Positions 1-64,000 of a stretch of DNA of 64,000 nucleotides are shown here, in pieces. The stretch lies in the NCBI RefSeq assembly GCF_031585635.1, contig NZ_CP134196.1:930001-994000 (forward strand). The letters are read 5' to 3'. The notes below the pieces were generated by a model. It ran no database searches, was not told the origin of the DNA, and saw only the letters and a list, made by a program, of their open reading frames with translations. The number at the start of each line of letters is the position of its first letter. Positions within the stretch are counted from its first letter, which is position 1. The translations under genes and the position numbers were made by a program. The DNA is from Paraburkholderia sp. FT54 (GTDB taxonomy: Bacteria; Pseudomonadota; Gammaproteobacteria; Burkholderiales; Burkholderiaceae).

Positions 1-1
1 C

Positions 2-208
2 GCGATGGTTTGGGGCCGCGAGTTCCGCGAATTTACCCGCACGATCGACAGTCACGTCTCGCGGCTGCGTCTTTTGCTCGAGATCGAGCCGCAAAACGGA
101 TTCCGGCTGCAACCGGTTTATAAAAGCGGCTACAGGCTGCTGCATCTGCGCCAAGGCCAATCCGCCGATGTCGGTGCCGATGCCGACGTCCACAGGCAGG
201 CGGCCTGA
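2..208 (+). CDS. OmpR-type response regulator, C-terminal end (partial)
   Basis: The reading frame is open at the left edge and stops at 206-208, so only about 68 C-terminal residues are visible. They contain the end of a winged-helix DNA-binding domain: the pattern TIDSHVSRLRLLLEIEP followed by a short wing and YKSGYRLLHL matches the recognition helix and the GYRL wing of OmpR/PhoB-family regulators. The receiver domain and any partner kinase must lie outside the window. The tail after GYRL is Asp/Ala-rich and unremarkable. The target genes cannot be told from here. Confidence 0.75.
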   Translation, partial: AMVWGREFREFTRTIDSHVSRLRLLLEIEPQNGFRLQPVYKSGYRLLHLRQGQSADVGADADVHRQAA

Positions 209-228
209 GCTCAAGAAGCCGAGTCAGA

Positions 229-1134
229 TCAAATCCGCGGCAGCGCCGGCCGCGTTTCCAGCGCCTTGCGAATCAATGCTTCGACGGCCATGCGTTCGTC
301 GCCTGCCAGCGGCAGACGGGGCGGGCGCACCGGCTCAGTGCCCAATCCGACGATAGTCTCGGCAAGCTTGATGTTCTGCACCAGCTTCGCCGACACGTCG
401 AGGGCGAGCAGCGGCGCAAACCAGCGGTAGATCGCTCGCGCTTCCTCCAGGCGTCCCGCCTTCAGCAACTTGTAGATCACCACCGTCTCACGCGGGAACG
501 CGCATACGAGACCGGCCACCCAGCCATGCGCGCCCATCAGCATCGCTTCCATCGCGAGATTGTCGACCCCGCAGAGAATCGCGAAACGGTCACCGACCGC
601 GTTGATCAGATCGGTCACGCGCCGCACGTCGCCGCATGATTCCTTGATCGCGACGATCTTCTGCTCGTCGGCGATTTCCGCGAACATGTCGGGCGTCATG
701 TCGACGCCGTAGGCAAGCGGGTTGTTGTAGATCATCAGCGGCAGCGCGCTCGCGTCGGCGACGCTGCGGAAATGGTGCAAAGTCTCGCGGCGGTCCGACA
801 GGTAACGCAGCCCCGGCAGCACCATGTAGCCGGCCGCGCCATGACGGCCGCCGGCTTCGGCCTGCCGGCAGGCGTCGAGCGTGCTGTTTTCGGCGATCGT
901 CAACAGGACCGGCACGCGGCCGCGCGAAGCCTCCACGGCGATGTCGAGCACTTGCAGCTTCTCATCCAGCGAGAGCGTGGACGCTTCGCCCAGCGATCCG
1001 CACACGATGATGCCGTCCACTCCCGCGTCGATCTGCGCCTCGATATTCTTGCCGGTCCACGCTCGATCTATGCTGAAATCCGCATGGAATTTGGTGGTGA
1101 CTGCGGGCAATACGCCTTCCCAGATATGCGCCAC
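229..1134 (-). CDS. lhpC: DapA-family lyase, probable pyrroline-4-hydroxy-2-carboxylate deaminase
   Basis: A 301-residue dihydrodipicolinate synthase/N-acetylneuraminate lyase family TIM barrel. The Schiff-base lysine is in VAIKESCGD, the catalytic tyrosine in MIYNNPLAYG, and the substrate loop is GSLGEAST. In trans-4-hydroxy-L-proline breakdown this family converts 1-pyrroline-4-hydroxy-2-carboxylate to 2-oxoglutarate semialdehyde, releasing ammonia. Placing it in that pathway rests on the divergent neighbours (epimerase and dehydrogenase subunits). I chose a GTG start at 1134 because AGGAGA lies six bases upstream and the family N-terminus (AHIWEGVLPA) begins there; the frame stays open further upstream but that part is not family-like. 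Other DapA-type lyase activities cannot be excluded from sequence alone. Confidence 0.8.
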   Translation of the reverse strand: MAHIWEGVLPAVTTKFHADFSIDRAWTGKNIEAQIDAGVDGIIVCGSLGEASTLSLDEKLQVLDIAVEASRGRVPVLLTIAENSTLDACRQAEAGGRHGAAGYMVLPGLRYLSDRRETLHHFRSVADASALPLMIYNNPLAYGVDMTPDMFAEIADEQKIVAIKESCGDVRRVTDLINAVGDRFAILCGVDNLAMEAMLMGAHGWVAGLVCAFPRETVVIYKLLKAGRLEEARAIYRWFAPLLALDVSAKLVQNIKLAETIVGLGTEPVRPPRLPLAGDERMAVEALIRKALETRPALPRI

Positions 1135-1410
1135 GACTGCTCTCCTGAGTGTGATGTGTTCAAGCGCAGTGTAAGCAGGGAAAATCTTGCCGTCTTGCGT
1201 GAACCGCGCGTGGCGGATGACGATTTCGGCATAGTCGCTTTGCCTGGAGAGTCGCCGGATCAAGGCGGTTGGCTCATTTCGAGATAAAGCGCGAGCTGCA
1301 TTGAGAGCGCGTGACTGGCACGGCGTCATGCGCTCCGGGCCACGCCCGTTGGGCATCTGCGGACGCATGCGGTCCGGGATCCGCGAGTAACCCGCAGCCG
1401 TCGCGTCATC

Positions 1411-1422
1411 GCATAGCTATGC
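1411..1422. promoter_or_regulatory. 12-bp perfect palindrome in the divergent hydroxyproline control region
   Basis: GCATAGCTATGC is perfectly self-complementary and sits in the 347-bp gap between the divergent deaminase and epimerase starts, about 60 bp before the epimerase. It is AT-rich in its core compared with its surroundings. It could be an operator for the PAS-AraC regulator at 5390 or for a regulator outside the window; the link is inference. The rest of the gap shows no clear gene or terminator. Confidence 0.4.
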
Positions 1423-1481
1423 CAAAATCGTCACAATCCACGCGCACGCGCACCAAGACTCGAGCGCCCGCCGTTTCTACC

Positions 1482-2438
1482 ATGAGCATCATGAAAACCT
1501 TGGACATCATCGACTCGCACACAGGCGGTGAACCGACCCGCCTTGTGGTGTCGGGCGGCCCGGATCTCGGCGGCGGCACATTGGCGCAACGGCTCGACGT
1601 GTTCCGCACGCAGTTCGACGACTGGCGCGCGGGCATCGTCACCGAACCGCGCGGCTCGGACGTGGTAGTGGGCGCATTGCTCTGCGAGCCGGACGACCCT
1701 ACGTGCACGGCCGGCGTGATCTTTTTCAACAACGTCGGCTATCTCGGCATGTGCGGGCACGGCACGATCGGTCTCGTCGTCTCGCTGGCGCACCTGGGAC
1801 GGATCGGCCCGGGGCGTCACCGGATCGAGACGCCGGTCGGCATTGTCGAAGCCACGCTCAACGAGGACGGCAGCGTCGCCGTGCGCAACGTGCCGGCCTA
1901 TCGCTATCGGGAATCCGTGCGGGTGGACGTGCCGGGCTACGGCGTGTTGACCGGCGACATCGGCTGGGGCGGCAACTGGTTTTTTCTCGTCGCCGACCAT
2001 GGGCGCACGCTGGAGTCAGCGCGGATCGGCGAATTGACGGCGTTCAGCGAGGCGATTCGCGACGCGCTGATCGCGCAAGGCATCACCGGCGCGGATGGCG
2101 CCTTGATCGACCACATCGAACTCTTCGGCCCCGGTTCGCGCGACGGCATCGACAGCCGCAGCTTCGTGCTCTGTCCCGGCAGTGCGTACGACCGCTCGCC
2201 ATGCGGCACCGGGACGAGCGCCAAGCTGGCCTGTCTCGCGGCCGGTGGCAAGCTGGCCGAGGGCGCGGTGTGGCGGCAGGAGAGCATTATCGGCAGCGTG
2301 TTCGACGCGAGCTACCGCCATGCCGGCGACGGGGTCCACGTGATTCCCACCATTACCGGTCACGCGTACGTCACGGCAGAAGCGCGCCTGTGCTTCGACG
2401 AGCGCGATCCCTTCGCCTGGGGCATCCGCACGGCATGA
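1482..2438 (+). CDS. lhpA: 4-hydroxyproline 2-epimerase (proline racemase family)
   Basis: A 318-residue proline racemase/hydroxyproline epimerase. The N-terminal signature [13 protein letters not shown], the first catalytic cysteine in [13 protein letters not shown] context ([11 protein letters not shown]) and the second in [12 protein letters not shown] are all present, so both acid/base cysteines are intact. It converts trans-4-hydroxy-L-proline to cis-4-hydroxy-D-proline, the first step of the pathway encoded here. The start is uncertain: ATG at 1482 or at 1491, neither with a strong Shine-Dalgarno; a further upstream ATG at 1419 lies inside the palindrome and is less family-like. It overlaps the next gene by ATGA, implying translational coupling in an operon running to 5139. 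Confidence 0.88.
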
Positions 2439-3562
2439 CAGCGGACGCGTTGATCGTCGGGGCGGGCATTGTCGGCGCGGCGTGCGCGGCGGAACTGGCG
2501 GCGCTCGGCATGCGGGTCGAGGTGCTCGACGCGCAGGGCGTCGGCGGCGGCGCGACGGCGGCGGGCATGGGGCACATCGTCGTGATGAACGACTCGCCGG
2601 CGGAATTCACGCTCAGCCGCTATTCACGAGATTTGTGGTTGGAACTCGCGCCGCAACTGCGTCCGCGCGACGCGTTCGCGCGCTGCGGCACGCTCTGGGT
2701 CGCAGCCGACGAAGAGGAGTGGCAAGCCGCCCGCGCCATGCATGGCGCGTTCGAGGCTCGCGGGATTGCCGCGCAACTGCTGGACGCGTCCGTGTTGCGA
2801 GCTTGCGAGCCGGCGCTGGACGCGTCGCTGGCGGGCGGGTTGCGGATCGAGCACGACAGCATCGTGTACGCGCCGACCGTCGCCGCATGGCTGCTGACGC
2901 AATCGCCGGCCGCTGCGAAGATCCACGTGCGATTGGGCACGACGGTGACGTCGGTCGACGCGAGCGGCGTGACGCTCGCGGACGGAGAGCGCGTCGGCGC
3001 GGCGCACGTCATCGTGGCCAATGGTCTGGGTGCGCGGCAGCTGGTGCCGCCGCTGCCCTTGCGGCCGAAGAAAGGCCACCTGCTGATCACAGACCGTTAT
3101 CCCGGCCTGATCCGCCATCAGTTGCTCGAACTCGGCTACGTCCGGAGCGCGCATCACGCGGCCGGCACCTCCGTGGCGTTCAATGCGCAGCCGCGGCCCA
3201 CAGGACAATTGCTGATCGGCTCCTCGCGTCAGTTCGACACCGTCGATCCCGCCGTCGACATGCCCGTGCTCGCGCAAATGCTGCAACGCGCCGCGCGCTA
3301 TCTGCCGGTGCTGCCGACGCTCAATGGCATTCGCGCGTGGACCGGATTTCGCGCAGCCTCGCCCGACGGACTGCCGCTGATCGGTCCGGCCGGCGATTTC
3401 GCGCCGGGCGTGTGGCTCGCCGTGGGTCACGAGGGTTTGGGCGTGACGACCTCGCTCGCTACCGCGAAGCTCCTTGCCGCGCAGATCGTGGCGAGTGCCG
3501 CGCTGATCGACGTCGAGCCTTATCTGCCAGTGCGTTTTGCGCAAAAGGCGATGCATGCATAG
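2435..3562 (+). CDS. FAD-dependent D-amino-acid (hydroxyproline) dehydrogenase subunit, DAO family
   Basis: A 375-residue DadA/glycine-oxidase-type flavoprotein. The N-terminus [18 protein letters not shown] is the dinucleotide-binding beta-alpha-beta motif, followed by a glutamate/aspartate at the ribose-binding position (VEVLDAQ) and [12 protein letters not shown], the FAD pyrophosphate loop. The C-terminal [17 protein letters not shown] segment is typical of the family. It likely oxidises cis-4-hydroxy-D-proline within a heteromeric membrane-linked dehydrogenase together with the 2Fe-2S subunit and the second flavoprotein that follow. The start overlaps the epimerase stop (ATGA) and the end overlaps the next start by 8 bp. 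Confidence 0.85.
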
Positions 3563-3854
3563 CGCGAGCGCGACGACACGCGTCAGCTTGACGATCGACG
3601 GCCACGGTATCGACGTTGATGCCGGTACGACCGTGGCCGCGGCACTCGTGTTAGCGGGCGTTCGCAGTACGCGGATCTCGCTGAGCGGCCAGCCTCGCGC
3701 GGCGCTGTGCGGTATGGGCGTGTGCGAGGAATGCCGCGTGACGATCGACGGCCGGGCACATGCGCTGGCGTGCCAGACTTTGTGCCGGGACGGTCAGATC
3801 GTTCTTACCTGCAATGCGGCGGGCACGCCACGAGAGGCAGCGGCTACGCGATGA
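3555..3854 (+). CDS. Small 2Fe-2S subunit of the hydroxyproline dehydrogenase
   Basis: A 99-residue ferredoxin-like protein of the HcnA/SoxA-gamma type. The cluster ligands are visible as CGMGVCEEC followed about 20 residues later by LACQT, the spacing expected of a plant-type 2Fe-2S domain in amine dehydrogenase gamma subunits. It would shuttle electrons between the two flavoprotein subunits. The start chosen (MHSASATTR) overlaps the preceding gene by 8 bp, and the stop overlaps the next start as ATGA. Confidence 0.85.
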   Translation: MHSASATTRVSLTIDGHGIDVDAGTTVAAALVLAGVRSTRISLSGQPRAALCGMGVCEECRVTIDGRAHALACQTLCRDGQIVLTCNAAGTPREAAATR

Positions 3855-5139
3855 ACCAGCACTTCGACATCGTCATCGTCGGAGCCGGTCCTGCCGGCTT
3901 GAACGCCGCCCGCGCGGCCGCGTGCGGGGGCGCGTCAGTTGCGCTGCTCGACGACAACCCGCGCGCCGGCGGTCAGATCTGGCGTCAGGGTCCGGGCCAT
4001 GTCCCGCAAGCGCCGCTGCACAACCTGCTCACTGCAATAAACGGGCGGAGCACCATCACACACTGGCCGTCGACTCGCGTGGTCGCGCCGCTTGATTCCC
4101 GCGGGTTGTTGCTCGAATCGGCGGAGCGCGGCGGTGCGGTCGTTACGTACGAGCGCCTGATCCTTGCTGCCGGTGCGCGCGAACGGCTCCTGCCGTTCGC
4201 CGGCTGGACCTTGCCGGGCGTGACCGGCGCGGGCGCGCTGCAGGCGCTGGTCAAAGGCGGCATGCCGGTGCGTGGCGAGCGGATCGTGCTTGCCGGCAGC
4301 GGTCCTTTGCTGATCGCGGCGCTTGCCACTGCGCGCGCGGCCGGGGCACGGGTGATGGCGGTGGTGGAGCAGGCTTCGGCGTTCGACGTCGCGCGCTTCG
4401 GCGTGTCGCTGCTGGCCGCGCCCGCGAAGTTGCGGCAAGCCTTCGGCATGACGCATGGTTTCGCCGGGACGCACTACTGGACCAGCAGTGTCGTTGAAGC
4501 TGCGCACGGCGAAGGCCGCGTCGAGCGCGTCACGATCAGGCGCGGCCGCAACGGCACGAGCGTCGCACTCGACTGCGAGCGCGTGGCCTGCGGCTATGGA
4601 CTCGTACCGAACGTCACCCTGGCCCAGGGGCTCGGCTGCGCAATCGGCAAAGCGGGCGAGATCGTCGTCGATGGCGAGCAGCGTACGTCGGTGGAGGGCG
4701 TTTTCGCGGCGGGCGAGTGCACTGGCGTCGCGGCGCCGAACTGGCTGGCGTGGAAGGGGAGATTGCCGGCCTCTTTGCAAGCGGTAGCGCCACCGCGGAT
4801 CACGTCGCGCTCAACGCCCAGCGCGCGCGATGGCAGCGGTTCGCGAGGCGCGTCGACACCACCTTCGCCTTGCGGGACGCCGCGCGCACGCCGCCCGCCG
4901 ATGCCACGCTACTGTGCCGCTGCGAGGACGTGAGCATCGGCGAGGTGCGCGCTTTTTCGGACTGGCGCGAGGCCAGGCTGCACACCCGCTGCGGCATGGG
5001 CGCCTGCCAGGGAAGAATCTGCGGCGCAGCGGCGAATCTGTACTTTGGCTGGCGGGCCGCCGCGCCGCGTCCGCCTTTCAGTCCGGCGCAAATCGGCACG
5101 TTGATGGCGGCGGGAACCGAGCCGCCGCCGGCTGAATGA
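3851..5139 (+). pseudogene. FAD/BFD-type subunit of hydroxyproline dehydrogenase, split by a -1 frameshift
   Basis: The first part (from 3851) is a pyridine-nucleotide-disulfide-type flavoprotein: FDIVIVGAGPAGLNAARAA at the N-terminus, a second nucleotide motif VLAGSGPLLIAALATARAA, and GVFAAGECTGV near the end of the FAD domain. Just after GECTGV the frame runs into low-similarity sequence and stops at 4933, while the expected continuation (GAELAGVEGEIAGLFASG, then a BFD-like 2Fe-2S domain with LLCRCEDVS and CGMGACQGRIC) lies one frame away and ends at 5139. Inserting one G at about 4730 (GTCGCGG to GTCGGCGG) restores a continuous GECTGVGGAELAGVEG protein of about 429 residues. Either a recent inactivating deletion, a sequencing error, or (least likely) programmed slippage. 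Both halves are otherwise well preserved. Confidence 0.85.
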
Positions 5140-5165
5140 CCCGTTCGTCCCCGTTCCGCGGGATA

Positions 5166-5192
5166 TTGTTGGAGGTGGCGCGGCCCTATAAT
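5166..5192 (+). promoter_or_regulatory. Probable sigma-70 promoter for the PAS-AraC regulator gene
   Basis: A perfect -10 hexamer TATAAT (5187-5192) is preceded by TTGTTG (5166-5171) with a 15-bp spacer. It lies just after the dehydrogenase stop and would start a transcript of nearly 200 nt of leader containing the octamer repeat at 5263-5310 before the regulator ATG at 5390. Confidence 0.5.
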
Positions 5193-5262
5193 CGACCGCA
5201 TGTGCCAGGCGCCTTGGGGCCAAACTCGAAGCCCCGAGCGTCGGTCGGCAACCGGCAACCGG

Positions 5263-5310
5263 CAACAGATCAACAGAGCAACAGAGCAACAGAGCAACAG
5301 AGCAGCAGAG
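5263..5310 (+). repeat. Octanucleotide tandem repeat (CAACAGAG), about 6 units, in a regulator leader
   Basis: Six consecutive 8-bp units: CAACAGAT, four exact CAACAGAG copies, then CAGCAGAG. Immediately before it a 7-bp unit CAACCGG is also repeated. The array lies between the TATAAT box and the ATG of the AraC-type regulator, ending 79 bp before the start codon. A tract with unit length not divisible by three can change copy number by slipped-strand mispairing, so it could alter leader length or structure. No RNA evidence is available here. Confidence 0.85.
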
Positions 5311-5389
5311 CAACCGTAGCACCCAACGCCGCAACGACGAACGCTCCCCGAATGCCCCTATCAACGCACGCATCCACGGGACCCGCACG

Positions 5390-6157
5390 ATGAACACGCT
5401 GGCTCATCCTGTAGAACCGGACGATGCAACGCTGTCCGGCATGCTGTCCCACTTCCGGCTGCTCGAACCGGTGTTCGACGCCATGCCGGACGTCGTGTTC
5501 TTCGTCAAGGACGCTCAGGCGCGCTATGCACTGGTCAACCGCACGCTCGCGTCCCGCTGCGGTTACAAGGAAAAGGCCGCGCTGCTCGGCCGGACCGCCG
5601 AGGATGTGTTCCCGCGCCGCTTCGGGCGCATCTACACGGCGCAGGACAAGGCGATCATCAACGTCGGCAACCAGATGATCGACCAGTTGGAACTGCATCT
5701 GTATCCCGGCCGCCAGCCGGGCTGGTGTCTGACCTGCAAGCAGCCGCTGCGCGATCCCGCCGGCAAGGTGGTCGGCCTCGCCGGCATTTCCCGCGATCTG
5801 AAAGCGGATGAAAGCAGTCATCCGGCCTACAGCCGCCTCGCCGCGGTCGTGCAGTCGATCCAGGAAAATTACGTCCAGCCTTTGAATCTGAAGCAGCTCG
5901 CGTCCATGGCGGATATGTCGGTCGCGCAACTGGAGCGCTATTTTCACAAAGTGTTTCATCTGACGCCGCGCCAGGTGTTGCTGAAAACCCGGCTGGACGC
6001 CGCCACGGCGCTGCTGGTTTCACACGACAAAGTCACCGACGTCGCCGCGCTGTGCGGCTACACCGACCACAGCGCGTTCACGCGGCAATTCAAGGCGACC
6101 GTCGGCGTCACGCCGACCGAATACCGCATGCTGCTGCACGGCACTTCGCGGAGCTGA
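5390..6157 (+). CDS. PAS-domain AraC-family transcriptional regulator
   Basis: A 255-residue regulator. Residues roughly 25-140 form a PAS sensor (PVFDAMPDVVFFVKDAQARY, then GISRDLKADES at the end), and residues about 150-250 carry the two helix-turn-helix motifs of the AraC family (LNLKQLASMADMSVAQLERY and VTDVAALCGYTDHSAFTRQF, ending in GVTPTEYR). Its position directly behind the hydroxyproline genes makes it the likely activator of that cluster; AraC-type regulators control hydroxyproline operons in pseudomonads. Its leader carries the octamer repeat described at 5263. Confidence 0.88.
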   Translation: MNTLAHPVEPDDATLSGMLSHFRLLEPVFDAMPDVVFFVKDAQARYALVNRTLASRCGYKEKAALLGRTAEDVFPRRFGRIYTAQDKAIINVGNQMIDQLELHLYPGRQPGWCLTCKQPLRDPAGKVVGLAGISRDLKADESSHPAYSRLAAVVQSIQENYVQPLNLKQLASMADMSVAQLERYFHKVFHLTPRQVLLKTRLDAATALLVSHDKVTDVAALCGYTDHSAFTRQFKATVGVTPTEYRMLLHGTSRS

Positions 6158-6167
6158 AGCGCCGCAC

Positions 6168-6497
6168 ATGGCTCGTCGCAAGCATCACTACTACGTCTAC
6201 GTCGTCGCGCTGGACGACAAGGTCTGGAACGCGGCGCGCTTTCGCCGCGCGAATCCGGACTACCGGTTCGACAGGCCTTGCGTGTATGTGGGAATGACGG
6301 GACTGGACCCGGATCTGCGCTTCGACCGGCATAAGGCCGGCATTCAGGCCAATCGCTACGTGCGCGACTACGGCTTACGTCTCGTGCCTGAACTGTACGA
6401 AGTGTTCAATCCCATGCCTTATCGCGGCGCACAGGATATGGAAGTGGAATTGGCGATTGGACTGCGTGAAGCAGGGTACGGCGTGTGGCAGGCATGA
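6168..6497 (+). CDS. Small GIY-YIG-nuclease-like protein
   Basis: A 109-residue soluble protein. YYVYVVALDD near the N-terminus and CVYVGMTGLDPDLRFDRHKAG in the middle resemble the two core strands and the Arg-bearing helix of GIY-YIG endonuclease domains, and ELAIGLREAGYGVW near the end carries a possible metal-binding glutamate. The match is by pattern only and the protein is short, so nuclease activity is uncertain. It starts 10 bp after the AraC regulator and may be co-transcribed. Confidence 0.55.
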   Translation: MARRKHHYYVYVVALDDKVWNAARFRRANPDYRFDRPCVYVGMTGLDPDLRFDRHKAGIQANRYVRDYGLRLVPELYEVFNPMPYRGAQDMEVELAIGLREAGYGVWQA

Positions 6498-6521
6498 GTC
6501 GCAAGGTTCGGCTACGGCGCG

Positions 6522-6782
6522 TTACTTGATGCCGAGGCCGCGCAGCACGGCATTACCTTCAGGCGTCAGACGGATATGCGAAGCGCCGGCGTCGCCGGAA
6601 ACCGTCTCGATCAGGCCGGCTTCGTGAAGCTGCGGAATCTCGGGTTTCGCGAACGCGTCGATCGGCGCATGCAGCAACAGCAGCAGCGTTGCCAGCTCGT
6701 GGTGGCTCAGCAGGCGGCGCAGCATGGTGGGCCGTTTGGCCGGCGCCGGCGAGTCGTTCGTGTTGGGATCGGGCTGGTTCAT
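6522..6782 (-). CDS. Conserved small protein of unknown function, winged-helix-like
   Basis: An 86-residue protein starting MNQPDPNTND. After a Pro/Asn-rich head it has LSHHELATLLLLLHAP, then IPQLHEAGLIETV and SHIRLTPEGNAVLRGL, a pattern reminiscent of a MarR-like winged helix (helix, recognition helix, beta wing with LTPEG). No enzyme motif is visible. I do not recognise a named family. The ATG at 6782 was preferred to an upstream alternative because the extra residues look non-coding. Confidence 0.55.
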   Translation of the reverse strand: MNQPDPNTNDSPAPAKRPTMLRRLLSHHELATLLLLLHAPIDAFAKPEIPQLHEAGLIETVSGDAGASHIRLTPEGNAVLRGLGIK

Positions 6783-6936
6783 GGTTCGCACCTTGCACGG
6801 GATAGTGTCGGGTGGATGATGCGGACGAAGACTTAAACGATTCTTAAGACACATTGTCCTGTAACACCATGACACGAAGATTGCGCCGGACCAGTTAACC
6901 GATTCTCACACGGACGCTTCGTTCCCCCGCAAACCT

Positions 6937-7269
6937 TTACGGGGCGCAGGTTTTGCCTGCTGACTCGATCCACAGGTTGCTCACGTGGCGCTTGCCCGCA
7001 TAGAAACGGTAAGTGGTGGCGCCGTTGTCGCTACGCACCTTGACGATATTCGAATCGCCGAAGTCGAGCATCTGGCCTTGCGGGATCGCCGTGGACTTGA
7101 ACGCGGCGTCGTGGCTGCTGGCCACTTGCGTGAGGCACGAGACCACGTCGTTGACGGAGCGCTGCGTGGTGGTGTCCGTGACGGGCTCGCCGGCATCCGG
7201 ATTCTTCTGGAAGTACGCGCAAGCGCTGAGGAGCAGGGGCACTGACAGAACTACGGCAAACTTCTTCAT
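6937..7269 (-). CDS. Small outer-membrane-type lipoprotein
   Basis: A 110-residue protein with a lipoprotein signal: MKKFAVVLSVPLLLSAC, with the lipobox LLSAC at residues 13-17. The mature part has two further cysteines (VVSCLTQ and the C-terminal KTCAP) that could form a disulfide, and a YRFYAGKRHVSNLW strand-rich end. AGGAGA precedes the ATG. It is monocistronic by position. Function unknown. Confidence 0.75.
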   Translation of the reverse strand: MKKFAVVLSVPLLLSACAYFQKNPDAGEPVTDTTTQRSVNDVVSCLTQVASSHDAAFKSTAIPQGQMLDFGDSNIVKVRSDNGATTYRFYAGKRHVSNLWIESAGKTCAP

Positions 7270-7462
7270 ATCTCTCCTGGCGTTACATTCGGCTGAAGAT
7301 ACGCGCGCTGCGCGCACATGCCGCAGCCGCGCGGCATCGGCCGCGAAATCAGGCGCCATTATATCGGTGCGGCGCGGCTACCCCAGCCGACGCCGCACAC
7401 GCCGTGCCCGATCCGGTGCGATTCGGCGGATGAGCGGGCGAAGGCCCACCACGGCCGGCGGG

Positions 7463-9346
7463 CTATTTGCGCCGCTGCGCCTGCGCGGCGAGCCGCACGG
7501 CGGCGTTGGCCGCGCCATAGCCGTCGTAACCGCCGCGCCGCTCGACGATCTCCATGAAAAACCGCTGGTCGAGCTGTTCCGTGTAAGTGTGGAAAAATTC
7601 GCCGCCGCGCTCGTCGCGGTCGTACAGGATGTTATTGGCGCGCAGCGCTTCGAGCATCTCGTCCGGCAGTGCGTAGCGGGCGGCGAGATCCTCGTAGTAA
7701 TTGCGCGGAATGCGCAGCACCGGCAAGCCGTCGGCGACGAACTCGGGAATCGCGCTGAAAATGTCGCTGGTGCTGAAGGCGACGTGATTCAGACCCGAGC
7801 CGTGATAGGTGTGCAGCGCCTCGGCCACCGCCGTGTGATGGTCCACGGAGGCGTTCAGCGCGATGCGCACCGAACCGTCGCCGCTGCGCAGCGCGCGGCT
7901 GCGCACGAGGCCGTACGGATCGGGCACCAGCACGCCGGGTTCGGCCTGAAACCCGAAGGCCGTGCGCAGAAACAGTACCCACGTATCCAGCGAATTCGCC
8001 GGCACCGACAGGCACACATGGTCGATGCGGCTAAGCGGCCCCACTTCGGTCGGGCCGTTGACGTCGGTAAGGACGAAATCGGCCTCGAACAAGGTGGGCT
8101 GATTCGGCGTTTCGTCGACGAAATAGTTCAGGCTGCTGTCCGGCGCCTGCACGGCGGGCAGCACGCGCTCGTTCGGGCCGATCTGCCCGGAGAACGGCGC
8201 GTAGCCGAAGCCGGCGGCGCGCTCGAACGCCTGATTGGCGTCGTCCACGCGAAACGCCGATGCGCACAGCGACAAGCCATGTTGCTGGAAAAACGCGTTG
8301 GCGAACGAATCCGGCTCGGCGTTCAGTACGATCGAGGCCGCGCCGTGCTGATACAGCGTGACTTCCTTCGAACGATGCCGGCCCGCCTCGCGAAAGCGCA
8401 GTTTGCCGAGCCAGTCGACGAGTTGCGCGCGCGTCGCGTGGTCGACCGCGAATTCGAGAAACTGATAGCCGACGTGCGCGGGCGCCGCGGGCGAGCGGTA
8501 GAGGTCGCCAACCGGTTGCCGCGTGCTTTCGAGCAGCGCGCGGGTCTGTTCCTCGAGGAACAGCAGCGAGCGATGGCCGTCCGCCGCCGTGATGGTGGTG
8601 GGGGCGGCGCGAAAGCCGTCGTTGAAAATTTCCAGCGAAAGCGGCCCGCTGTAGCCCGTTTTCACGACTTGCGCCGTGAAACCGGCCAGATCGAAATCGC
8701 CCTGGCCCGGGAAGCAGCGATAGTGGCGGCTCCATTCGAGCACGTCCATGGCGAGCTTCGGCGCGTCGGCGATCTGCACGAAGGCGATGCGCTCGCCCGG
8801 AATGTCGGCGATCGGGTCCACCGTGTCGTCGAGCGATAGCGTGTGAAAGCTGTCGAGCACGAGCCCGAGATTGGGGTGATTCACGGCGTTGACGAGCTTC
8901 CACGCGTGCCGGTAGGTCTTGACGTGCTTGCCCCAGGCGAGCGCTTCATAGCCCGCGATCACGCCGGCCGCCTCGGCCGCACGGGCCAGCGCGCCGAGCT
9001 GGTCGGTCATCAGCGAGTCATCGCCGATGGTGTCGGGCGAAACGTTGCTGCACACCAGAATGCGGTCCGTGCCCAGTTCATGCATCACGTCGAACTTGCG
9101 CTTCGCGCGGTCGAGATTGCGTTCGAGGCGCTCCGGGCTGACCCCGTCGAAATCGCGAAACGGCTGAAACAGCATGATTTTCAGCCCGAGATCTTCGGCG
9201 ATGCGCCGCACGTCGGCGGGCGAGCCGTCGAAATACAGCAAATCGTTCTCGAAGATCTCGACGCCTTCGAAGCCCGCCGCCTGGATCGCGGTCAGCTTCT
9301 CGACGAGGGTTCCGCTGATCGACACGGTGGCAATCGAACGTTGCAT
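7463..9346 (-). CDS. quiC: 3-dehydroshikimate dehydratase, TIM-barrel/HPPD-like fusion
   Basis: A 627-residue two-domain protein. Residues about 1-280 are a xylose-isomerase-like TIM barrel (SISGTLVEKLTAIQAAGFEG, LDSFHTLSL, EWSRHYRCFPGQGD) matching bacterial 3-dehydroshikimate dehydratases of the QuiC1 type; residues about 290-627 are a 4-hydroxyphenylpyruvate-dioxygenase-like pair of VOC modules (RIDHVCLSVP, GLNHVAFST, FFMEIVERRGGYDGYG). The barrel dehydrates 3-dehydroshikimate to protocatechuate; the role of the VOC half is less clear. AGGAG stands six bases before the ATG at 9346. It is divergent from aroQ, consistent with quinate/shikimate catabolism. Confidence 0.87.
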   Translation of the reverse strand: MQRSIATVSISGTLVEKLTAIQAAGFEGVEIFENDLLYFDGSPADVRRIAEDLGLKIMLFQPFRDFDGVSPERLERNLDRAKRKFDVMHELGTDRILVCSNVSPDTIGDDSLMTDQLGALARAAEAAGVIAGYEALAWGKHVKTYRHAWKLVNAVNHPNLGLVLDSFHTLSLDDTVDPIADIPGERIAFVQIADAPKLAMDVLEWSRHYRCFPGQGDFDLAGFTAQVVKTGYSGPLSLEIFNDGFRAAPTTITAADGHRSLLFLEEQTRALLESTRQPVGDLYRSPAAPAHVGYQFLEFAVDHATRAQLVDWLGKLRFREAGRHRSKEVTLYQHGAASIVLNAEPDSFANAFFQQHGLSLCASAFRVDDANQAFERAAGFGYAPFSGQIGPNERVLPAVQAPDSSLNYFVDETPNQPTLFEADFVLTDVNGPTEVGPLSRIDHVCLSVPANSLDTWVLFLRTAFGFQAEPGVLVPDPYGLVRSRALRSGDGSVRIALNASVDHHTAVAEALHTYHGSGLNHVAFSTSDIFSAIPEFVADGLPVLRIPRNYYEDLAARYALPDEMLEALRANNILYDRDERGGEFFHTYTEQLDQRFFMEIVERRGGYDGYGAANAAVRLAAQAQRRK

Positions 9347-9526
9347 GGACGGCTCCTGCAAAAACAATCAAACGGCTGTTGGACAAGGCGCGCAATGAGC
9401 GGCGCGCGTCGCGTGCATGACCAGCCGACGGACATGCTGCAATGCGGAAAGTGGGCCAGTTCGTTACACGCGTCAGCAAGACGCAGGCCACAATCGCCCA
9501 CATTAGCGGAAGTTTTCGACAGTCTA

Positions 9527-9560
9527 TACAAACTAACTAGATGGTACAAATTCGTACAAA
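9527..9560. promoter_or_regulatory. Triple TACAAA repeat in the quiC-aroQ divergent region
   Basis: TACAAA occurs three times (9527-9532, 9545-9550, 9555-9560) in an AT-rich island within the 319-bp gap between the divergent quiC and aroQ starts; the last two lie around GTACAAATTCGTAC, which has GTAC on both sides of a 6-bp core. This is the best candidate for the operator of the cluster's TetR-family regulator (12520). The rest of the gap shows nothing definite. Confidence 0.4.
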
Positions 9561-9665
9561 CCCCGAATGACGGCGACGCCTAATGCGCGCACACTTCGCT
9601 CACGTTGCAAAAGCACCGCGGTTGCCGTAGCTGGCTTCATGCCTTACTTCGCAGGAGTGGTTGTC

Positions 9666-10121
9666 ATGGGTTTTGCGTCAGTACTGGTTCTCAATGGACC
9701 GAACCTCAATCTGCTCGGCACGCGCGAGCCGACCATCTACGGCTCGGAAACGCTCGACGACGTCGCGAAACTTTGCCGCGATGCGGGAGAGCGCCTGAAT
9801 CTCGTGGTCGACTTCTGCCAGTCGAACGCTGAGCATCAACTGATCGACTGGCTGCATGCGGCACGCACCAAGGTCGACGGCATCGTGATCAATCCGGCGG
9901 CTTACACGCATACCTCGGTCGCCATCGCAGACGCGCTCTCGGCAATCGAAAAGCCGGTCATCGAAGTGCATATTTCAAACGTGCATCGCCGCGAGGCGTT
10001 CCGGCATCACTCATACGTGTCGGCCGTGGCGGACGCGATCATCATCGGTTGCGGCACGCAAGGCTATGTACTGGCTTTGGAGCGGATGGCGACCATTCTT
10101 AAGCATAGGGCGGCGAAATGA
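9666..10121 (+). CDS. aroQ: Type II 3-dehydroquinate dehydratase
   Basis: A 151-residue type II dehydroquinase. The N-terminal [17 protein letters not shown] carries the catalytic arginine/tyrosine flap, [16 protein letters not shown] the substrate-binding asparagine region, and [17 protein letters not shown] the conserved histidine/arginine segment. It interconverts 3-dehydroquinate and 3-dehydroshikimate. AGGAG lies eight bases before the ATG at 9666; the frame is open further upstream but lacks a ribosome site. Lying between quiC and a shikimate/quinate dehydrogenase, it probably serves catabolism, with a housekeeping copy expected elsewhere. The stop overlaps the next start (ATGA). Confidence 0.92.
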
Positions 10122-11008
10122 ACGTACAAGCGAACGTGCAAGCGAACTCACAGGCAACACCTCATTCCTATCTGGTCGGCCTGATCGGCGCGGGTATCGG
10201 CGGATCGTTGACGCCCGCGATGCACGAGGAAGAGGGCAGCAAGCTCGGCCTGCACTATGTGTACCGGCGCATCGATCTGGAGGCGCTGAAACTCGACGTT
10301 GCCGCGCTACCCGATCTGCTCATGGCCGCCGAACGCATGGGCTTCAACGGCCTGAACATCACCTATCCGTGCAAGCAGGCCGTGATTCCGCTGCTCGACG
10401 AACTCTCCGACGACGCGCGCGCACTCGGCGCGGTCAACACGGTCCTGTTCAAGGACGGCAAACGCATCGGCCACAACACGGATTGGTCCGGTTTCGCGCG
10501 TGCGTTCCAGCGCGGCTTGCCGGACGTGTCGCTGGAGCGCGTTGTGCAACTGGGCGCGGGCGGCGCCGGCGCGGCAGTCGCGCACGCCGCGCTGAACATG
10601 GGCGCGAAATCGCTCACGCTATTCGATGTGGATGCCACACGCGCCGCGTCGCTTGCCGAGGAATTGCAGAAGCGTTTTCCGGCCGCCACCGTCAGCGCCG
10701 GAAGTTCGCTCGGTGAATCGCTCGCTGCCGCCAACGGCCTGATTCACGCCACGCCCACCGGAATGGCGAAATTGCCCGGCTTGCCGTTGCCGGTCGAATT
10801 GCTGCACCGCGATCTGTGGGTCGCGGACATCGTCTACTTCCCGATCCGCACTGCGCTTTTGCAGGCGGCCGAAGCGCTCGGCTGCCGCACGCTGAGCGGT
10901 GGCGGCATGGCGGTGTATCAGGCGGTCGACGCCATGCGCATTTTCACCGGTCTCGAACCGGACGCTGAACGCGTCTACACCCATTTTCAGTCATTGTTGC
11001 AACGCTAA
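10118..11008 (+). CDS. Shikimate/quinate dehydrogenase, AroE-like
   Basis: A 296-residue AroE/YdiB-family enzyme. [16 protein letters not shown] is the substrate-binding N-terminus, [18 protein letters not shown] holds the catalytic lysine, GAVNTV and GHNTDWSGF carry the conserved asparagine and aspartate, and [17 protein letters not shown] is the nucleotide-binding loop. The N-terminus is preceded by a short repetitive [12 protein letters not shown] stretch coded by a 12-bp near-repeat. It probably oxidises quinate or shikimate to feed AroQ and QuiC; cofactor preference cannot be settled by eye. It overlaps aroQ by 4 bp. Confidence 0.85.
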
Positions 11009-11057
11009 CCGGCAGCGTGCCGACCGGTAACAACCAGATCGAGGAGACGCACACCCC

Positions 11058-12446
11058 ATGCAGCAACCGATTCAATCCACTCCCGCCGATACCGCCGCGC
11101 CGCGAGGCGTCGCGGTGAGCACCGCGCGCCGCTCGAAAGCCCGCTTTCAGATTCTGGCGCTGCTCGCGGTCGGGACGATGATCAATTATCTCGACCGCAC
11201 GGTGCTCGGCATCGCGGCGCCGCAGTTGACCAAGGAACTCGGCGTCAATGCCGCGCTGATGGGGCTGCTGTTCTCCGTGTTTTCGTGGAGCTATGTGGCC
11301 GCGCAGATTCCGGGCGGCCTGTTTCTCGACCGCTTCGGCAGCAAGGTGACGTATTTTCTGTCGATGACCTTCTGGTCCCTGTGCACACTCGCGCAAGGGC
11401 TGGTGCACGGCATCGGCGCGCTGTTCGCGTTCCGCCTCGGCCTCGGCGTCTCGGAAGCGCCGTGCTTTCCGACCAACAGCCGCGTGGTGGCCACCTGGTT
11501 CCCGCAGAGCGAACGCGCCATGGCGACTGGCACGTACACGGTCGGCGAATATATCGGCCTCGCGTTTTTCAGCCCGTTCCTGTTCATGCTGATGGGCGCG
11601 TTCGGCTGGCGTTCGCTGTTCTATGTGGTGGGCGGCGTGGGCCTCGTGTTCGGCGTGATCTGGTGGATGTTCTATCGCGAGCCGCGCGATCATCCGTCGG
11701 CGAATCAGGCGGAGCTCGACTATATCGAAGCGGGCGGCGGTCTCACGCATCGGAAGAAGGATGCTGGGGCGGCGGCCAGCAAGGTCGCATCGGCGGCATC
11801 GACGGCATCGACGAAGGGCGGCTTCGAATGGCGCACCATCGGGCGTCTGCTCAAGCATCGTCAATTGACGGGCATTTGCCTCGGCCAGTTCGCCGGCAAC
11901 TCGACGCTGGTGTTTTTCCTCACCTGGTTCCCGACGTATCTCGCCACCGAACGCCATATGGCGTGGCTGAAGATCGGCTTCTTCGCGATCATGCCGTTCA
12001 TTGCCGCGTCGATCGGCGTGATGTTCGGCGGCTTCTTCTCCGACTGGCTGCTGCGCCGCGGCAAGTCACCGAACGTGGCGCGCAAGCTGCCGATCATCGC
12101 CGGCCTGCTGCTCGCGTCGACCATCATTCTCGCCAACTATGTCGAGAGCAACGTGCTGGTGATCGCCATTCTTTCCGTGGCGTTTTTCGCGCAGGGCATG
12201 GCCGCACTCGGCTGGACGCTGGTGTCCGACATCGCGCCGGACGGCCTGCTCGGCGTGACTGGCGGCATCTTCAACTTCGCGGCCAATCTGGCCGGCATCG
12301 TGACGCCGCTGGTGGTGGGTTTCATCGTCGCGGCAACCGGCTCGTTCGTCGGCGCGCTGGTGTTCATCGGCGCGATCGCGCTGGTCGGGGCGCTGTCGTA
12401 CATCTTCATCGTCGGCGATATCAAGCGGATCGTGCTGGTGGATTAA
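11058..12446 (+). CDS. MFS carrier, anion:cation symporter type, probable quinate/shikimate uptake
   Basis: A 462-residue integral membrane protein with the 12-helix pattern of the major facilitator superfamily. MINYLDRTVLGIAAPQL after helix 1 and GGLFLDRFGSK in the loop 2-3 motif A position are typical of the ACS family (GudP/ExuT-like acid-sugar and aromatic-acid carriers). A central loop with KKDAGAAASKVASAASTAS separates the two halves. GAGGAG precedes the ATG. Its place 50 bp behind the dehydrogenase suggests import of quinate or shikimate; the substrate is inferred from context. Confidence 0.8.
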   Translation: MQQPIQSTPADTAAPRGVAVSTARRSKARFQILALLAVGTMINYLDRTVLGIAAPQLTKELGVNAALMGLLFSVFSWSYVAAQIPGGLFLDRFGSKVTYFLSMTFWSLCTLAQGLVHGIGALFAFRLGLGVSEAPCFPTNSRVVATWFPQSERAMATGTYTVGEYIGLAFFSPFLFMLMGAFGWRSLFYVVGGVGLVFGVIWWMFYREPRDHPSANQAELDYIEAGGGLTHRKKDAGAAASKVASAASTASTKGGFEWRTIGRLLKHRQLTGICLGQFAGNSTLVFFLTWFPTYLATERHMAWLKIGFFAIMPFIAASIGVMFGGFFSDWLLRRGKSPNVARKLPIIAGLLLASTIILANYVESNVLVIAILSVAFFAQGMAALGWTLVSDIAPDGLLGVTGGIFNFAANLAGIVTPLVVGFIVAATGSFVGALVFIGAIALVGALSYIFIVGDIKRIVLVD

Positions 12447-12471
12447 GCGCCTTCCTCGAGCCGGACGAAAA

Positions 12472-12500
12472 AAAAACGGGACGCGGCGCGTCCCGTTTTT
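12472..12500. terminator. Bidirectional rho-independent terminator
   Basis: A perfect 13-bp inverted repeat (arms 12472-12484 and 12488-12500, loop GGC) with an A-run on the left and T-run on the right: A5-CGGGACGC and GCGTCCCG-T5. It sits between the converging MFS carrier and TetR genes and can end transcription from both sides. Confidence 0.93.
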
Positions 12501-12519
12501 ACTTTGAGGCTCGATTGCC

Positions 12520-13215
12520 TCAATCGTCCTTGCGCACGAACCGCAGCACGGCATCGACGATCATCGCGCGATGCCGGGCCCGCAACCGCGGATGCGACGG
12601 ATCACGGCCGAACGCCGTGCCGAAAGTATGGCGATTGCCGACGCGGTGAAAGCACAGCGAACTGATCAGCAGATGCAGATCGATGGGATCGATGTCGCTG
12701 CGGAACTGTCCAGCCGCGATGCCGCGCGCCAGCAGATCCTCAATCGTATGAATCACGGTGACGTTGCGGCCTTTGAACGTCTTGACCTGCTCGACGTATT
12801 TCGCGCCGTGAATATTCTCGATGGTCACGAGCCGCACGAAATCGCGCTGACGGTCGTGATAGTCGAACGTAAACTCGACCAGCGCGCGCATCCCCTCGAT
12901 CGGATCGAGTTCGCTGACGTGCAGATCCTGTTCGAGCGCGCGAATGTCTCCATACACCTTTTCCAGCACCGCCTGGTACAACCCTTCCTTGCTGCCGAAG
13001 TAGTAGTACAGCATGCGCTTGGTGGTGTTCGTGCGCTCCGCGATCGCGTCGACGCGCGCGCCCGTCAGTCCCATCGCGGAGAACTCCTGGGTCGCGACCT
13101 CGAGGATGTTGCGCTTAGTCTGTTCGGGATCGTACTTGCGCCGGGCGTCGGTACGCGGACTGTCGGACGGGATGCCGTTGGTATCAGGCTCGGCGGCCTT
13201 GCTTCCCTTTTTCAT
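12520..13215 (-). CDS. TetR-family regulator of the quinate/shikimate cluster
   Basis: A 231-residue TetR-type repressor. After a charged N-terminal extension, RNILEVATQEFSAMGLTGARVDAIAERTNTTKRMLYYYFGSKEGLY is the typical DNA-binding domain (broken here only for reading; helix-turn-helix at about residues 50-75). The C-terminal half is a ligand-binding helical domain. It converges on the MFS carrier through a shared terminator and probably senses a pathway intermediate to control quiC and aroQ. This assignment is contextual. Confidence 0.82.
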   Translation of the reverse strand: MKKGSKAAEPDTNGIPSDSPRTDARRKYDPEQTKRNILEVATQEFSAMGLTGARVDAIAERTNTTKRMLYYYFGSKEGLYQAVLEKVYGDIRALEQDLHVSELDPIEGMRALVEFTFDYHDRQRDFVRLVTIENIHGAKYVEQVKTFKGRNVTVIHTIEDLLARGIAAGQFRSDIDPIDLHLLISSLCFHRVGNRHTFGTAFGRDPSHPRLRARHRAMIVDAVLRFVRKDD

Positions 13216-13309
13216 TGTGTATTCGAGCGGCAGTGACGGCGCATTCTAGCATGGCGAAATAGGCCTCTGGAGCGGGTCCCGGGCATGAGCGGCCGCGTAT
13301 CGATCGACG

Positions 13310-14590
13310 TCAAACCGCAGGCCGGCGGCGCGCGGCGAGCGCGTCGCGTGTCTGCATGGCGGTGTAGGTCAGTTGCGCGGCCGCCAAACCCAGCGCGCCG
13401 TAAGCGGGCGTCAGCCCGAAGGACGCAAATGCTTCGGGCACCGGACGCTCGCCGGCAATCGCCGCCGCCAGCAGTTCGCCGGATACGGTGGTCGGCGCCA
13501 TGCCGTGTCCGCCGAAGCCGACCGCGTACCAGACGCCGTCCGCACTGCGACCGATTTGCGGCATCTTGTGCCGCGCATAGCTCATCAGCCCGCCCCATGC
13601 GTACTCGATGCGCACGTCGTGCAATTGCGGGTAGACCTTCAGCAGATCGCGTCGCAACAGGCGCGCGATCACCTCCGGCGCGCGGTCGCGCACCGAGATG
13701 CGGCCGCCCCACAGAATGCGCGTGTCGGGCAGCGGCCGATAATAGTCGAAGGCGAAGCGGGTGTCGTAGACGGCGGCGCGCGTGTCGATCGCGTCTTGCA
13801 GACGTGAGCCGAGCGGTTCGGTCGCCATCACGTAGGTGGCGATCGGCAGCACCGCGCGTTCGACCAATGGGTAGACGCGGCGCGCGTAGCCGCCGCCCGC
13901 CATCACCACGTGTTGCGCGTCGAGCGCGCCGTGCTGCGTGTGCACCACGAAGCCGTCGCCATCGCGCTGCAGACGCACGACCGGCGAATCCTCGTGGATC
14001 TGCACGCCGGCATGCGCCGCGGCGTTAGCCACGCCGAGGACGTACTTGAGCGGATGAAAGTGGAACGCGTTGCGCTCGAACAGACCACCGTGGTAGCGGC
14101 GCGTTTTCAGTTGCGCAGCGAGCTGCTCCGGCGCGACCGGTTCCCACTCGACGCCGAACGAATCGCGCATCAGGCGCCGCTGCGATTCGAGCCGCGCCGG
14201 TTCGTCGAACCAGTTGGCGAGGATCACGCCGGCGTCGGTGGCGTCGCAGTCGATGCGATAGCGCGCGATGCGCTTCCTCATCAGATCGACGGCGTCGGTA
14301 GTCAGCGTATAGAGTTCGCGGGCGCGCGCGGCGCCGAGGGTGTTGAGCAGGTCGGCGCAATCGAGGCTGTAGCCGCCGAACACGAACCCGCCGTTGCGCC
14401 CGGACGCGCCGAAACCCACCTGCCGGGCTTCGAGCACCGTGACGTCGGCGACGCCCCGCTCGGCAAGTCGCAACGCCGTGGACAATCCCGCGAGGCCGCC
14501 GCCGATGACGCAGACATTGGCGCTACGCCGGCCAGCCAGCGGCGCATAGGCGGACGAACGGGTGACAGTGGCTTCGTAAAAGCTTTGCAT
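13310..14590 (-). CDS. FAD-dependent oxidase, gamma-glutamylputrescine oxidase-like
   Basis: A 426-residue DAO-family flavoprotein of the OrdL/PuuB type. VCVIGGGLAGLSTALRLAERG is the FAD-binding motif (about residue 26), VLEARQVGFGASGRNGGFV the pyrophosphate loop, and WGGLMSYARHKMPQIGR plus VGFGGHGMAPTTVSGELLA the conserved C-terminal FAD contacts. Such enzymes oxidise amines or N-methyl amino acids with release of hydrogen peroxide. No puu-like partners are next to it, so the substrate is open. The ATG at 14590 (MQSFYEATV) fits the family length better than the longer open frame. Confidence 0.78.
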   Translation of the reverse strand: MQSFYEATVTRSSAYAPLAGRRSANVCVIGGGLAGLSTALRLAERGVADVTVLEARQVGFGASGRNGGFVFGGYSLDCADLLNTLGAARARELYTLTTDAVDLMRKRIARYRIDCDATDAGVILANWFDEPARLESQRRLMRDSFGVEWEPVAPEQLAAQLKTRRYHGGLFERNAFHFHPLKYVLGVANAAAHAGVQIHEDSPVVRLQRDGDGFVVHTQHGALDAQHVVMAGGGYARRVYPLVERAVLPIATYVMATEPLGSRLQDAIDTRAAVYDTRFAFDYYRPLPDTRILWGGRISVRDRAPEVIARLLRRDLLKVYPQLHDVRIEYAWGGLMSYARHKMPQIGRSADGVWYAVGFGGHGMAPTTVSGELLAAAIAGERPVPEAFASFGLTPAYGALGLAAAQLTYTAMQTRDALAARRRPAV

Positions 14591-14665
14591 ACGGCTAGGG
14601 TAGCGGCAATCGCGCGCTCGCGTCCAGCCATCGCGCGATCCCTGTGTCAAAGGGCGGATGAAGCA

Positions 14666-14700
14666 AAGGCCGGCATCCGCGTCCAGCGAATGCCGGTCTT
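14666..14700 (-). terminator. Probable terminator of the sigma/anti-sigma operon
   Basis: An 11-bp stem with one G-T pair (AAGGCCGGCAT at 14666-14676, ATGCCGGTCTT at 14690-14700, 13-nt loop). Read on the minus strand it lies just after the anti-sigma stop at 14722 and is followed by a short T-rich stretch (CCTTTGCTT). Confidence 0.55.
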
Positions 14701-14721
14701 CGCCGGCGGATCATGAAACGC

Positions 14722-15504
14722 CTAGGACACCGGCAGCAGCTTGCCGGTGAACACCACCGGACCGCTCGGCGCATTGTGATCAGGCGAGCCGCCCGGCGCT
14801 TCGATCGATACCGCGAGCGCCGCGTAATCCTCCGGCTTCTGCTGGCCGGCCGTGACCTTGCCGTTCGCGCTGTCAGGCAGCATGCCGAGGGAGACCGGAC
14901 GGCCGCTCGCCGGAATGCCCCACAGTTCCATCGCCCGGCCCGCGGGCAAATCGACCTTGCCGAGCGGTTGCACCGTCATGGTGGAATGCGCTTCGTCCCA
15001 CGCGACCAGCATGACCGGATGCGCGTCCTTGTTGTTCAGCACGGCGACATGCGACACCGCCGTTTCGGGTTGCTGAGCAACGGTCGGCGCGGTGACGGGC
15101 GGCGTGGTTGACGGCATGAGCGAGCGCACGGCGACCACCACGGCGAGCGCGGCGAGGCCCGTGACGCCGATTGCCCAGCCGCGCCAGAACGCGAGGTTCT
15201 CGAAGATGCCGCGCGACGGCCGCGCGGGTGTTTCCACCACAGCGCGAGGACGTGCCACCTCGCGCGCGGCGGCGGGGCCGAGACGCCGTTCGATGGCGTC
15301 CCATACGGCGGCAGGCGGCATGCGCGGCCCGGCGAGTTCGGCCATCGGCGAGATGCGCCGCTGCCATTCGTCGACGGCCCGGCGGATCGACGCGTCGCGG
15401 TCCGCATAGCGTTCGAAGCGGCGCCGTGCGCCGCCGCGCAGCGTGCCGAGCACGTATTCGGCGGCCAACAGATCGACTAGCTGAGGATAGCGATTGAGAT
15501 TCAT
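14722..15504 (-). CDS. Anti-sigma factor, RskA/ChrR-type, single-pass membrane
   Basis: A 260-residue protein with a cytoplasmic anti-sigma head (LAAEYVLGTLRGGARRRFERY and VDEWQRRISPMAELAGPRMPP, hallmarks of the RskA family), one membrane span at about residues 105-127 (WAIGVTGLAALAVVVAVRSL), and a periplasmic RskA C-terminal domain (LPAGRAMELWGIPASGRPVSLG). It should hold the ECF sigma factor encoded just upstream at the membrane until a signal triggers its release. Its ATG overlaps the sigma stop by one base (TGATG), so the two are translated together. Confidence 0.88.
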   Translation of the reverse strand: MNLNRYPQLVDLLAAEYVLGTLRGGARRRFERYADRDASIRRAVDEWQRRISPMAELAGPRMPPAAVWDAIERRLGPAAAREVARPRAVVETPARPSRGIFENLAFWRGWAIGVTGLAALAVVVAVRSLMPSTTPPVTAPTVAQQPETAVSHVAVLNNKDAHPVMLVAWDEAHSTMTVQPLGKVDLPAGRAMELWGIPASGRPVSLGMLPDSANGKVTAGQQKPEDYAALAVSIEAPGGSPDHNAPSGPVVFTGKLLPVS

Positions 15505-16073
15505 CACTCGCCTCCCAGGCAGGTCTTCAGCTTGGCGAGGCCGCGCCTGATCCATGACTTGATGGTGCCGAGCGGCACGGTCAGCATTTCGGCGATCTCG
15601 CTATGGCTTTGATCGCGCAAGTACGCGAGGGCCACCGCCTGGCGCTGCGCCGGTTCCAGCTGCTGCATGCAGCCGGCCAGCAAACGGGCCTGCAGGCTGA
15701 CCGCGCTCAGCGCTTCGGGATCCGGATCACCGCTTGCCACGAGATCGTCCAACGCATCGCTCCATTCCGTTTCCTGGGCGTTGACTCGCCGCAGGTGGTC
15801 GAGAGCACGATTGCGGACGATCGCCGACATCCACGTCATTGGAGCGGACAGCGCGCGGCGATAGTCGCCGGCAAAGCGCCAGATATTGACGAAGCTGTCC
15901 TGCAAGACTTCCTCGGCCCACTCGTGCCTGCTCAATATACGGAGCGCGAGGCCGAACAGTTTCGGGGCGGCGAGATCATAAAGCTCGCGCAATGCCGCGG
16001 CGTCCTGTCTGGCGACACGTTCGAGCAGCTCGGCGAGCATGTCCGGCGTCAGTTCACGAGGATTGGCGGTCAT
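15504..16073 (-). CDS. ECF RNA polymerase sigma factor, SigK/RpoE-like
   Basis: A 189-residue sigma-70 family ECF factor. Region 2 runs from LRELYDLAAPKLFGLALRIL through EEVLQDSFVNIWRFA to WMSAIVRNRALDHLRR; region 4 is LEPAQRQAVALAYLRDQSHSEIAEM with SWIRRGLAKLKTCLGG as the -35 recognition helix end. With the coupled RskA-type anti-sigma it forms a regulatory pair, probably for envelope or oxidative stress, and may activate its own promoter. No obvious Shine-Dalgarno precedes the ATG at 16073. The upstream 275 bp to 16348 holds a C5/T8 tract but no site I can name. Confidence 0.9.
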   Translation of the reverse strand: MTANPRELTPDMLAELLERVARQDAAALRELYDLAAPKLFGLALRILSRHEWAEEVLQDSFVNIWRFAGDYRRALSAPMTWMSAIVRNRALDHLRRVNAQETEWSDALDDLVASGDPDPEALSAVSLQARLLAGCMQQLEPAQRQAVALAYLRDQSHSEIAEMLTVPLGTIKSWIRRGLAKLKTCLGGE

Positions 16074-16348
16074 GGAAGGAGATAGGGTGAGCTTGCGCGC
16101 CTATGGTACTCAACTTCTCCGCTCTCTTGTATGGGGGTTTTTTTTCGTCGGACTGCATCCGATGAGGCGAGGTCTGCGTATGTGGCAGCAGAGCCCGGCC
16201 CTGCGTGTGCTTGCGTCATGACGATATGGCGCGCCGCGTACTCGCTTGCCGGGCAGTTCGGACACGGGGTGCGTGTGTAGTGAGACGAGGCCCGGACCGG
16301 AATGGGCTTGCTGGTTCAGTTGACGCGTCGATGCTTTCCCGACGCGCT

Positions 16349-17281
16349 TTAGTGGCCCCAGCGCAGCACCAGCGGATCGAGCCGCCGCGCGACCTTCAAC
16401 AGTCCTTCGCGCGTGGCCGGATGCATCTGCGGCAACGGATGCCGTACCGCGTCCGAGCGGATCACGCCGCCTTCCTTCATCAGCGCCTTGCACGAGGCGA
16501 GGCCGCCCTGGCGATTTTCGTAGTTGATCAACGGCAGCCATTGCTGATAGTGCGCGGCGGCTGCCTCGGTGTCGCCGGCCGCGTAGGCGTCGATGATCAG
16601 ACGGATGCCGTCGGCGTAGCCGCCGCCTGTCATCGAACCGGTTGCGCCCGCGTCCAGGTCGGCCATCAGCGTGATCGCCTCTTCGCCGTCCCACGGACCC
16701 GCGATGGCATCGCCGCCCAGTTCGATGAGCTCGCGCAGCTTGTTCGCCGCCTGCGCCACTTCGATCTTGAAGTACGAGACGTTGTCGATCTCGCGCGCCA
16801 TGCGGGCGAGAAACGGCGCGGACAACGGCGTGCCGCTGACCGGCGCATCCTGAATCATGATCGGAATGCCGATCGCGTCGGACACGGTGCGGTAGAACTC
16901 GTAGATGCCGCGTTCGCCGATGCGGATCGTCGCGCCGTGATACGGCGGCATGACCATGACCATCGCTGCGCCCGCGGCCTGCGCGCTACGGCTGCGCTCG
17001 GCGCACTGGTATGAACTGAAATGCGTGGTCGTGACGATCACCGGCACGCGGCCCGCGACGTGGTCGAGCACCACGTGCATCAGCGTATTGCGCTCGTCGT
17101 CGGAGAGGGCGAACTGTTCGGAGAAGTTCGCCAGAATGCACAGCCCGTTCGAACCCGCGTCGATCATGAAATCGATGCAGCGTTTCTGGCCTTCGAGGTC
17201 GAGACGGCCGGCGTCGTCGAAGATGGTCGGCGCGACGGGGAACACGCCGCGCAATGCAGCAGGATGGGATGACTGGGGCAT
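16349..17281 (-). CDS. Probable L-2-keto-3-deoxyarabonate dehydratase (DapA family)
   Basis: A 310-residue DapA-family TIM barrel that closely follows the L-2-keto-3-deoxyarabonate dehydratases of the non-phosphorylative L-arabinose pathway: LRGVFPVAPTIFDDAGRLDL at the start, CILANFSEQF in the substrate loop, IMIQDAPVSGT, the Schiff-base lysine in SYFKIEVA, and PWDGEEAITLMADLDAGATG. It would form 2-oxoglutarate semialdehyde, the same product as the hydroxyproline deaminase at 229. No other arabinose genes are in view, so the pathway is inferred from similarity alone. It is divergent from a LysR regulator, 116 bp away. Confidence 0.7.
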   Translation of the reverse strand: MPQSSHPAALRGVFPVAPTIFDDAGRLDLEGQKRCIDFMIDAGSNGLCILANFSEQFALSDDERNTLMHVVLDHVAGRVPVIVTTTHFSSYQCAERSRSAQAAGAAMVMVMPPYHGATIRIGERGIYEFYRTVSDAIGIPIMIQDAPVSGTPLSAPFLARMAREIDNVSYFKIEVAQAANKLRELIELGGDAIAGPWDGEEAITLMADLDAGATGSMTGGGYADGIRLIIDAYAAGDTEAAAAHYQQWLPLINYENRQGGLASCKALMKEGGVIRSDAVRHPLPQMHPATREGLLKVARRLDPLVLRWGH

Positions 17282-17397
17282 GGTGATATGTGTTTTCGTG
17301 GGCGTTGGAATGTCTCCTTTGCCGACTATACGGCGCTGAGCACGGCAGGTATATTGAATTGTTTCCATCTTGTGATCGCTTTTGCGACTCACCCCGC

Positions 17398-18381
17398 ATG
17401 AAAGACACCCTGAACGTCCTGCTGTCGAAACTGCGCATGAAGCAACTGCAATTGCTGATCGCGCTCGACGACCTGAAGTCGCTGCACAAAGCCGCCGGCG
17501 CGATGTCGATGACACAGTCGGCCGCCAGCAAAGCGTTGCAGGAACTGGAGTCGATGCTCGACGCACCGCTTTTCGAGCGCTCGAAAAGCGGCATGATCCC
17601 GAACCAGCTCGGCCACTGCGTGATCCGCTACGCGCGCCTCGTGACGACCGATCTCACCGCGCTTTGCCAGGACGTCGCCGAGATACGTTCCGGGCGTGGC
17701 GGGCGTCTTGCGATCGGCGCAATCATGGGGGCGATTCCGGAGTGCGTCGTGCCGGCGCTGAATCAACTGCATGCGGGCCAGCCGAATCTGTCCGTCGAAG
17801 TGGTGGAAGACACCAGCGCGCGCATGCTGCAGCAACTCGACGACGGCCGGCTCGATCTGGTGATCGGCCGCGCCGCGGTGGCGGCCGATCCGTCGAAATA
17901 TCACTATCGTCCGCTAGGCGACGAGCCGCTCTCGGTGGTGGTGGGCTACGGCCATCCGCCGTTGCCGAAGAAAGAGGTGAAACTGCGCGATCTGGCCGGC
18001 CACCGTTGGGTGATGTATCCGTCGCATATGCCGCTGCATGCGCTGCTCGAGCGTGAGATGGATCTGGCCGGTCTGGAAATGCCGGATAACCCGGTTTCGA
18101 CGGCCTCGACGTTCGTGACGGTCGCGCTCCTGCAAAGCAGTCACAACCTGGTTTCCTTATTGCCGACGGCGATCGCCGTCTTGTTCGTCCGGCAAAAGAT
18201 GTTGCGGCTCGTGCCGGTGAAGCTCAAGTCGCCTTCGCAAACTTTCGGTATCGTGACGCGCAAGGGCGGTGTGCTGTCGCCACCGGCGGAACAGTTCATC
18301 GAATTGCTGCGCGCGCAGCCGGAGGAGCCGACGCAAGCACGGCGGGCTGAACACGCGGCACGGAAGCAAAAAACCGCCTGA
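17398..18381 (+). CDS. LysR-family transcriptional regulator
   Basis: A 327-residue LysR-type regulator. The winged helix is at residues about 15-75 (KQLQLLIALDDLKSLHKAAG, SMTQSAASKALQELESMLD, PLFERSKSGMIPNQLG), followed by a periplasmic-binding-like effector domain (RLAIGAIMGAIPECVVPALN). The N-terminal lead and KQLQLLIALDDLKSL resemble GbpR/PcaQ-type regulators of sugar-acid and aromatic genes. Divergence from the dehydratase at 16349 suggests control of that gene through the 116-bp shared region. The stop codon lies inside the following terminator. Confidence 0.87.
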   Translation: MKDTLNVLLSKLRMKQLQLLIALDDLKSLHKAAGAMSMTQSAASKALQELESMLDAPLFERSKSGMIPNQLGHCVIRYARLVTTDLTALCQDVAEIRSGRGGRLAIGAIMGAIPECVVPALNQLHAGQPNLSVEVVEDTSARMLQQLDDGRLDLVIGRAAVAADPSKYHYRPLGDEPLSVVVGYGHPPLPKKEVKLRDLAGHRWVMYPSHMPLHALLEREMDLAGLEMPDNPVSTASTFVTVALLQSSHNLVSLLPTAIAVLFVRQKMLRLVPVKLKSPSQTFGIVTRKGGVLSPPAEQFIELLRAQPEEPTQARRAEHAARKQKTA

Positions 18382-18394
18382 AACGGCGGTTTTT
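18369..18394 (+). terminator. Rho-independent terminator overlapping the LysR stop codon
   Basis: A perfect 10-bp stem (A5-CCGCC at 18369-18378, GGCGG-T5 at 18385-18394) with a 6-nt loop that contains the LysR stop codon TGA. The final codons of the gene therefore form part of the terminator stem. Confidence 0.9.
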
Positions 18395-18576
18395 CATCAC
18401 GCGAAAGACTTTCAATATCGCATGGCAACCGGCGCCGCGCCATGCTTCGCAAAAGGGTGTTGTAGCCGCGACACTGTCGGGTAAATCCGAACCGATTGCG
18501 AGTCCGCATTCCGCGCTACACTGCTCCGAAGGTGCGCCGGGCCAGAAGAAACCGGCGCCCGCTCGGGGAGAGCACC

Positions 18577-21500
18577 ATGAATCGGCCGCTGGTTCGGTTA
18601 CCGTTTCGCGCGACGGGTACGACGTCTGTCCGCAAGTGGGTCAAATGGGCGCTGGTCGCGGCATTTTTGCTCGCGCTGGCATTGACGGTACGTTTTTGCC
18701 AGAACGAGATCGAAACCTCGCGATTGCAGGCGCACTATCTCTCCGAATTGACTCGCGACGTGGGCTTTTCCGTCGCCGACGGTGCCAGTCATTCCATCCG
18801 TTTTCCAGAAGCCGACAAAGGCCCTTACGACAGTCGTCTGGGCTACGCATTGCTGCCGTCCATCCAGCAGCGCTTACTGCAACGCGGTTTCGAAATCACC
18901 TCCCAGGCGCGCGATTCCGAGCGGATGCTGTCGCTGGCGGATAACGGCCTCTTCTTGCCGTACGAAGAAAAAGATCGGGCGGGCTTGCAACTCTTCGACG
19001 GCACCGGCGCGCCGCTCTTCGCCGCGCAGTTTCCCGGGCGCGTGTATGACGACTTCGACGCGATTCCGCCGCTGGTCGTGAATTCGCTGCTGTTTATCGA
19101 AGACCGCTATCTGCTCGATCCGAACCAGCCGAACCGCAACCCGGCAATCGATTGGGGGCGCTTCAGCCGTGCTCTCGCCGATCAGGGCGTGCGCGTATTC
19201 AATCACCATCAGTCGCAGCCCGGCGGCAGCACGCTCGCCACGCAGATCGAAAAATTCCGTCACTCGGCGGGCGGCCGCACGGCGACGCCGCCGGAGAAAT
19301 TGCGGCAGATCGCATCGGCTTCGGTGCGCGCCTATCTGAACGGCCCGCAAACCATGCCGGCGCGCCAACAGATCGTGGTCCACTATCTCAACTCGGTGCC
19401 GCTGGCCGCGCAGCCGGGCATCGGCGAAATCAACGGCATCGGCGACGGTCTCGCCGCCTGGTATGGCCGCGATTTCAACGACGTCAACCGCATCCTGAGC
19501 GCGCCGTCGACCGAACAGAATCTGCCGGAGCAGGGCGTGGCGTTCCGCCAGGTGCTCTCGCTGATGATCGCGCAACGCGCGCCGTCGTATTTCCTGCATC
19601 ACGGCTACAAGGAACTCGAACGGCTGACCGACAGTTATCTGCGGCTGCTGGCGAACGGCGGCATTGTTTCGATTCCGTTGCGCGACGCCGCGCTGTCCGC
19701 GGTGGTCGATTTGCACCGCGCGCCCGTGAAAACGGCCAGTGCGGATTCCTTCGTGTCGCGCAAGGCGGTGACGTCCATGCGTTCGCATCTGCTGGCCGCG
19801 CTCGGCATTCCGAGTTTTTACGAACTCGACCGCCTCGACCTGCAGGCGAAGGGCACGCTCAACAACGCGGTTCAGCAGGCCGTGAGCGACCGGCTCGCCG
19901 CCGCCGCCACGCGCGACGGCGCGAAAGCCGCGGGTCTGGTCGGCTTCGAAATGCTGCGCGCGTCCGACGATCCGTCGAGAATCGCCTATAGCTTCACGCT
20001 GTTCGAGCGGCGCGACGGCGCCAACCTCGTGCGGGTGCAAACCGACAGCGTCAACCAGCCGTTCGACATCAACTCCGGTGCTCGCCTGAATCTCGGATCG
20101 ACCGCGAAACTGCGCACCGTGGTGACGTATTTGCAGATCGTCTCCGACCTGCACAAGCGTTATGCACCGCTGGGCACAACGGAGCTGAAAGCCGTCAAGC
20201 CCGATCCGAACGACCAGCTCACGCGCTGGGCGCTCGACTATCTCGCGCACACTTCGGACCGCTCGCTGCAAGCCATGCTCGACGCGGCCGTGGAGCGCAA
20301 ATACTCGGCCAGTCCTGGTGAAACCTTCTACACGGGCGGCGGCGCGCAAACCTTCAACAATTTCGAATCCGACGACAACGGCCGCATCCTGACCGTGCAC
20401 CGCGCATTCCAGCATTCGGTGAATCTGGTGTTCGTGCGGCTGATGCGCGACATCGTCCATTACGAAATGGTGCAGACTACCGGGCCGTCGTCACAATGGC
20501 TGGGCGATCCTGAGACGCGCAAGATGTATCTGACGCGTTTCGCCGATCAGGAAAGCCGCGTGTACATGAATCGTTTCTACACGAAGTACCACGGCAAGAC
20601 GCCCGATCAGGCGCTGGCGCTATTGCTGCTGGGCGTGCGTAAATCGCCGCCCAAAGTGGCGACGGTGTTGCGCAGCGTAGCGCCTGACGAGTCGAATGCG
20701 TGGTTCAACGCGAAGATGCGCGCCGCGCTGAAAAACACGCCCGCCGCTTCCGTGCTGGATGACGAGGATCTGGCGAACCTGTATGCCAAATACGCAATCG
20801 ACCGCTTCAATCTGAACGATCGCGGCTACATCTCGAGCGTGCATCCGCTCGAACTGTGGACGCTCAACTATCTGCGCGAGCATCCCGATGCCACGCTCGC
20901 GCAGATCCAGAGCGCGAGCCGCGACGTGCGGCTGTCCACGTATTCGTGGCTCTTCAAGACGCGCTATCACGCGACGCAAGACCGCCGCATCAAACGGATG
21001 GTCGAACTGCGCGCGTACGATGCGATCGGCAAATCGTGGCAGGCGCTCGGTTATCCGTTCGCGACGCTCACGCCTTCGTATGCAGCGGCTATCGGCGCGT
21101 CAGGCGACCGGCCGGCCGCGCTCGCCCAACTGATCGGCGTGATCGCCAACAACGGCAACAAGGTGCCGACCGAAAGCCTCACGCAACTCGACTTCGCGAA
21201 AGACACGCCTTACGAAACGCATTTCCAGCGCGCGGCGATGGCGCCGCAGCAGCAGTTGTCGCCGGAAATCGCCGGTGTGGTGAAAGTGCTGTTGCGTGAT
21301 GTGGTGACGGGCGGTACGGCAAGGCGTCTCGCGCAAGGCATGACGTTCCCCAACGGCCAGACGCTCGAGGTGTACGGCAAGACCGGAACCGGCGATCAGC
21401 GCTTCAATGTCTTTGCCAAAGGCGCGCGGCTGATCGAGTCGCGCAAGGTGAACCGCAGCGCCACTTTTGTGTTTGCGATGGGCGACCGGTTCTACGGCAC

Positions 21501-21657
21501 GTTGACCGCGTGGGTGCATGAACCGTATGCCTCGCATTACGAGTTCACGAGCGCGCTGTCGGTGCAGTTGTTGAAGTCGCTCGCGCCGGTGCTGCAGCCC
21601 TTGCTGGACAATCCGCCTGCGAAGACGGCTTCCGTCGCCAAGGTCGCCGCGCAATGA
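18577..21657 (+). CDS. Long class A penicillin-binding protein (GT51 transglycosylase plus transpeptidase)
   Basis: A 1026-residue bifunctional peptidoglycan synthase. One membrane anchor at about residues 22-42 (KWALVAAFLLALALTVRF), a GT51 domain (FIEDRYLLDPNQ at about 174, GGSTLATQIEKF at about 216), and a transpeptidase with all three active-site motifs: S-x-x-K in LGSTAKLRT (about 507), S-x-N in QHSVNLVF (about 613), and KTG in YGKTGTGDQR (about 935). The 320-residue spacing between the last two motifs is far longer than in standard PBP1a/1b, and an extra helical block (about 700-850) fills it. Monocistronic. GGGAG lies before the ATG. Confidence 0.85.
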   Translation: MNRPLVRLPFRATGTTSVRKWVKWALVAAFLLALALTVRFCQNEIETSRLQAHYLSELTRDVGFSVADGASHSIRFPEADKGPYDSRLGYALLPSIQQRLLQRGFEITSQARDSERMLSLADNGLFLPYEEKDRAGLQLFDGTGAPLFAAQFPGRVYDDFDAIPPLVVNSLLFIEDRYLLDPNQPNRNPAIDWGRFSRALADQGVRVFNHHQSQPGGSTLATQIEKFRHSAGGRTATPPEKLRQIASASVRAYLNGPQTMPARQQIVVHYLNSVPLAAQPGIGEINGIGDGLAAWYGRDFNDVNRILSAPSTEQNLPEQGVAFRQVLSLMIAQRAPSYFLHHGYKELERLTDSYLRLLANGGIVSIPLRDAALSAVVDLHRAPVKTASADSFVSRKAVTSMRSHLLAALGIPSFYELDRLDLQAKGTLNNAVQQAVSDRLAAAATRDGAKAAGLVGFEMLRASDDPSRIAYSFTLFERRDGANLVRVQTDSVNQPFDINSGARLNLGSTAKLRTVVTYLQIVSDLHKRYAPLGTTELKAVKPDPNDQLTRWALDYLAHTSDRSLQAMLDAAVERKYSASPGETFYTGGGAQTFNNFESDDNGRILTVHRAFQHSVNLVFVRLMRDIVHYEMVQTTGPSSQWLGDPETRKMYLTRFADQESRVYMNRFYTKYHGKTPDQALALLLLGVRKSPPKVATVLRSVAPDESNAWFNAKMRAALKNTPAASVLDDEDLANLYAKYAIDRFNLNDRGYISSVHPLELWTLNYLREHPDATLAQIQSASRDVRLSTYSWLFKTRYHATQDRRIKRMVELRAYDAIGKSWQALGYPFATLTPSYAAAIGASGDRPAALAQLIGVIANNGNKVPTESLTQLDFAKDTPYETHFQRAAMAPQQQLSPEIAGVVKVLLRDVVTGGTARRLAQGMTFPNGQTLEVYGKTGTGDQRFNVFAKGARLIESRKVNRSATFVFAMGDRFYGTLTAWVHEPYASHYEFTSALSVQLLKSLAPVLQPLLDNPPAKTASVAKVAAQ

Positions 21658-21709
21658 GTATGGGGTGAAGCGTGGCGGTGTTGATCGAGATGCATCACAC
21701 CGGCCGCGC

Positions 21710-22936
21710 TTAATACACTGTCTCCGCCGCCGGTTTCAGGAACAGCTCATGGACCGGCGCGAAATGCGCGTAGAGCGGCAGAATCGCGCCGCCCATTGCA
21801 CGCGCATCGGCGCCTATGGCGCCTTCCAACAATTGCGGACGCACCATGCCTTCCCATTCGAAGCGATCGAGCACGCGCTCGGTGCGGCGAATGATTTCCC
21901 GCACCAGTTGCCGGTCGAGTTCGCCGTCGATCACAATCGCCTCGAGATCGAGCAGGGCGGCCGCATTGGTCAGCGCGTTGGCGATCGCGGGGCACGCGCT
22001 GTCGAGCCATTGCTCCGTGTGTCGCCACATCTCCGGCAACAACGCGCGATGATCGTGCGCGGCCGCGGGCGGTGCGCCCGCATCGCTCAAGAGCTTTTCG
22101 AGCACGAAGCCCGACGCCGCGTGCAGTAACTGGCGCGCGGGTTTGCGCGGGCCGCCTTCGCGCAACGGAATCGAGCCGACCGCGCCCGCGTTGTCGTGCG
22201 GGCCGCCATGCAAACGGCCGTCGATCACGAGCCCGCCGCCGATAAACGTGCCGACGAACAGATACAGAAAGTTGTGGATGCCGCGGCCCTGGCCCATCAC
22301 GAGTTCGGCGGCGCAGGCGGCCGTGGTGTCTTTGGCGAACTCGACGGGCAGGCCCGTCATGGTCGCGATGCGCGAGCGCAGATCGATCTCGTGCCACGCT
22401 TCGAGCGCATCGGGCGGTGCGCCGAGAAAGTCGCGCCAGCCGCCGAGCCACAAGGGCGCCGCGACGCCTACGCCGACCACCTGGCTGGCCTTCGCGCCGA
22501 GCATCTGATTCACGCGCGCGAGTTTGCTTTCGAGCGCGGGAAACAGCGTGCGCGGATCAGGATAGGCGTACTCGAAAACGTCGCGGTGCACCACGTGGCC
22601 GGCGAAATCCATGGCCAGCACGTCGAGACTGCGGCGTCCCACCTTGACGCCGATGGTGTACGCGCCTTGTGCGCGCAACGCGATCGGCACCGACGGCTGG
22701 CCGATCCTGCCGCGCACGCGAGCCTGCTTTTCGAGCAGGCCGTCGTCGATGAGACGCTCGACGATCATCGACACCGTCTGCATCGAAAGACGCGTGAGAC
22801 GGCCCACGTCGGCTTTCGGCAGCGGCCCATGCAAGCGGATCGCCTGCAACACGATGCGCTCGTTGAACTGCCGCATGCCGACCTGATTCGAGCCGACCGT
22901 GCGTTTGAGGGGCGAGCGGGTGCTGGTGGTTTCCAT
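21710..22936 (-). CDS. ROK-family transcriptional regulator of the fructose-type importer
   Basis: A 408-residue ROK repressor (NagC/Mlc/XylR type). The N-terminal winged helix is NERIVLQAIRLHGPLPKADVGRLTRLSMQT, followed by a sugar-kinase-like fold with GVGVAAPLWLGG, the phosphate loop-like FVGTFIGGGLVIDGRLHGG and GAVGSIPL. The usual Cys-rich zinc motif of ROK proteins is not evident. It is the last gene of the minus-strand frcB-frcC-frcA set and probably autoregulates the operon; the best operator candidate is at 26068. ATG at 22936 was taken; a GTG at 22963 is an alternative. Confidence 0.83.
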   Translation of the reverse strand: METTSTRSPLKRTVGSNQVGMRQFNERIVLQAIRLHGPLPKADVGRLTRLSMQTVSMIVERLIDDGLLEKQARVRGRIGQPSVPIALRAQGAYTIGVKVGRRSLDVLAMDFAGHVVHRDVFEYAYPDPRTLFPALESKLARVNQMLGAKASQVVGVGVAAPLWLGGWRDFLGAPPDALEAWHEIDLRSRIATMTGLPVEFAKDTTAACAAELVMGQGRGIHNFLYLFVGTFIGGGLVIDGRLHGGPHDNAGAVGSIPLREGGPRKPARQLLHAASGFVLEKLLSDAGAPPAAAHDHRALLPEMWRHTEQWLDSACPAIANALTNAAALLDLEAIVIDGELDRQLVREIIRRTERVLDRFEWEGMVRPQLLEGAIGADARAMGGAILPLYAHFAPVHELFLKPAAETVY

Positions 22937-22966
22937 GGCGAGTGCCCGCTCAGCAGGATGCACGCA

Positions 22967-23764
22967 TCATGCGATTGCCTTGACGTCTGCTTCCTTGGCG
23001 CCCGTCATGATCGCCACGGCTTCCGACATGTGGATGTCTTTCCTGTTCACGAGCGCGGCGCGCCGGCCGAGTCGCTGGATATGGATGCGGTCCGCGATCT
23101 CGAACACGTGCGGCATGTTGTGGCTGATGAGGATCACCGGCAAGCCGCGATCGCGCACGCGCCGGATCAGTTCCAGCACCATGTTGCCTTCCTTCACGCC
23201 GAGCGCGGCGGTGGGTTCGTCGAGAATCACCACGTGCCGGGCGAACGCCGCGCTGCGTGCCACGGCCACGCCCTGGCGCTGGCCGCCCGAGAGCGTTTCT
23301 ACGGCCTGACGCATCGAGCGGATGCCGATCTGCAGGTCCTTCATATGCGCGGTCGCTTCGTCCAGCATGCGGCGCTTGTCGATCATCTTGAAGATCGAGC
23401 CGCGCCAGCCGGGTTTCAGCAACTCGCGCGCGAGGAACAGGTTTTCGGCGATGCTCATGGCCGGCGCCACCGCGAGTTCCTGGTACACCGTTTCGATGCC
23501 TTGCGCGCGGGCATCCAGCGGGCTGCGGAATTTGACCGGCTTGCCGTCGAGGAGAATCTCGCCTTCGTCCGGCACCGTGGCGCCGGAAAGGGCCTTGATC
23601 AACGACGATTTACCCGCGCCGTTATCGCCGATCACGGCCATGATCTCGCCGGGCAGCACTTCGAAGTCGCAACCGTCGAGCGCGGTCACATTGCCATAGC
23701 GTTTGATGAGACCGCGCGCCTGCAGAACGGGCATCGCGGTGGAAGCGGAAATAGGTGTCGACAT
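22967..23764 (-). CDS. frcA: Sugar ABC importer ATPase, FrcA-like
   Basis: A 265-residue single-domain ATPase of the carbohydrate uptake type 2 group. Walker A is GDNGAGKSSL (about residue 46), the signature LSGGQRQGVAVARSAAFA, Walker B HVVILDEPTAALG, and the switch histidine in LISHNMPHVFE. Unlike RbsA/AraG it has only one ATPase domain, as in rhizobial FrcA. It energises the permease and binding protein encoded upstream. A strong stem-loop lies just ahead of its start. Confidence 0.86.
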   Translation of the reverse strand: MSTPISASTAMPVLQARGLIKRYGNVTALDGCDFEVLPGEIMAVIGDNGAGKSSLIKALSGATVPDEGEILLDGKPVKFRSPLDARAQGIETVYQELAVAPAMSIAENLFLARELLKPGWRGSIFKMIDKRRMLDEATAHMKDLQIGIRSMRQAVETLSGGQRQGVAVARSAAFARHVVILDEPTAALGVKEGNMVLELIRRVRDRGLPVILISHNMPHVFEIADRIHIQRLGRRAALVNRKDIHMSEAVAIMTGAKEADVKAIA

Positions 23765-23778
23765 GACGGGCTCCTGTC

Positions 23779-23812
23779 GGCCCGAGTTAGCGCTTCAGCG
23801 CTTACTCGGGCC
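23779..23812 (-). promoter_or_regulatory. Intercistronic stem-loop between frcC and frcA
   Basis: GGCCCGAG and CTCGGGCC close a 15-bp stem with one mismatch around a TTCA loop. It lies in the 74-nt gap ahead of the frcA start with no T-run, so it is more likely an mRNA-stability or translation element than a terminator. Confidence 0.6.
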
Positions 23813-23838
23813 CCATGCACGATAGTGCGGTTGTGTAT

Positions 23839-24825
23839 TTAACCGCGACGATGGGAAAGTTTGTCCGCGGCCACCGCGAGAATCACCAGCATGCCGGTGA
23901 TCAACACCTGGTAGACCGAAGAGACGCCGATCAGAGTCAACCCATTGCGGAACACGCCGACGATCAACGCGCCGAGCAGCGTGCCGACAATCGAGCCGCG
24001 TCCGCCGAACAGACTCGTGCCGCCGAGCACGACCGCGGTAATACTGTCGAGATTTTCGGTTTGCCCCGCCTGCGGATCGCCCACGCCGGTGCGCGACACG
24101 GACAACAGCGCGGCAATGCCGTAGATCGCGCCGGCCAGCGAATACACGGTCAGCAGGATTTTCTGCGACGACAGGCCCATCAGGCGCGCGGCCTCGGGGT
24201 TGTTGCCGAGCGCGTACAAGTGCCGGCCCGGCACGGTATCGCGCAACACGAACCATGTGGCCAGATACATCAGCAGGGTGAGCACGGTGCCGTAGGTGAC
24301 ATCCGCGGGGCCGAGCTTGAACGTGTTGCCGAAGAACATGATTGCGTCCGGCAGATTCGACACGCTCTCGGCGTTCGAATAGATCTGCGTGAGCGCGAAC
24401 GCGATATTCAGCGTACCCAACGTGACGATGAAGGCCGGCAGTTTGATGCGCGTGATCAGCACGCCATTGAGCGCGCCGAACAGTGTGCTTGCGCCAACCC
24501 CGCACAGAATCGCGAGGGCCGGCGGCACACCGAGCGTGACCGCGAATTTGGTCATGATGATCGAGCCGAACGCCATCACCATGCCGCACGACAGATCGAT
24601 GCCGCCGGTCAGCACGATCAGCGTCTGGCCGATGGCGATGACGGCGACCACCATGGTTTGCTGCAGGATCAGCGAGAGGTTCTGGAACGACAGGAAGCGG
24701 TTGCTCTGCGAAATAAAGAAGCCGCACGCCAGCACCAGTGCGATGAATGGCCCGACTTCGGCAAGCGATGGCATGCGCTCGGCAAACGAACGCGAGTGCC
24801 CGACGGGCGTGGAAGGAGTCGACAT
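23839..24825 (-). CDS. frcC: Sugar ABC importer permease, FrcC/RbsC-like
   Basis: A 328-residue membrane protein of the branched/ribose-type permease family with about eight to ten hydrophobic segments. VVAVIAIGQTLIVLTGGIDLSCGMVMAFG and AVVLGGTSLFGGRGSIVGTL (quoted in parts: GGIDLSCG and GGTSLFGGRGS) are the conserved family loops, the latter being the coupling region to the ATPase. It forms the membrane channel for the sugar captured by the frcB product. It lies between two hairpin-bearing gaps. Confidence 0.87.
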   Translation of the reverse strand: MSTPSTPVGHSRSFAERMPSLAEVGPFIALVLACGFFISQSNRFLSFQNLSLILQQTMVVAVIAIGQTLIVLTGGIDLSCGMVMAFGSIIMTKFAVTLGVPPALAILCGVGASTLFGALNGVLITRIKLPAFIVTLGTLNIAFALTQIYSNAESVSNLPDAIMFFGNTFKLGPADVTYGTVLTLLMYLATWFVLRDTVPGRHLYALGNNPEAARLMGLSSQKILLTVYSLAGAIYGIAALLSVSRTGVGDPQAGQTENLDSITAVVLGGTSLFGGRGSIVGTLLGALIVGVFRNGLTLIGVSSVYQVLITGMLVILAVAADKLSHRRG

Positions 24826-24847
24826 GATGGATGACCTCGATGCATGA

Positions 24848-24902
24848 GCGTGGCGTTCTGGCCACGCGGTAAATCCGATGGCGGCCCGGCGAAGCGGGCC
24901 GC
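24848..24902 (-). promoter_or_regulatory. Two tandem stem-loops between frcB and frcC
   Basis: First stem GCGTGGC/GCCACGC (24848-24867, loop GTTCTG) and second stem GCGGCCCG/CGGGCCGC (24881-24902, loop GCGAAG), both perfect. They directly follow the binding-protein stop codon on the transcript. Such hairpins are known in ABC operons to protect the upstream binding-protein mRNA so that it is made in excess; no U-run suggests full termination. Confidence 0.7.
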
Positions 24903-24917
24903 TCTACTCAGTACGTG

Positions 24918-25922
24918 TTACTTGTTGCCCCAGCAGTTGTCGAGGCCGAATTTGGTGTCCTTGCTGTCGATGCCGGACATCGCTTTGTCGGTGATCAACG
25001 TGACGCCGGTGTCCTGATAGCCGGAGACCTTCTTGCCGGTCTTCGCGTAGTCGACGCCGGCCGTCACGCCGAGCGAGGCCATCTTCAGCGGATACTGCTG
25101 CGAGGTCGCGGCGATGGCGCCGGCCTTGACGTTGCGCACGCCTTCGCAGCCGCCGTCGATCGAGACGATCATCACGCTCTTGTCCTTGCCCGCCGCCTTG
25201 AGCGCGCGGTAAGCGCCCGCCGCGGCCGGTTCGTTGATCGTGTAGACGACGTTGATGTCGGGCGACTTCTGCAAGCAGTTTTCCATCGCCGTCTGGCCCT
25301 TGGCCTGATCGCCGCGCGTGTCCTGGCTGCAGACCACCGAGGGATCGCCTTCCTTCACGCCGAAGCCTTCCAGGAAGCCGTTATGACGCAGCACGCCGAC
25401 CGAGACGCCGGGCGCGAGATCGAGCGTGGCGATCTTCGCGGGCTTGCCGTTCAGCGCGGCTTTCGCGTATTTGCCGATCAACACGCCGGCCTTGAAGTTG
25501 TCGGTGGCGAAGAGGGCGTCGGTGGCGTCCTGCGGGTCGGTCGGCGTGTCGAGCGCGACCACCATCACGCCGGCCGCGCGGGCTTTCCTGATGCTCGGCA
25601 CGATCGCCTTGGTGTCGCTCGGCGTGATCAGAATCGCTTTCGCGCCGGCCGTCATCATGTTTTCGATGGCGGTGACCTGGCTCGCATTGTCGCCGTCGAA
25701 CTTGCCGGCGGCGGTGATCAGCTTCGCGCCGTCTTTCGAGGCGGCCGCTTCCGCGCCCTGTTTCATCTTCACGAAGAAGGGGTTGGTGTCGGTCTTGGTG
25801 ATGAGGCCGACGACAGGCTGGTCAGCCGCCTGGCTCGCGCTCGCACACCATACCGCCGATGCCGCGACGCACATCGACACGATTTTCCTCGCGACAGGAA
25901 GCCTGCTGGAATTCAGATTCAT
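24918..25922 (-). CDS. frcB: Periplasmic sugar-binding protein, FrcB-like
   Basis: A 334-residue type I periplasmic binding protein with a signal peptide (cleavage probably after ASASQA, about residue 33). PVVGLITKTDTNPFFVKMKQGA is the N-terminal sugar-binding strand, ITPSDTKAIVPSIRKARAAGV and VVALDTPTDPQDATDALFATD follow the RbsB/FrcB pattern, and VYTINEPAAAGAYRALKAAG is the hinge region. It delivers fructose or a related sugar to FrcC. First gene of the minus-strand operon, with a large upstream control region. Confidence 0.88.
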   Translation of the reverse strand: MNLNSSRLPVARKIVSMCVAASAVWCASASQAADQPVVGLITKTDTNPFFVKMKQGAEAAASKDGAKLITAAGKFDGDNASQVTAIENMMTAGAKAILITPSDTKAIVPSIRKARAAGVMVVALDTPTDPQDATDALFATDNFKAGVLIGKYAKAALNGKPAKIATLDLAPGVSVGVLRHNGFLEGFGVKEGDPSVVCSQDTRGDQAKGQTAMENCLQKSPDINVVYTINEPAAAGAYRALKAAGKDKSVMIVSIDGGCEGVRNVKAGAIAATSQQYPLKMASLGVTAGVDYAKTGKKVSGYQDTGVTLITDKAMSGIDSKDTKFGLDNCWGNK

Positions 25923-26067
25923 GGGACGCTCCTCCGGTTTTTGGCAACGACGTTGTGGACTGCTGGCGGCTGTCTGCGCGAACGCTGCGCGCCGACAACC
26001 TGGTTTGCGGCCTGATGCTCGGTGACGGCGGTTCGAAACGGCCTGGGCTCGACTCCGTTCGTGCTGC

Positions 26068-26090
26068 CTAAATCACTTTGGTTGATTTAG
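26068..26090. promoter_or_regulatory. 8+7+8 inverted repeat upstream of frcB, candidate ROK operator
   Basis: CTAAATCA (26068-26075) and TGATTTAG (26083-26090) are perfect inverted copies separated by seven bases; outside them CTG and CAG flanks extend the symmetry. The site is AT-rich in a GC-rich surrounding and lies about 145 bp before the frcB start. It fits the ROK regulator of the same operon as operator, though the LacI regulator on the other side is an alternative owner. Confidence 0.6.
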
Positions 26091-26327
26091 TACAGCAGGC
26101 GCATCGGCCCGCGTCAAGGAAATGATCGGAACGGAAAGTGAGGCGCGAAAACTTGCCGGCAGGCCGCGCGCCATACGTGGCAAGGCTTCGACGGCGTAGT
26201 GCGGATCGATATCGAGCCTTCGGGCTTGGGGAAAGTCCTGGCCTGAGTGAAAGCAAATTGAAGGCTAACTGGGCTTTTCTCGACGGTAAATGGCTCGCAC
26301 CGCGACGGTATTCAGCGAACACTGAAG

Positions 26328-26349
26328 CACGTTCATCATGATGTTCGTG
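26328..26349. other. Near-palindrome in the 358-bp gap between frcB control region and lacI-type gene
   Basis: CACG-TT-CATCATGATG-TT-CGTG is symmetrical apart from the two TT pairs. It lies downstream of the LacI-family gene (stop at 26449). Apart from this and a nearby TTCAG/CTGAA pair (26311-26326), the stretch 26091-26448 shows no gene or terminator I can support. Confidence 0.3.
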
Positions 26350-26448
26350 GCGAATCGGCATAGTGCGCGGCGCGAGTGCTTGCCGGGAAGGCGGCGTGCG
26401 CGAATGAAGGATTCGCTACGTAACCTCCGCGATGCTGTCACGGCCACA

Positions 26449-27480
26449 TCACCGCGAACGCGGCGCGCCGGTGGATGCCCGCACGACCAGTTCGGGCGGC
26501 GAGGCAATCCGCATCGGCACGCTGGCGCCGCCGCGCCCCGCCTGTCCATACGACGACTCGATCAACTCGCGCAACAGCGACACGGCGAGCCCGGCGACTT
26601 CGACTGTCGGCACGGCGACCGTCGTCAATGCGGGGCGCGATTCGCGTGCGAGCTGGATGTCGGTGATGCCGATCACGGACAGGTCCGCCGGCACATTCAG
26701 TCCGAGGTCGGCGGCGGCGTGCATTGCGCCGAGCGCGGGCAGGTCGTTGGTGGCGAAGATCGCGGTGAGCTTCGGATCGCTTTCCAGCAGCGCGCGTGCC
26801 GCGGCATAGCCGCCTTGTATCGTATCGGCCGCGTGCTTCACGCGGCCCTTCGGCACGCCCGCGGCGCGCAGCGCATCGACGAAACCTTCGTAGCGGGCCG
26901 CGTGAATGCCTGACGCTTTGCTGCCGACGATCGCGCCGATCCGCCGGTGGCCGAGCTCCAGCAAATGCGCGCCGGCCAGCTCGCCGGCGCGCCGGAAATC
27001 GACCGCGACGCACGGCAGCCCAGGCGGCTCGTCAGGCCGCTCCCACATGCACAGCACGACCGGCGTGCCGCGCGATTCGGTCGTGTGAAGATCGGCGAAA
27101 TCCAGGTTCGCATTCGTCACGAGCACGCCTTCGGAAAGCGTGCCGGCAATCTGGTCGAGATACGCGCGGCCGGTCAGCGGATCTTCGTTCGTATTGCAGA
27201 TGATCACGAAATGGCCGCTGGTGCGCGCCGCGCGTTCGACGGCAAGCGCGAACTCCGGATAGAACGGGTTGGCGATACTCGACACCATCAGGGCGAGCGT
27301 CGGCGCGCGGCCTTCGGCAAGGGCGCGAGCGGCGAGATGCGGACGGTAGCCGAGCGTTTCGACGGCGTCGAGCACGCGTTGCCGCGTGCTCGCGCCGACC
27401 CGGCCGCGATTGCGCAGCACGTTGGACACCGTCGCCGGAGTGACCCCGGCATGACGCGCGACTTCGCTGAGTGTGGGCAT
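26449..27480 (-). CDS. LacI-family repressor of the beta-galactoside operon
   Basis: A 343-residue LacI/GalR regulator. The helix-turn-helix and hinge are at residues 1-60 (TLSEVARHAGVTPATVSNVL, then YRPHLAARALAEGR), followed by a periplasmic-binding-like effector domain (LMVSSIANPFYPEFALAVER, FATNDLPALGAMHAAADLG). It is divergent from the ABC/GH42 operon, with a perfect 16-bp palindrome in between that is typical of LacI operators. Start at 27480 chosen for the family N-terminus. Confidence 0.9.
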   Translation of the reverse strand: MPTLSEVARHAGVTPATVSNVLRNRGRVGASTRQRVLDAVETLGYRPHLAARALAEGRAPTLALMVSSIANPFYPEFALAVERAARTSGHFVIICNTNEDPLTGRAYLDQIAGTLSEGVLVTNANLDFADLHTTESRGTPVVLCMWERPDEPPGLPCVAVDFRRAGELAGAHLLELGHRRIGAIVGSKASGIHAARYEGFVDALRAAGVPKGRVKHAADTIQGGYAAARALLESDPKLTAIFATNDLPALGAMHAAADLGLNVPADLSVIGITDIQLARESRPALTTVAVPTVEVAGLAVSLLRELIESSYGQAGRGGASVPMRIASPPELVVRASTGAPRSR

Positions 27481-27620
27481 GATGTTATCAATATTTGGGA
27501 TGGCTGCCCGGCATTTGCGTCGCGAGCCGAGGCGCGGCACCATCTGTCGCACAGACAAAACGATATCGGAGACAGGCAAGGCCCAACGATCGCAACCGAT
27601 CGATTTTTTTCGGCCCTGCT

Positions 27621-27636
27621 GATTAAGCGCTTAATC
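27621..27636. promoter_or_regulatory. 16-bp perfect palindrome, probable LacI-family operator
   Basis: GATTAAGCGCTTAATC is fully self-complementary with the central CG pair (GCGC core) seen in most LacI/GalR operators. It lies 38 bp before the ABC ATPase start and 141 bp before the regulator start. A related half-site GATTAAATC occurs at 27651, nearly at the ribosome site. Confidence 0.85.
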
Positions 27637-27673
27637 TCCGACTTCGAGCCGATTAAATCACGGAGTCGATGCG

Positions 27674-28828
27674 ATGGCGAGCATTTCGTTAAGAGGCGTG
27701 CAGAAAGCGTACGGCGACGGCGCGCTGGTGATCCGCGACGTGGATCTCGAGATCGGCGAGAACGAGTTCTGCGTGTTCCTCGGTCCGTCCGGCTGCGGCA
27801 AATCTACCTTGCTGCGCATGATCGCCGGCCTCGAAGACGTCAGCGACGGCGACCTCTCGATCGGCGGACAACTCATGAACGACGTGCCGGCCGCGCAACG
27901 CGGTGTGGCGATGGTGTTTCAGAGCTATGCGTTGTTTCCGCATATGAGCGTGTTCGAGAACATGGCGTTCGGCCTGAAGCTTGCTAAAACCCCCAAGGAT
28001 GAAGTCGATCGCAAGGTGCGGGAAGCCGCGCGCATCCTGCAACTGGAGGCGTTGCTCGAGCGCAAGCCCAAGGCGTTGTCGGGCGGCCAGCGGCAGCGGG
28101 TGGCGATCGGCCGCGCCATCGTGCGCGAGCCGGGCGTGTTTCTGTTCGACGAGCCGCTCTCCAATCTCGATGCCACGCTGCGTGGCCAGACACGTATCGA
28201 GATCGCCCGGCTGCACAAGCAGTTCGCCAAGGCCAGCGTCGTCTACGTGACGCACGACCAGATCGAAGCGATGACGCTCGCCGACAAGATCGTATTGCTG
28301 CATGCCGGCAAGGACACCGAACGTTACGGCAGCATCGCGCAGATCGGCGCGCCGCTCGAGTTGTACCACCGTCCGAAGAGCCGTTTCGTCGCCGGTTTCA
28401 TCGGCTCGCCGCGCATGAATTTTCTGCCGGGACGGGTGGCCTCGGTCGATGCGCAAGGCGTGACCATCACGCTGGATCACACGGAAGAAAGCGTGCGGGT
28501 GCCGGTGAACGGCGCGGGTTTGCAAACCTCGCAAACGGTCACGCTCGGCGTGCGACCTGAACACCTGGAATTTGTCGATGCGTCCCGCGTCACGTCAGAC
28601 GACGCCGTGCTGACGCGCACCGTGTCGCTCGTCGAACAACTCGGCGAACACAGTTACGTGCACCTCGATCAGCCCGGCGGCGCCGCGCTGATCGCCAAAG
28701 CGCCGGGCAATACACGCCTCGCGCCCGGTGAGCGCGCGAGCTTGCGCGTGCCCCGACCCGCTTGCCATTTGTTTACCGAAGACGGCTTTGCCGCCGCTTC
28801 GCTCGAATCCGTCGAACACTACGCATAG
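27674..28828 (+). CDS. Carbohydrate ABC importer ATPase, UgpC/MalK-like
   Basis: A 384-residue CUT1-type ATPase. Walker A is [17 protein letters not shown] (about residue 36), Q-loop [14 protein letters not shown], signature [15 protein letters not shown], Walker [13 protein letters not shown], switch [10 protein letters not shown], and a C-terminal TOBE regulatory domain from about residue 240 ([21 protein letters not shown]). It powers the two permeases at 32223 and 33211, from which it is separated by the beta-galactosidase and binding-protein genes. First gene of the operon, directly behind the LacI operator. Confidence 0.9.
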
Positions 28829-28839
28829 AGGACATTCGG

Positions 28840-30825
28840 ATGCGCCTTGGAGTCTGTTATTACCCGGAACACTGGCCCGAGTCGATGTGGGAAGACGACG
28901 CTCGCCGAATGAAAGCCCTCGGCATCGAACAGGTGCGGATCGCCGAATTTGCCTGGAGCCGGATCGAGCCGACGCCGGGCGAATACGATTGGGGCTGGCT
29001 CGATCGCTCGATCGATGTGCTGGGCGCGGCCGGCCTGCAAGTGGTGATGTGCACGCCGACAGCGACGCCGCCCAAGTGGCTGATCGACCGCCATCCCGAC
29101 ATTCTGCCGATCGGCGCGGACGGCCGTCCGCGTGCGTTCGGCTCACGGCGCCATTATGACTTTTCGTCACCGTCGTACTTCGCCGCGTCGCAGAAGATTT
29201 GCACGGCGGTGGCCGGGCGCTACGGCAAGCATCCCGCGGTCGCCTACTGGCAAACCGACAATGAGTTCGGCTGCCACCACACGGTGGTCAGTTATTCGCC
29301 GGCGGCGGTGGGACGCTTTCGCGAGTGGCTCAAAGCGCGCTACCACACCATCGAAGCATTGAACCGCGCATGGGGCACCGTGTTCTGGAGCATGGAGTAC
29401 CGCAGCTTCGACGAGATCGACGCGCCGGTGGCGACCGTGACTGAAGCGCATCCTTCGCATCGCCTCGATTACCGGCGTTTCGCGTCCGACGAGGTGGCGC
29501 GCTATAACCGCATGCAGGTCGAGATCATCCGCGCCCATTCGCCGGGGCGGCCGGTTGCGCACAACTTCATGCAACTCTTCACCGAGTTCGATCACTACAA
29601 GCTTGCCGCCGATCTCGATGTAGCGACGTGGGACAGCTATCCGCTCGGCGCGCTCGAAGAGCAATGGTTTGCGCCGGAGGTGAAAGCGCGCTGGCTGCGC
29701 AGCGGGCATCCTGACTTCGCGTCGTTCAATCACGACGTCTATCGCGGCATGTCGAAGCTGCCGTTCTGGGTGATGGAGCAGCAGCCGGGTCCGGTGAACT
29801 GGGCGCTATGGAATCCGGCGCCGCTGCCGGGCATGGTGCGGCTGTGGAGTTGGGAAGCGTTCGCGCACGGCGCGGGCTGCGTATCGTATTTTCGCTGGCG
29901 TCAGGCGCCGTTCGCGCAGGAACAGATGCATGCGGGACTGAACATGCCCGATAACCGGCTCGACGTGGGCGGCAACGAAGCGGCGCAAGTCGCCGGTGAG
30001 ATTCGCACGGTGCTCGCCGCGAATGCCGACGCCAATGGCGCGATTCGTTCGAAAGTCGCGCTCGTCTACGACTACGAGGCGAAGTGGCTGTTCGAGATTC
30101 ATCCGCAGGGAGCGGACTTCCACTATCCGCGCTTCGCCTTCGAGTACTACTCGGCGCTGCGCGCGCTCGGCCTCGACGTGGATATCGTGCCGGTGGACGC
30201 GCCGCTGGATGGCTACAGCCTGATCGTCGTGCCGCCGCTGCCGGTGGTGCCCGCTGATTTCGCGGAGCGTCTTGCAAACGCAGGTGCGCAGGTCGTGCTC
30301 GGTCCGCGCACGGGTTCGAAGACCGCGGATTTGCAGATTCCCGTGAACCTGCCGCCTGGTGCGCTGGCCTCGGTGTTGCCGCTGCGCGTGTGGCGTGTCG
30401 AATCGATGCGGCCGAACGTGACCGAAGCGGTGCGCCTGTCGGACGACGCCAGCACGAGTGAAGCACACGGCTTCGCTCGCCACTGGCGTGATTTCATCGA
30501 AAGCGAAGCGGCGGATTCGCTCGACGTGCGCGCGCGATTCGCGGACGGCCATCCCGCGTATGTTCAAGGCGGCGCGTTCCACTACCTCGCGAGTCTGTTC
30601 GACGATGCACTGACGGTGCGCTTGTTTGCGCGGATCGCGCAAGAAGCCGGTGTGGCAACGACACCGCTCGGCGATAGCGTTCGCGTGAGCCGCCGCGGCG
30701 CGCTGACCTATGTGTTCAACTACGGTGACAAGACACACACGCTCACCGACATAGCCGGCGATGCCTTCGTGATCGGCTCCCACGCAATCGAACCGCAGGG
30801 CGTGGCCGTCTTTCGAGCGCAATAG
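28840..30825 (+). CDS. GH42 beta-galactosidase
   Basis: A 661-residue glycoside hydrolase family 42 enzyme without a signal peptide, so cytoplasmic. [15 protein letters not shown] opens the TIM barrel, the acid/base glutamate is in [12 protein letters not shown] (about residue 145), and the nucleophile is in [14 protein letters not shown] (about residue 311). A trimerisation-like middle domain and a small C-terminal beta domain follow. It cleaves terminal beta-galactosides brought in by the surrounding importer. AGAGG lies 9 bases before the ATG, 11 bp after the ATPase stop. Confidence 0.92.
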
Positions 30826-30912
30826 TGGTCTGATGCGCCGACGCGGTGTCCGACGAAATTCCATGCAGCAACGACAACGACGCAAAATCAAGGAATCAAG
30901 GAGACAGGCAAC

Positions 30913-32166
30913 ATGAAACTGAAACCACGCAAGATTCTATTGGCACTCGCGCTGGCCGGCGCGGCTTTGGCAACGTCAGCCGTCAGCACGGCCCAGGCGG
31001 GCACGCTCACCGCCAATATCGCGTTCAAGGGTGCGAGCCAGCGCGCGGTCTGGCAGTCGGTCATCGACGACTTCAAGAAGGCGCATCCCGGCATCGACGT
31101 GAAGGTCTCGTTCGTCGACGAAGAAGCCTACAAGGTGCAACTGCCCGGCTGGCTGACGACAGTCGCGCCCGATATCGTCAACTGGCACGACGGCGAACGC
31201 ATGGCCTATTACGCGCAGCGCGGCCTGTTCGAAGACCTGAGCGGCGACTGGGCGAAGAACGGCTGGAACGACATGTATGCGTCGACCAGGGAAGCGTCGT
31301 CGTATAAGGGCAAGCAGTACGCCGCACCGACGGTTTACTACTCGTGGGGTATGTTCTACCGCAAGGACCTGTTCCAGAAGGTCGGCATTAATGGCGAGCC
31401 GAAAATGTGGGATCAGTTTCTCGAAGACTGCAAGAAGTTGAAGGCCGCAGGCATCACGCCGATTGCCGTAGCGGGCCGCGACTCATGGACACTCGCGGGT
31501 TGGTTCGATTACCTCGACTTGCGTTTGAACGGCAATGCGTTTCATCAGAAGCTGATGGCGGGCGAGATTGCGTACACCGATCCACGCGTGAAGAAGGTCT
31601 ACACGACGTGGAAGCAATTGATCGACGCGGGCTATTTCATCGACAACTCGCTCTCCTACGATCTCGATTCGGTGCAGCCGTTCCTGTTCCAGGGCAAGGC
31701 CGCGATGATGCTGATGGGCACGTTCATCACCGCTGGTTTTCCGCCGAACGTGAAGCCGGAAATGGGCTACTTCCAGTTCCCGATCATCGACGCGAAAGTG
31801 CCGACCGCCGAAGACGGTCCGGTCGAGTCGCTGCATATTCCGTCGAAGGCAAAGAACAAGGCGGATGCGCACACGTTCCTTGCGTTCGTCGAGACACCGG
31901 AAATCGGCGCGAAACTGGCGGCCGGGCTCGGCTCGCTGTCGGCTAACAGCAAGTCGCCGGAACCGGAAGATCCGATCTCCAGGATAGGCTTCCAGATTCT
32001 TGCGAACACCAAGGGCGGCATCGCGCAGTTCTATGATCGCGACATGACCAAGGAAATGGCGGACGAAGGCATGAAGGGGATGCAGCAGTTCATCTCCGAC
32101 CCAACGAAGCTCGACGACGTGCTCGCGCAACTCGAGCAGACGCGCAAGCGGATCTACAAGAAGTGA
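30913..32166 (+). CDS. Extracellular solute-binding protein, family 1 (oligosaccharide)
   Basis: A 417-residue CUT1 binding protein with a signal peptide (LALALAGAALATSAVSTAQA, cleavage near residue 29). VIDDFKKAHPGIDVKV is the conserved N-terminal lobe helix and strand, WHDGERMAYYAQRGLFEDL and YYSWGMFYRKDLFQKVGI line the cleft, and AAMMLMGTFITAGFP is the typical hinge-proximal segment. It delivers a galactoside to the permease pair that follows. AAGGAG-like purines precede its ATG. Confidence 0.9.
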   Translation: MKLKPRKILLALALAGAALATSAVSTAQAGTLTANIAFKGASQRAVWQSVIDDFKKAHPGIDVKVSFVDEEAYKVQLPGWLTTVAPDIVNWHDGERMAYYAQRGLFEDLSGDWAKNGWNDMYASTREASSYKGKQYAAPTVYYSWGMFYRKDLFQKVGINGEPKMWDQFLEDCKKLKAAGITPIAVAGRDSWTLAGWFDYLDLRLNGNAFHQKLMAGEIAYTDPRVKKVYTTWKQLIDAGYFIDNSLSYDLDSVQPFLFQGKAAMMLMGTFITAGFPPNVKPEMGYFQFPIIDAKVPTAEDGPVESLHIPSKAKNKADAHTFLAFVETPEIGAKLAAGLGSLSANSKSPEPEDPISRIGFQILANTKGGIAQFYDRDMTKEMADEGMKGMQQFISDPTKLDDVLAQLEQTRKRIYKK

Positions 32167-32222
32167 GCGGTGGCGGCCGCGAGGCCGCCTTCCGTTGCAT
32201 TTCCGATCTGGAGAGAACGATC

Positions 32223-33200
32223 GTGTCGCATTCCGTCACCCGTCACACTGTCGGCGGTCCTGCCGAACCCGGCGGCCCGGGCTTGCCCACGCCGGGCGGT
32301 GCCTTGCGCGGCGGCAAACCCGGCGCTGTACGGCGCCGCCGTCCGTCGCCCACTGCGCGCCGGCAGCGGCGCGCCGCTTTTCTGTTCCTCGCGCCGGCCT
32401 GCGTGATGGTGGCCATCTACGTGGTGTGGCCGATCCTGTCGACCATCCGCCTGAGCTTTTTCAACTGGGACGGAATGAGCGAGCCGTCGTTCGTCGGCCT
32501 CGCGAACTACGTGGAGTTGTTCCATGCGCAGACCTTCTACACGGCGCTCAAGAACAACCTCATCTGGCTATTGCTGTTCCTGCTCGCTCCGCCCATGGGA
32601 CTCGCCGTGGCGTTGTATCTGAATCAGGCGGTGGCCGGCATCCGTATCGTCAAATCGCTTTTTTTCGCACCGTTCGTGCTGTCGGGCGTGGTGGTCGGTT
32701 TGATCTTCTCGTGGTTTTACGACCCGACTTTCGGTCTGCTCGCCAAGGTTCTCGGCCACGGCGTGCCGGTGCTCGGCGACCCGCGCTATGCGACCTTGGG
32801 AATCGTGTTCGCGGCGCTGTGGCCGCAAACCGCCTATTGCATGATTCTCTACCTGACCGGCCTGACGTCGCTGAACGCCGAACAGATCGAGGCCGCGCGC
32901 ATGGAAGGCGCGCGCGGCTGGTCGATGCTGTGGCATGTGATTCTGCCGCAACTGCGGCCGACCACCTTCATGGCGATCGTCGTGACCATCATCGGCGCAC
33001 TGCGCAGTTTCGATCTGATCTCGGTGATGACGAGCGGCGGCCCGTTCGAAAGCTCGACCGTGCTCGCGTATTACATGTACGACCAGGCGATCAAGTACTA
33101 CCGGATCGGCTATTCGGCGGCGGTGGCAGTTGTGCTGTTCGCCATCATGCTGGTGTACATCGTTTATCACTTGCGGCGGATGCTGCGCACCGAGCAATAA
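32223..33200 (+). CDS. Sugar ABC importer permease, MalF/UgpA-like
   Basis: A 325-residue inner-membrane permease with six or seven spans. The Pro/Arg-rich cytoplasmic head leads to AAFLFLAPACVMVAIYVVWP, the first span, and the EAA loop is EQIEAARMEGARGWSMLWHV, which docks on the ATPase. The frame is open from 32163, but a GTG at 32223 preceded by GGAGAG is the better start. It pairs with the next gene to form the channel. Confidence 0.87.
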   Translation: MSHSVTRHTVGGPAEPGGPGLPTPGGALRGGKPGAVRRRRPSPTARRQRRAAFLFLAPACVMVAIYVVWPILSTIRLSFFNWDGMSEPSFVGLANYVELFHAQTFYTALKNNLIWLLLFLLAPPMGLAVALYLNQAVAGIRIVKSLFFAPFVLSGVVVGLIFSWFYDPTFGLLAKVLGHGVPVLGDPRYATLGIVFAALWPQTAYCMILYLTGLTSLNAEQIEAARMEGARGWSMLWHVILPQLRPTTFMAIVVTIIGALRSFDLISVMTSGGPFESSTVLAYYMYDQAIKYYRIGYSAAVAVVLFAIMLVYIVYHLRRMLRTEQ

Positions 33201-33210
33201 GGAGCCGATC

Positions 33211-34062
33211 ATGTTTCCGATTCCCATCGACAAATGGAAGCCGGCCACTCGCCGCATGTACAAACTCACGTTGCCGGTCGCGCTCCTGATCTGGCTGCTG
33301 CCGATGATCGCCGTGCTGGTCACGTCCGTGCGTTCGACCGAAGAGTTGAGCGAGGGCAACTATTGGGGATGGCCGAAGCATTTCGCGATGTTCGACAACT
33401 ACCGCGAGGCGCTGACCACATCGCCGATGTTGCATTACTTCTGGAACAGCGTATTGATCACGGTGCCTGCCGTAGTGGGCTCGATTGCATTGGCGGCGAT
33501 GGCCGGCTTCGCGCTGGCGATCTACCGGTTCCGCGGCAATTCAACCTTGTTCGCGACGTTCGTGGCGGGGAATTTCGTCCCGGTGCAGGTATTGATGATT
33601 CCGGTGCGGGATTTGTCGTTGCAACTCGGTCTGTTCAATTCCGTCAGCGCGCTGATTCTGTTTCATGTGTCGTTTCAGACGGGATTTTGCGCGCTGTTTC
33701 TGCGCAACTTCATCAAACAGTTGCCGTTCGAACTGGTCGAGGCGGCGCGCATCGAGGGCGCGAATGAGTGGACGGTGTTCTTCAAGATCGTGTTGCCGTT
33801 GATCCGCCCGGCGCTCGCGGCATTGGCGATTCTCGTGTTCACGTTTGTCTGGAACGACTACTTCTGGGCACTATGTCTGACGCAAGGCGACGACGCCGCG
33901 CCGATTACCGTGGGCGTGGCCGCATTGAAAGGGCAGTGGACCACGGCGTGGAATCTTGTTTCGGCGGGATCGATTCTCGCGGCATTGCCCTCAGTAGCGA
34001 TGTTCTTTGCGATGCAGAAGCATTTTGTCGCCGGCTTGACGTTCGGGGCGACGAAGGGTTGA
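33211..34062 (+). CDS. Sugar ABC importer permease, MalG/UgpE-like
   Basis: A 283-residue permease with six predicted spans. LLIWLLPMIAVLVTSVRSTEEL is the first span and MalG-type periplasmic lead, and the EAA loop is ELVEAARIEGANEWTVFFKI. AAGGAG overlaps the stop of the preceding permease, seven bases before the ATG, so the two are coupled. Last gene of the beta-galactoside operon, followed by a strong terminator. Confidence 0.9.
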   Translation: MFPIPIDKWKPATRRMYKLTLPVALLIWLLPMIAVLVTSVRSTEELSEGNYWGWPKHFAMFDNYREALTTSPMLHYFWNSVLITVPAVVGSIALAAMAGFALAIYRFRGNSTLFATFVAGNFVPVQVLMIPVRDLSLQLGLFNSVSALILFHVSFQTGFCALFLRNFIKQLPFELVEAARIEGANEWTVFFKIVLPLIRPALAALAILVFTFVWNDYFWALCLTQGDDAAPITVGVAALKGQWTTAWNLVSAGSILAALPSVAMFFAMQKHFVAGLTFGATKG

Positions 34063-34091
34063 GGCGATTGTGTGTTGTGTCGAGAAGGGTT

Positions 34092-34115
34092 GCCCGCGAA
34101 AGCGGGCTTTTTTTT
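34092..34115 (+). terminator. Rho-independent terminator of the beta-galactoside operon
   Basis: GCCCGC, GAAA tetraloop, GCGGGC, then eight T residues. Textbook form, 29 bp after the last permease gene. Confidence 0.95.
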
Positions 34116-34179
34116 GTGCTGAAACTGCTGCTAGCTGCGTTGCCTCGCGAGAGGTGCGGATGGCAGGAGTGCAGTCAGT

Positions 34180-34662
34180 TCAGTAAGTTGCTGCGAGAGG
34201 TGACAGGGCGTCGGCGGGGGCTGGAGTCTTGATCTGGGCCGGGCGGCGGTGCCACAGGCCGAGATCGCTTTCATCTTCGCCGACGGCCGGCGCGTGCGCG
34301 GCCACGTACACCGGACCCACTACGTTCGGGTGCACGCCGGCTTCGGTGATGACCGAGCCGCCGTAGCTGTGAGCCACGAGGATCGTCGGGCCGTTCTGCT
34401 GATCGAGAACGCGCTTGATCGCGGCGACGTCGTCATCGAGCGAGGTCAGCGGTTCCTGCACGATGGTGACGTGATAAACGTCTTTGGTCAGTCGGTCATA
34501 GACCGGTCTCCAGCCCGAACCGTCCACCCATGCGCCGTGGACAAGAACAATGTTGTGGACCGGCGCGTTCAGCGGTTTGGCGTCTTGCACGATCGCGGCC
34601 GTGGATGCAAAAAGGGCGGCTGACAACGACAAGGCCGTGGCGACGAGCGGCAAAACTTTCAT
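34180..34662 (-). pseudogene. 3'-truncated secreted alpha/beta hydrolase
   Basis: Begins as a normal alpha/beta hydrolase: signal peptide (LPLVATALSLSAALFASTAA), oxyanion strand NIVLVHGAWVDGSGWRPV, and the nucleophile elbow VAHSYGGSVITEAG. After GPVYVAAHAPAVGEDESDLG the sequence loses family character and stops at 160 residues, where relatives run to about 260. The part carrying the acid and histidine of the triad is missing, and no remnant of it is seen between here and the terminator at 34092. It is probably a non-functional remnant left by a deletion ending near 34250. Confidence 0.7.
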
Positions 34663-34778
34663 GACAAACTCCGGCTTATTGAGTTAGGAATTTTTCTGGA
34701 GAAACATTATTAAAAACTTGTAGAAAATAGGAATCCTGTCGATATGAAGGGCGAAACAGGATTCCCGATACGCGTCAT

Positions 34779-35129
34779 TCAGTTGCCAAAGTAAACGTTG
34801 CAGAAGCTGACGGGGCCGACGCAACTGGAGTCCGTCGATGCGTGCGTGCGCATGCCGGACGAAGAACTCCCGTTCTGCGTCACGCCGCCGTACGACGACT
34901 GCGTCGTTTGCGGCGCGTTTTGCGCGGCGACCTTCGCTTCAGCGGCCTGGATCGAGGCCGGGTAATTAGCGTCTTCCGCAAGCGAGGGGTGGTAGCCCGC
35001 CTGTTCGAGGCGCACCAGGTCGGCGCGCACTTCGGCACGTGTGACGGGGGCATTGGATTGTGCGAAGCTCAGAACGGGAGCGGTCAGTGCGCCAGCGGCG
35101 AGAGCGAAACAAACAAGAGCTTTTTTCAT
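34779..35129 (-). CDS. DUF4148-type secreted protein with Cys-rich C-terminus
   Basis: A 116-residue exported protein with a signal peptide (KALVCFALAAGALTAPVLSFA). The DUF4148 core is VTRAEVRADLVRLEQAGYHPS, a short helix-forming motif common in Burkholderia-group periplasmic proteins of unknown role. Beyond the core comes a Ser/Gln-rich linker and a tail CVGPVSFCNVYFGN that closely matches the tail of the 49-residue protein at 35190. Confidence 0.8.
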   Translation of the reverse strand: MKKALVCFALAAGALTAPVLSFAQSNAPVTRAEVRADLVRLEQAGYHPSLAEDANYPASIQAAEAKVAAQNAPQTTQSSYGGVTQNGSSSSGMRTHASTDSSCVGPVSFCNVYFGN

Positions 35130-35189
35130 GATAAAAATTCCTTCGTAATGCGATGAGAGGGGCAACGATTGCCGGGAAAGTGTGCTGCT

Positions 35190-35339
35190 TTAGCTGCCGA
35201 AGTACGGGGTGCAGAAACCTGCGGGGCCGACACACTGCTGCGTGCTCGTGTGCATATGTTCCTTCGCCGAGGCCTGGGTAGCGAAACCTGCCGAAGCGAG
35301 GACGATCAGCGAGAGAATGATGGAAAGTTTGCTTTTCAT
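35190..35339 (-). CDS. 49-residue secreted peptide with a CVGPxxFCxxYFG tail
   Basis: ATG at 35339, stop TAA at 35190-35192. The product starts KSKLSIILSLIVLASAGFAT, a clear signal peptide ending near QASA, and then has only about 24 mature residues: a short His/Thr segment and the tail CVGPAGFCTPYFGS. The tail differs from that of the neighbouring DUF4148 protein at few positions, keeping both cysteines and GP, F and YFG. The pair is most easily explained by duplication followed by loss of the DUF4148 core. The ribosome site is weak. Confidence 0.65.
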   Translation of the reverse strand: MKSKLSIILSLIVLASAGFATQASAKEHMHTSTQQCVGPAGFCTPYFGS

Positions 35340-35739
35340 TTGGATGCCTAACTAGTAAAAGATTGAAGATGCCTTGTGAATTAAATGAGGCTACGTCTTT
35401 GCCCGTTCATCAACATGACCCGCTTGCAATGAGAGCAGCGCGTACATGCTTATTTGGTCACCTACCGTGCAGCGTTCGTCGCTGTCTTGTAGGGGCGAAC
35501 ACATGGGATTTCCGCTTATTCCAAAAATTTTCCGCGATTGTGGTGAAAAATTTGATTCTTACATTTGCCTGAACGTCGCGGCACGGCAACGTCTGGAATT
35601 TTGTCAGGGAACGACGTTGCCAGAAAAAAGCAGTACTGCGCCAAGCCTTATCCAGTAAGGCTCCCAAACGTTTGCGCCGTTAAGTCTGAGGATTACGTTT
35701 ACTAAAGCTTTGCGTTTTGCCTTTTCGGGGGAATCAATC
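35340..35739. other. 400-bp gene-free gap ahead of the CNB-FliG gene, with a small hairpin
   Basis: No supported gene lies in this AT-richer stretch. AGCCTTA/TAAGGCT (35644-35662, loop TCCAG) forms a perfect 7-bp stem about 80 bp before the TTG start of the next gene, and it could be an operator or hairpin. A clear promoter was not found by eye. Confidence 0.4.
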
Positions 35740-36984
35740 TTGAATCACCAACGATCGCCATGGTCGCGTACAGCGGCTCCGGGCGAAGTCATCTATTCCG
35801 AAGGCTTCGCGGGCGACGCCGTCGTCTACGTCATTGCAGATGGCAAAGTCGAAATCTCCACGCAGTGCGACGAGAAGAAAGTGATTCTCGCCACGCTAGG
35901 CAAAGGCGAGTTTTTCGGCGAGGCGGCCTTGTTGCCGCCCGAACCACGGGCGCACACCGCGAAGGCACTAAGCTTCTGCCAATTGACCGTCATTGCGGCG
36001 AACGTGGTGGAGGATGAACTCGAGCGCGTCTCGCCGTTGCTCCGCCATATCGTACGCACGCTGATCCGGCGGGTGAAAAAAAAGGACGATATCCTCGCCA
36101 CTAATACGCACGCTGACTTCCTGCCGGGCGTCCTGTCGTATGCGCATGTTCTTGCCTTGATGGCGGGTGGAGAGAACGCCGACAGACCGGACGGCCGCAT
36201 GCGCCGCGGGCAAGGCGAGGAATTCTCGGTGCCTTTGCCTGATGTGATCAGGAAGTGCCATGCGATTGCCGGACATTCGCGTCCGCATGTGCTGGCCATG
36301 CTCAAACGGATGGAGAAACTCAATCTCGTCTCGCTCGAACCCGGCCGGTCCGATCGTCTGAGCAATACGTCGGCGCGCTATTCGGCGCAGGACGGCGCCA
36401 TGAGCCGGCAGCTGGTCACGTTCGATCCGGTGCGGATCACCGAGCGTGCCCAACAGGTGGCGGACCACGATCTCGATCTGTCCATCAGCAGCGAGCTGGA
36501 ACTGATCGAGCTTGACGACCTGGAAGCCTTGATCGGTGTCGAGAAGAAGGTGATTCTCAACAAGTTGTCTCACGCGGAGATCGCGGAAGACATCTTTGCG
36601 TTTCGCAAGACCAAGGTGTTGAACTATGTCGAAGAAAAGGGCATCAGCTATTTCTCGCGCCGCAATACTCGCGGTCCGGACGACCTGAAGTCGCTCGACG
36701 ATCTGGAGTTCGTCGACCAGCGAACGTTGTTCGAAGCGGTGAGTGCGTTCGACACATACGACCTCGCGAAGCTGCTTTCCGCCGTGACAGGTCAGCCGAT
36801 CGCCGAACGCCTGCTCTCGGTGATGACCGAGGCGAGAAAGAAAGAGGTCTCGTGGGTGATGCGTCGTGAGATCAACATCGATCCGCTCGAAATTGCCGAG
36901 ATCGAAGAACGCTTCCTCGAAACCGTGCGCGCGATCAAAGCTCCGACGGCCGCGGCCGCGCCGCTTTCCAATCTGGATGCCTGA
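35740..36984 (+). CDS. Cyclic-nucleotide-binding / winged-helix / FliG-like fusion protein
   Basis: About 414 residues. Residues 10-115 form a cyclic-nucleotide-binding barrel (PGEVIYSEGFAGDAVVYVIA, ADGKVEIS, GKGEFFGEAALLPPEPRAHT). Residues about 140-205 resemble a Crp-type winged helix (SVPLPDVIRKCHAIAGHSRP, HVLAMLKRMEKLNLVSLE). From about 250 to 400 come two related helical units, each opening with LDDLE: LIELDDLEALIGVEKKVILN and LKSLDDLEFVDQRTLFEAVS. The second reads like the FliG C-terminal torque domain, with IAERLLSVMTEARKKEVSW and the closing helix DPLEIAEIEERFLETVRAI. TTG at 35740 with GGGGG eight bases ahead is preferred to an earlier TTG. Followed by MotA- and MotB-like genes, it looks like a ligand-sensing rotor-like partner for their stator. 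Confidence 0.75.
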   Translation: MNHQRSPWSRTAAPGEVIYSEGFAGDAVVYVIADGKVEISTQCDEKKVILATLGKGEFFGEAALLPPEPRAHTAKALSFCQLTVIAANVVEDELERVSPLLRHIVRTLIRRVKKKDDILATNTHADFLPGVLSYAHVLALMAGGENADRPDGRMRRGQGEEFSVPLPDVIRKCHAIAGHSRPHVLAMLKRMEKLNLVSLEPGRSDRLSNTSARYSAQDGAMSRQLVTFDPVRITERAQQVADHDLDLSISSELELIELDDLEALIGVEKKVILNKLSHAEIAEDIFAFRKTKVLNYVEEKGISYFSRRNTRGPDDLKSLDDLEFVDQRTLFEAVSAFDTYDLAKLLSAVTGQPIAERLLSVMTEARKKEVSWVMRREINIDPLEIAEIEERFLETVRAIKAPTAAAAPLSNLDA

Positions 36985-37056
36985 CGCGCAACACGCAAAC
37001 GGCCGGCAGCGTCGACTTCGAGCTTCGAAAGCGCGGGCGGCCATTCGAGAGGACGT

Positions 37057-37821
37057 ATGGATCTTTTGACGCTTTTTGGCGCGGTGTTCGGCGTAACGGC
37101 GATCGTCGCTGGCTTCTCGCTCGAGGGCGGCCACTTTACTTCGCTGTTTCAACTGGAGGCATTCGTCATCGTTCTCGGCGGTACTTTCGGTGCGGTGATG
37201 ATTCAGAACACCTGGGCGAGGTTTTACGACGGCATCAAGCAACTGCGCCTGGCTTTTGTGAAGGCGCGACAGGTCGATCGCGAGAGCCTGTCCGTCCTGC
37301 TCGAGTGGGGCGATCAGGCGAAGTTGAACGGCATGCTCGTGTTCGAGTCGATCGAGGCGGGCGGCATCAATCCATTCGCCAAGCGAGGTTTGGAGTTGCT
37401 GGCAAACGGCGTATCGACAGCCGTGCTGGAAGACGCCTTGCAGCGCGAACTGGATGCCTACGAGCGCAATCACATGGCGGCCGCGCGGATCTGGCAACAG
37501 GCGGGCGGTTACGCGCCGACGTTCGGCATTCTGGGCGCGGTACTCGGTCTGATTCAGGTGACCGGCCATATGCTCGAGCCCGCGCAACTCGGGCAAGGCA
37601 TCGCGGTGGCTTTCGTCGCGACGCTATACGGTCTTGCGCTGGCAAATCTGGTCTTTTTGCCTTTGTACGGAAAGATCAGGGCGCAGGTGGACAGCGAATT
37701 GCGCTTCAAACGGTTATATCTCGACGGCTTGCTCGCGATCTCGCGCAAGGAGTCGCCTCACACCATCGAAACACGGCTCGCGGGCGACGTGAGGGAAAGA
37801 TCAGCCGAATTGCTGGGCTAG
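37057..37821 (+). CDS. MotA-like stator subunit
   Basis: A 254-residue membrane protein of the MotA/TolQ/ExbB family with four spans: FGAVFGVTAIVAGFSLEGG, LEAFVIVLGGTFGAVMIQ, then a long cytoplasmic loop, and the paired YAPTFGILGAVLGLIQVTGH and GIAVAFVATLYGLALANLVF that line the ion channel in MotA. The cytoplasmic loop is rich in charged residues (RELDAYERNHMAAARIW), as needed to push a FliG-like partner. It has no long coiled tail, unlike ZorA. It lies 72 bp behind the CNB-FliG gene and 73 bp before the MotB-like gene. Confidence 0.85.
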   Translation: MDLLTLFGAVFGVTAIVAGFSLEGGHFTSLFQLEAFVIVLGGTFGAVMIQNTWARFYDGIKQLRLAFVKARQVDRESLSVLLEWGDQAKLNGMLVFESIEAGGINPFAKRGLELLANGVSTAVLEDALQRELDAYERNHMAAARIWQQAGGYAPTFGILGAVLGLIQVTGHMLEPAQLGQGIAVAFVATLYGLALANLVFLPLYGKIRAQVDSELRFKRLYLDGLLAISRKESPHTIETRLAGDVRERSAELLG

Positions 37822-37894
37822 CGGGTTCCGGTCGTGCGGATAACAAGCGGGTCGGGACCCATCACACGTAACTTCGGACGCAGGCGTTTCGAGT

Positions 37895-38563
37895 ATGAAC
37901 ACCTCCTCGGGTAAGAAGCGCCTCACGGCGGACAAGACCGGCTATGATGCCGGCGACGAAGGCGAGGAGCAGTCCGGTCGCTGGCGGATTTCTTACGCGG
38001 ACCTCATCACCACGTTGATGGTGTTGTTCCTTGCGCTCTATGTGCTGCAGCTGGCAAAAACGAGGGAGCTTGAAATCAAGGCACTGGAGCGTCACGTGGT
38101 GACGGAGGCGACGTTCGCTACGCCAGATGCTTCGAAGATGCGGCTTCTTTCGCTGTTGGAGCCGCTCAAGGACAATCGCCAGATTACGATTTCGAACGCG
38201 GCTCACGGCGTGGAAATCGCCATCAACGCAAAAATTCTGTTCAACTCCGGCGACGCGCGTTTGTTGCCTGAATCATTCGGTGTGTTGAATCAGATTGCCG
38301 GCGTGCTGCGTGACCGATCGAAGAACAACATCCTCGTCGAAGGGCACACGGACAGTTTGCCTATCTCAACGGCGAAATACGAATCCAATTGGGAGCTGTC
38401 TTCTGCACGGGCAGGGGCGGTGGTTCGCTTCTTCGCGGACAAAGGCATCGAAGCGCACCGAATGGCCGCGATCGGCCGGGCCGACAATTTCCCCTTGATC
38501 ATCGGCGACGACGCGGCTGCGCGCGCCGCGAATCGGCGCGTGACCATTCTCGTCGAGTACTGA
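37895..38563 (+). CDS. MotB/OmpA-like stator subunit
   Basis: A 222-residue protein with a cytoplasmic head, one span (SYADLITTLMVLFLALYVL, about residues 33-51) carrying the aspartate that binds the driving ion in MotB, and a periplasmic OmpA-type peptidoglycan-binding domain from about residue 105 (LFNSGDARLLPES, ILVEGHTDSLPI, NWELSSARAGAVVRFF, GIEAHRMAAIGRAD). It should anchor the stator to the wall and carry ions with the MotA-like protein. The plug region between span and OmpA domain is short. Confidence 0.88.
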   Translation: MNTSSGKKRLTADKTGYDAGDEGEEQSGRWRISYADLITTLMVLFLALYVLQLAKTRELEIKALERHVVTEATFATPDASKMRLLSLLEPLKDNRQITISNAAHGVEIAINAKILFNSGDARLLPESFGVLNQIAGVLRDRSKNNILVEGHTDSLPISTAKYESNWELSSARAGAVVRFFADKGIEAHRMAAIGRADNFPLIIGDDAAARAANRRVTILVEY

Positions 38564-38654
38564 ATTGCCGCGGTGGAGAATGGGCTAACGCGCGCTTCGC
38601 TGCACATGCGGAGCGCCTCGCGCGCTCCTCGCGACGTCGTCGCTAAACCGCTAC

Positions 38655-38906
38655 TCAGCTACCCATATAGAGCGAACGGTTCAAGTTGGCGAGCTGACCA
38701 TCTTTCTCGGCTTGCACGAGTTCCCGGCGAACCTGTGCGCGCGTTTTCGAGGTGACGCTGGCCGCGCTCGCGGACCATTGCGGCTGCGCGGCCTGTGCGA
38801 TCTGCGAAGCATCCACGGTGGAGGTCGAGGCCGGAGCAACCGCGGCGTGAGCAACACTTCCGACCACACAGGCAGCAAGAGTCAAAGCAATCATGGAAAC
38901 TTTCAT
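38655..38906 (-). CDS. Small DUF4148 secreted protein
   Basis: An 83-residue exported protein: signal peptide KVSMIALTLAACVVGSVAHA and DUF4148 motif SKTRAQVRRELVQAEKDGQL, ending in LNRSLYMGS. AAGGAG lies seven bases before the ATG. It converges on the MotB-like gene and has its own upstream region carrying the first copy of the repeat at 39017. Function of the family is unknown; it is common and multicopy in Burkholderiaceae. Confidence 0.85.
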   Translation of the reverse strand: MKVSMIALTLAACVVGSVAHAAVAPASTSTVDASQIAQAAQPQWSASAASVTSKTRAQVRRELVQAEKDGQLANLNRSLYMGS

Positions 38907-39016
38907 ATCGTTCTCCTTGAACGGTTGGATAAGAGACGTCCGCGAATCGGAAAGCACGAGCAGAGGTCGACCTGGACTTGCTGCGATGCGATTGTTCCCG
39001 GAGAAGCGGCGTTGAT

Positions 39017-39115
39017 GTATTGAACCGCGCGGGTGTATCGGGCATGTGTCGAGAAGGCGGCGAATTGCAATGTTGTGTATCGCCGGAAACCGCGGATACA
39101 TTCCGATACGAAGCC
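39017..39115 (-). repeat. Promoter/operator repeat, copy A (upstream of the DUF4148 gene)
   Basis: About 95 bp homologous to 39741-39840. Shared blocks keep their spacing: GTATTGAA at offset 0, GTATC at 18, GGCATGTGTCG at 24, and TGCAATGTTGTGTATC (39066-39081). TGTATC (39076-39081) and GATACA (39095-39100) form an inverted pair. On the minus strand it sits about 110 bp before the DUF4148 start. Confidence 0.8.
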
Positions 39116-39119
39116 GCGT

Positions 39120-39680
39120 TTATCCTTGCTGCGCGAGCAGGGCTTGAATCTTCGCTTCCGTCTTCGCATAGTCGCCTTCGCCGAAATGCGTGTAGACGAT
39201 CCGGCCTTGCTTGTCGAGCAGGTAGAAAGCCGGCCAGTACTGATTGTTGTACGCGTTCCAGGTCGCATAGCGATTGTCCTGCGCGACCGGATAAGTGATG
39301 CCGAAGCGCTTGATGGCGGTCTTTACATTGTCGGTGTCGCGCTCGAACGGGTACTCGGGCGTATGCACGCCGATCACCGTCAGCCCCTGATCCTTGTATT
39401 TCTGATTCCAGCTTTTCACGTAAGGCAGCGTGTTGATGCAGTTGCCGCAGGTGTAGGTCCAGAAATCGACCAGCACCACCTTGCCGCGCAGTTGCTGCAA
39501 GGTCAGCGGATCGCTGTTGAGCCATTGCGAAATGCCGGTGAATTCGGGCGCGGGCGCGTTGGCTGCGAGAACGGGCGCGCCCGGTTCGGGCGACCCCGCG
39601 AAGGCGGCAAGGCCGCTCGCGGCTGCGGCGGCGATCACGGTTGCAACGGCGAGCGTTTTGATCTTGGAGGCGGAGAGCAT
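39120..39680 (-). CDS. TlpA/DipZ-like periplasmic thioredoxin
   Basis: A 186-residue exported thioredoxin-fold protein. A signal sequence (TLAVATVIAAAAASGLAAFA) is followed by APEFTGISQWLNS and the active site DFWTYTCGNCINTLPYV, with the CxxC in the form CGNC. GVHTPEYPFERDTDNVKTAI and YPVAQDNRYATWNAYNNQYW are typical of the AhpC/TSA-related redoxin domain found in DipZ. It probably reduces periplasmic disulfides or peroxides. Copies A and B of the 95-bp repeat lie just beyond each end of the gene. Confidence 0.85.
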   Translation of the reverse strand: MLSASKIKTLAVATVIAAAAASGLAAFAGSPEPGAPVLAANAPAPEFTGISQWLNSDPLTLQQLRGKVVLVDFWTYTCGNCINTLPYVKSWNQKYKDQGLTVIGVHTPEYPFERDTDNVKTAIKRFGITYPVAQDNRYATWNAYNNQYWPAFYLLDKQGRIVYTHFGEGDYAKTEAKIQALLAQQG

Positions 39681-39740
39681 GTCAGGGTCCTTTCAGGATG
39701 AGGCTAAAAAACGGCAGTTCGCGTGTCAGCCGCGAATGAC

Positions 39741-39840
39741 CGTATTGAAGCGTCCGCAGGTATCTGGCATGTGTCGTCCAAACCGCGCGGGTGCAATGTT
39801 GTGTATCTGGACGAGGTGCAGATACACTGCGACACAATTC
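39741..39840 (-). repeat. Promoter/operator repeat, copy B (upstream of the thioredoxin gene)
   Basis: Second copy of the element at 39017, same orientation, with a two-base indel in the middle. It contains a stronger inverted repeat: GTGTATCTG (39801-39809) and CAGATACAC (39819-39827), spacer 9. It ends about 60 bp before the thioredoxin start on the minus strand and 50 bp before the divergent GFA gene. Confidence 0.8.
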
Positions 39841-39890
39841 GCCGGGCGAGCCAGGCTATAAAGCAGGCATTGCCAATCACGGAGAGCACC

Positions 39891-40262
39891 ATGAGCGCCG
39901 ACTTGCTGCAGGGATCCTGCCACTGCGGGACCGTCAAATTCGAAGTGCGTACCCCGGTCACCCCGGCCGGGCGCTGCAACTGCAGCCTGTGCCGCCGCAA
40001 GGGCGCATTGATGACGCCGCTGTTTCCGGCAAGCGAGTTGAAGATCCTGAGCGGCGAAGATTCGCTGACGCTCTATCAGTTCAATACGCGAGTGGCCCGG
40101 CACTATTTTTGCAAACACTGCGGTATCTATCCGTTTCATCAGACGCGCAAGGACCCGCAGCAGTGGCGCGTCAACATCGGTTGCCTTGAGGGCGTCGATC
40201 CGTATAGTCTGGAAGCGGGGGTCGCCGATGGCGCGAGCCTCTCCGTGCTGGAGGACGCATGA
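39891..40262 (+). CDS. GFA/CENP-V family zinc-binding protein
   Basis: A 123-residue protein of the glutathione-dependent formaldehyde-activating fold. Zinc ligands appear as GSCHCGTVKF, CNCSLCRRKG and YFCKHCGIYPFHQTR, the full Cys set of the family. The physiological substrate of these proteins is usually unknown. GGAGA lies before the ATG at 39891. Divergent from the thioredoxin gene across repeat copy B, and directly ahead of the two-component genes. Confidence 0.88.
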   Translation: MSADLLQGSCHCGTVKFEVRTPVTPAGRCNCSLCRRKGALMTPLFPASELKILSGEDSLTLYQFNTRVARHYFCKHCGIYPFHQTRKDPQQWRVNIGCLEGVDPYSLEAGVADGASLSVLEDA

Positions 40263-40381
40263 GACGCCTGCTGGCTATCGTCGTCTTCGTGACGGGCGGC
40301 GTTGCCGCCGAACTGGCGCATCCGGTGCAGTGTTCATTGATGGTTGCGGGCCGGGTGCAGTTGAAACGCCAAAAGAGATGA
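40259..40381 (+). CDS. Possible 40-residue membrane-anchored peptide
   Basis: An open frame whose ATG overlaps the GFA stop as ATGA and whose stop lies 7 bp before the response-regulator ATG. The product begins MRRLLAIVVFVTGGVAAELA, a short basic lead and hydrophobic segment, and ends in basic LKRQKR. Position suggests translational coupling. No homologue is recognised, and it may be fortuitous. Confidence 0.35.
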   Translation: MRRLLAIVVFVTGGVAAELAHPVQCSLMVAGRVQLKRQKR

Positions 40382-40388
40382 TGCGTTG

Positions 40389-41129
40389 ATGGAAACCATC
40401 GATCACGTATTGATTGTCGACGACGACCGCGGCATCCGCGAATTGCTCGCAGGTTATCTCGAGAAGAACGGCATGCGCGTGTCGCTCGCGGCGAATGGCC
40501 GCCAGATGCGCGCGGCGCTGGAGCAGGGCGCGCCCGATCTGATCGTGCTGGACCTGATGATGCCGGGCGAAGACGGTCTGGTGCTGTGCCGCGAACTGCG
40601 CGCCGGCAAATTCCGTGCGGTGCCGGTATTGATGCTGACGGCCCGCAACGAGGAAGCCGATCGCATTGTCGGCCTGGAGATGGGCGCCGACGACTACCTG
40701 CCCAAACCCTTTGCCGTGCGTGAATTGCTCGCGCGCATTCGCGCCGTGCTGCGCCGCGCCCGCATGCTGCCGCCCGGCATGCAGGTGACGGAATCGGCGC
40801 CGATGCTGGCCTTCGGCGACTGGCGCCTCGACACCACCGCGCGCCATCTGCTCGATGCCGAAGGCACCATGGTGGCGCTAAGCGGCGCCGAGTACCGCCT
40901 GCTGCGCGTGTTTCTCGATCACCCGCAACGCGTACTGACGCGCGATCAACTCCTCAATCTCACGCAAGGACGCCAAGCCGATCAGTTCGACCGCTCGATC
41001 GATCTGATGGTGAGCCGTCTGCGTCAACGGTTGCGTGATGTCGCGCGCGAACCGCGTTACATCAAGACACTGCGCAGCGAGGGTTATGTGTTTTCCGCGG
41101 CGGTGACCGCTATCGAGGACACGCAATGA
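40389..41129 (+). CDS. OmpR-family response regulator
   Basis: A 246-residue regulator. The receiver has the acidic pocket DDDRG, the phosphorylation site in VLDLMMPGEDG (about residue 55), the switch threonine in LMLTARNEE and the lysine in YLPKPFAVRELLARI. The DNA-binding winged helix follows from about residue 140 (LSGAEYRLLRVFLDHPQRVL, RSIDLMVSRLRQRL, IKTLRSEGYVFSA). It is encoded with its kinase, and is the nearest candidate to bind the GTATC/GATAC boxes of the repeats at 39017 and 39741. Confidence 0.93.
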   Translation: METIDHVLIVDDDRGIRELLAGYLEKNGMRVSLAANGRQMRAALEQGAPDLIVLDLMMPGEDGLVLCRELRAGKFRAVPVLMLTARNEEADRIVGLEMGADDYLPKPFAVRELLARIRAVLRRARMLPPGMQVTESAPMLAFGDWRLDTTARHLLDAEGTMVALSGAEYRLLRVFLDHPQRVLTRDQLLNLTQGRQADQFDRSIDLMVSRLRQRLRDVAREPRYIKTLRSEGYVFSAAVTAIEDTQ

Positions 41130-42451
41130 ACCGCTGGTCCTGGCTGCACTGGCCGCGCACGCTGTTCGCGCGGCTCGCGCTGATTCTTTTCGTCGGCCTC
41201 GCGCTGGCGCAGACGCTGTCGTTCTGGCTCACGCTGACCGAGCGCGACCAGACCATGACCAACGTGATGATGGGTTATATCGAGCGCGAAGTGAGCAGTT
41301 CGGTGGCGCTGCTCGATCATTTGCCGCCTGGCGAACGCGCGCAGTGGCTGCCACGGCTTGCGCGGCGCAGCTACGAGTTCATTCTCGGTCCGGGCATGAC
41401 CGGCAGCCCGATCGATGCGCATCTGTCCGAGCGCGTGGCGCAGTCCATCGCTGACGGCATCGGCACCCACTATCCGCTGACGGTAAATGCCGTCCCCGGC
41501 GACAAGGAGCGCCTGCAGGTTCATCTGCAACTGAGCGACGGCACGCCGCTGACGATCGATATGCGGCCCATGTCGGGCGCGCCGCTGTCGCGCTGGCTGC
41601 CGCTCGTACTCGCGTTGCAACTGGCGGTGCTGGTCGCGTGTTGCTGGCTGGCGGTGCGTCTCGCCACGCGTCCGTTGCATCAACTGGCGCTCGCCGCGGA
41701 TACGCTCGGCCCCGACCTGAAGGCGGCGCGCTTGCCGGAGGACGGGCCATCAGAGGTATCGCGCGCTGCGCGCGCCTTCAACGCGATGCAGGACCGCATC
41801 GCCACCTACATGACCGAACGCATGCAGATTCTCGCGGCGATTTCGCACGATCTGCAAACGCCGATCACGCGGATGCGCCTGCGCGTCGACGTGATGGACG
41901 ACGACGCGCAGGGCGCGAAGCTGCGCCAGGATCTGCAGGAAATGGAAAGCCTGGTGAAGGAAGGCGTGACGTACGCGCGCACGCTGCATGGCGCAACCGA
42001 GGTGCCTTGCCGCGTCGATCCCGACGCGCTGCTCGACAGCCTCGTCTGCGACTATGTGGACGCCGGTCAGGCGGTCAGCCTGGAAGGGCGGCTCGGCAAT
42101 TCGCTGGTGACGCGTCCGCAGGCATTGCGCCGCATACTCGGCAACCTGGTGGACAACGCGCTGAAGTTCAGCGGCGCGGCCGAGATCGCAGCGACCGTGT
42201 TGCCCGGCGGAGAGACGCTGATCGCGGTGCTCGACCGCGGCCCCGGCATACCGGCCGAGTCGCTGGAAGCGGTGTTCGAGCCGTTCTACCGGCTCGAAGC
42301 CTCGCGCAATCGCGATACGGGTGGCACCGGGCTGGGCCTTGCCATCGCACGGCAACTTGCAATGGCGATGGACGCGACGCTGACACTGCACAGCCGTCCC
42401 GGCGGCGGTCTGGAAGCGCGGTTGATGTTGAGGAATCTGCGCAAGGCGTAG
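41126..42451 (+). CDS. Membrane sensor histidine kinase
   Basis: A 441-residue kinase with two spans (about 13-33 and 155-178) enclosing a roughly 120-residue periplasmic sensor, then HAMP (LATRPLHQLALAADTLG), the phosphorylation helix AISHDLQTPITRMRLR (histidine near 243), and the ATPase domain: NLVDNALKFSG, DRGPGIPAESLEAVFEPFYR, GTGLGLAIARQLA. The sensor has no motif I recognise. Its ATG overlaps the regulator stop (ATGA). Confidence 0.92.
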   Translation: MNRWSWLHWPRTLFARLALILFVGLALAQTLSFWLTLTERDQTMTNVMMGYIEREVSSSVALLDHLPPGERAQWLPRLARRSYEFILGPGMTGSPIDAHLSERVAQSIADGIGTHYPLTVNAVPGDKERLQVHLQLSDGTPLTIDMRPMSGAPLSRWLPLVLALQLAVLVACCWLAVRLATRPLHQLALAADTLGPDLKAARLPEDGPSEVSRAARAFNAMQDRIATYMTERMQILAAISHDLQTPITRMRLRVDVMDDDAQGAKLRQDLQEMESLVKEGVTYARTLHGATEVPCRVDPDALLDSLVCDYVDAGQAVSLEGRLGNSLVTRPQALRRILGNLVDNALKFSGAAEIAATVLPGGETLIAVLDRGPGIPAESLEAVFEPFYRLEASRNRDTGGTGLGLAIARQLAMAMDATLTLHSRPGGGLEARLMLRNLRKA

Positions 42452-42493
42452 TTGCGCTCGTCGCCGGCCGCGAGGCGCTCGCGGCGCCCGGCC

Positions 42494-44167
42494 TTACCTG
42501 TTCAGCGCCAGATATTGATGCAGCGACTGGATCGCGGCCGCGCCCTCGCCGACGGCTGCCGCAACGCGCTTCACCGAGCCGCTGCGCACGTCGCCCACGG
42601 CGAAGATGCCGGGCCGGCTCGTCTCCAGATAGTGAGGAGGACGGTCCGACGACCACTGCGGAATCGCGTCGGGACCGGTGAGCACGAAACCGTGTTTGTC
42701 GAGCGCGACGCAATCGCCGAGCCAGCCGGTACTCGGCTGTGCGCCGAGAAACAGGAACACATGGCGAATCGGTTTCTCCTCGATGCGGCCTTGAGTGTCC
42801 CACTTGATCGATTCGAGTTGGGCCTCGCCATTCAATTCGACGATCTGCGTGCGCACATGAACGCTGATGTTCGCCGCCGCTTCGATGCGCCGGATCAGAT
42901 AGTTCGACATGCTCGCGCTGAGTCCGTCGCCGCGAATCGCGATATGCACGTGGCGCGCGAATCCCGACAGGAACACCGCAGCCTGCCCGGCCGAATTTCC
43001 GCCACCGACGATGACCAGTTCCTGGTTGTTGCAGAACGCGGCTTCCATGTAGGTCGCGCTGTAATAGATGCCGCTTCCTTCGAACTCTTCGAGGCGCGGC
43101 AACAACGGTTTGCGATAGCGCGCGCCCGTCGCGATGACGACCGCGCTGGCATACACGTGCTCGTCGTAATTGAGGCGCAGGTGAAAGGGCGGCGCGTTTT
43201 CACACTCGATGCCGAGCACTTCGATGGGCACGCCGACTTCCGCGCCGAACTTGCGGCACTGGGACAGTCCGCGGCCGGCCAGCGCTTGCCCCGAGATGCC
43301 GGTTGGGAATCCAAAGTAATTTTCAATCTTCGAACTGGTGCCGGCCTGGCCACCGGGCGCCTTGGTGTCGAGAACCGCGACTCTGAGTCCTTCTGAGGCC
43401 GCGTACACCGCGGCCGCGAGACCGCCCGGTCCCGCGCCGACCACGACTACGTCGAACCGTTCGCCGTTCAGCCGGTCGGGGCTCAGACCGATCGCATCGG
43501 CCACCGCCCGGTTGGTCGGCTGTTTGAGTACGTTGCCTTGCAGGGTGACGATCAGCGGTATATCGGCTTCCGTTGCGTCATAACGTTCGAGCAGTCCCTT
43601 GGCTTCCTCGTGTTCGACGATATCGAAGTAGGCGAAAGGCTGCGCATTGCGGCTAAGGAAATGCCGCAGCACGAGCGTGCTCCAGGAAGCCGAACTGCCG
43701 ATGACCAGAAGCCCGCCGTGCTGATCCTGAATGAACGCGACGCGCCGCAGGATAAAGGCGCGCATGATCGTTTCGCTCAACTCCGCTTCCGCGACGACGA
43801 GCGCCCGCAGCGATTCCTCGTCGATCACGATCACTTCGCAATCGGTAACGGCGTGTGCACTCGCTACCGCGCCGCGGCCGGCGAGCGTTCCTACCTCGCC
43901 GGTGAAGCAGCCGGGGCCGTGCGTGCCCAGAACGTGGTGCTTGTCGCCGGCGCCTCGCGTCGCCTCGATCATGCCGGAGACGACGGTAAACATGGGGATG
44001 TGCCGGTCGCCTTCGGAGAACAGGAGATCGCCCGCTTTCAGCCGGCGCCGCTCGCCGTATCGCTCGAGCACCGCAAACTGACGTTCATCGAGCGTTGGAA
44101 AAATCTGGTGGTGACGGCTCCCGCCTGCCACCAGGTCTTCACGTCTGCTTGACGACTTATTGCTCAT
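42494..44167 (-). CDS. CNB / glutaredoxin-like / thioredoxin-reductase-like fusion protein
   Basis: A 557-residue protein. Residues about 20-140 are a cyclic-nucleotide-binding domain (LKAGDLLFSEGDRHIPMFTV, GPGCFTGEVGTLAGRGAVAS). Residues about 150-235 resemble a glutaredoxin fold (GGLLVIGSSASWSTLVLRHF, ADIPLIVTLQGNVLKQPTNR) with SASW where CPxC would be. From about 240 it is a thioredoxin-reductase-type flavoprotein (DVVVVGAGPGGLAAAVYAAS, GGQAGTSSKIENYFGFPTG, ELVIVGGGNSAGQAAVFLSG, PGIFAVGDVRSGSVKRVAAA). The redox CxxC of true thioredoxin reductases is absent; that position reads YYSATYMEAAFC. It may act as a ligand-gated NAD(P)H flavoprotein. Confidence 0.82.
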   Translation of the reverse strand: MSNKSSSRREDLVAGGSRHHQIFPTLDERQFAVLERYGERRRLKAGDLLFSEGDRHIPMFTVVSGMIEATRGAGDKHHVLGTHGPGCFTGEVGTLAGRGAVASAHAVTDCEVIVIDEESLRALVVAEAELSETIMRAFILRRVAFIQDQHGGLLVIGSSASWSTLVLRHFLSRNAQPFAYFDIVEHEEAKGLLERYDATEADIPLIVTLQGNVLKQPTNRAVADAIGLSPDRLNGERFDVVVVGAGPGGLAAAVYAASEGLRVAVLDTKAPGGQAGTSSKIENYFGFPTGISGQALAGRGLSQCRKFGAEVGVPIEVLGIECENAPPFHLRLNYDEHVYASAVVIATGARYRKPLLPRLEEFEGSGIYYSATYMEAAFCNNQELVIVGGGNSAGQAAVFLSGFARHVHIAIRGDGLSASMSNYLIRRIEAAANISVHVRTQIVELNGEAQLESIKWDTQGRIEEKPIRHVFLFLGAQPSTGWLGDCVALDKHGFVLTGPDAIPQWSSDRPPHYLETSRPGIFAVGDVRSGSVKRVAAAVGEGAAAIQSLHQYLALNR

Positions 44168-44479
44168 GGGGCTTTCCGAATGGAGGCGCGCGTGGCGCGC
44201 CGTGGTGAGTTTGCCGCCGGATGCCGCGCCGGCGCGAACGGTCTGAATGACCGGAGAAGACGGCGGGCCGTCCTGTTCGCAGAGATTGTGCGCCTGAGAT
44301 CCGTTCTCGGTAAAGTGCGAAAAAAGAGGGGTGTTCCGCTTGCTTGCGGACGGCCCATTTCCATTTATATGCACTCTGCATGCTTTACTGCCGTGCCACG
44401 ACTATAACTTCATATCAATCACCGTCTTTTCATATCTGGCGAGTACATTGTCGGGAATTGGCTGTTCGGAGAGCATTAC
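44168..44479. other. Divergent control region with a TTCATATC direct repeat
   Basis: This 312-bp gap separates the CNB-reductase gene from the propeller gene. TTCATATC occurs at 44409-44416 and again exactly 20 bp later (44429-44436), two helical turns apart, 44 bp before the propeller ATG, which suggests a direct-repeat binding site. Nothing else is clear. Confidence 0.4.
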
Positions 44480-46396
44480 ATGGTCAAACACCGCATCCGT
44501 GCCACGCTCCTGTGCGCGGCGATCGTCATGTTTTCGCAGGCCTGTTACGCGCAATACACCACCGACTGGCTGGGCAATACGTTCGGCACACTCGCCGCGC
44601 ATGTGGGCAACACCGCGCGTTCGATGTGGGTCGCGCCGGAAGGCGTGATCTACACGGCTTCGTTGTGGGACGAGAACGAGGGTGGCGTCGCGATCTATCA
44701 GAACGGCCAGAGTGTCGGCTCGATCGGCACGCACGCCGACTTTCAGGGCAGCGCCATTACCGGCAACGCCACGTCGATCTTCGCAGCATTGCAATACAAC
44801 AGGTCGTTCGGCAGTGGCTCGGTGGGACGCTACAACCGCGCCACCCAGACGCGCGACCTGATCATCCCCGTCAGTGTGTGGACGGCGATACCGCATGCCG
44901 ATGTCATCACCGGCCTCGCGACCGCGGGATCACTGCTGTATGCGAGCGACTTCTACGGCAATCGCGTGCGGGTCTTCACGACCGACGGCGTCTGGCAGCA
45001 GGACATCAAGGTATCGGGCCCGGGCGCGCTGGCGCTGGATAGCGTGGGCAATCTGTGGGTCGCGCAGCAGAGCGCGGGCACCGTCGTCGAATTCAGTCCG
45101 GGCGGCGCGCTGCTGACCACCATCCAGATGGCGGCGACGTCGCGGCCGTCCGCGCTGTATTTCGATGCCGCGTCCGCGCAACTCATGGTGGGCGACCAGG
45201 GGCCGGACATGAACATCAAACGTTACTCGATCACGGGAACGCCGACCCTCGCTGGGACCTTCGGCATTCAGGGCGGTTATCTCGACACCACCAGCGGCAT
45301 CAAGGGGCAGGTGGGCGACAAGCGCTTCACACGCGTGACCGGCATCGGCAAGGACGCCGCCGGCAACCTGTACGTGCTCAACAATCCGTGGGGCGGCGGC
45401 TGGGACCTGGGACGCAACGGCGCGACCGACCTTCACGCGTACGACAGCGCGGGCAACCTCGAGTGGCAGCTGCAGTCGCTCAACTTCGAGGCGGTCGCGG
45501 CTCCTGACCCATCGACGGACGGCGCCTACTTTTTCAGCGGCACGCACATTTACACCGGCACGGCTGGCGGCACCTTCGTCGCGAACACGGTCGACCCGTT
45601 CACGTATCCGTCCGACCCGCGTCTGAACATGAACGACACGCAGCGCGACGAACACTTCGGCCAGCTCGTCACGGTCGGCGGCAACCGGATACTGGTGGCG
45701 TCCGGGCAGAACCCGGGCATCTTCTACTTTTTTCATTTCAACCCAGCGAGCGGCTACATCGCGATTCCGGACGCGTCGATTCCTGGGCCGGCGTTCAATA
45801 CGGATCGCCAGGTCACGGGCGGGTTTTGCATCGACAGCAGGGGCGACGTGTGGGCCGGTCTGGACCGGACGAATCACATCTACCACTATCCGCTGAGCGG
45901 CTTCGACGGCAACGGCAAACCGACCTGGGGCCCGGCCGTCACGATCTCCATTCCGCAGAGCATCCGGCCGCTCACGCGCATCGTCTACCTGCCCGAGAGC
46001 GACACCATGATCCTCGCGCAAGGCATTGCCGGAAGCTGGGACTGGACGGCCATGCAGTCGCGCATCGAGGTCTATCACCGCTGGAGCGCGGGCAACACGA
46101 CGCGGCCCGATCCGGTGATCAATCTCACGAGCGCCAATCCCAAGTCGATCACGGCGGCGGGCAACTATCTGTTCGTCGGCTACGTGCACACGGTGCCCAA
46201 TATCGACGCCTTCAATCTCACCACCGGCCAGCTCGTCACCACGCTGATCAACTCGAATCCGGGAGCCGTGGATGTCGGCAACGACGTCGATTCGATGTAC
46301 GGCCTGCGTGCGTATCTCAGAGCCGCGGGCGAGTACGTGATCACGAAGGACAACTACAACGGCTCGAGCATCGTCGTGTATCGCTGGACGCCCTGA
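44480..46396 (+). CDS. Secreted beta-propeller protein of unknown function
   Basis: A 638-residue exported protein: signal peptide RATLLCAAIVMFSQACYAQ, then a long chain of NHL/SMP30-like blades (ARSMWVAPEGVIYTASLWDE, GALALDSVGNLWVAQQSAG, VTGIGKDAAGNLYVLNNPWG, VTGGFCIDSRGDVWAGLDRT). About eight to ten blade-like units can be traced. Aromatic- and Asn/Gly-rich, with few cysteines. Such propellers bind ligands or act as lactonases, but no catalytic set is evident. Monocistronic. Confidence 0.75.
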   Translation: MVKHRIRATLLCAAIVMFSQACYAQYTTDWLGNTFGTLAAHVGNTARSMWVAPEGVIYTASLWDENEGGVAIYQNGQSVGSIGTHADFQGSAITGNATSIFAALQYNRSFGSGSVGRYNRATQTRDLIIPVSVWTAIPHADVITGLATAGSLLYASDFYGNRVRVFTTDGVWQQDIKVSGPGALALDSVGNLWVAQQSAGTVVEFSPGGALLTTIQMAATSRPSALYFDAASAQLMVGDQGPDMNIKRYSITGTPTLAGTFGIQGGYLDTTSGIKGQVGDKRFTRVTGIGKDAAGNLYVLNNPWGGGWDLGRNGATDLHAYDSAGNLEWQLQSLNFEAVAAPDPSTDGAYFFSGTHIYTGTAGGTFVANTVDPFTYPSDPRLNMNDTQRDEHFGQLVTVGGNRILVASGQNPGIFYFFHFNPASGYIAIPDASIPGPAFNTDRQVTGGFCIDSRGDVWAGLDRTNHIYHYPLSGFDGNGKPTWGPAVTISIPQSIRPLTRIVYLPESDTMILAQGIAGSWDWTAMQSRIEVYHRWSAGNTTRPDPVINLTSANPKSITAAGNYLFVGYVHTVPNIDAFNLTTGQLVTTLINSNPGAVDVGNDVDSMYGLRAYLRAAGEYVITKDNYNGSSIVVYRWTP

Positions 46397-46482
46397 AGGC
46401 CGTGCGCCCGAATGTACTGCGTCACCCTATCGGATAAGATACGGCCCGCGTTTTAATTTTCCGAACAGAAGGAGTGGTTTCA

Positions 46483-46815
46483 ATGATTCAACCGGGCAGC
46501 GTATTCAAGGACAACCTCGCGCAGATGCCGGGCATCGACGGTATCGCGCGTATCGATCTGGTGGACGGCAAGGGCGCCGTGGTGGCCAGCATCGAGAACA
46601 AGCCGGGCAAGCAGGGGTCGCTCGCGGTGTACAACTATCTGCGGCAGACGTTCGGCGCGCTCGACGCCAAGGCGGCCGAGCACGGCCTCGTCGTGTTCGC
46701 CGAGCACACGGCCGATGCACGCAACCGTCCGGGCGCGCACCCGAACGTCGACATCCTGCTCGCGATCGCGGCGGGTGGGGAAGCTTTGCGGATCGACGTC
46801 GTGGCTGCGGGCTGA
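46483..46815 (+). CDS. Small conserved cytoplasmic protein, DUF2322-like
   Basis: A 110-residue protein. MIQPGSVFKDNLAQMPGIDG and ASIENKPGKQGSLAVYNYLR are highly organised, and the end HPNVDILLAIAAGGEALRID has a strand-helix pattern. I associate it with the DUF2322 family from memory, not from a search. AAGGAG lies eight bases before the ATG. No function is known. Confidence 0.65.
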   Translation: MIQPGSVFKDNLAQMPGIDGIARIDLVDGKGAVVASIENKPGKQGSLAVYNYLRQTFGALDAKAAEHGLVVFAEHTADARNRPGAHPNVDILLAIAAGGEALRIDVVAAG

Positions 46816-47480
46816 ACTCAGGCGTTTATGGTCGGCGTGGCGGCGGGCGAGTCGATCCGCTCAGTCGCGCAGGCCGGATGGGACGACGACCGCCGCGGGC
46901 CGGCGTCGTCCCTCTCACGTTCAGGTCAGCCCGCCCTTGATCGCCTCGCACATCGTGGCAGTCGAAATGCCGCGACGGTCGTGCAGTGTCGGCAGCGGCG
47001 AACGCGTCGAGCAGTGTCACTTTATGCGGCCGGCTCGCAGGGCTGAACGAACCCGGACGCGTTGGCCTTTTTCACTATGCAGGTCGATACGGCGCTCGCG
47101 TTCCAAGGAATTTTTGTCGTCCGCTCGCAAAACAAGCGATGCCGGGCATGCCCCCCGAATCGCCGTGACAAGCGCCACCAGCAAGGCGCAGCGCTTCGTC
47201 CGAGGGCAATCGATGCTTTCCTCGCGTCATCCAAAAAAATCTTCCGCCACGGCATCGATCCCTGGCGTTTCATCGCACGCGAGAGCGATGGGGCGATTCA
47301 CCGTCAATCGCGCAATGCGCGCTACCCCACATAGCGAAGCGAGCGGATCTCGCTTTTCGCCGCCGTGCCGACGTGCCGCTCTCGGGCAGTCCGTCTCACG
47401 TTTGCAACATCGCGGACGCGCACAGTAAAACCTGCTTTTGTCGGCTCAATCGCAGCATATTTGACCGAAGCATTCGTCAA

Positions 47481-47499
47481 ACCATTGCCAGCCAATGGT
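47481..47499. promoter_or_regulatory. Inverted repeat, candidate enhancer site for a sigma-54 activator
   Basis: ACCATTG and CAATGGT are perfect inverted copies around CCAGC. A second pair TTGAC/GTCAA (47461-47480) lies just before it. The site is about 165 bp upstream of the sigma-54 promoter, the usual enhancer distance. Confidence 0.45.
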
Positions 47500-47663
47500 C
47501 CTAGGGGTTTTCCATCCTCCAGGAATTATGCGAGATGCATGGCCAGACGGCTTCGGCCCGGCACTTTCCGGCGTCTCAAATCCGAATCATCGCGTGTTGC
47601 GAACTCTCTCCGGCACCCTCCGCTAACTCGCCAATTATTGCCTGGCAAGGCTTTGAGGCCTGC

Positions 47664-47679
47664 TGGCATACCCGTTGCA
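47664..47679 (+). promoter_or_regulatory. Sigma-54 (RpoN) promoter for the flp/tad locus
   Basis: TGGCATACCCGTTGCA has the invariant GG and GC dinucleotides at the correct spacing and matches the TGGCA and TTGCA halves of the consensus fully. It points towards flp and would give a leader of about 335 nt. RpoN control of Flp pili is known in related bacteria. Confidence 0.7.
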
Positions 47680-48024
47680 AATAGAGAGTCACAAAGCGAA
47701 ACACGTTGCAGCCGGGACGCAGCGAGCAGTTAGACAAGGCAGCAAAAAAGATCCCGGCAGCAACAACAGTCTTCGTGAATCGCGTTCGGGGAAGTCCACG
47801 CGTTTTACGGGGTGCGGCGAGGCCAACGAAAAACGGATGTCCATAAACAACGACACGGGTGATCGATACGGGGTATCGGCCACTCATGATCGTGACGAAG
47901 TAGCGCTGACCTCGCCACTTTTTTCCGTCCTCGTGACGGGCTTGAACGCCGCTTCGGCACACCTGTTTTCAGGCGGCTGCAAATGGCACGAACCGAAGTC
48001 AACTTTCACTCTACGGGGGTTAGC

Positions 48025-48207
48025 ATGAAGAACACGATCCAACAATTTCTGCGCGAAGAAGACGGCGTTGCAGCGATCGAATACGGCCTGCTGGCCGGCC
48101 TGATCGCGGTGGCGATCATTGTGGCGGTTACCGCGCTTGGCGCACGGGTGAGCGCCATTTTCGGCATCATCACGGCCTCGCTGGCGGGCGTGGTCGCTCC
48201 GGCCTGA
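48025..48207 (+). CDS. flp: Flp pilin
   Basis: A 60-residue type IVb prepilin. The leader ends in EEDG, followed by VAAIEYGLLAGLIAVAIIVA: cleavage after glycine leaves glutamate at position 5 and tyrosine at 6, the Flp signature, then a single hydrophobic helix. It is the major subunit of the tad pilus. GGGGG lies before the ATG. A stem-loop follows, separating it from tadV. Confidence 0.95.
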   Translation: MKNTIQQFLREEDGVAAIEYGLLAGLIAVAIIVAVTALGARVSAIFGIITASLAGVVAPA

Positions 48208-48237
48208 CGCGACAACAGGCGCAAATCCGATCGTTTG

Positions 48238-48266
48238 CCCTGTTTCGACGGTCCTTCGGGACAGGG
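48238..48266 (+). promoter_or_regulatory. Stem-loop after flp
   Basis: CCCTGT (48238-48243) pairs with ACAGGG (48261-48266), and a UUCG tetraloop hairpin GTCC-TTCG-GGAC (48251-48262) lies within it, sharing two bases. It is placed to attenuate read-through from the pilin gene into tadV or protect the pilin mRNA. No T-run. Confidence 0.5.
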
Positions 48267-48339
48267 TAGCGACGGTCTCGCGCTGAACGAATCGACTCCA
48301 GTAAAGAAGGGCAATTCGATCCTTGGAACGGAGCAGGCA

Positions 48340-48876
48340 ATGAACGGGGTTCCTTTTCCGGTTGGACCATGCGTGATGACGCTCGTACTCGTCGCCGCTC
48401 TGTGGGACATGCAAACGCGCCGGATTCCTAACTGGCTGGTGGCGGCGGGATTGATCGTGGCGATACCGGTGCAGTGGTTCACGCACGGCGGTGTCGACGG
48501 AATGACGATGTGGCTGGGCGGCATGCTCGCGGGTGGCGCGATCTTCCTGCCGGGCTACGCAATGCGGCTGCTGGGCGCGGGCGACGTGAAGCTGATGGCG
48601 GCGATCGGCGCTTTCTGCGGCGCTTACGGCGCACTCGAAATTGGTCTGGCGACCTGTGTGATCGGTGGAATCGGGTCGCTCGCAATATGGCTTCGGCGCC
48701 GCCAGATGCGCGCCGGACTGAGCGAGGTGGCGGCCCTGGTGATCAACTGCGCGACGCCGGGCAACGGCGCGCCGCGAAAGTCGGGCAGTGTGGCTGAAAG
48801 CAGTGCGACGGGGACCATGCCATACGGCGTCGCGATAGCAATAGGCAGCGCATGCGTGTTGTTCGCCAGCGTGTGA
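48340..48876 (+). CDS. tadV: Flp prepilin peptidase TadV/CpaA
   Basis: A 178-residue membrane protease with the two catalytic aspartates of the type IV prepilin peptidase family: ALWDMQTRRIPNWL near the N-terminus and GAGDVKLMAAIG (GxGD motif, about residue 87). It lacks the N-methyltransferase domain, as is normal for the Flp type. It should cut the Flp pilin and pseudopilins TadE/F. GGAG precedes the ATG. Confidence 0.9.
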   Translation: MNGVPFPVGPCVMTLVLVAALWDMQTRRIPNWLVAAGLIVAIPVQWFTHGGVDGMTMWLGGMLAGGAIFLPGYAMRLLGAGDVKLMAAIGAFCGAYGALEIGLATCVIGGIGSLAIWLRRRQMRAGLSEVAALVINCATPGNGAPRKSGSVAESSATGTMPYGVAIAIGSACVLFASV

Positions 48877-48913
48877 CGCGTGCCGGAGCAGGGCCAAAAA
48901 TCGGGGGTTGAAA

Positions 48914-49747
48914 ATGAAAAACGCGCGCGCTGTAACGATGCTGCTGATCGCGACGCTGGCGGGCCTCACCGCGGTGGTGTTCGCCTCGCGCTGGATGGTC
49001 TCGCAGTCGTCGAATGCCACGACCAGGGTCGTGGTGGCGGCAGCCGACATCAATCTCGGTCAGCGGATCGGCCCGGATTTCCTCAAACTCACCGACTGGC
49101 CGTCCAATAGCGTGCCGCCCGGTTCCTTCACGGACATTCAGAAACTCGACGGCCGCGTGCTGAAGGAAAGCCTGCTGCACGGCGAGCCGATTCTCGAGGC
49201 GAAACTCACGCCGGTCGGCACGCTCGGCGGCCTCTCGGCGGTGATCGGCGAAGGCAAGCGCGCCATCACCGTGCGCGTGAACGACGTGATCGGCGTGGCG
49301 GGCTTCGCGCTGCCGGGCAATTACGTCGACATCATCGTCAACACGCAGAAGGATGGCCGCGATCCAGGCGCCCAGCGCGATCAGAACATCTCGAAGATCG
49401 TGCTCGAAAAGATTCTCGTGCTTGCCGTCGCGCAGGAAGTCGGCCGCGACGAGACCAAGCCGAAGGTGGTCGACGCGGTGACACTCGAAGTGTCGCCGGA
49501 ACAGGCCGAGAAGATCGACCTTGCACGCAGCATCGGCACGCTGTCGCTGGTGCTGCGCAACCAGATCGATCCGAAGGCGATCGACACCGCCGGCGCCACC
49601 AAGGCCAGCCTGCTGCAAACGCCGGTCGCCGTGGTGCCCGCACCCGAACCGAAGCCGGCGCGCATCGTGCGCAAAGTCGCGGCGCACGCACCGGCCAACT
49701 GTGTGCGGGTACTCGACGGCGCCGACGCAAGACAAGAATGCTTTTGA
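48914..49747 (+). CDS. rcpC: Pilus assembly protein RcpC/CpaB
   Basis: A 277-residue protein with one N-terminal anchor (TMLLIATLAGLTAVVFA) and a SAF domain (VVVAAADINLGQRIGPDFLK, LKESLLHGEPILEAKL), followed by the RcpC domain (AITVRVNDVIGVAGFALPGN, YVDIIV). It supports the secretin in the periplasm. GGGGG lies before the ATG at 48914; the C-terminus has an unusual Cys pair (NCVRVLDGADARQECF). Confidence 0.9.
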   Translation: MKNARAVTMLLIATLAGLTAVVFASRWMVSQSSNATTRVVVAAADINLGQRIGPDFLKLTDWPSNSVPPGSFTDIQKLDGRVLKESLLHGEPILEAKLTPVGTLGGLSAVIGEGKRAITVRVNDVIGVAGFALPGNYVDIIVNTQKDGRDPGAQRDQNISKIVLEKILVLAVAQEVGRDETKPKVVDAVTLEVSPEQAEKIDLARSIGTLSLVLRNQIDPKAIDTAGATKASLLQTPVAVVPAPEPKPARIVRKVAAHAPANCVRVLDGADARQECF

Positions 49748-49833
49748 CAGGCTCGAGCCTGCAAGCCGTGACCGATGCGTGACTGACATTCACACCAGCA
49801 CGTAAAAAATGCGGCACATAACGGGGGTAGGAC

Positions 49834-51624
49834 ATGAACGCCAGGACCACTCAGCGCGCTAGCGCGCCGCGGCACCCGCTCGGCCAGCGCGAAGCGAATT
49901 CGCGCTCGCCATGGGGCCGCACCCGGATCGCCGAAGCTTGCACCTGTGTGCTGCTGGGCATGTATCTGACGATGCTGCCAGTGGCGCAGGCGGCCGGCCA
50001 GAACGCCGCGGCGGCGGGTGCGCCAGGCCTGCCGGAGGTGCCGCTCACGTTGGCGTCGAATGGTTCGGTGCGCCTGACCATCGCGGCCAGCGGCATGGGC
50101 CCGGGCGCGTCGTCCGGCGGCGCGCAGCAAGCTGCCCGCGGGCCGAATTGCAGCGGCCCGGTCGCCGAACATAGCTCGGTGACGATCCCGGTCGGCAAAT
50201 CCGCGATGGTCGATGTGCGCGAACCGGTGAAGAGCCGCACCGTCGGCAATCCGTCGATCGTGCAGGCCATGCTCGTGTCCCCGCAAACGCTTTATCTGCT
50301 CGGCTCAGACGTCGGCACCACCAACATGATCGTGCAAGGGCGCAGCGGCTCCTGCACGATCATCGACGTGAGCGTCGGCGCGGACCCGGGCGGGCTGCAA
50401 CAAACCCTCGCCGCGCTGATGCCCGAGGAAACCGGCATTCAGGTGAAGGCCGCCGCCGATACGCTGGTGCTGACCGGCACGGTCTCCGACGCGGTCAAGG
50501 CCGAACGCGTGCTCGAACTGGCGCGCGCCTTCGTGGCCCGTCCGACCACCGCCTTGCAAGGCGCCGCGCCGATGGGCAGCGGCCCGTTGCCGGTCGGCGC
50601 CGCACCGCGCGCGATGGGCATGCCGGCGCCGTCGCTCGGTAGCGCGAGCGGCGAACGCGTCATCAACATGATGCATGTGGCCGCGCCGCAGCAGGTCATG
50701 CTCGAAGTGAAGGTCGCCGAAGTCTCGAAGACGCTGATCGACCAGCTCGGCGTAGCGGCCAACATCAACGGCGGCATCGGCAGCTGGAGCTTCGGCTTGC
50801 TGGCCGATTACCTGTCGGGCGGCCTCAGCGCGTTGACTGCATCCAAAGCGAACAACTCGCCGCTCAAGATGGCCATCGACGCGCAGAAAACCGATCAGCT
50901 CGTGAAGATTCTCGCCGAGCCGAACCTGATGGCGATCAGCGGCCAGGAAGCGAGTTTCCTCGCGGGCGGCAAAGTCTATATTCCGGTGCCGCAAAGCAAC
51001 GGTTCGGGCGGCACGACCATCGTGCTGCAGGAAGAGCAATACGGTGTCGGCCTGACCTTCACGCCGACCGTGCTCGAAGGCGGCCGCATCAACCTGAAGG
51101 TGGCGCCGGAGGTGTCCGAACTGTCGTCCACCGGCGTGGTGGTCAGCGCCGGCAACTCGAACACGACCTCGATCCTGCCGCTGATCACGACGCGGCGCGC
51201 CTCCACCACGCTGCAGGTGTTCGACGGGCAGAGCTTCGCGATCGGCGGCCTGCTGAAGAGCAACGTGACCGGCACGATCAAGGGCTTGCCCGGCGCCGCG
51301 GAATTGCCCGTGCTCGGCGCGCTGTTTCGCAGCACCAGCTACGAACAGGACAAGACTGAACTGGTGTTCGTCGTGACGCCGCGTCTCGCCAAACCGCTGC
51401 CGCAGCACTATCCGCTGCCGACCGACCACTTCGGCGACGCCAGCGAAGCGAACGTGTACCTGACCGGCCACATGGAAGGCGAGAAGCGCGCCGCGCCGGC
51501 TACGGGGGCTTCGGCACCGGCACCGGCGCCCGTGCCGGTTCCCGCACCCGCTCCGAGCGCGGCTGCGTCCGTGGCCGTGATCCCGGCCGCGCCGGAAACC
51601 AGTGACTCACACGCCTCGCGGTAA
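49834..51624 (+). CDS. rcpA: Tad secretin RcpA/CpaC
   Basis: A 596-residue outer-membrane secretin. After a long charged head and a signal segment (CVLLGMYLTMLPVAQAAG), the N-terminal pilus domain (VDVREPVKSRTVGNPSIVQA, LYLLGSDVGTTNMIVQGRSG) and a BON-like unit (VKAAADTLVLTGTVSDAVKA) lead to the secretin core (LMAISGQEASFLAGGKVYIP, LPGAAELPVLGALFRSTSYE, TELVFVVTPRL). A Pro/Ala-rich tail follows. It forms the pore through which the pilus leaves the cell. Confidence 0.93.
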   Translation: MNARTTQRASAPRHPLGQREANSRSPWGRTRIAEACTCVLLGMYLTMLPVAQAAGQNAAAAGAPGLPEVPLTLASNGSVRLTIAASGMGPGASSGGAQQAARGPNCSGPVAEHSSVTIPVGKSAMVDVREPVKSRTVGNPSIVQAMLVSPQTLYLLGSDVGTTNMIVQGRSGSCTIIDVSVGADPGGLQQTLAALMPEETGIQVKAAADTLVLTGTVSDAVKAERVLELARAFVARPTTALQGAAPMGSGPLPVGAAPRAMGMPAPSLGSASGERVINMMHVAAPQQVMLEVKVAEVSKTLIDQLGVAANINGGIGSWSFGLLADYLSGGLSALTASKANNSPLKMAIDAQKTDQLVKILAEPNLMAISGQEASFLAGGKVYIPVPQSNGSGGTTIVLQEEQYGVGLTFTPTVLEGGRINLKVAPEVSELSSTGVVVSAGNSNTTSILPLITTRRASTTLQVFDGQSFAIGGLLKSNVTGTIKGLPGAAELPVLGALFRSTSYEQDKTELVFVVTPRLAKPLPQHYPLPTDHFGDASEANVYLTGHMEGEKRAAPATGASAPAPAPVPVPAPAPSAAASVAVIPAAPETSDSHASR

Positions 51625-51647
51625 TGCGCGGCCTACCGGAGATCGAC

Positions 51648-51941
51648 ATGACAAGCACCAAGACACTGATCCGCGCGGCGCTGGGCGCCGGCTTGAGCGC
51701 CGCGCTCGCCGGCTGCCTGAGTTCGACGCCGCATTGGGACGCGACGTTCGGCGACTCGGTCAATCAGATCAAGGAAATGCAGACGCTCAACCCGAACGCC
51801 TCGGCCAATACCGATCCGGTCGCGGGTATCGACGGCACGGCGGCCGCCGCGGCGCAGAAGAGCTACGCCAAATCGTTCACGGCGCCGCCCGCGCCGACCA
51901 ATGCCTTCACGATCGGCATCGGCTCATCGAATGGGTATTGA
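51648..51941 (+). CDS. Small tad-locus lipoprotein
   Basis: A 97-residue lipoprotein: LIRAALGAGLSAALAGC ends in a lipobox (LAGC, about residue 22). The mature part contains PHWDATFGDSVNQIKEMQTL, a segment seen in CpaD-like and related pilus lipoproteins. Lying between secretin and tadZ, it may act as secretin pilotin. ATG at 51648 was chosen for its ribosome site (CCGGAG). Confidence 0.75.
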   Translation: MTSTKTLIRAALGAGLSAALAGCLSSTPHWDATFGDSVNQIKEMQTLNPNASANTDPVAGIDGTAAAAAQKSYAKSFTAPPAPTNAFTIGIGSSNGY

Positions 51942-51987
51942 AGCGACACAACCAGGCGTCAAGATTTAACGCCAGCGGAGACTTACC

Positions 51988-53190
51988 ATGATCGACACCC
52001 TTCTGATTTCGTCCAGCGCCGAGCGCGCGCCGCAGATCGCGGCGCGTCTCGAGGCAAGCGGCATCGCGTTTCGTCTGCGTACGCTGCACGGCACGGCGAA
52101 GCAGTTGCGCGTGCACGCCGCGGCGATCAAGAGCGCCGATCTGCTGATCGTCGACGACGCCGACCTGACGCCGCGCGATCTGAGCGGCGTCGAGGAGGTG
52201 CTGTCGCACGCGCCGAATTTGCACTGCATGCTGGTCACGCCGGCGCCGTCGACCACGCTGCTGATGACGGCGATGCGCGTCGGCGTGCGGCACGTGCTGT
52301 CCTGGCCGCTCGACGACAGCGAGATCGCCGACGCGCTCGCCCACGTCTCGGCAAAGAAGCACGCCGGCGTGCGACGCGACGGCCGCGTGGTGTCGTTCAC
52401 TTCCTGCAAGGGCGGCAGCGGCACCACCCTGATCGCCGTGAATCTCGCTTACGCGCTGGCCGCCTTGCGCGACAAGCGCGCGCTGCTGATCGACCTGAAC
52501 CAGCAATTCGCCGACGCGAGCCTGCTGGTCGCCGACAAGGCGCCGCCCGCCACGCTCGCGGACCTGTGCTCGCAGATCGAGCGGCTCGACGCCGCTTTCT
52601 TCGAATCTTGCGTGATGCACGTGCACGCGAATCTCGACGTGCTGGCCGGCGCGGGCGATCCGGTCAAATCAGGCGAATTGCGCGCCGCGCATCTCGAACG
52701 GATTCTCACGCTGGTGCGCGAACAATACGACGCGGTGCTGATCGACGTCGGCCAGAACATCAATCCGCTCGCGATCCACGCGCTCGATCACAGCGACTCG
52801 ATCTGCATGGTGGTGCGGCAGAACATTCTGTACCTGCATGCGGGCCGCCGCATGCTCGACATCTTCAAGGAGCTGGGCTATCCGGCGAGCAAGGTGAAAG
52901 TGATCGTCAACCAGTACGACAAGAGCGCGCGCATCAACCTGGCGACGCTCGAAGAAACGTTCGGCGCGAAGGTCGCTCATCACTTGCCGCGCGACGAGAA
53001 GCAGGCCACCGAGGCGTTGAATCACGGCGTGCCGCTCGTCACCGGCGCGAAGGGCGGCGCGCTCGCCCAGGGCATCGCGCAGCTGGCCACGTTGCTGTGG
53101 CCGTTGCCGGTTGCGACGCGCAAGAGCGTGCTCGGGCGTCTCTTCCCCGGCCGGCCGAATTCGCCGCCGCAACTGAAGCCGGGACACTGA
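51988..53190 (+). CDS. tadZ: Pilus localisation ATPase TadZ/CpaE
   Basis: A 400-residue MinD/ParA-type protein. Residues 1-125 form an atypical receiver-like domain ([20 protein letters not shown]), and from about 133 comes the ATPase ([20 protein letters not shown], a deviant Walker [36 protein letters not shown]). It places the Tad machine at the cell pole or membrane site. Confidence 0.9.
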
Positions 53191-53254
53191 AGTCTGGACA
53201 CGCGGCCTGAATCCGTTCAAGCCGGTTGCCATCGAAAAGAATGCGGAGAGCACC

Positions 53255-54637
53255 ATGTCATTGCGCGAACAGTTGATGATCCAGAGCGGCACCCTGCCGT
53301 TCGACAGCGCCACTCCCGCGGCGGCGGCGGCCGGCGCAGCCGCCGACAGCCTCGCGGCGCGGCGCGCGTATCAGCAGCTCAAGATGAACATTCATCAGGC
53401 GATCATCGACCGGGTCGAGCTCGACAAGCTGCAACGCCTGTCGCCCGAGCAGATCAAGCGCGAACTGGCGCAACTGGTGGAGCGGATCGTCGACGAAGAC
53501 AAGATTCCGATGAACGAACTGGAGCGCCGCCGTCTCGCTCAGGACGTGCACGACGAAATGGTCGGCCTCGGCCCGCTCGAACCCTTGCTCAACGATCCGA
53601 CCATCTCCGACATTCTGGTGAACACGTCGCAGCATGTGTATGTGGAACGGCGCGGACGCCTCGAACACACCGACGTGACCTTCTACGACGACGCGCATCT
53701 GATGAAGATCATCGAGCGCATCGTCTCGCGCGTGGGCCGCCGGATCGACGAATCCACGCCGATGGTCGATGCGCGCCTGCCCGACGGCTCGCGTGTCAAC
53801 GCGATCATTCCGCCGTCCGCGATCGACGGACCGCTGGTGTCGATTCGCCGCTTCGCGGTGAATCCGCTCACCGTCACCGACATGGTGAACAACCAGAGCT
53901 TCACGCCCTCGATGGCGCAACTGCTCGAAGCGCTGATCAAGTCGAAGCTGAACGTGCTGATTTCGGGCGGCACGGGCAGCGGCAAGACCACGCTGCTCAA
54001 TCTGCTCTCCGGCTTCATTCCCGAGGACGAGCGAGTCGTGACGATCGAAGACGCGGCCGAATTGCAGATGCGCCAGCAGCACGTGCTGCGGCTCGAAACA
54101 CGGCCGCCGAACATCGAAGGCAAGGGCGAAATCTCGCAGCGCTCGCTGGTGCGCAACGCGCTGCGGATGCGCCCCGACCGCATCGTGCTCGGCGAAGTGC
54201 GCGGCGCCGAAGCGCTCGACATGCTGCACGCCATGAACACCGGCCACGAAGGTTCGATGGCGACGCTGCACGCGAACACGCCACGCGACGCACTCACGCG
54301 TCTCGAGAACATGGTCGGCATGGCGGGTCTGACAATGCCGATCAAGGCGATCCGTCAGCAGATCGCTTCGGCGATCACCGTGGTGGTGCAGGCGTCGCGT
54401 CTGACCGACGGGCGCCGCAAGCTGATGAGCATTCAGGAAATCACCGGCATGGAAGGCGACATCATCAACATGCAGGAGATCTTCATGTTCAAGCGCACCG
54501 GCGTCGACGAAAACGGCATGATCAAAGGCTATTTCTGCGCGAGCGGCGTGCGGCCGAAGTTCTGCGAGCGGCTGGCGGGCTTCGGCATCGTGCTGCCGGA
54601 CCAGATGTTCGATCCGGCACGGCGTTTCGAAGTATGA
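53255..54637 (+). CDS. tadA: Tad secretion ATPase TadA/CpaF
   Basis: A 460-residue hexameric type II/IV secretion ATPase. [20 protein letters not shown] opens the N-terminal domain, Walker A is [17 protein letters not shown] (about residue 238), the Asp box TIEDAAEL, Walker [20 protein letters not shown], and His box [19 protein letters not shown]. It powers pilus assembly at the inner membrane. Confidence 0.96.
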
Positions 54638-54664
54638 ACGCGCACCCGGTTTGAGGAGAGGGAC

Positions 54665-55642
54665 ATGAACACGTCGTTTATCGGCTTCGCGGTGCTCGCG
54701 TTTCTCGCGGTGGTGCTGACCATCGAGGCGGTCTATCTGTTCTGGAGCAGCCACCACGGCAAGGACGTCAAACGCATGGACGAGCGCATTCGCGCGCTGT
54801 CCGCGGGCGGCAATGTGAGCAGCCAACAGCTCTCGATTCTCAAGCAGCGCATGCTGAGCGAGTCGCCGTTCGTCACGAACCTGCTGTTACGCATGCCGCG
54901 CGTGCATGCGCTCGACCGGCAGTTGCAGCAGTCCGGGCTCAAGTGGTCGGTGGCACGCTTCATCACTTACACGTTGCTGTGCGCGGTCGCCGGCGTTTTT
55001 GCCGGCTCAGTGCTGCACGCGCCCGCGCTGGTGTTGGGTGTGTTCGCCGCAGTGGCCAGCCTGCTGCCGACCATGGTTCTGCGCCGCAAGCGCACGAGGC
55101 GCGTGCGGCAACTCGAGCGCCAGTTGCCCGACGCAGCCGATCTGGTCGCCCGCGCACTGCGCGCCGGACACTCCTTTCCGGCAGCGCTCGGCATGGTCGG
55201 CGAGGAGCTGCCCGAACCGCTCGGCGGCGAATTCGCGCTGGTGTTCGACGAGATCAACTACGGCGTTTCCATGAACGACGCGCTGCTGAACATGGTGAGC
55301 CGCGTGCCGGTCGAGGACCTGCGCTACTTCGTGATCGCCGTGCTGATCCAGCGGGAGGCGGGCGGCAATCTGGCGGAGATTCTCGGTAGCATCAGCGGCA
55401 TCATTCGCGAGCGGCTCAAGCTGCTCGGCAAGGTGCGCGTACTGTCCGCGGAAGGACGCTTGTCGGCGTGGGTGCTCGCCATATTGCCGTTCGCGCTGCT
55501 GGGACTGCTGACGTTGCTCAATCCGGGGTACATCAGCGTGTTCTGGAAGGACCCGGCCGGCGTGCAGCTCGCCGGCGTGGCGATCACGATGATGCTGTTC
55601 GGCATCTTATGGATGCGCAAAGTCGTGCGCATCCATATCTAG
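54665..55642 (+). CDS. tadB: Tad inner-membrane platform protein TadB
   Basis: A 325-residue membrane protein with a type II secretion F domain (LPDAADLVARALRAGHSFPA, GGNLAEILGSISGIIRERLK) between two pairs of spans (FITYTLLCAVAGVFAGSVLH; VLAILPFALLGLLTLLNPGY). It forms the assembly platform with TadC. Confidence 0.93.
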   Translation: MNTSFIGFAVLAFLAVVLTIEAVYLFWSSHHGKDVKRMDERIRALSAGGNVSSQQLSILKQRMLSESPFVTNLLLRMPRVHALDRQLQQSGLKWSVARFITYTLLCAVAGVFAGSVLHAPALVLGVFAAVASLLPTMVLRRKRTRRVRQLERQLPDAADLVARALRAGHSFPAALGMVGEELPEPLGGEFALVFDEINYGVSMNDALLNMVSRVPVEDLRYFVIAVLIQREAGGNLAEILGSISGIIRERLKLLGKVRVLSAEGRLSAWVLAILPFALLGLLTLLNPGYISVFWKDPAGVQLAGVAITMMLFGILWMRKVVRIHI

Positions 55643-55686
55643 ACGACTGCTTTCGACACGAGGAGCGCGGGCGCGGCCCGCAGACC

Positions 55687-56643
55687 ATGAAAATAGAACA
55701 GATCGTGTTGCTGGGGGTGATGTTCCTGGTCGTGTTCGGCGCGGCGCTCAAGGCGATGACGCTGCTGCGTCCCGATCCCGTGCAGCGGCGCATCGAGGAA
55801 CTCGGCCAGCCGGGCGCGCCTGGTGAAGCCGACGCCGGCGCGCAGAAGAGCTGGGTCGAGACCGTCACGAAGGTGTCCGAGCGGGTCGCCAAACTGTCGT
55901 TGCCGAAAGAGGACTGGGACAAGTCGGCGCTGCGTCTGCGCTTCGCGAACGCGGGCATCCGCACGCCGTCCGCGCCGGCCATCTTTTTCGCCACCAAGAC
56001 GGTGCTGGCGCTCACGCTGCCGGCCCTTGCGCTGATCTTTTTCGGCAACGCCTTCGAAGCCGACCAACGCATGTATCTGCTGCTGACGGTGCTGAGCGCC
56101 TCGGCGCTCGGCTTCTATCTGCCGAACCTCGTGATGACGCGCCTCGTTGAAAGCCGTCAGCGCAAGCTGTTCGAAGATCTGCCCGACGCGCTCGATCTGA
56201 TGACCGTGTGCGTGGAAGCGGGCCTCGGCCTCGACGCGGCGATGATGCGCGTGACCCAGGAAATCGGCGTGAAGAGCCACGCGCTCAAAGACGAATTCGA
56301 CATGGTGCTGCTGGAACTGCGCGCCGGCTCAGGGCGCGACAAGGCCTTGCGCAACCTGTCGCTGCGCACCGGCGTGGAAGATCTCGACACGCTCGCCGCG
56401 ATGCTGATCCAGGCGGACCGCTTCGGCACGAGCGTGGGCGATTCGCTCCGTGTTTATACCGACAACCTGCGCACCAAACGACGCTTGCGCGCTGAAGAAC
56501 AGGCTGCCAAGATCGCCTTGAAGCTCCTGTTTCCGCTGATGTTTTTTATCTTTCCGGCGCTGCTGACAGTGCTGATCGGTCCGTCGGCGATCCAGATCGT
56601 GCGCCAGCTGTTTCCGGCCATCCACAGCATGACGGGCGGTTGA
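55687..56643 (+). CDS. tadC: Tad inner-membrane platform protein TadC
   Basis: A 318-residue F-domain protein (LPDALDLMTVCVEAGLGLDA, TLAAMLIQADRFGTSVGDSL) with spans at both ends (EQIVLLGVMFLVVFGAALKA; ALKLLFPLMFFIFPALLTVL). ATG at 55687. It partners TadB. The following gene is a hydroxylase-type protein, not the usual TadD. Confidence 0.93.
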   Translation: MKIEQIVLLGVMFLVVFGAALKAMTLLRPDPVQRRIEELGQPGAPGEADAGAQKSWVETVTKVSERVAKLSLPKEDWDKSALRLRFANAGIRTPSAPAIFFATKTVLALTLPALALIFFGNAFEADQRMYLLLTVLSASALGFYLPNLVMTRLVESRQRKLFEDLPDALDLMTVCVEAGLGLDAAMMRVTQEIGVKSHALKDEFDMVLLELRAGSGRDKALRNLSLRTGVEDLDTLAAMLIQADRFGTSVGDSLRVYTDNLRTKRRLRAEEQAAKIALKLLFPLMFFIFPALLTVLIGPSAIQIVRQLFPAIHSMTGG

Positions 56644-56669
56644 ACGCCAGGCAATCACTGGGGAATCAC

Positions 56670-57536
56670 ATGTTCGCATCCGGCCCGTTTCCTGACCTCC
56701 TGCAACACGCCGGCCTGTGGCTGCGCATGTATGCGCTCGGACTGGTGATGATGGCCGCGGGCGCGGCGCTGGAACGGCGCTGGCCCGCCGCCATGCTGCA
56801 ATCGCGCGCCGGGCAGCGTTTCAACGTGGCCTACGCGGGCGTGTATATGGCGATCGTGGAAGCGCTGAAGCCGTTGACGGCGGCGGCGAGTATCGCGATC
56901 GTGAATGCGCTCGGCGGCGGCCTGGTGGTTCTGAACTCGCACGGCTTGGGCGCGGTGGCTTCGTTCGTGATCGTGCTGTTGACCATCGACGTGCTCGAGT
57001 ATGCGTTTCACCGCCTGCAGCACACATGGCCCGTGCTGTGGAAGCTGCATTCGCTGCACCATAGCGCGGTCGAATTCAATATCACGGTCACGTGGCGGCA
57101 CCACTGGGTCGAATCGCTCATCAAGGGCTGTCTGCTTTATCCGCTCGTCGGCGTGCTGTTCAAGGTCGAACCGTGGATCGTCGCATCGACTTCGATCGTG
57201 TTCATGCTCGGCAATTACTTCGCACATATGAACCTGCGCGTGGACCTCGGCCGCTACATCACGTGGGTCAACAATCCGCAATATCACCGCCTGCATCATT
57301 CGAGCCGCACCGAGCACTTCGACCATAACTTCACGCAACTGCTGCCGTTGTGGGATCACCTGTTCGACACCCAGTGGGTGCCGGCCAGGGAGGAGTGGCC
57401 GCCCACCGGTCTGGACGACGGCGCACAACCTCGTTCGCTGCTGGATGCGTTCTGCTGGCCGCTGCGCGTGCACGCCGAACGCGGCGCGGAGCGCGGCGGC
57501 AAGCCCGTGCCGGTGCTGGACAAGGAGACGAAATGA
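56670..57536 (+). CDS. Sterol desaturase/fatty acid hydroxylase-type membrane enzyme inside the tad locus
   Basis: A 288-residue membrane di-iron enzyme with four or more spans and the histidine boxes HRLQH, HSLHHS and YHRLHHSS plus HFDHN, enough for a catalytic di-iron centre. It would hydroxylate or desaturate a lipid. It is coupled to tadE by an ATGA overlap, so it is truly part of the operon. ATG at 56670 with GGGGA ahead is preferred to a TTG at 56640. Confidence 0.85.
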   Translation: MFASGPFPDLLQHAGLWLRMYALGLVMMAAGAALERRWPAAMLQSRAGQRFNVAYAGVYMAIVEALKPLTAAASIAIVNALGGGLVVLNSHGLGAVASFVIVLLTIDVLEYAFHRLQHTWPVLWKLHSLHHSAVEFNITVTWRHHWVESLIKGCLLYPLVGVLFKVEPWIVASTSIVFMLGNYFAHMNLRVDLGRYITWVNNPQYHRLHHSSRTEHFDHNFTQLLPLWDHLFDTQWVPAREEWPPTGLDDGAQPRSLLDAFCWPLRVHAERGAERGGKPVPVLDKETK

Positions 57537-58063
57537 AAGTCGCTCAGCGGAAGTCCACGTTCAGTGCACAGGCGCGCGCAGGCAAGCGCGGACCGACCCG
57601 CAAGGAGCGCGGCGTCGCGACGGTCGAGTTCGCGTTGGTCGCGCCGCTGCTGTTTCTGCTGCTGTGCATCGCCATGGATCTCGGCATCGCGCTGTGGGTC
57701 AACCTGACCATGCAATACGCGGTGCGGGAAGGCGCGCGTTATGCGGTAACCGGGCAGACCAACCTCGACCCGAACGCGACCAACCAGCAACGTTATCTGG
57801 CTGTCGTGCAGGAGATCAAGAACAGCTCGATGGGTCTCTATTCGCTCGTCTCGCCGACTTACGCCATCACCATCAACGGCGCGACGCAAACCTATAACAC
57901 GCAGACGAATTACAGCACCGGCATGTTCGGCAATCCCGGCGACATCGTCGTGCTGCAGATCAACTGCATCTGGCCGCTTCTCACGCCGCTGGTCAAGCCG
58001 TTTTTCGCCAACGGCAACTTCGGCTTCAGCGTCGCGGCGACGATGCGCAACGAGGGCTTCTGA
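57533..58063 (+). CDS. tadE: TadE-like pseudopilin
   Basis: A 176-residue protein with a TadE signature: a basic head, then GVATVEFALVAPLLFLLLCI, with the cleavage glycine and glutamate at +5, and REGARYAVTG after the helix. It is a minor pilin processed by TadV. ATGA overlap with the hydroxylase gene; the stop lies one base before the next ATG. Confidence 0.9.
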   Translation: MKVAQRKSTFSAQARAGKRGPTRKERGVATVEFALVAPLLFLLLCIAMDLGIALWVNLTMQYAVREGARYAVTGQTNLDPNATNQQRYLAVVQEIKNSSMGLYSLVSPTYAITINGATQTYNTQTNYSTGMFGNPGDIVVLQINCIWPLLTPLVKPFFANGNFGFSVAATMRNEGF

Positions 58064-58064
58064 C

Positions 58065-58694
58065 ATGCGCACACGTTCCTTGCGAAGCCGCCGCGCGTCC
58101 AAAGGCGTCGTCAGTGTGGAAATGGCGCTGTTGCTGCCGATCCTCCTCGCGCTCGCGCTGCCGGCGTACGACATTGCGCGCAACATCCAGGCACAGATGA
58201 TTCTGATCAACGTGAGCCGCGAAGGCGCGAGTCTGTCCTCGCGCGCGTCGCTCACCTATCCGATGCAGACCATCATGTCTTCGCTCACCGCGACCACGCC
58301 GCCGCTGAACATGAACGCGCACGGCATGATCTACATCACCGAGATCATGGGCAACAACAACTGCGACAGCAACGGCAACAACTGCACCGGCGTGGTGGTC
58401 GCGCAGTATCGCTGGAACGGCGGCAATTATTATCCCGCGAGCCAGCTGTGGAATTGCGGCAACAGCGGCACACGCTGGGCGACGGACGGCACCGGCAGTT
58501 GCGGCGGCATTCCGGCGGCGGGGAAGACGTCGCCCGTGGTGAACCTGCTGCAAGGCAAGCTCGCCGACGGCCAGATCGCCTACGTGGTCGAGGCGTTCTA
58601 TCAGCAGACGCCGCTGATCGGTTCGGTGAATCTGGGCGGCGGCATCCAGACGCCCGCGCTTTCACCGAATCTCTATTCAATGACAGTGTTCTGA
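58065..58694 (+). CDS. tadF: TadF/TadE-like pseudopilin
   Basis: A 209-residue protein with KGVVSVEMALLLPILLALAL as the pseudopilin segment (glycine cleavage site, glutamate at +5) and NVSREGASLSSRASLTYPMQ behind it. The C-terminal part is Asn/Gly-rich with four cysteines (NNNCDSNGNNCTG, LWNCGN, GSCGG), likely disulfide-bonded. It is the second minor pilin. Confidence 0.85.
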   Translation: MRTRSLRSRRASKGVVSVEMALLLPILLALALPAYDIARNIQAQMILINVSREGASLSSRASLTYPMQTIMSSLTATTPPLNMNAHGMIYITEIMGNNNCDSNGNNCTGVVVAQYRWNGGNYYPASQLWNCGNSGTRWATDGTGSCGGIPAAGKTSPVVNLLQGKLADGQIAYVVEAFYQQTPLIGSVNLGGGIQTPALSPNLYSMTVF

Positions 58695-58742
58695 CCCGGC
58701 GAAAAGCGGGTCAAATAAAAAAACGTAGCACCGGGGGTAGCC

Positions 58743-60095
58743 ATGAAAACAACAGCGGCATTCAGAAGACGGCAGAGGGGATCGGTCAGCATCATCGTGG
58801 CGGTGTCGCTGATCGCGTTGCTGGGCATCCTCGGCCTTGCGGTGGATTCCGGTCTCGGCTACATGATCAAGGCGCGCCTGGACGCCGCCACCGACGGCGC
58901 GGTGATCGCGGCCGGTGAAGCGGTCACGCGCGGCAGCAACCAGACGGAGCAGACCAATAACGCGCAGCAGGCGGCAACGGCGTTTTTCGCGGCGAACTAT
59001 CCGGCGGGTTTTCTCGGTTCGAGCGTGACGGCGGGAACGCCGTCGATTGTGTTCAACGCCGGCACCGTGACGATCGGCATGACCGCGCAGGCGAGCGTGC
59101 CGGTCAGCTTGATGAAAATACTCGGCTTCAACGTGCTGAACGTGAGCGCGACTTCGCAGGCGATTCGCAAGACGCTGGACATGGCGTTCGTGATCGACAA
59201 CACGGGTTCGCTGAACGATCCCGGCGTGCCAGCGGCGGTGCGCTCGAACGCGGTGGCTTTCCTCAACAATTTCGATGTGACGAACGATCGTGTCGCGCTG
59301 ATGCACTTCGCCTACGGGACCGTGATCGATGTGCCGTTCAAGGGTAATGCACGCGGTTTCGATCGCGCCACGATGACCGCCGACATCAACAAATACACGT
59401 TCGCCGGCAGCACCAATTCAGCCGAAGCACTGTGGAACGCGCGCAACCAGTTGAACACGGTGATCACACAGCCGTCCAGTCTGCGCGTGATCGTGTTCTT
59501 CTCGGACGGCGCGCCGAATAGCTTCTCCTCGTACATAACGACCAATAAGAGCGGCAGTTGCGATGCAAACGCTACAACGATCGCGAGCGACGACAATCTC
59601 ACCGGCCACGTCTCGGGGCTGTACAGCCTGAGCGCCTTGAACCAGCAGCTGAAATCGCCGTGTTATACGGCTAACAACGATTCGACCAGGCTCATAACGG
59701 CCATGCCGCCGTGGTACAACGCGCACGATAAGAACGAACAGATTTTCCCGATCTGGCCCGTGAGCGCGCCACGCGTCGTGTCGACCGGTGACCCCACGTA
59801 TGTCAACGTCAACCGCGTGTCGCGCAATCTGCTCGAGGCGATGGCCGCGGCGGCGCGTGCCGAAGGCACCTACGTGTTCACGCTTGGGTACGGCGACAAG
59901 TTGGTGCAGCCCGCCGGTCCCGACAACGAAATCGGCCAGGACGTGCTCAAGTGCATGGCGAACACGGCAGATTCCCTATCGCGTTGCTACAACCCGAAAC
60001 AGCCGGTCGGCGTGTATTGCTACGCCGCGACGCCGGCCGATCTGAAGCCGTGCTTCTCGCAACTGGCTTCGCAAATCCTCCGTATTTCCAAGTGA
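58743..60095 (+). CDS. tadG: TadG-like protein with von Willebrand factor A domain
   Basis: A 450-residue protein with a short head, a span (SVSIIVAVSLIALLGILGLA), and a vWA domain from about residue 140 (MAFVIDNTGSLNDPGVPAAV, with the metal site as DNTGS, and RVIVFFSDGAPNSF). Paired cysteines near the C-terminus. vWA domains suggest adhesion; TadG-type proteins sit at the pilus base or tip. Confidence 0.88.
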   Translation: MKTTAAFRRRQRGSVSIIVAVSLIALLGILGLAVDSGLGYMIKARLDAATDGAVIAAGEAVTRGSNQTEQTNNAQQAATAFFAANYPAGFLGSSVTAGTPSIVFNAGTVTIGMTAQASVPVSLMKILGFNVLNVSATSQAIRKTLDMAFVIDNTGSLNDPGVPAAVRSNAVAFLNNFDVTNDRVALMHFAYGTVIDVPFKGNARGFDRATMTADINKYTFAGSTNSAEALWNARNQLNTVITQPSSLRVIVFFSDGAPNSFSSYITTNKSGSCDANATTIASDDNLTGHVSGLYSLSALNQQLKSPCYTANNDSTRLITAMPPWYNAHDKNEQIFPIWPVSAPRVVSTGDPTYVNVNRVSRNLLEAMAAAARAEGTYVFTLGYGDKLVQPAGPDNEIGQDVLKCMANTADSLSRCYNPKQPVGVYCYAATPADLKPCFSQLASQILRISK

Positions 60096-60102
60096 GCGTG
60101 CC

Positions 60103-60801
60103 ATGACACCGACGACACCTTTGCAAGACCTGCCACTCGCCGCCAGTACCGAAAATGGCACGACCGCCGTTGCAAGCCGCGGCGTCGGGCTAAGCCACGC
60201 ACTCGTGGAAGTGGCCGCGCGCGCGGGCGCCGCGACCATGCTGAGCCTGTTCGCCTATGCCGCGATCACGCAATGGCGCGCGGCGCCGTCGCGGATCACG
60301 CTGTTGTTGCTGGTGGTAGCGGCGTGCGTCACGGTGGGCTTGTCGTTGTTCACGCGTGTGCCGATGAAACGCGACTGGCGGCCGTTCGCGTTCTTCTGCT
60401 CGATGGGCGGCACGTACTACTTCATTGCCGTGCGTCTCGCACCCGGCGCGCAACTCGTGCCGGAGGCCGTCGGCGCGGCGCTGCAACTGCTGGGGATTTT
60501 CTGGCAGCTATTCGCCAAGGCCTCGCTGCGCCGCTCGTTCGGCATCTTGCCGGCCAATCGCGGCGTCGTATCGCGTGGTGCCTATCGCTTCGTTCGGCAT
60601 CCGATGTACCTCGGTTACTTCATCACCGACATCGGCTTTCTGCTGGTGAACTTCGGTCTGCAAAACCTGTTGGTGTACGGTTGCCAGTTCGCGTTGCAGG
60701 TGGGACGCATCGTGCGCGAGGAGCAGCTTCTCTCGGCGGACGAAGGCTATCGCACCTACAAGGGCCGGGTACGTTATCGCGTGATTCCGGGCCTGTTCTA
60801 G
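60103..60801 (+). CDS. Isoprenylcysteine methyltransferase-type membrane protein
   Basis: A 232-residue membrane protein with about five spans. NRGVVSRGAYRFVRHPMYLG and VREEQLLSADEGYRTYKGRV are the cofactor-binding signature of the ICMT/PEMT methyltransferase family. It starts 7 bp after tadG and is probably co-transcribed with it. Substrate unknown; a lipid or a pilin is conceivable. Confidence 0.8.
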   Translation: MTPTTPLQDLPLAASTENGTTAVASRGVGLSHALVEVAARAGAATMLSLFAYAAITQWRAAPSRITLLLLVVAACVTVGLSLFTRVPMKRDWRPFAFFCSMGGTYYFIAVRLAPGAQLVPEAVGAALQLLGIFWQLFAKASLRRSFGILPANRGVVSRGAYRFVRHPMYLGYFITDIGFLLVNFGLQNLLVYGCQFALQVGRIVREEQLLSADEGYRTYKGRVRYRVIPGLF

Positions 60802-60807
60802 CGTGTT

Positions 60808-61974
60808 CTAGGCGAGGCGCGCGCCGCGCACCGCCTTGCCGCCGACCAGGCAGACGATCAGCGTCGCCACGACGAGCACGCACAAGGCGAGGCGCAGGCC
60901 GAGCAGGCCCGCGCCGAGGCCGATCAACGGCGGCCCGACCAGGAAGCCGGCATAACCGAAGGTCGCGGCCATCGACACGCCGGTCGCCGGCGTGAGCGTC
61001 GAGCGGCCCGCTGCACTGAAAATCACCGGAACGATATTCGCGAGGCCGACGCCGACCATCGCGAAGCCCACGCAAGCGGTGAGCACGGTCGGCCAGCTGA
61101 GCACGAGCGCAAGCCCGGCGACCGCGATCAGGCCGCCGAGCGCAACGACCTTGCTCGAGCCGAAACGGCGCACGGACACATCGCCGACGATGCGGCACGC
61201 CGCCATCGAGAAGGCAAATGCGGAGTAGCCGATCGCGGCGACGCTGGCTTCGCGGTTCAAGGCCGAGCGCAGATACACGGCGCTCCAGTCGGCGACCGCG
61301 CCTTCCACCAGCATGCAGAGGAACGCGAGCATCGCGAGCTTCATCACGGCGGAAGAGGGCCACGCCAGGCCGCTCGACGCGGCAGCCGCTCTCGGACCGA
61401 GGTCACGCAGCGCAAGCACGGCGGCGGCGCCGATCAGGACGGCGATGAACAGGTCCGGTATCAACAGGCCGCCCGTCACGCCGGCGCCGCCCTTTTGCAA
61501 CATCGCACCCGTGGCGGCGCCGAGCAGGCCGCCCGCGCTCCAGGCCGCATGAAACGACGACATGATCGGTGCGTGCCATTGCGTTTCGATCGTGCTGGCG
61601 TGGCCGTTCATGGAGACGTCGAGCGCGCCGTTCGCGGCGCCGAGCAGAAACAGCACGATGCACAGCGAAGCCATGCCGGGCGCGAAGGCCGGCAGCGGCA
61701 GCGCGATCACGAATGCCGCGCCGAGCAGCGCCGTGGCGCGGCCACTGCCGAAGCGCGGCGCCAGTTGTCCCGCCAGCGGCATCGCGACGATCGCGCCGAG
61801 CGCGAAGGCGAACAGCGCGATGCCGAGCGAGGCGTCGCCCAGCGCCAGGCTCTCCTTGATGCGCGGAACTTCGACAGCCCACGCACCGATGCCGAAGCCG
61901 TTGGCGAGAAACACGCCGAGGGTGGCGGCGCGTTCCTTGACCGGTTTGTTTTGGGGAATGGCGGACGATGTCAT
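60808..61974 (-). CDS. MFS carrier of unknown substrate
   Basis: A 388-residue major facilitator protein with 12 hydrophobic segments. GFGIGAWAVEVPRIKESLAL at the first span and GHASTIETQWHAPIMSSFHA in the middle resemble the FucP/YbjJ-type carriers. Coupled to the DeoR regulator by an ATGA overlap. It converges on the methyltransferase gene with only 6 bp between. Confidence 0.8.
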   Translation of the reverse strand: MTSSAIPQNKPVKERAATLGVFLANGFGIGAWAVEVPRIKESLALGDASLGIALFAFALGAIVAMPLAGQLAPRFGSGRATALLGAAFVIALPLPAFAPGMASLCIVLFLLGAANGALDVSMNGHASTIETQWHAPIMSSFHAAWSAGGLLGAATGAMLQKGGAGVTGGLLIPDLFIAVLIGAAAVLALRDLGPRAAAASSGLAWPSSAVMKLAMLAFLCMLVEGAVADWSAVYLRSALNREASVAAIGYSAFAFSMAACRIVGDVSVRRFGSSKVVALGGLIAVAGLALVLSWPTVLTACVGFAMVGVGLANIVPVIFSAAGRSTLTPATGVSMAATFGYAGFLVGPPLIGLGAGLLGLRLALCVLVVATLIVCLVGGKAVRGARLA

Positions 61975-62765
61975 GAGCGCGCCACCATCACGTTGTCGCA
62001 GACGGCTTCGAGGCTGGCGAGGCGCGCAGCGGACACGTCGGCTTCGACGAACAGGTGGTCGACAGCGGAAGCGGGCGCCACCGAGAACGGCGCCGCCGTC
62101 ATCAGCTTTTCCGAGGTCATGGCAATGGCGATCTGGCCGCTTGCCTTGACCATCGCGCGTTTGAGTTCGGCATCTTCGGCGTCGAAGGCGGCGACGCCTT
62201 CGTCCGGATCGAGCGCGCACGCGCCGAGGAAACAGAGATCGGCACGCATCTGCTGGATCTGCAGCAAGGCGGTCGCGCCGAGCGAGCCCGCCGCGCCGCG
62301 CGCGATCCGTCCGCCGACGAGAATCACCTCGAATCCCGGCCGGTTCAGCAGGCGCACGGTGGCTTCGGGCGAGTTCGTCACGATGGTCAGGTCCGCGTTG
62401 TCGGGCAGCGCCCCGGCAATCGCGACGTTGGTCGACCCCGCGTCCAGCAGGATGATCTGCTTGGAGCGGACGATCGACACCGCGGCGGCGGCCAGACAGG
62501 CCTTGCGATCCACGGCTTCGCCCATGCGCACCGCCGCGGGTTTGTCGGACGGCGAGATCAGCAGGGCGCCGCCGTAGACGCGCTTGCAGTGGCCTTGATC
62601 GGCGAGATCGCGCAAATGGCGGCGCACGGTGTGTTCCGAGGTCTGGAGTTCCGCGGCGAGCGCCGACGCCAGCACGCGCCCGTGCGTTCGCAGCCGTTCG
62701 AGAATCAACTGTTCGCGCTGCTCGGGCAGCAGCCCGTCGATGGCTTCCTGTCGCGTTCGTTGCAT
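61971..62765 (-). CDS. DeoR-family transcriptional regulator
   Basis: A 264-residue regulator with a DeoR winged helix (QREQLILERLRTHGRVLASA, TSEHTVRRHLRDLADQGHCK, RVYGGALL) and a sugar-phosphate-binding isomerase-like domain (LLDAGSTNVAIAGALPD, ILVGGRIARGAAGSLG). It probably controls itself and the MFS carrier. The 184 bp upstream holds CGAGC-containing repeats (about 62795 and 62821) that could be its operator. Confidence 0.88.
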   Translation of the reverse strand: MQRTRQEAIDGLLPEQREQLILERLRTHGRVLASALAAELQTSEHTVRRHLRDLADQGHCKRVYGGALLISPSDKPAAVRMGEAVDRKACLAAAAVSIVRSKQIILLDAGSTNVAIAGALPDNADLTIVTNSPEATVRLLNRPGFEVILVGGRIARGAAGSLGATALLQIQQMRADLCFLGACALDPDEGVAAFDAEDAELKRAMVKASGQIAIAMTSEKLMTAAPFSVAPASAVDHLFVEADVSAARLASLEAVCDNVMVARS

Positions 62766-62949
62766 GTGTTCACCTTGCTCGGTCTACGAAACGATCATAA
62801 TCGAGCAAAATGTATCTTAAACGAGCGAGACTTGCAATCGGTTTCCGAGGACCGTGGTCCAGAGTCACCGCAAGGTTGGCGCCATCTTCGGGATGCCGCT
62901 TGGCACGAGGAAGCTGTGCATCCGGCGCGGATTCCCCGGCGGCGTCGGC

Positions 62950-64000
62950 TCACCGTTGCGCGGACTCCGTCTGGTCGACGCCGACGCCGACGCGCCGCGA
63001 AGCGCGCCCGAAAATCGCGCGATCCGCGAGCCACACCGCGAGCAACGTGGCGCCCATCAACGGAAACACGATGCCGAGCAGAAGGAGCCCGGTTTTCCAG
63101 CCGCGCATCGGCGGCGCGGCACGTTCGCGCGACGGCGCTCCGAGCGAGCGTTGCGGCCGCCGCTTCCACCACATCACGCAGCCGGTGACGGCCATCGCCG
63201 CGAGCCCCAGGGAAATGGCGGCGCACAGAATCTGGTTGGCGACGCCGAAATAACGGCCCATATGCAGTGACGTGCCGTACGACACGGCCTTCGACACCGC
63301 GCCGTAGTCGTCATAGCGGATGTCCTTCAGGATCGCGCCGCTGTATTGGTCGATGTATAGCGTGCGCTCATTTTTCGGATCGTCCGGGAAGTACGAGACG
63401 GTGTAGACGCCGGTCGCGGAAGCGGGCAACACGATGTTGTAGCCGTCCGTCACGCCGAGCGACGCGGCCAGCGCGACGACGCGTCCGAGCGGCAGCGGAT
63501 GCGCGGCGCTTGCATCGTCGGAGGAGGAGCGGGAGTTGGAGCTGGGCACGCGTGTGTTGCCGACGGCCCAGGGCGTGAGTGGCAGCGGCAGGTCGTCCAT
63601 CACCATGCCGGGCATCGAGTCCACGCCGGCTGCTTGAGGGCCGTGGCCGTTGTGCTCGGCGTGCTCATCGTGTGTCGCGTTTTCCGCACGCTTGTCCGCG
63701 ATAGAGGGCTGTTTGCCGCTCTTTCCGGGCATGACAGATGTCAACGGCAAACCGCCCCACGAACCCGGCGGCGCGCCGAGATTCGCGGCGGTGGCGAGCG
63801 CTTTGAACTGCTTGCCCCACGAACCCGTCCACGGCAGTCCCGTCAACACGAATGCGAGCGCGCCGAGCGCCAGCCATATGCCCAACACGGCGTGGACGTT
63901 CTTCCACAGCGCGCGGCCCTTCAGCGCGAAGTACGGCAACAGCGCCGCACGCGCGGTGGTTTTCCCGCGCGGCCACCACAATGCGACGCCGGTGCCGATC
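62950..64000 (-). CDS. PepSY-associated membrane protein (partial, cut by the right edge)
   Basis: The frame is open at 64000, so the N-terminus is missing. Visible are GKTTARAALLPYFALKGRAL, the span HAVLGIWLALGALAFVLTGL, a periplasmic PepSY unit (YDDYGAVSKAVSYGTSLHMG), and two C-terminal spans (AAISLGLAAMAVTGCVMWWK; TGLLLLGIVFPLMGATLLAV). A His-rich loop (HDEHAEHNGHG) suggests metal contact. Such proteins are often linked to siderophore receptors or act as ferric reductases; that context lies outside the window. Confidence 0.85.
   Translation of the reverse strand, partial: IGTGVALWWPRGKTTARAALLPYFALKGRALWKNVHAVLGIWLALGALAFVLTGLPWTGSWGKQFKALATAANLGAPPGSWGGLPLTSVMPGKSGKQPSIADKRAENATHDEHAEHNGHGPQAAGVDSMPGMVMDDLPLPLTPWAVGNTRVPSSNSRSSSDDASAAHPLPLGRVVALAASLGVTDGYNIVLPASATGVYTVSYFPDDPKNERTLYIDQYSGAILKDIRYDDYGAVSKAVSYGTSLHMGRYFGVANQILCAAISLGLAAMAVTGCVMWWKRRPQRSLGAPSRERAAPPMRGWKTGLLLLGIVFPLMGATLLAVWLADRAIFGRASRRVGVGVDQTESAQR

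Follow-up and report, generated by a model that had tools for sequence, protein, structure and literature searches.

A gene that fuses a cyclic-nucleotide-binding domain to a FliG-like one lies before genes for a MotA-like and a MotB-like protein in the window, the 64,000-nucleotide stretch of Paraburkholderia sp. FT54 DNA analysed here, and raises the question of what such a protein does beside a stator pair. An earlier note had answered it with a self-contained ion-driven machine in which a second messenger controls a rotor-like partner. Open reading frames and Pfam searches confirmed the three genes that it described (here F, A and B), all on the plus strand, and they are listed below with the features of F and of the region upstream.

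35656-35683, plus strand: a further sigma-28-like match with 12/16 consensus bases that overlaps the palindrome and may be due to chance
35665-35674, no strand: palindrome CAAACGTTTG upstream of F
35703-35708, plus strand: TAAAGC, remnant of a sigma-28-like promoter (alignment with 11 relatives)
35740-36984, plus strand: F, cyclic-nucleotide-binding/FliG_C-like fusion, 414 aa, TTG start (ORF, Pfam)
35770-36024, plus strand: cNMP-binding barrel, F residues 11-95, with an FGE...PR cassette containing E61 and R70 (PF00027, E 2.5e-18)
36220-36339, plus strand: possible winged helix, F residues about 161-200 (MarR_2; bounds placed by eye)
36457-36681, plus strand: middle unit of F, residues 240-314, not FliG-like, with a faint HTH_17 resemblance
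36691-36936, plus strand: FliG_C-like domain, F residues 318-399 (PF01706, E 0.0047)
37057-37821, plus strand: A, MotA-type stator subunit (MotC-like), 254 aa (Pfam, NF006583, tree)
37895-38563, plus strand: B, MotB-type stator subunit, 222 aa, with one hydrophobic stretch, Asp36 and an OmpA-like peptidoglycan-binding domain

Members of Paraburkholderia, Burkholderia, Trinickia and Caballeronia carry the operon, and the conserved three-gene order that the earlier note had proposed as a check was found in 80/80 named loci, in all 29 genus genomes that carry F and in three of four distant ones; the match to F begins at a start codon in 73 of the 80 named relatives. The operon is free-standing, in surroundings that differ from locus to locus, and a comparison of the neighbourhoods of 10 loci with all 80 revealed no non-operon gene common to more than 30. 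The DUF4148 genes on both flanks, which the note had pointed out, are real (Pfam) but seem incidental and were rejected as part of the system, because tblastn matches to either window copy (E up to 1e-3) were present in the flanks of only 5/80 relatives. The operon is followed on the same strand by a chemoreceptor match in 12 Burkholderia loci (Pfam run on one). An ordinary flagellar operon was also rejected, since the 80 loci contain no match to the flagellar FliG or MotB of the FT54 genome or to three of its chemotaxis proteins (CheR, CheD and CheB, as labelled by eye), and one match to its CheA-like protein. Co-occurrence of FliG with F is uninformative because nearly all genomes have FliG regardless of F: it was found in 57 of 58 genus genomes, with or without F, and in 62 of the 63 genomes searched, the exception (G008) having a frameshifted operon copy, a single case. 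A whole-protein search with F, in which cNMP domains filled the hit list and left few candidates to be scored in each genome, yielded 2/398 genomes, and a profile of the F C-terminal region yielded 5/369, which are the four distant genomes and the FT54 genome itself. Judged by gene names assigned by eye, one divergent FliG_C locus (L159) resembles a normal flagellar cluster.

The cyclic-nucleotide-binding barrel of F was confirmed by the PF00027 match and by the conservation of its phosphate-binding cassette, in which E61 is kept in 79/79 named loci and 4/4 distant members and R70 in 78/79 (K in the remaining one) and 4/4; residue counts over named loci use n=79, with L066 left out. The Crp-like winged helix that had been proposed to follow the barrel fared less well, with MarR_2 matching 8 of 56 family members (best E 0.0082) and Penicillinase_R matching likewise weakly. 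Of the two units described as opening with LDDLE, the last is FliG-like, whereas the first (residues 240-314) matched no FliG model, had no PDB match below E 0.27 and resembled HTH_17 in 2/14 members (best E 0.02).

The C-terminal domain of F is, on profile comparison, homologous to FliG_C, with a similarity above chance. The FliG profile match that the earlier note had set as a check was obtained in 55 of 56 F family members at E up to 1, the window's included (best 2.8e-6). The window's F reached 17.6 bits against PF01706, under the curated cut-off of 23.3; the four distant members all exceeded that cut-off (27.5-38.3 bits), as did nine further family copies found by whole-genome search (23.6-29.9 bits). 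In the reciprocal search of 177,635 PDB sequences, the F C-terminal profile retrieved six FliGs below E 0.01 and nothing else. A within-clade F profile gave E 0.03 against FliG with a probability of 1.6 only, and a 13-sequence FliG model aligned the F region of the window and of some relatives to the middle or first part of FliG instead. The charged residues that PMC6079164 names for torque are R281, D288 and D289 (primary) and K264 and R297 (secondary). With the numbering given there and the register of the PDB reciprocal-search alignment, the D288 position is W, the D289 position V, I or L and the K264 position A, S, V, T or G in 79/79 F proteins of the named loci, the R297 position is D in 76/79, and the R281 position is A, T or V beside an invariant R366, R281 being kept in 4/4 distant members. 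By this alignment most of the charged torque residues are replaced in F. F is thus like the FliG torque domain in having a homologous C-terminal domain, but it is fused to a cNMP barrel, lacks D288/D289 and R297, and has no match to FliG_N or FliG_M, neither of which Pfam detected in 56 F members at E up to 1. Since these are the ring-building parts and the operon encodes no ring partner, F would hardly be a ring-forming rotor.

The identities that the note had given to A and B held. A matched MotA_ExbB (E 5.6e-26) and MotA_N (E 6.9e-9); B matched OmpA (E 4.9e-16) and MotB_plug (E 5.7e-9), and its Asp36, the position of the ion-binding MotB transmembrane Asp, is D in 79/79 named relatives and 3/3 distant ones. 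Against the NCBIfam flagellar stator model NF006583, which we take to be MotC, A scored 249.3 bits and exceeded the cut-off of 237. In the tree it occupied a long branch of its own, grouped with seven short MotAs (support 95/91), five of which lie within 30 kb of flagellar fliG, and stood apart from eight other MotA_ExbB proteins of the genome. By model and tree, A is a flagellar-type (MotC-type) stator subunit; it groups on the side of flagellar MotA, PomA or MotC and not of ExbB/TolQ, as a flagellar-type stator (the FIT of PMC12505986) would. At the charged PomA contact positions R88, E96 and D128, A has K (79/79), E (79/79) and E (77/79, two D) in the named loci, and the three distant A proteins keep E96 alone. 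A-B resembles the MotCD and PomAB accessory stators in the model and tree placement of A, the ion-binding Asp and the peptidoglycan-binding domain; it differs in its long branch, in having F before A in every locus compared and in its B, which scored 176.7 bits against the MotD model, far under the cut-off of 283. F pairs with two different stator lineages (single clade rejected, p-AU 0.0001), and the tree suggests that F and a stator were assembled at least twice.

Within 350 nt upstream of F, the sigma-28-like pattern T[AC]AAG-N14/15-G[ACT]CG[AT][AT]A was present in 80/80 named relatives, among them the laboratory strain Paraburkholderia xenovorans LB400 (L062). Written after the sequences were seen, this pattern occurred on the opposite strand in 0/81 upstream regions and 12 times in 2.67 million other strand-bases (0.0016 per 350 nt), and a reversed control gave 3; all 14 representatives under 80% identity kept the boxes, and their spacers had diverged. 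With the published E. coli sigma-28 consensus, 35 of 79 F upstreams reached 12/16, compared with 17 of 1600 background windows scoring 12 or more. In the FT54 genome, flgM and two chemoreceptor genes have comparable sites upstream; before flagellar motA the exact pattern was found in only 1/29 genomes, and a relaxed form in 29/29 but also on the opposite strand in 15/29. Sigma-54 sites were absent from the 81 regions for the patterns tried, except for a very loose form in 56. The promoter pattern points to an operon that in relatives would normally be sigma-28-transcribed; it was absent from the four distant loci. The window is the only one of the 81 regions among F and its named relatives without it: a remnant persists, and the second box falls within some 78 nt that are missing from FT54 in the alignment with 11 relatives. 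Because this promoter is damaged, expression of F-A-B in FT54 is uncertain.

On balance, and with somewhat more confidence than doubt, we read F-A-B as an accessory stator of the flagellar type together with a dedicated FliG_C mimic, which would respond to cNMP and act as the stator's clutch, brake or loader. By family, A and B form an ion channel of the MotA/MotB type with an anchor in the peptidoglycan, probably with 5:2 stoichiometry. The F barrel, with its binding residues in place, would bind a cyclic nucleotide, most likely cAMP, and the FliG_C-like domain would present a rotor mimic to the A ring on its cytoplasmic side. Ligand binding would then switch F, so that the stator is released for the flagellar rotor or held disengaged, or is loaded, and the cNMP level would set the share of F-A-B stator driving the motor; sigma-28 would transcribe the operon with the late flagellar genes. 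Control of a FliG-like stator partner by a second messenger, as the earlier note had proposed, survives as the core of this explanation.

A self-contained, non-flagellar machine with F as its cNMP-gated moved part, serving for example envelope maintenance or defence, is in our judgement unlikely and is not favoured. The isolation of the operon, the lack of matches to the flagellar and chemotaxis proteins in its 80 loci, the lack of the sigma-28-like pattern in distant ones and the ZorB matches of B would suit such a machine, but it becomes less likely because A is flagellar-type, apart from the genome's other MotA_ExbB proteins, and because the sigma-28-like pattern precedes the operon in all 80 relatives; the absence of FliG_N and FliG_M from F also speaks against it. 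The note had itself named an ordinary flagellar MotCD in a known regulon as a counter-reading, and the NF006583 score, the short-MotA grouping and the sigma-28-like pattern count partly on that side. Zorya combines a MotA/MotB-type pair with further partners, and B matches the ZorB models of a defence library (best 69.5 bits), although far below its MotD score; neither F nor A matched ZorA, ZorC or ZorD and A is flagellar-type, so F-A-B was rejected as Zorya. It would likewise be improbable that F-A-B represents a new class of ion-driven unit in which a soluble cNMP-gated FliG_C protein replaces the flagellar ring as the stator's working partner and F itself gates the rotation of A or is coupled to it.

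Alternatively, F might chiefly regulate transcription in the manner of CRP, with the operon or flagellar genes as targets, and use its FliG_C-like tail to sense free or engaged stators. We consider this distinctly unlikely: the barrel with a possible winged helix, the database name 'Crp/Fnr family transcriptional regulator' borne by some relatives of F and the palindrome CAAACGTTTG, exact in 30/81 and with at most one mismatch in 62/81 upstream regions (350 nt, window's included), are in its favour, but the putative helix matches faintly and by eye is not conserved in distant members in the alignment, CRP-type sites were found in 0/81 regions for the patterns tried, and the palindrome is presumably closer to a LacI-type operator. 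An assembly factor or chaperone for A-B insertion, with vestigial nucleotide binding, would accord with the largely lost FliG charge pattern; we hold it very unlikely, given that E61 and R70 are nearly invariant across Burkholderiaceae and distant genomes and that in one distant genome F is directly preceded, in the same orientation, by a class III nucleotidyl cyclase gene, which lies 253 nt ahead of the longest F frame. At E 1e-6 no class III cyclase was found in 9/28 F-carrying genus genomes and in 14/29 without F.

The stator regulators named in PMC8203827, YcgR, MotI, FlgZ and MotL, are PilZ proteins that bind c-di-GMP, and the motL gene adjoins motAB. As a stator-associated clutch, brake or loader, F would be like them a second-messenger-binding cytoplasmic protein at stators or at the stator-rotor contact, but with a cNMP barrel and a FliG_C-like domain in place of PilZ and c-di-GMP, and would add a cNMP route to those named in that paper. 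If this reading is true, a second messenger acts directly on a bacterial motor unit: through a conserved operon that couples a stator to a cNMP sensor with the contact domain of the rotor, metabolism would have a further way to influence motor output, and F would offer a naturally occurring mimic of FliG with which to dissect how stator and rotor meet. No description of this composition was found in the open-licence literature searched. In the defence-library search, F also gave faint matches to a TIR-effector model over its cNMP part (E 2.7e-4) and to AbiEi (E 5.3e-4).

F-A-B is a conserved unit that joins a flagellar-type accessory stator to a predicted cyclic-nucleotide-sensing FliG_C mimic. 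The three genes are co-directional and lie 72 nt and 73 nt apart in the window:

35740–36984, + strand: F, the cNMP-binding/FliG_C-like fusion
37057–37821, + strand: A, the MotA-type gene
37895–38563, + strand: B, the MotB-type gene

Hydropathy gave no membrane helices in F, four hydrophobic regions in A and one in B. The F start was set at the TTG at 35740, passing over an earlier TTG, because 73 of 80 named relatives (Burkholderiaceae loci with F-A-B) have a start codon where the match opens; the median gaps in 79 of these are 71 nt and 45 nt. Among 98 genomes searched, F was found at E below 1e-170 in 29 of 58 genus genomes, including that of the window (G000, 8.6 Mb, with Paraburkholderia as closest named relatives, the window being on contig C2), and A and B adjoin it in all 29. 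In the named set, the best 80 of 105 named genome loci encoding an F relative, which overlaps the 29-genome set, order and strand are the same in 80/80, with a 1-kb gap ahead of B in L073 and a frameshifted locus in the leaf-symbiont assembly (L066). Four distant genomes among 274 of the class carry F outside the window's clade, three with A and B alongside; the fourth locus, L157, has no A or B within 3.3 kb downstream of F. These counts bear out the conserved three-gene order that an earlier note had proposed as a check of its reading. Beyond the operon, no gene was common to more than 30 of the 80 loci (10 loci compared with all 80). A same-strand chemoreceptor match follows the operon in 12 Burkholderia loci (examined with Pfam in one locus), as an open frame of 620–653 codons starting 68–176 nt past B in 11; no such frame was resolved after B in L105. 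Chemoreceptor matches occur somewhere in the flanks of 22/80 loci; this is a common gene type, and the loci involved span few clades. The leaf-symbiont assembly (G008, L066/L023), with frameshifted F and B, is the sole genus genome here without a flagellar FliG match. G051 has no full copy, but at two sites (C72:36362–36442 and C60:74553–74633) it encodes a 27-aa fragment that shares 89% identity with the F start.

The earlier note had proposed comparing residues 240–414 of F with FliG; the resemblance holds for the C-terminal unit and fails for residues 240–314. The window's F scored 17.6 bits against Pfam FliG_C, under the curated cut-off of 23.3; with the threshold set at E 1, 55 of 56 F family members scanned matched it, the best at 2.8e-6, and FliG_N and FliG_M were absent from the 13 families reported for the 56. 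The cut-off was cleared by four distant gammaproteobacterial relatives (38.1, 38.3, 38.3 and 27.5 bits) and, in a whole-genome search, by nine window-family copies (23.6–29.9 bits). PF00027 and PF01706 are both listed for six database proteins found using a distant F member, two of them distant loci already counted. A profile of the last ~170 residues of F, compared with 177,635 PDB sequences, returned six FliGs (9e-8 to 0.0011) and no further match before E 0.28. Profile–profile comparison with FliG gave a modest probability of 60.6 (E 8e-5) with distant members included and 1.6 (E 0.03) with them excluded. With a 13-sequence FliG model, the F segment aligned to the middle part of FliG for three loci (the window's, L082 and L110), to the first part for L065 and to the C-terminal part for others. 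At the level of sequence, homology of the F family to the FliG C-terminal unit is established, and the register within the window's own copy less surely so. The middle unit (residues 240–314) had no PDB match below E 0.27, matched HTH_17 in 2/14 members (best E 0.02) and, by these searches, is not FliG-like. In distant genome G330, L173 encodes a 534-aa FliG_C protein (3143–4747, − strand; 57.9 bits) with no adjoining flagellar gene recognised by eye, and L172 holds an open frame of 957 aa that matches FliG_C twice.

The cNMP cassette glutamate (E61) is present in 79/79 named and 4/4 distant loci, and the arginine (R70) in 78/79 (one K) and 4/4. FliG R281, D288 and D289 are named as of primary importance in passages of one study (PMC6079164); in the register of the PDB profile search they correspond to A365, W372 and V373 of F, with an invariant R366 adjoining A365, and the residue aligned with FliG K264 is A, S, V, T or G across 79 named loci. 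All four distant members retain R281 and have lost the D288/D289 acidic pair, L156 (D at 288) being a possible exception and one row being gapped at 288. In A, the PomA R88, E96 and D128 positions are K in 79/79, E in 79/79 and E in 77/79 named loci; three distant A proteins retain only E96. The predicted stator–rotor contact charges are reworked in F-A, a FliG-like torque stroke by F is unsupported by the residues, and the more careful reading is that F would be a mimic that docks.

A tree built from 46 A-type proteins places the window's A, together with 12 relatives, among seven short MotAs (95/91), five of which lie within 30 kb of a flagellar fliG. Three distant A proteins group with six other short MotAs (96/94); the best NCBIfam models of the two scanned were MotP and PomA, both below cut-off. 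A single clade for both kinds of F-linked A was rejected (p-AU 0.0001), which is good evidence for two separate stator lineages having acquired F as a partner, not final because the tree has long branches. Eight further MotA_ExbB proteins of the window's genome, assumed to be ExbB/TolQ types, separate from A, and its ordinary flagellar motAB lies elsewhere, on C1 (MotB assigned by eye), as does fliG (C1:156240).

A sigma-28-like pattern defined post hoc from sequences already inspected, T[AC]AAG-N14/15-G[ACT]CG[AT][AT]A, occurs within 350 nt upstream of F in 80/80 named relatives, at −130 to −95 in 76, and on the opposite strand in 0/81. The remainder of the loci gave 12 matches (0.0016 per 350 nt) and a reversed control 3; all 14 representatives below 80% identity retain it, with differing spacers. 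The E. coli consensus is given as TAAAGTTT-n11-GCCGATAA in a passage of PMC2859248. Scored against it with spacers of 11 or 12, 35/79 F upstreams reached at least 12 of 16, compared with 17/1600 background windows, 17/1129 upstreams of other long ORFs and 1/79 opposite strands. A stricter form gave 25 sites in the window's genome against 13 in a reversed control; among ten downstream frames, Pfam identified flgM (1), chemoreceptors (2), a response regulator (1) and GGDEF proteins (2). At flagellar motA, AAG-N14/15-G[ACT]CG[AT][AT]A occurs in 29/29 genomes, the exact F pattern in only one, and the relaxed form also matches the opposite strand in 15/29 via a conserved leader. The window's own F upstream is without the pattern, ~78 nt holding the second box being missing relative to its relatives. 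The pattern is absent from the four distant loci, of which L156 has a 12-of-16 consensus match. Two other elements precede F in the window:

35656–35683: another 12-of-16 match to the E. coli sigma-28 consensus, which may be chance
35665–35674: palindrome CAAACGTTTG, farther upstream of F than the promoter pattern

The palindrome, which we take to resemble a LacI-type operator, is exact in 30/81 F upstreams and within one mismatch in 62/81; the window has a single copy, where chance would give 0.05.

The earlier note had read F-A-B as a self-contained machine with a second-messenger-controlled partner. The predicted cNMP-sensing FliG_C mimic is kept from that reading; a free-standing machine is possible but less likely than an accessory flagellar stator, given the grouping of A with flagellar MotAs and the sigma-28-like pattern, and F-A-B most likely belongs to the flagellar regulon. 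As such a stator's partner, F would be, by analogy, a cyclic-mononucleotide counterpart to the PilZ stator regulators, made from the rotor's own domain. F is also present in a P. hospita record of a plasmid collection; B. terrae BS001 is now classed under that species. A study of BS001 counted three motAB pairs, with no MotCD reported (PMC5462819); a survey covering MotAB and related proteins names FliG once in the main text and contains neither 'cyclic nucleotide' nor 'Burkholderia' (PMC12505986). As far as our searches show, F-A-B is undescribed.

A class III nucleotidyl cyclase gene (PF00211, E 1.3e-7) lies directly upstream of F on the same strand in distant genome G213, and in G329 a cyclase lies ~12 kb away on F's contig, which points to cAMP or cGMP as the probable ligand. 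Against this, a class III cyclase is missing (E 1e-6) in 9/28 F-carrying genus genomes, and in 14/29 without F. F and A of G329 are separated by the gene for a further, 157-aa cNMP-binding protein (L155, 7849–8322, − strand). About 4 kb past B, the window encodes a second cNMP-binding fusion (42494–44374, − strand), in which the barrel is linked to a pyridine-nucleotide-disulphide oxidoreductase domain.
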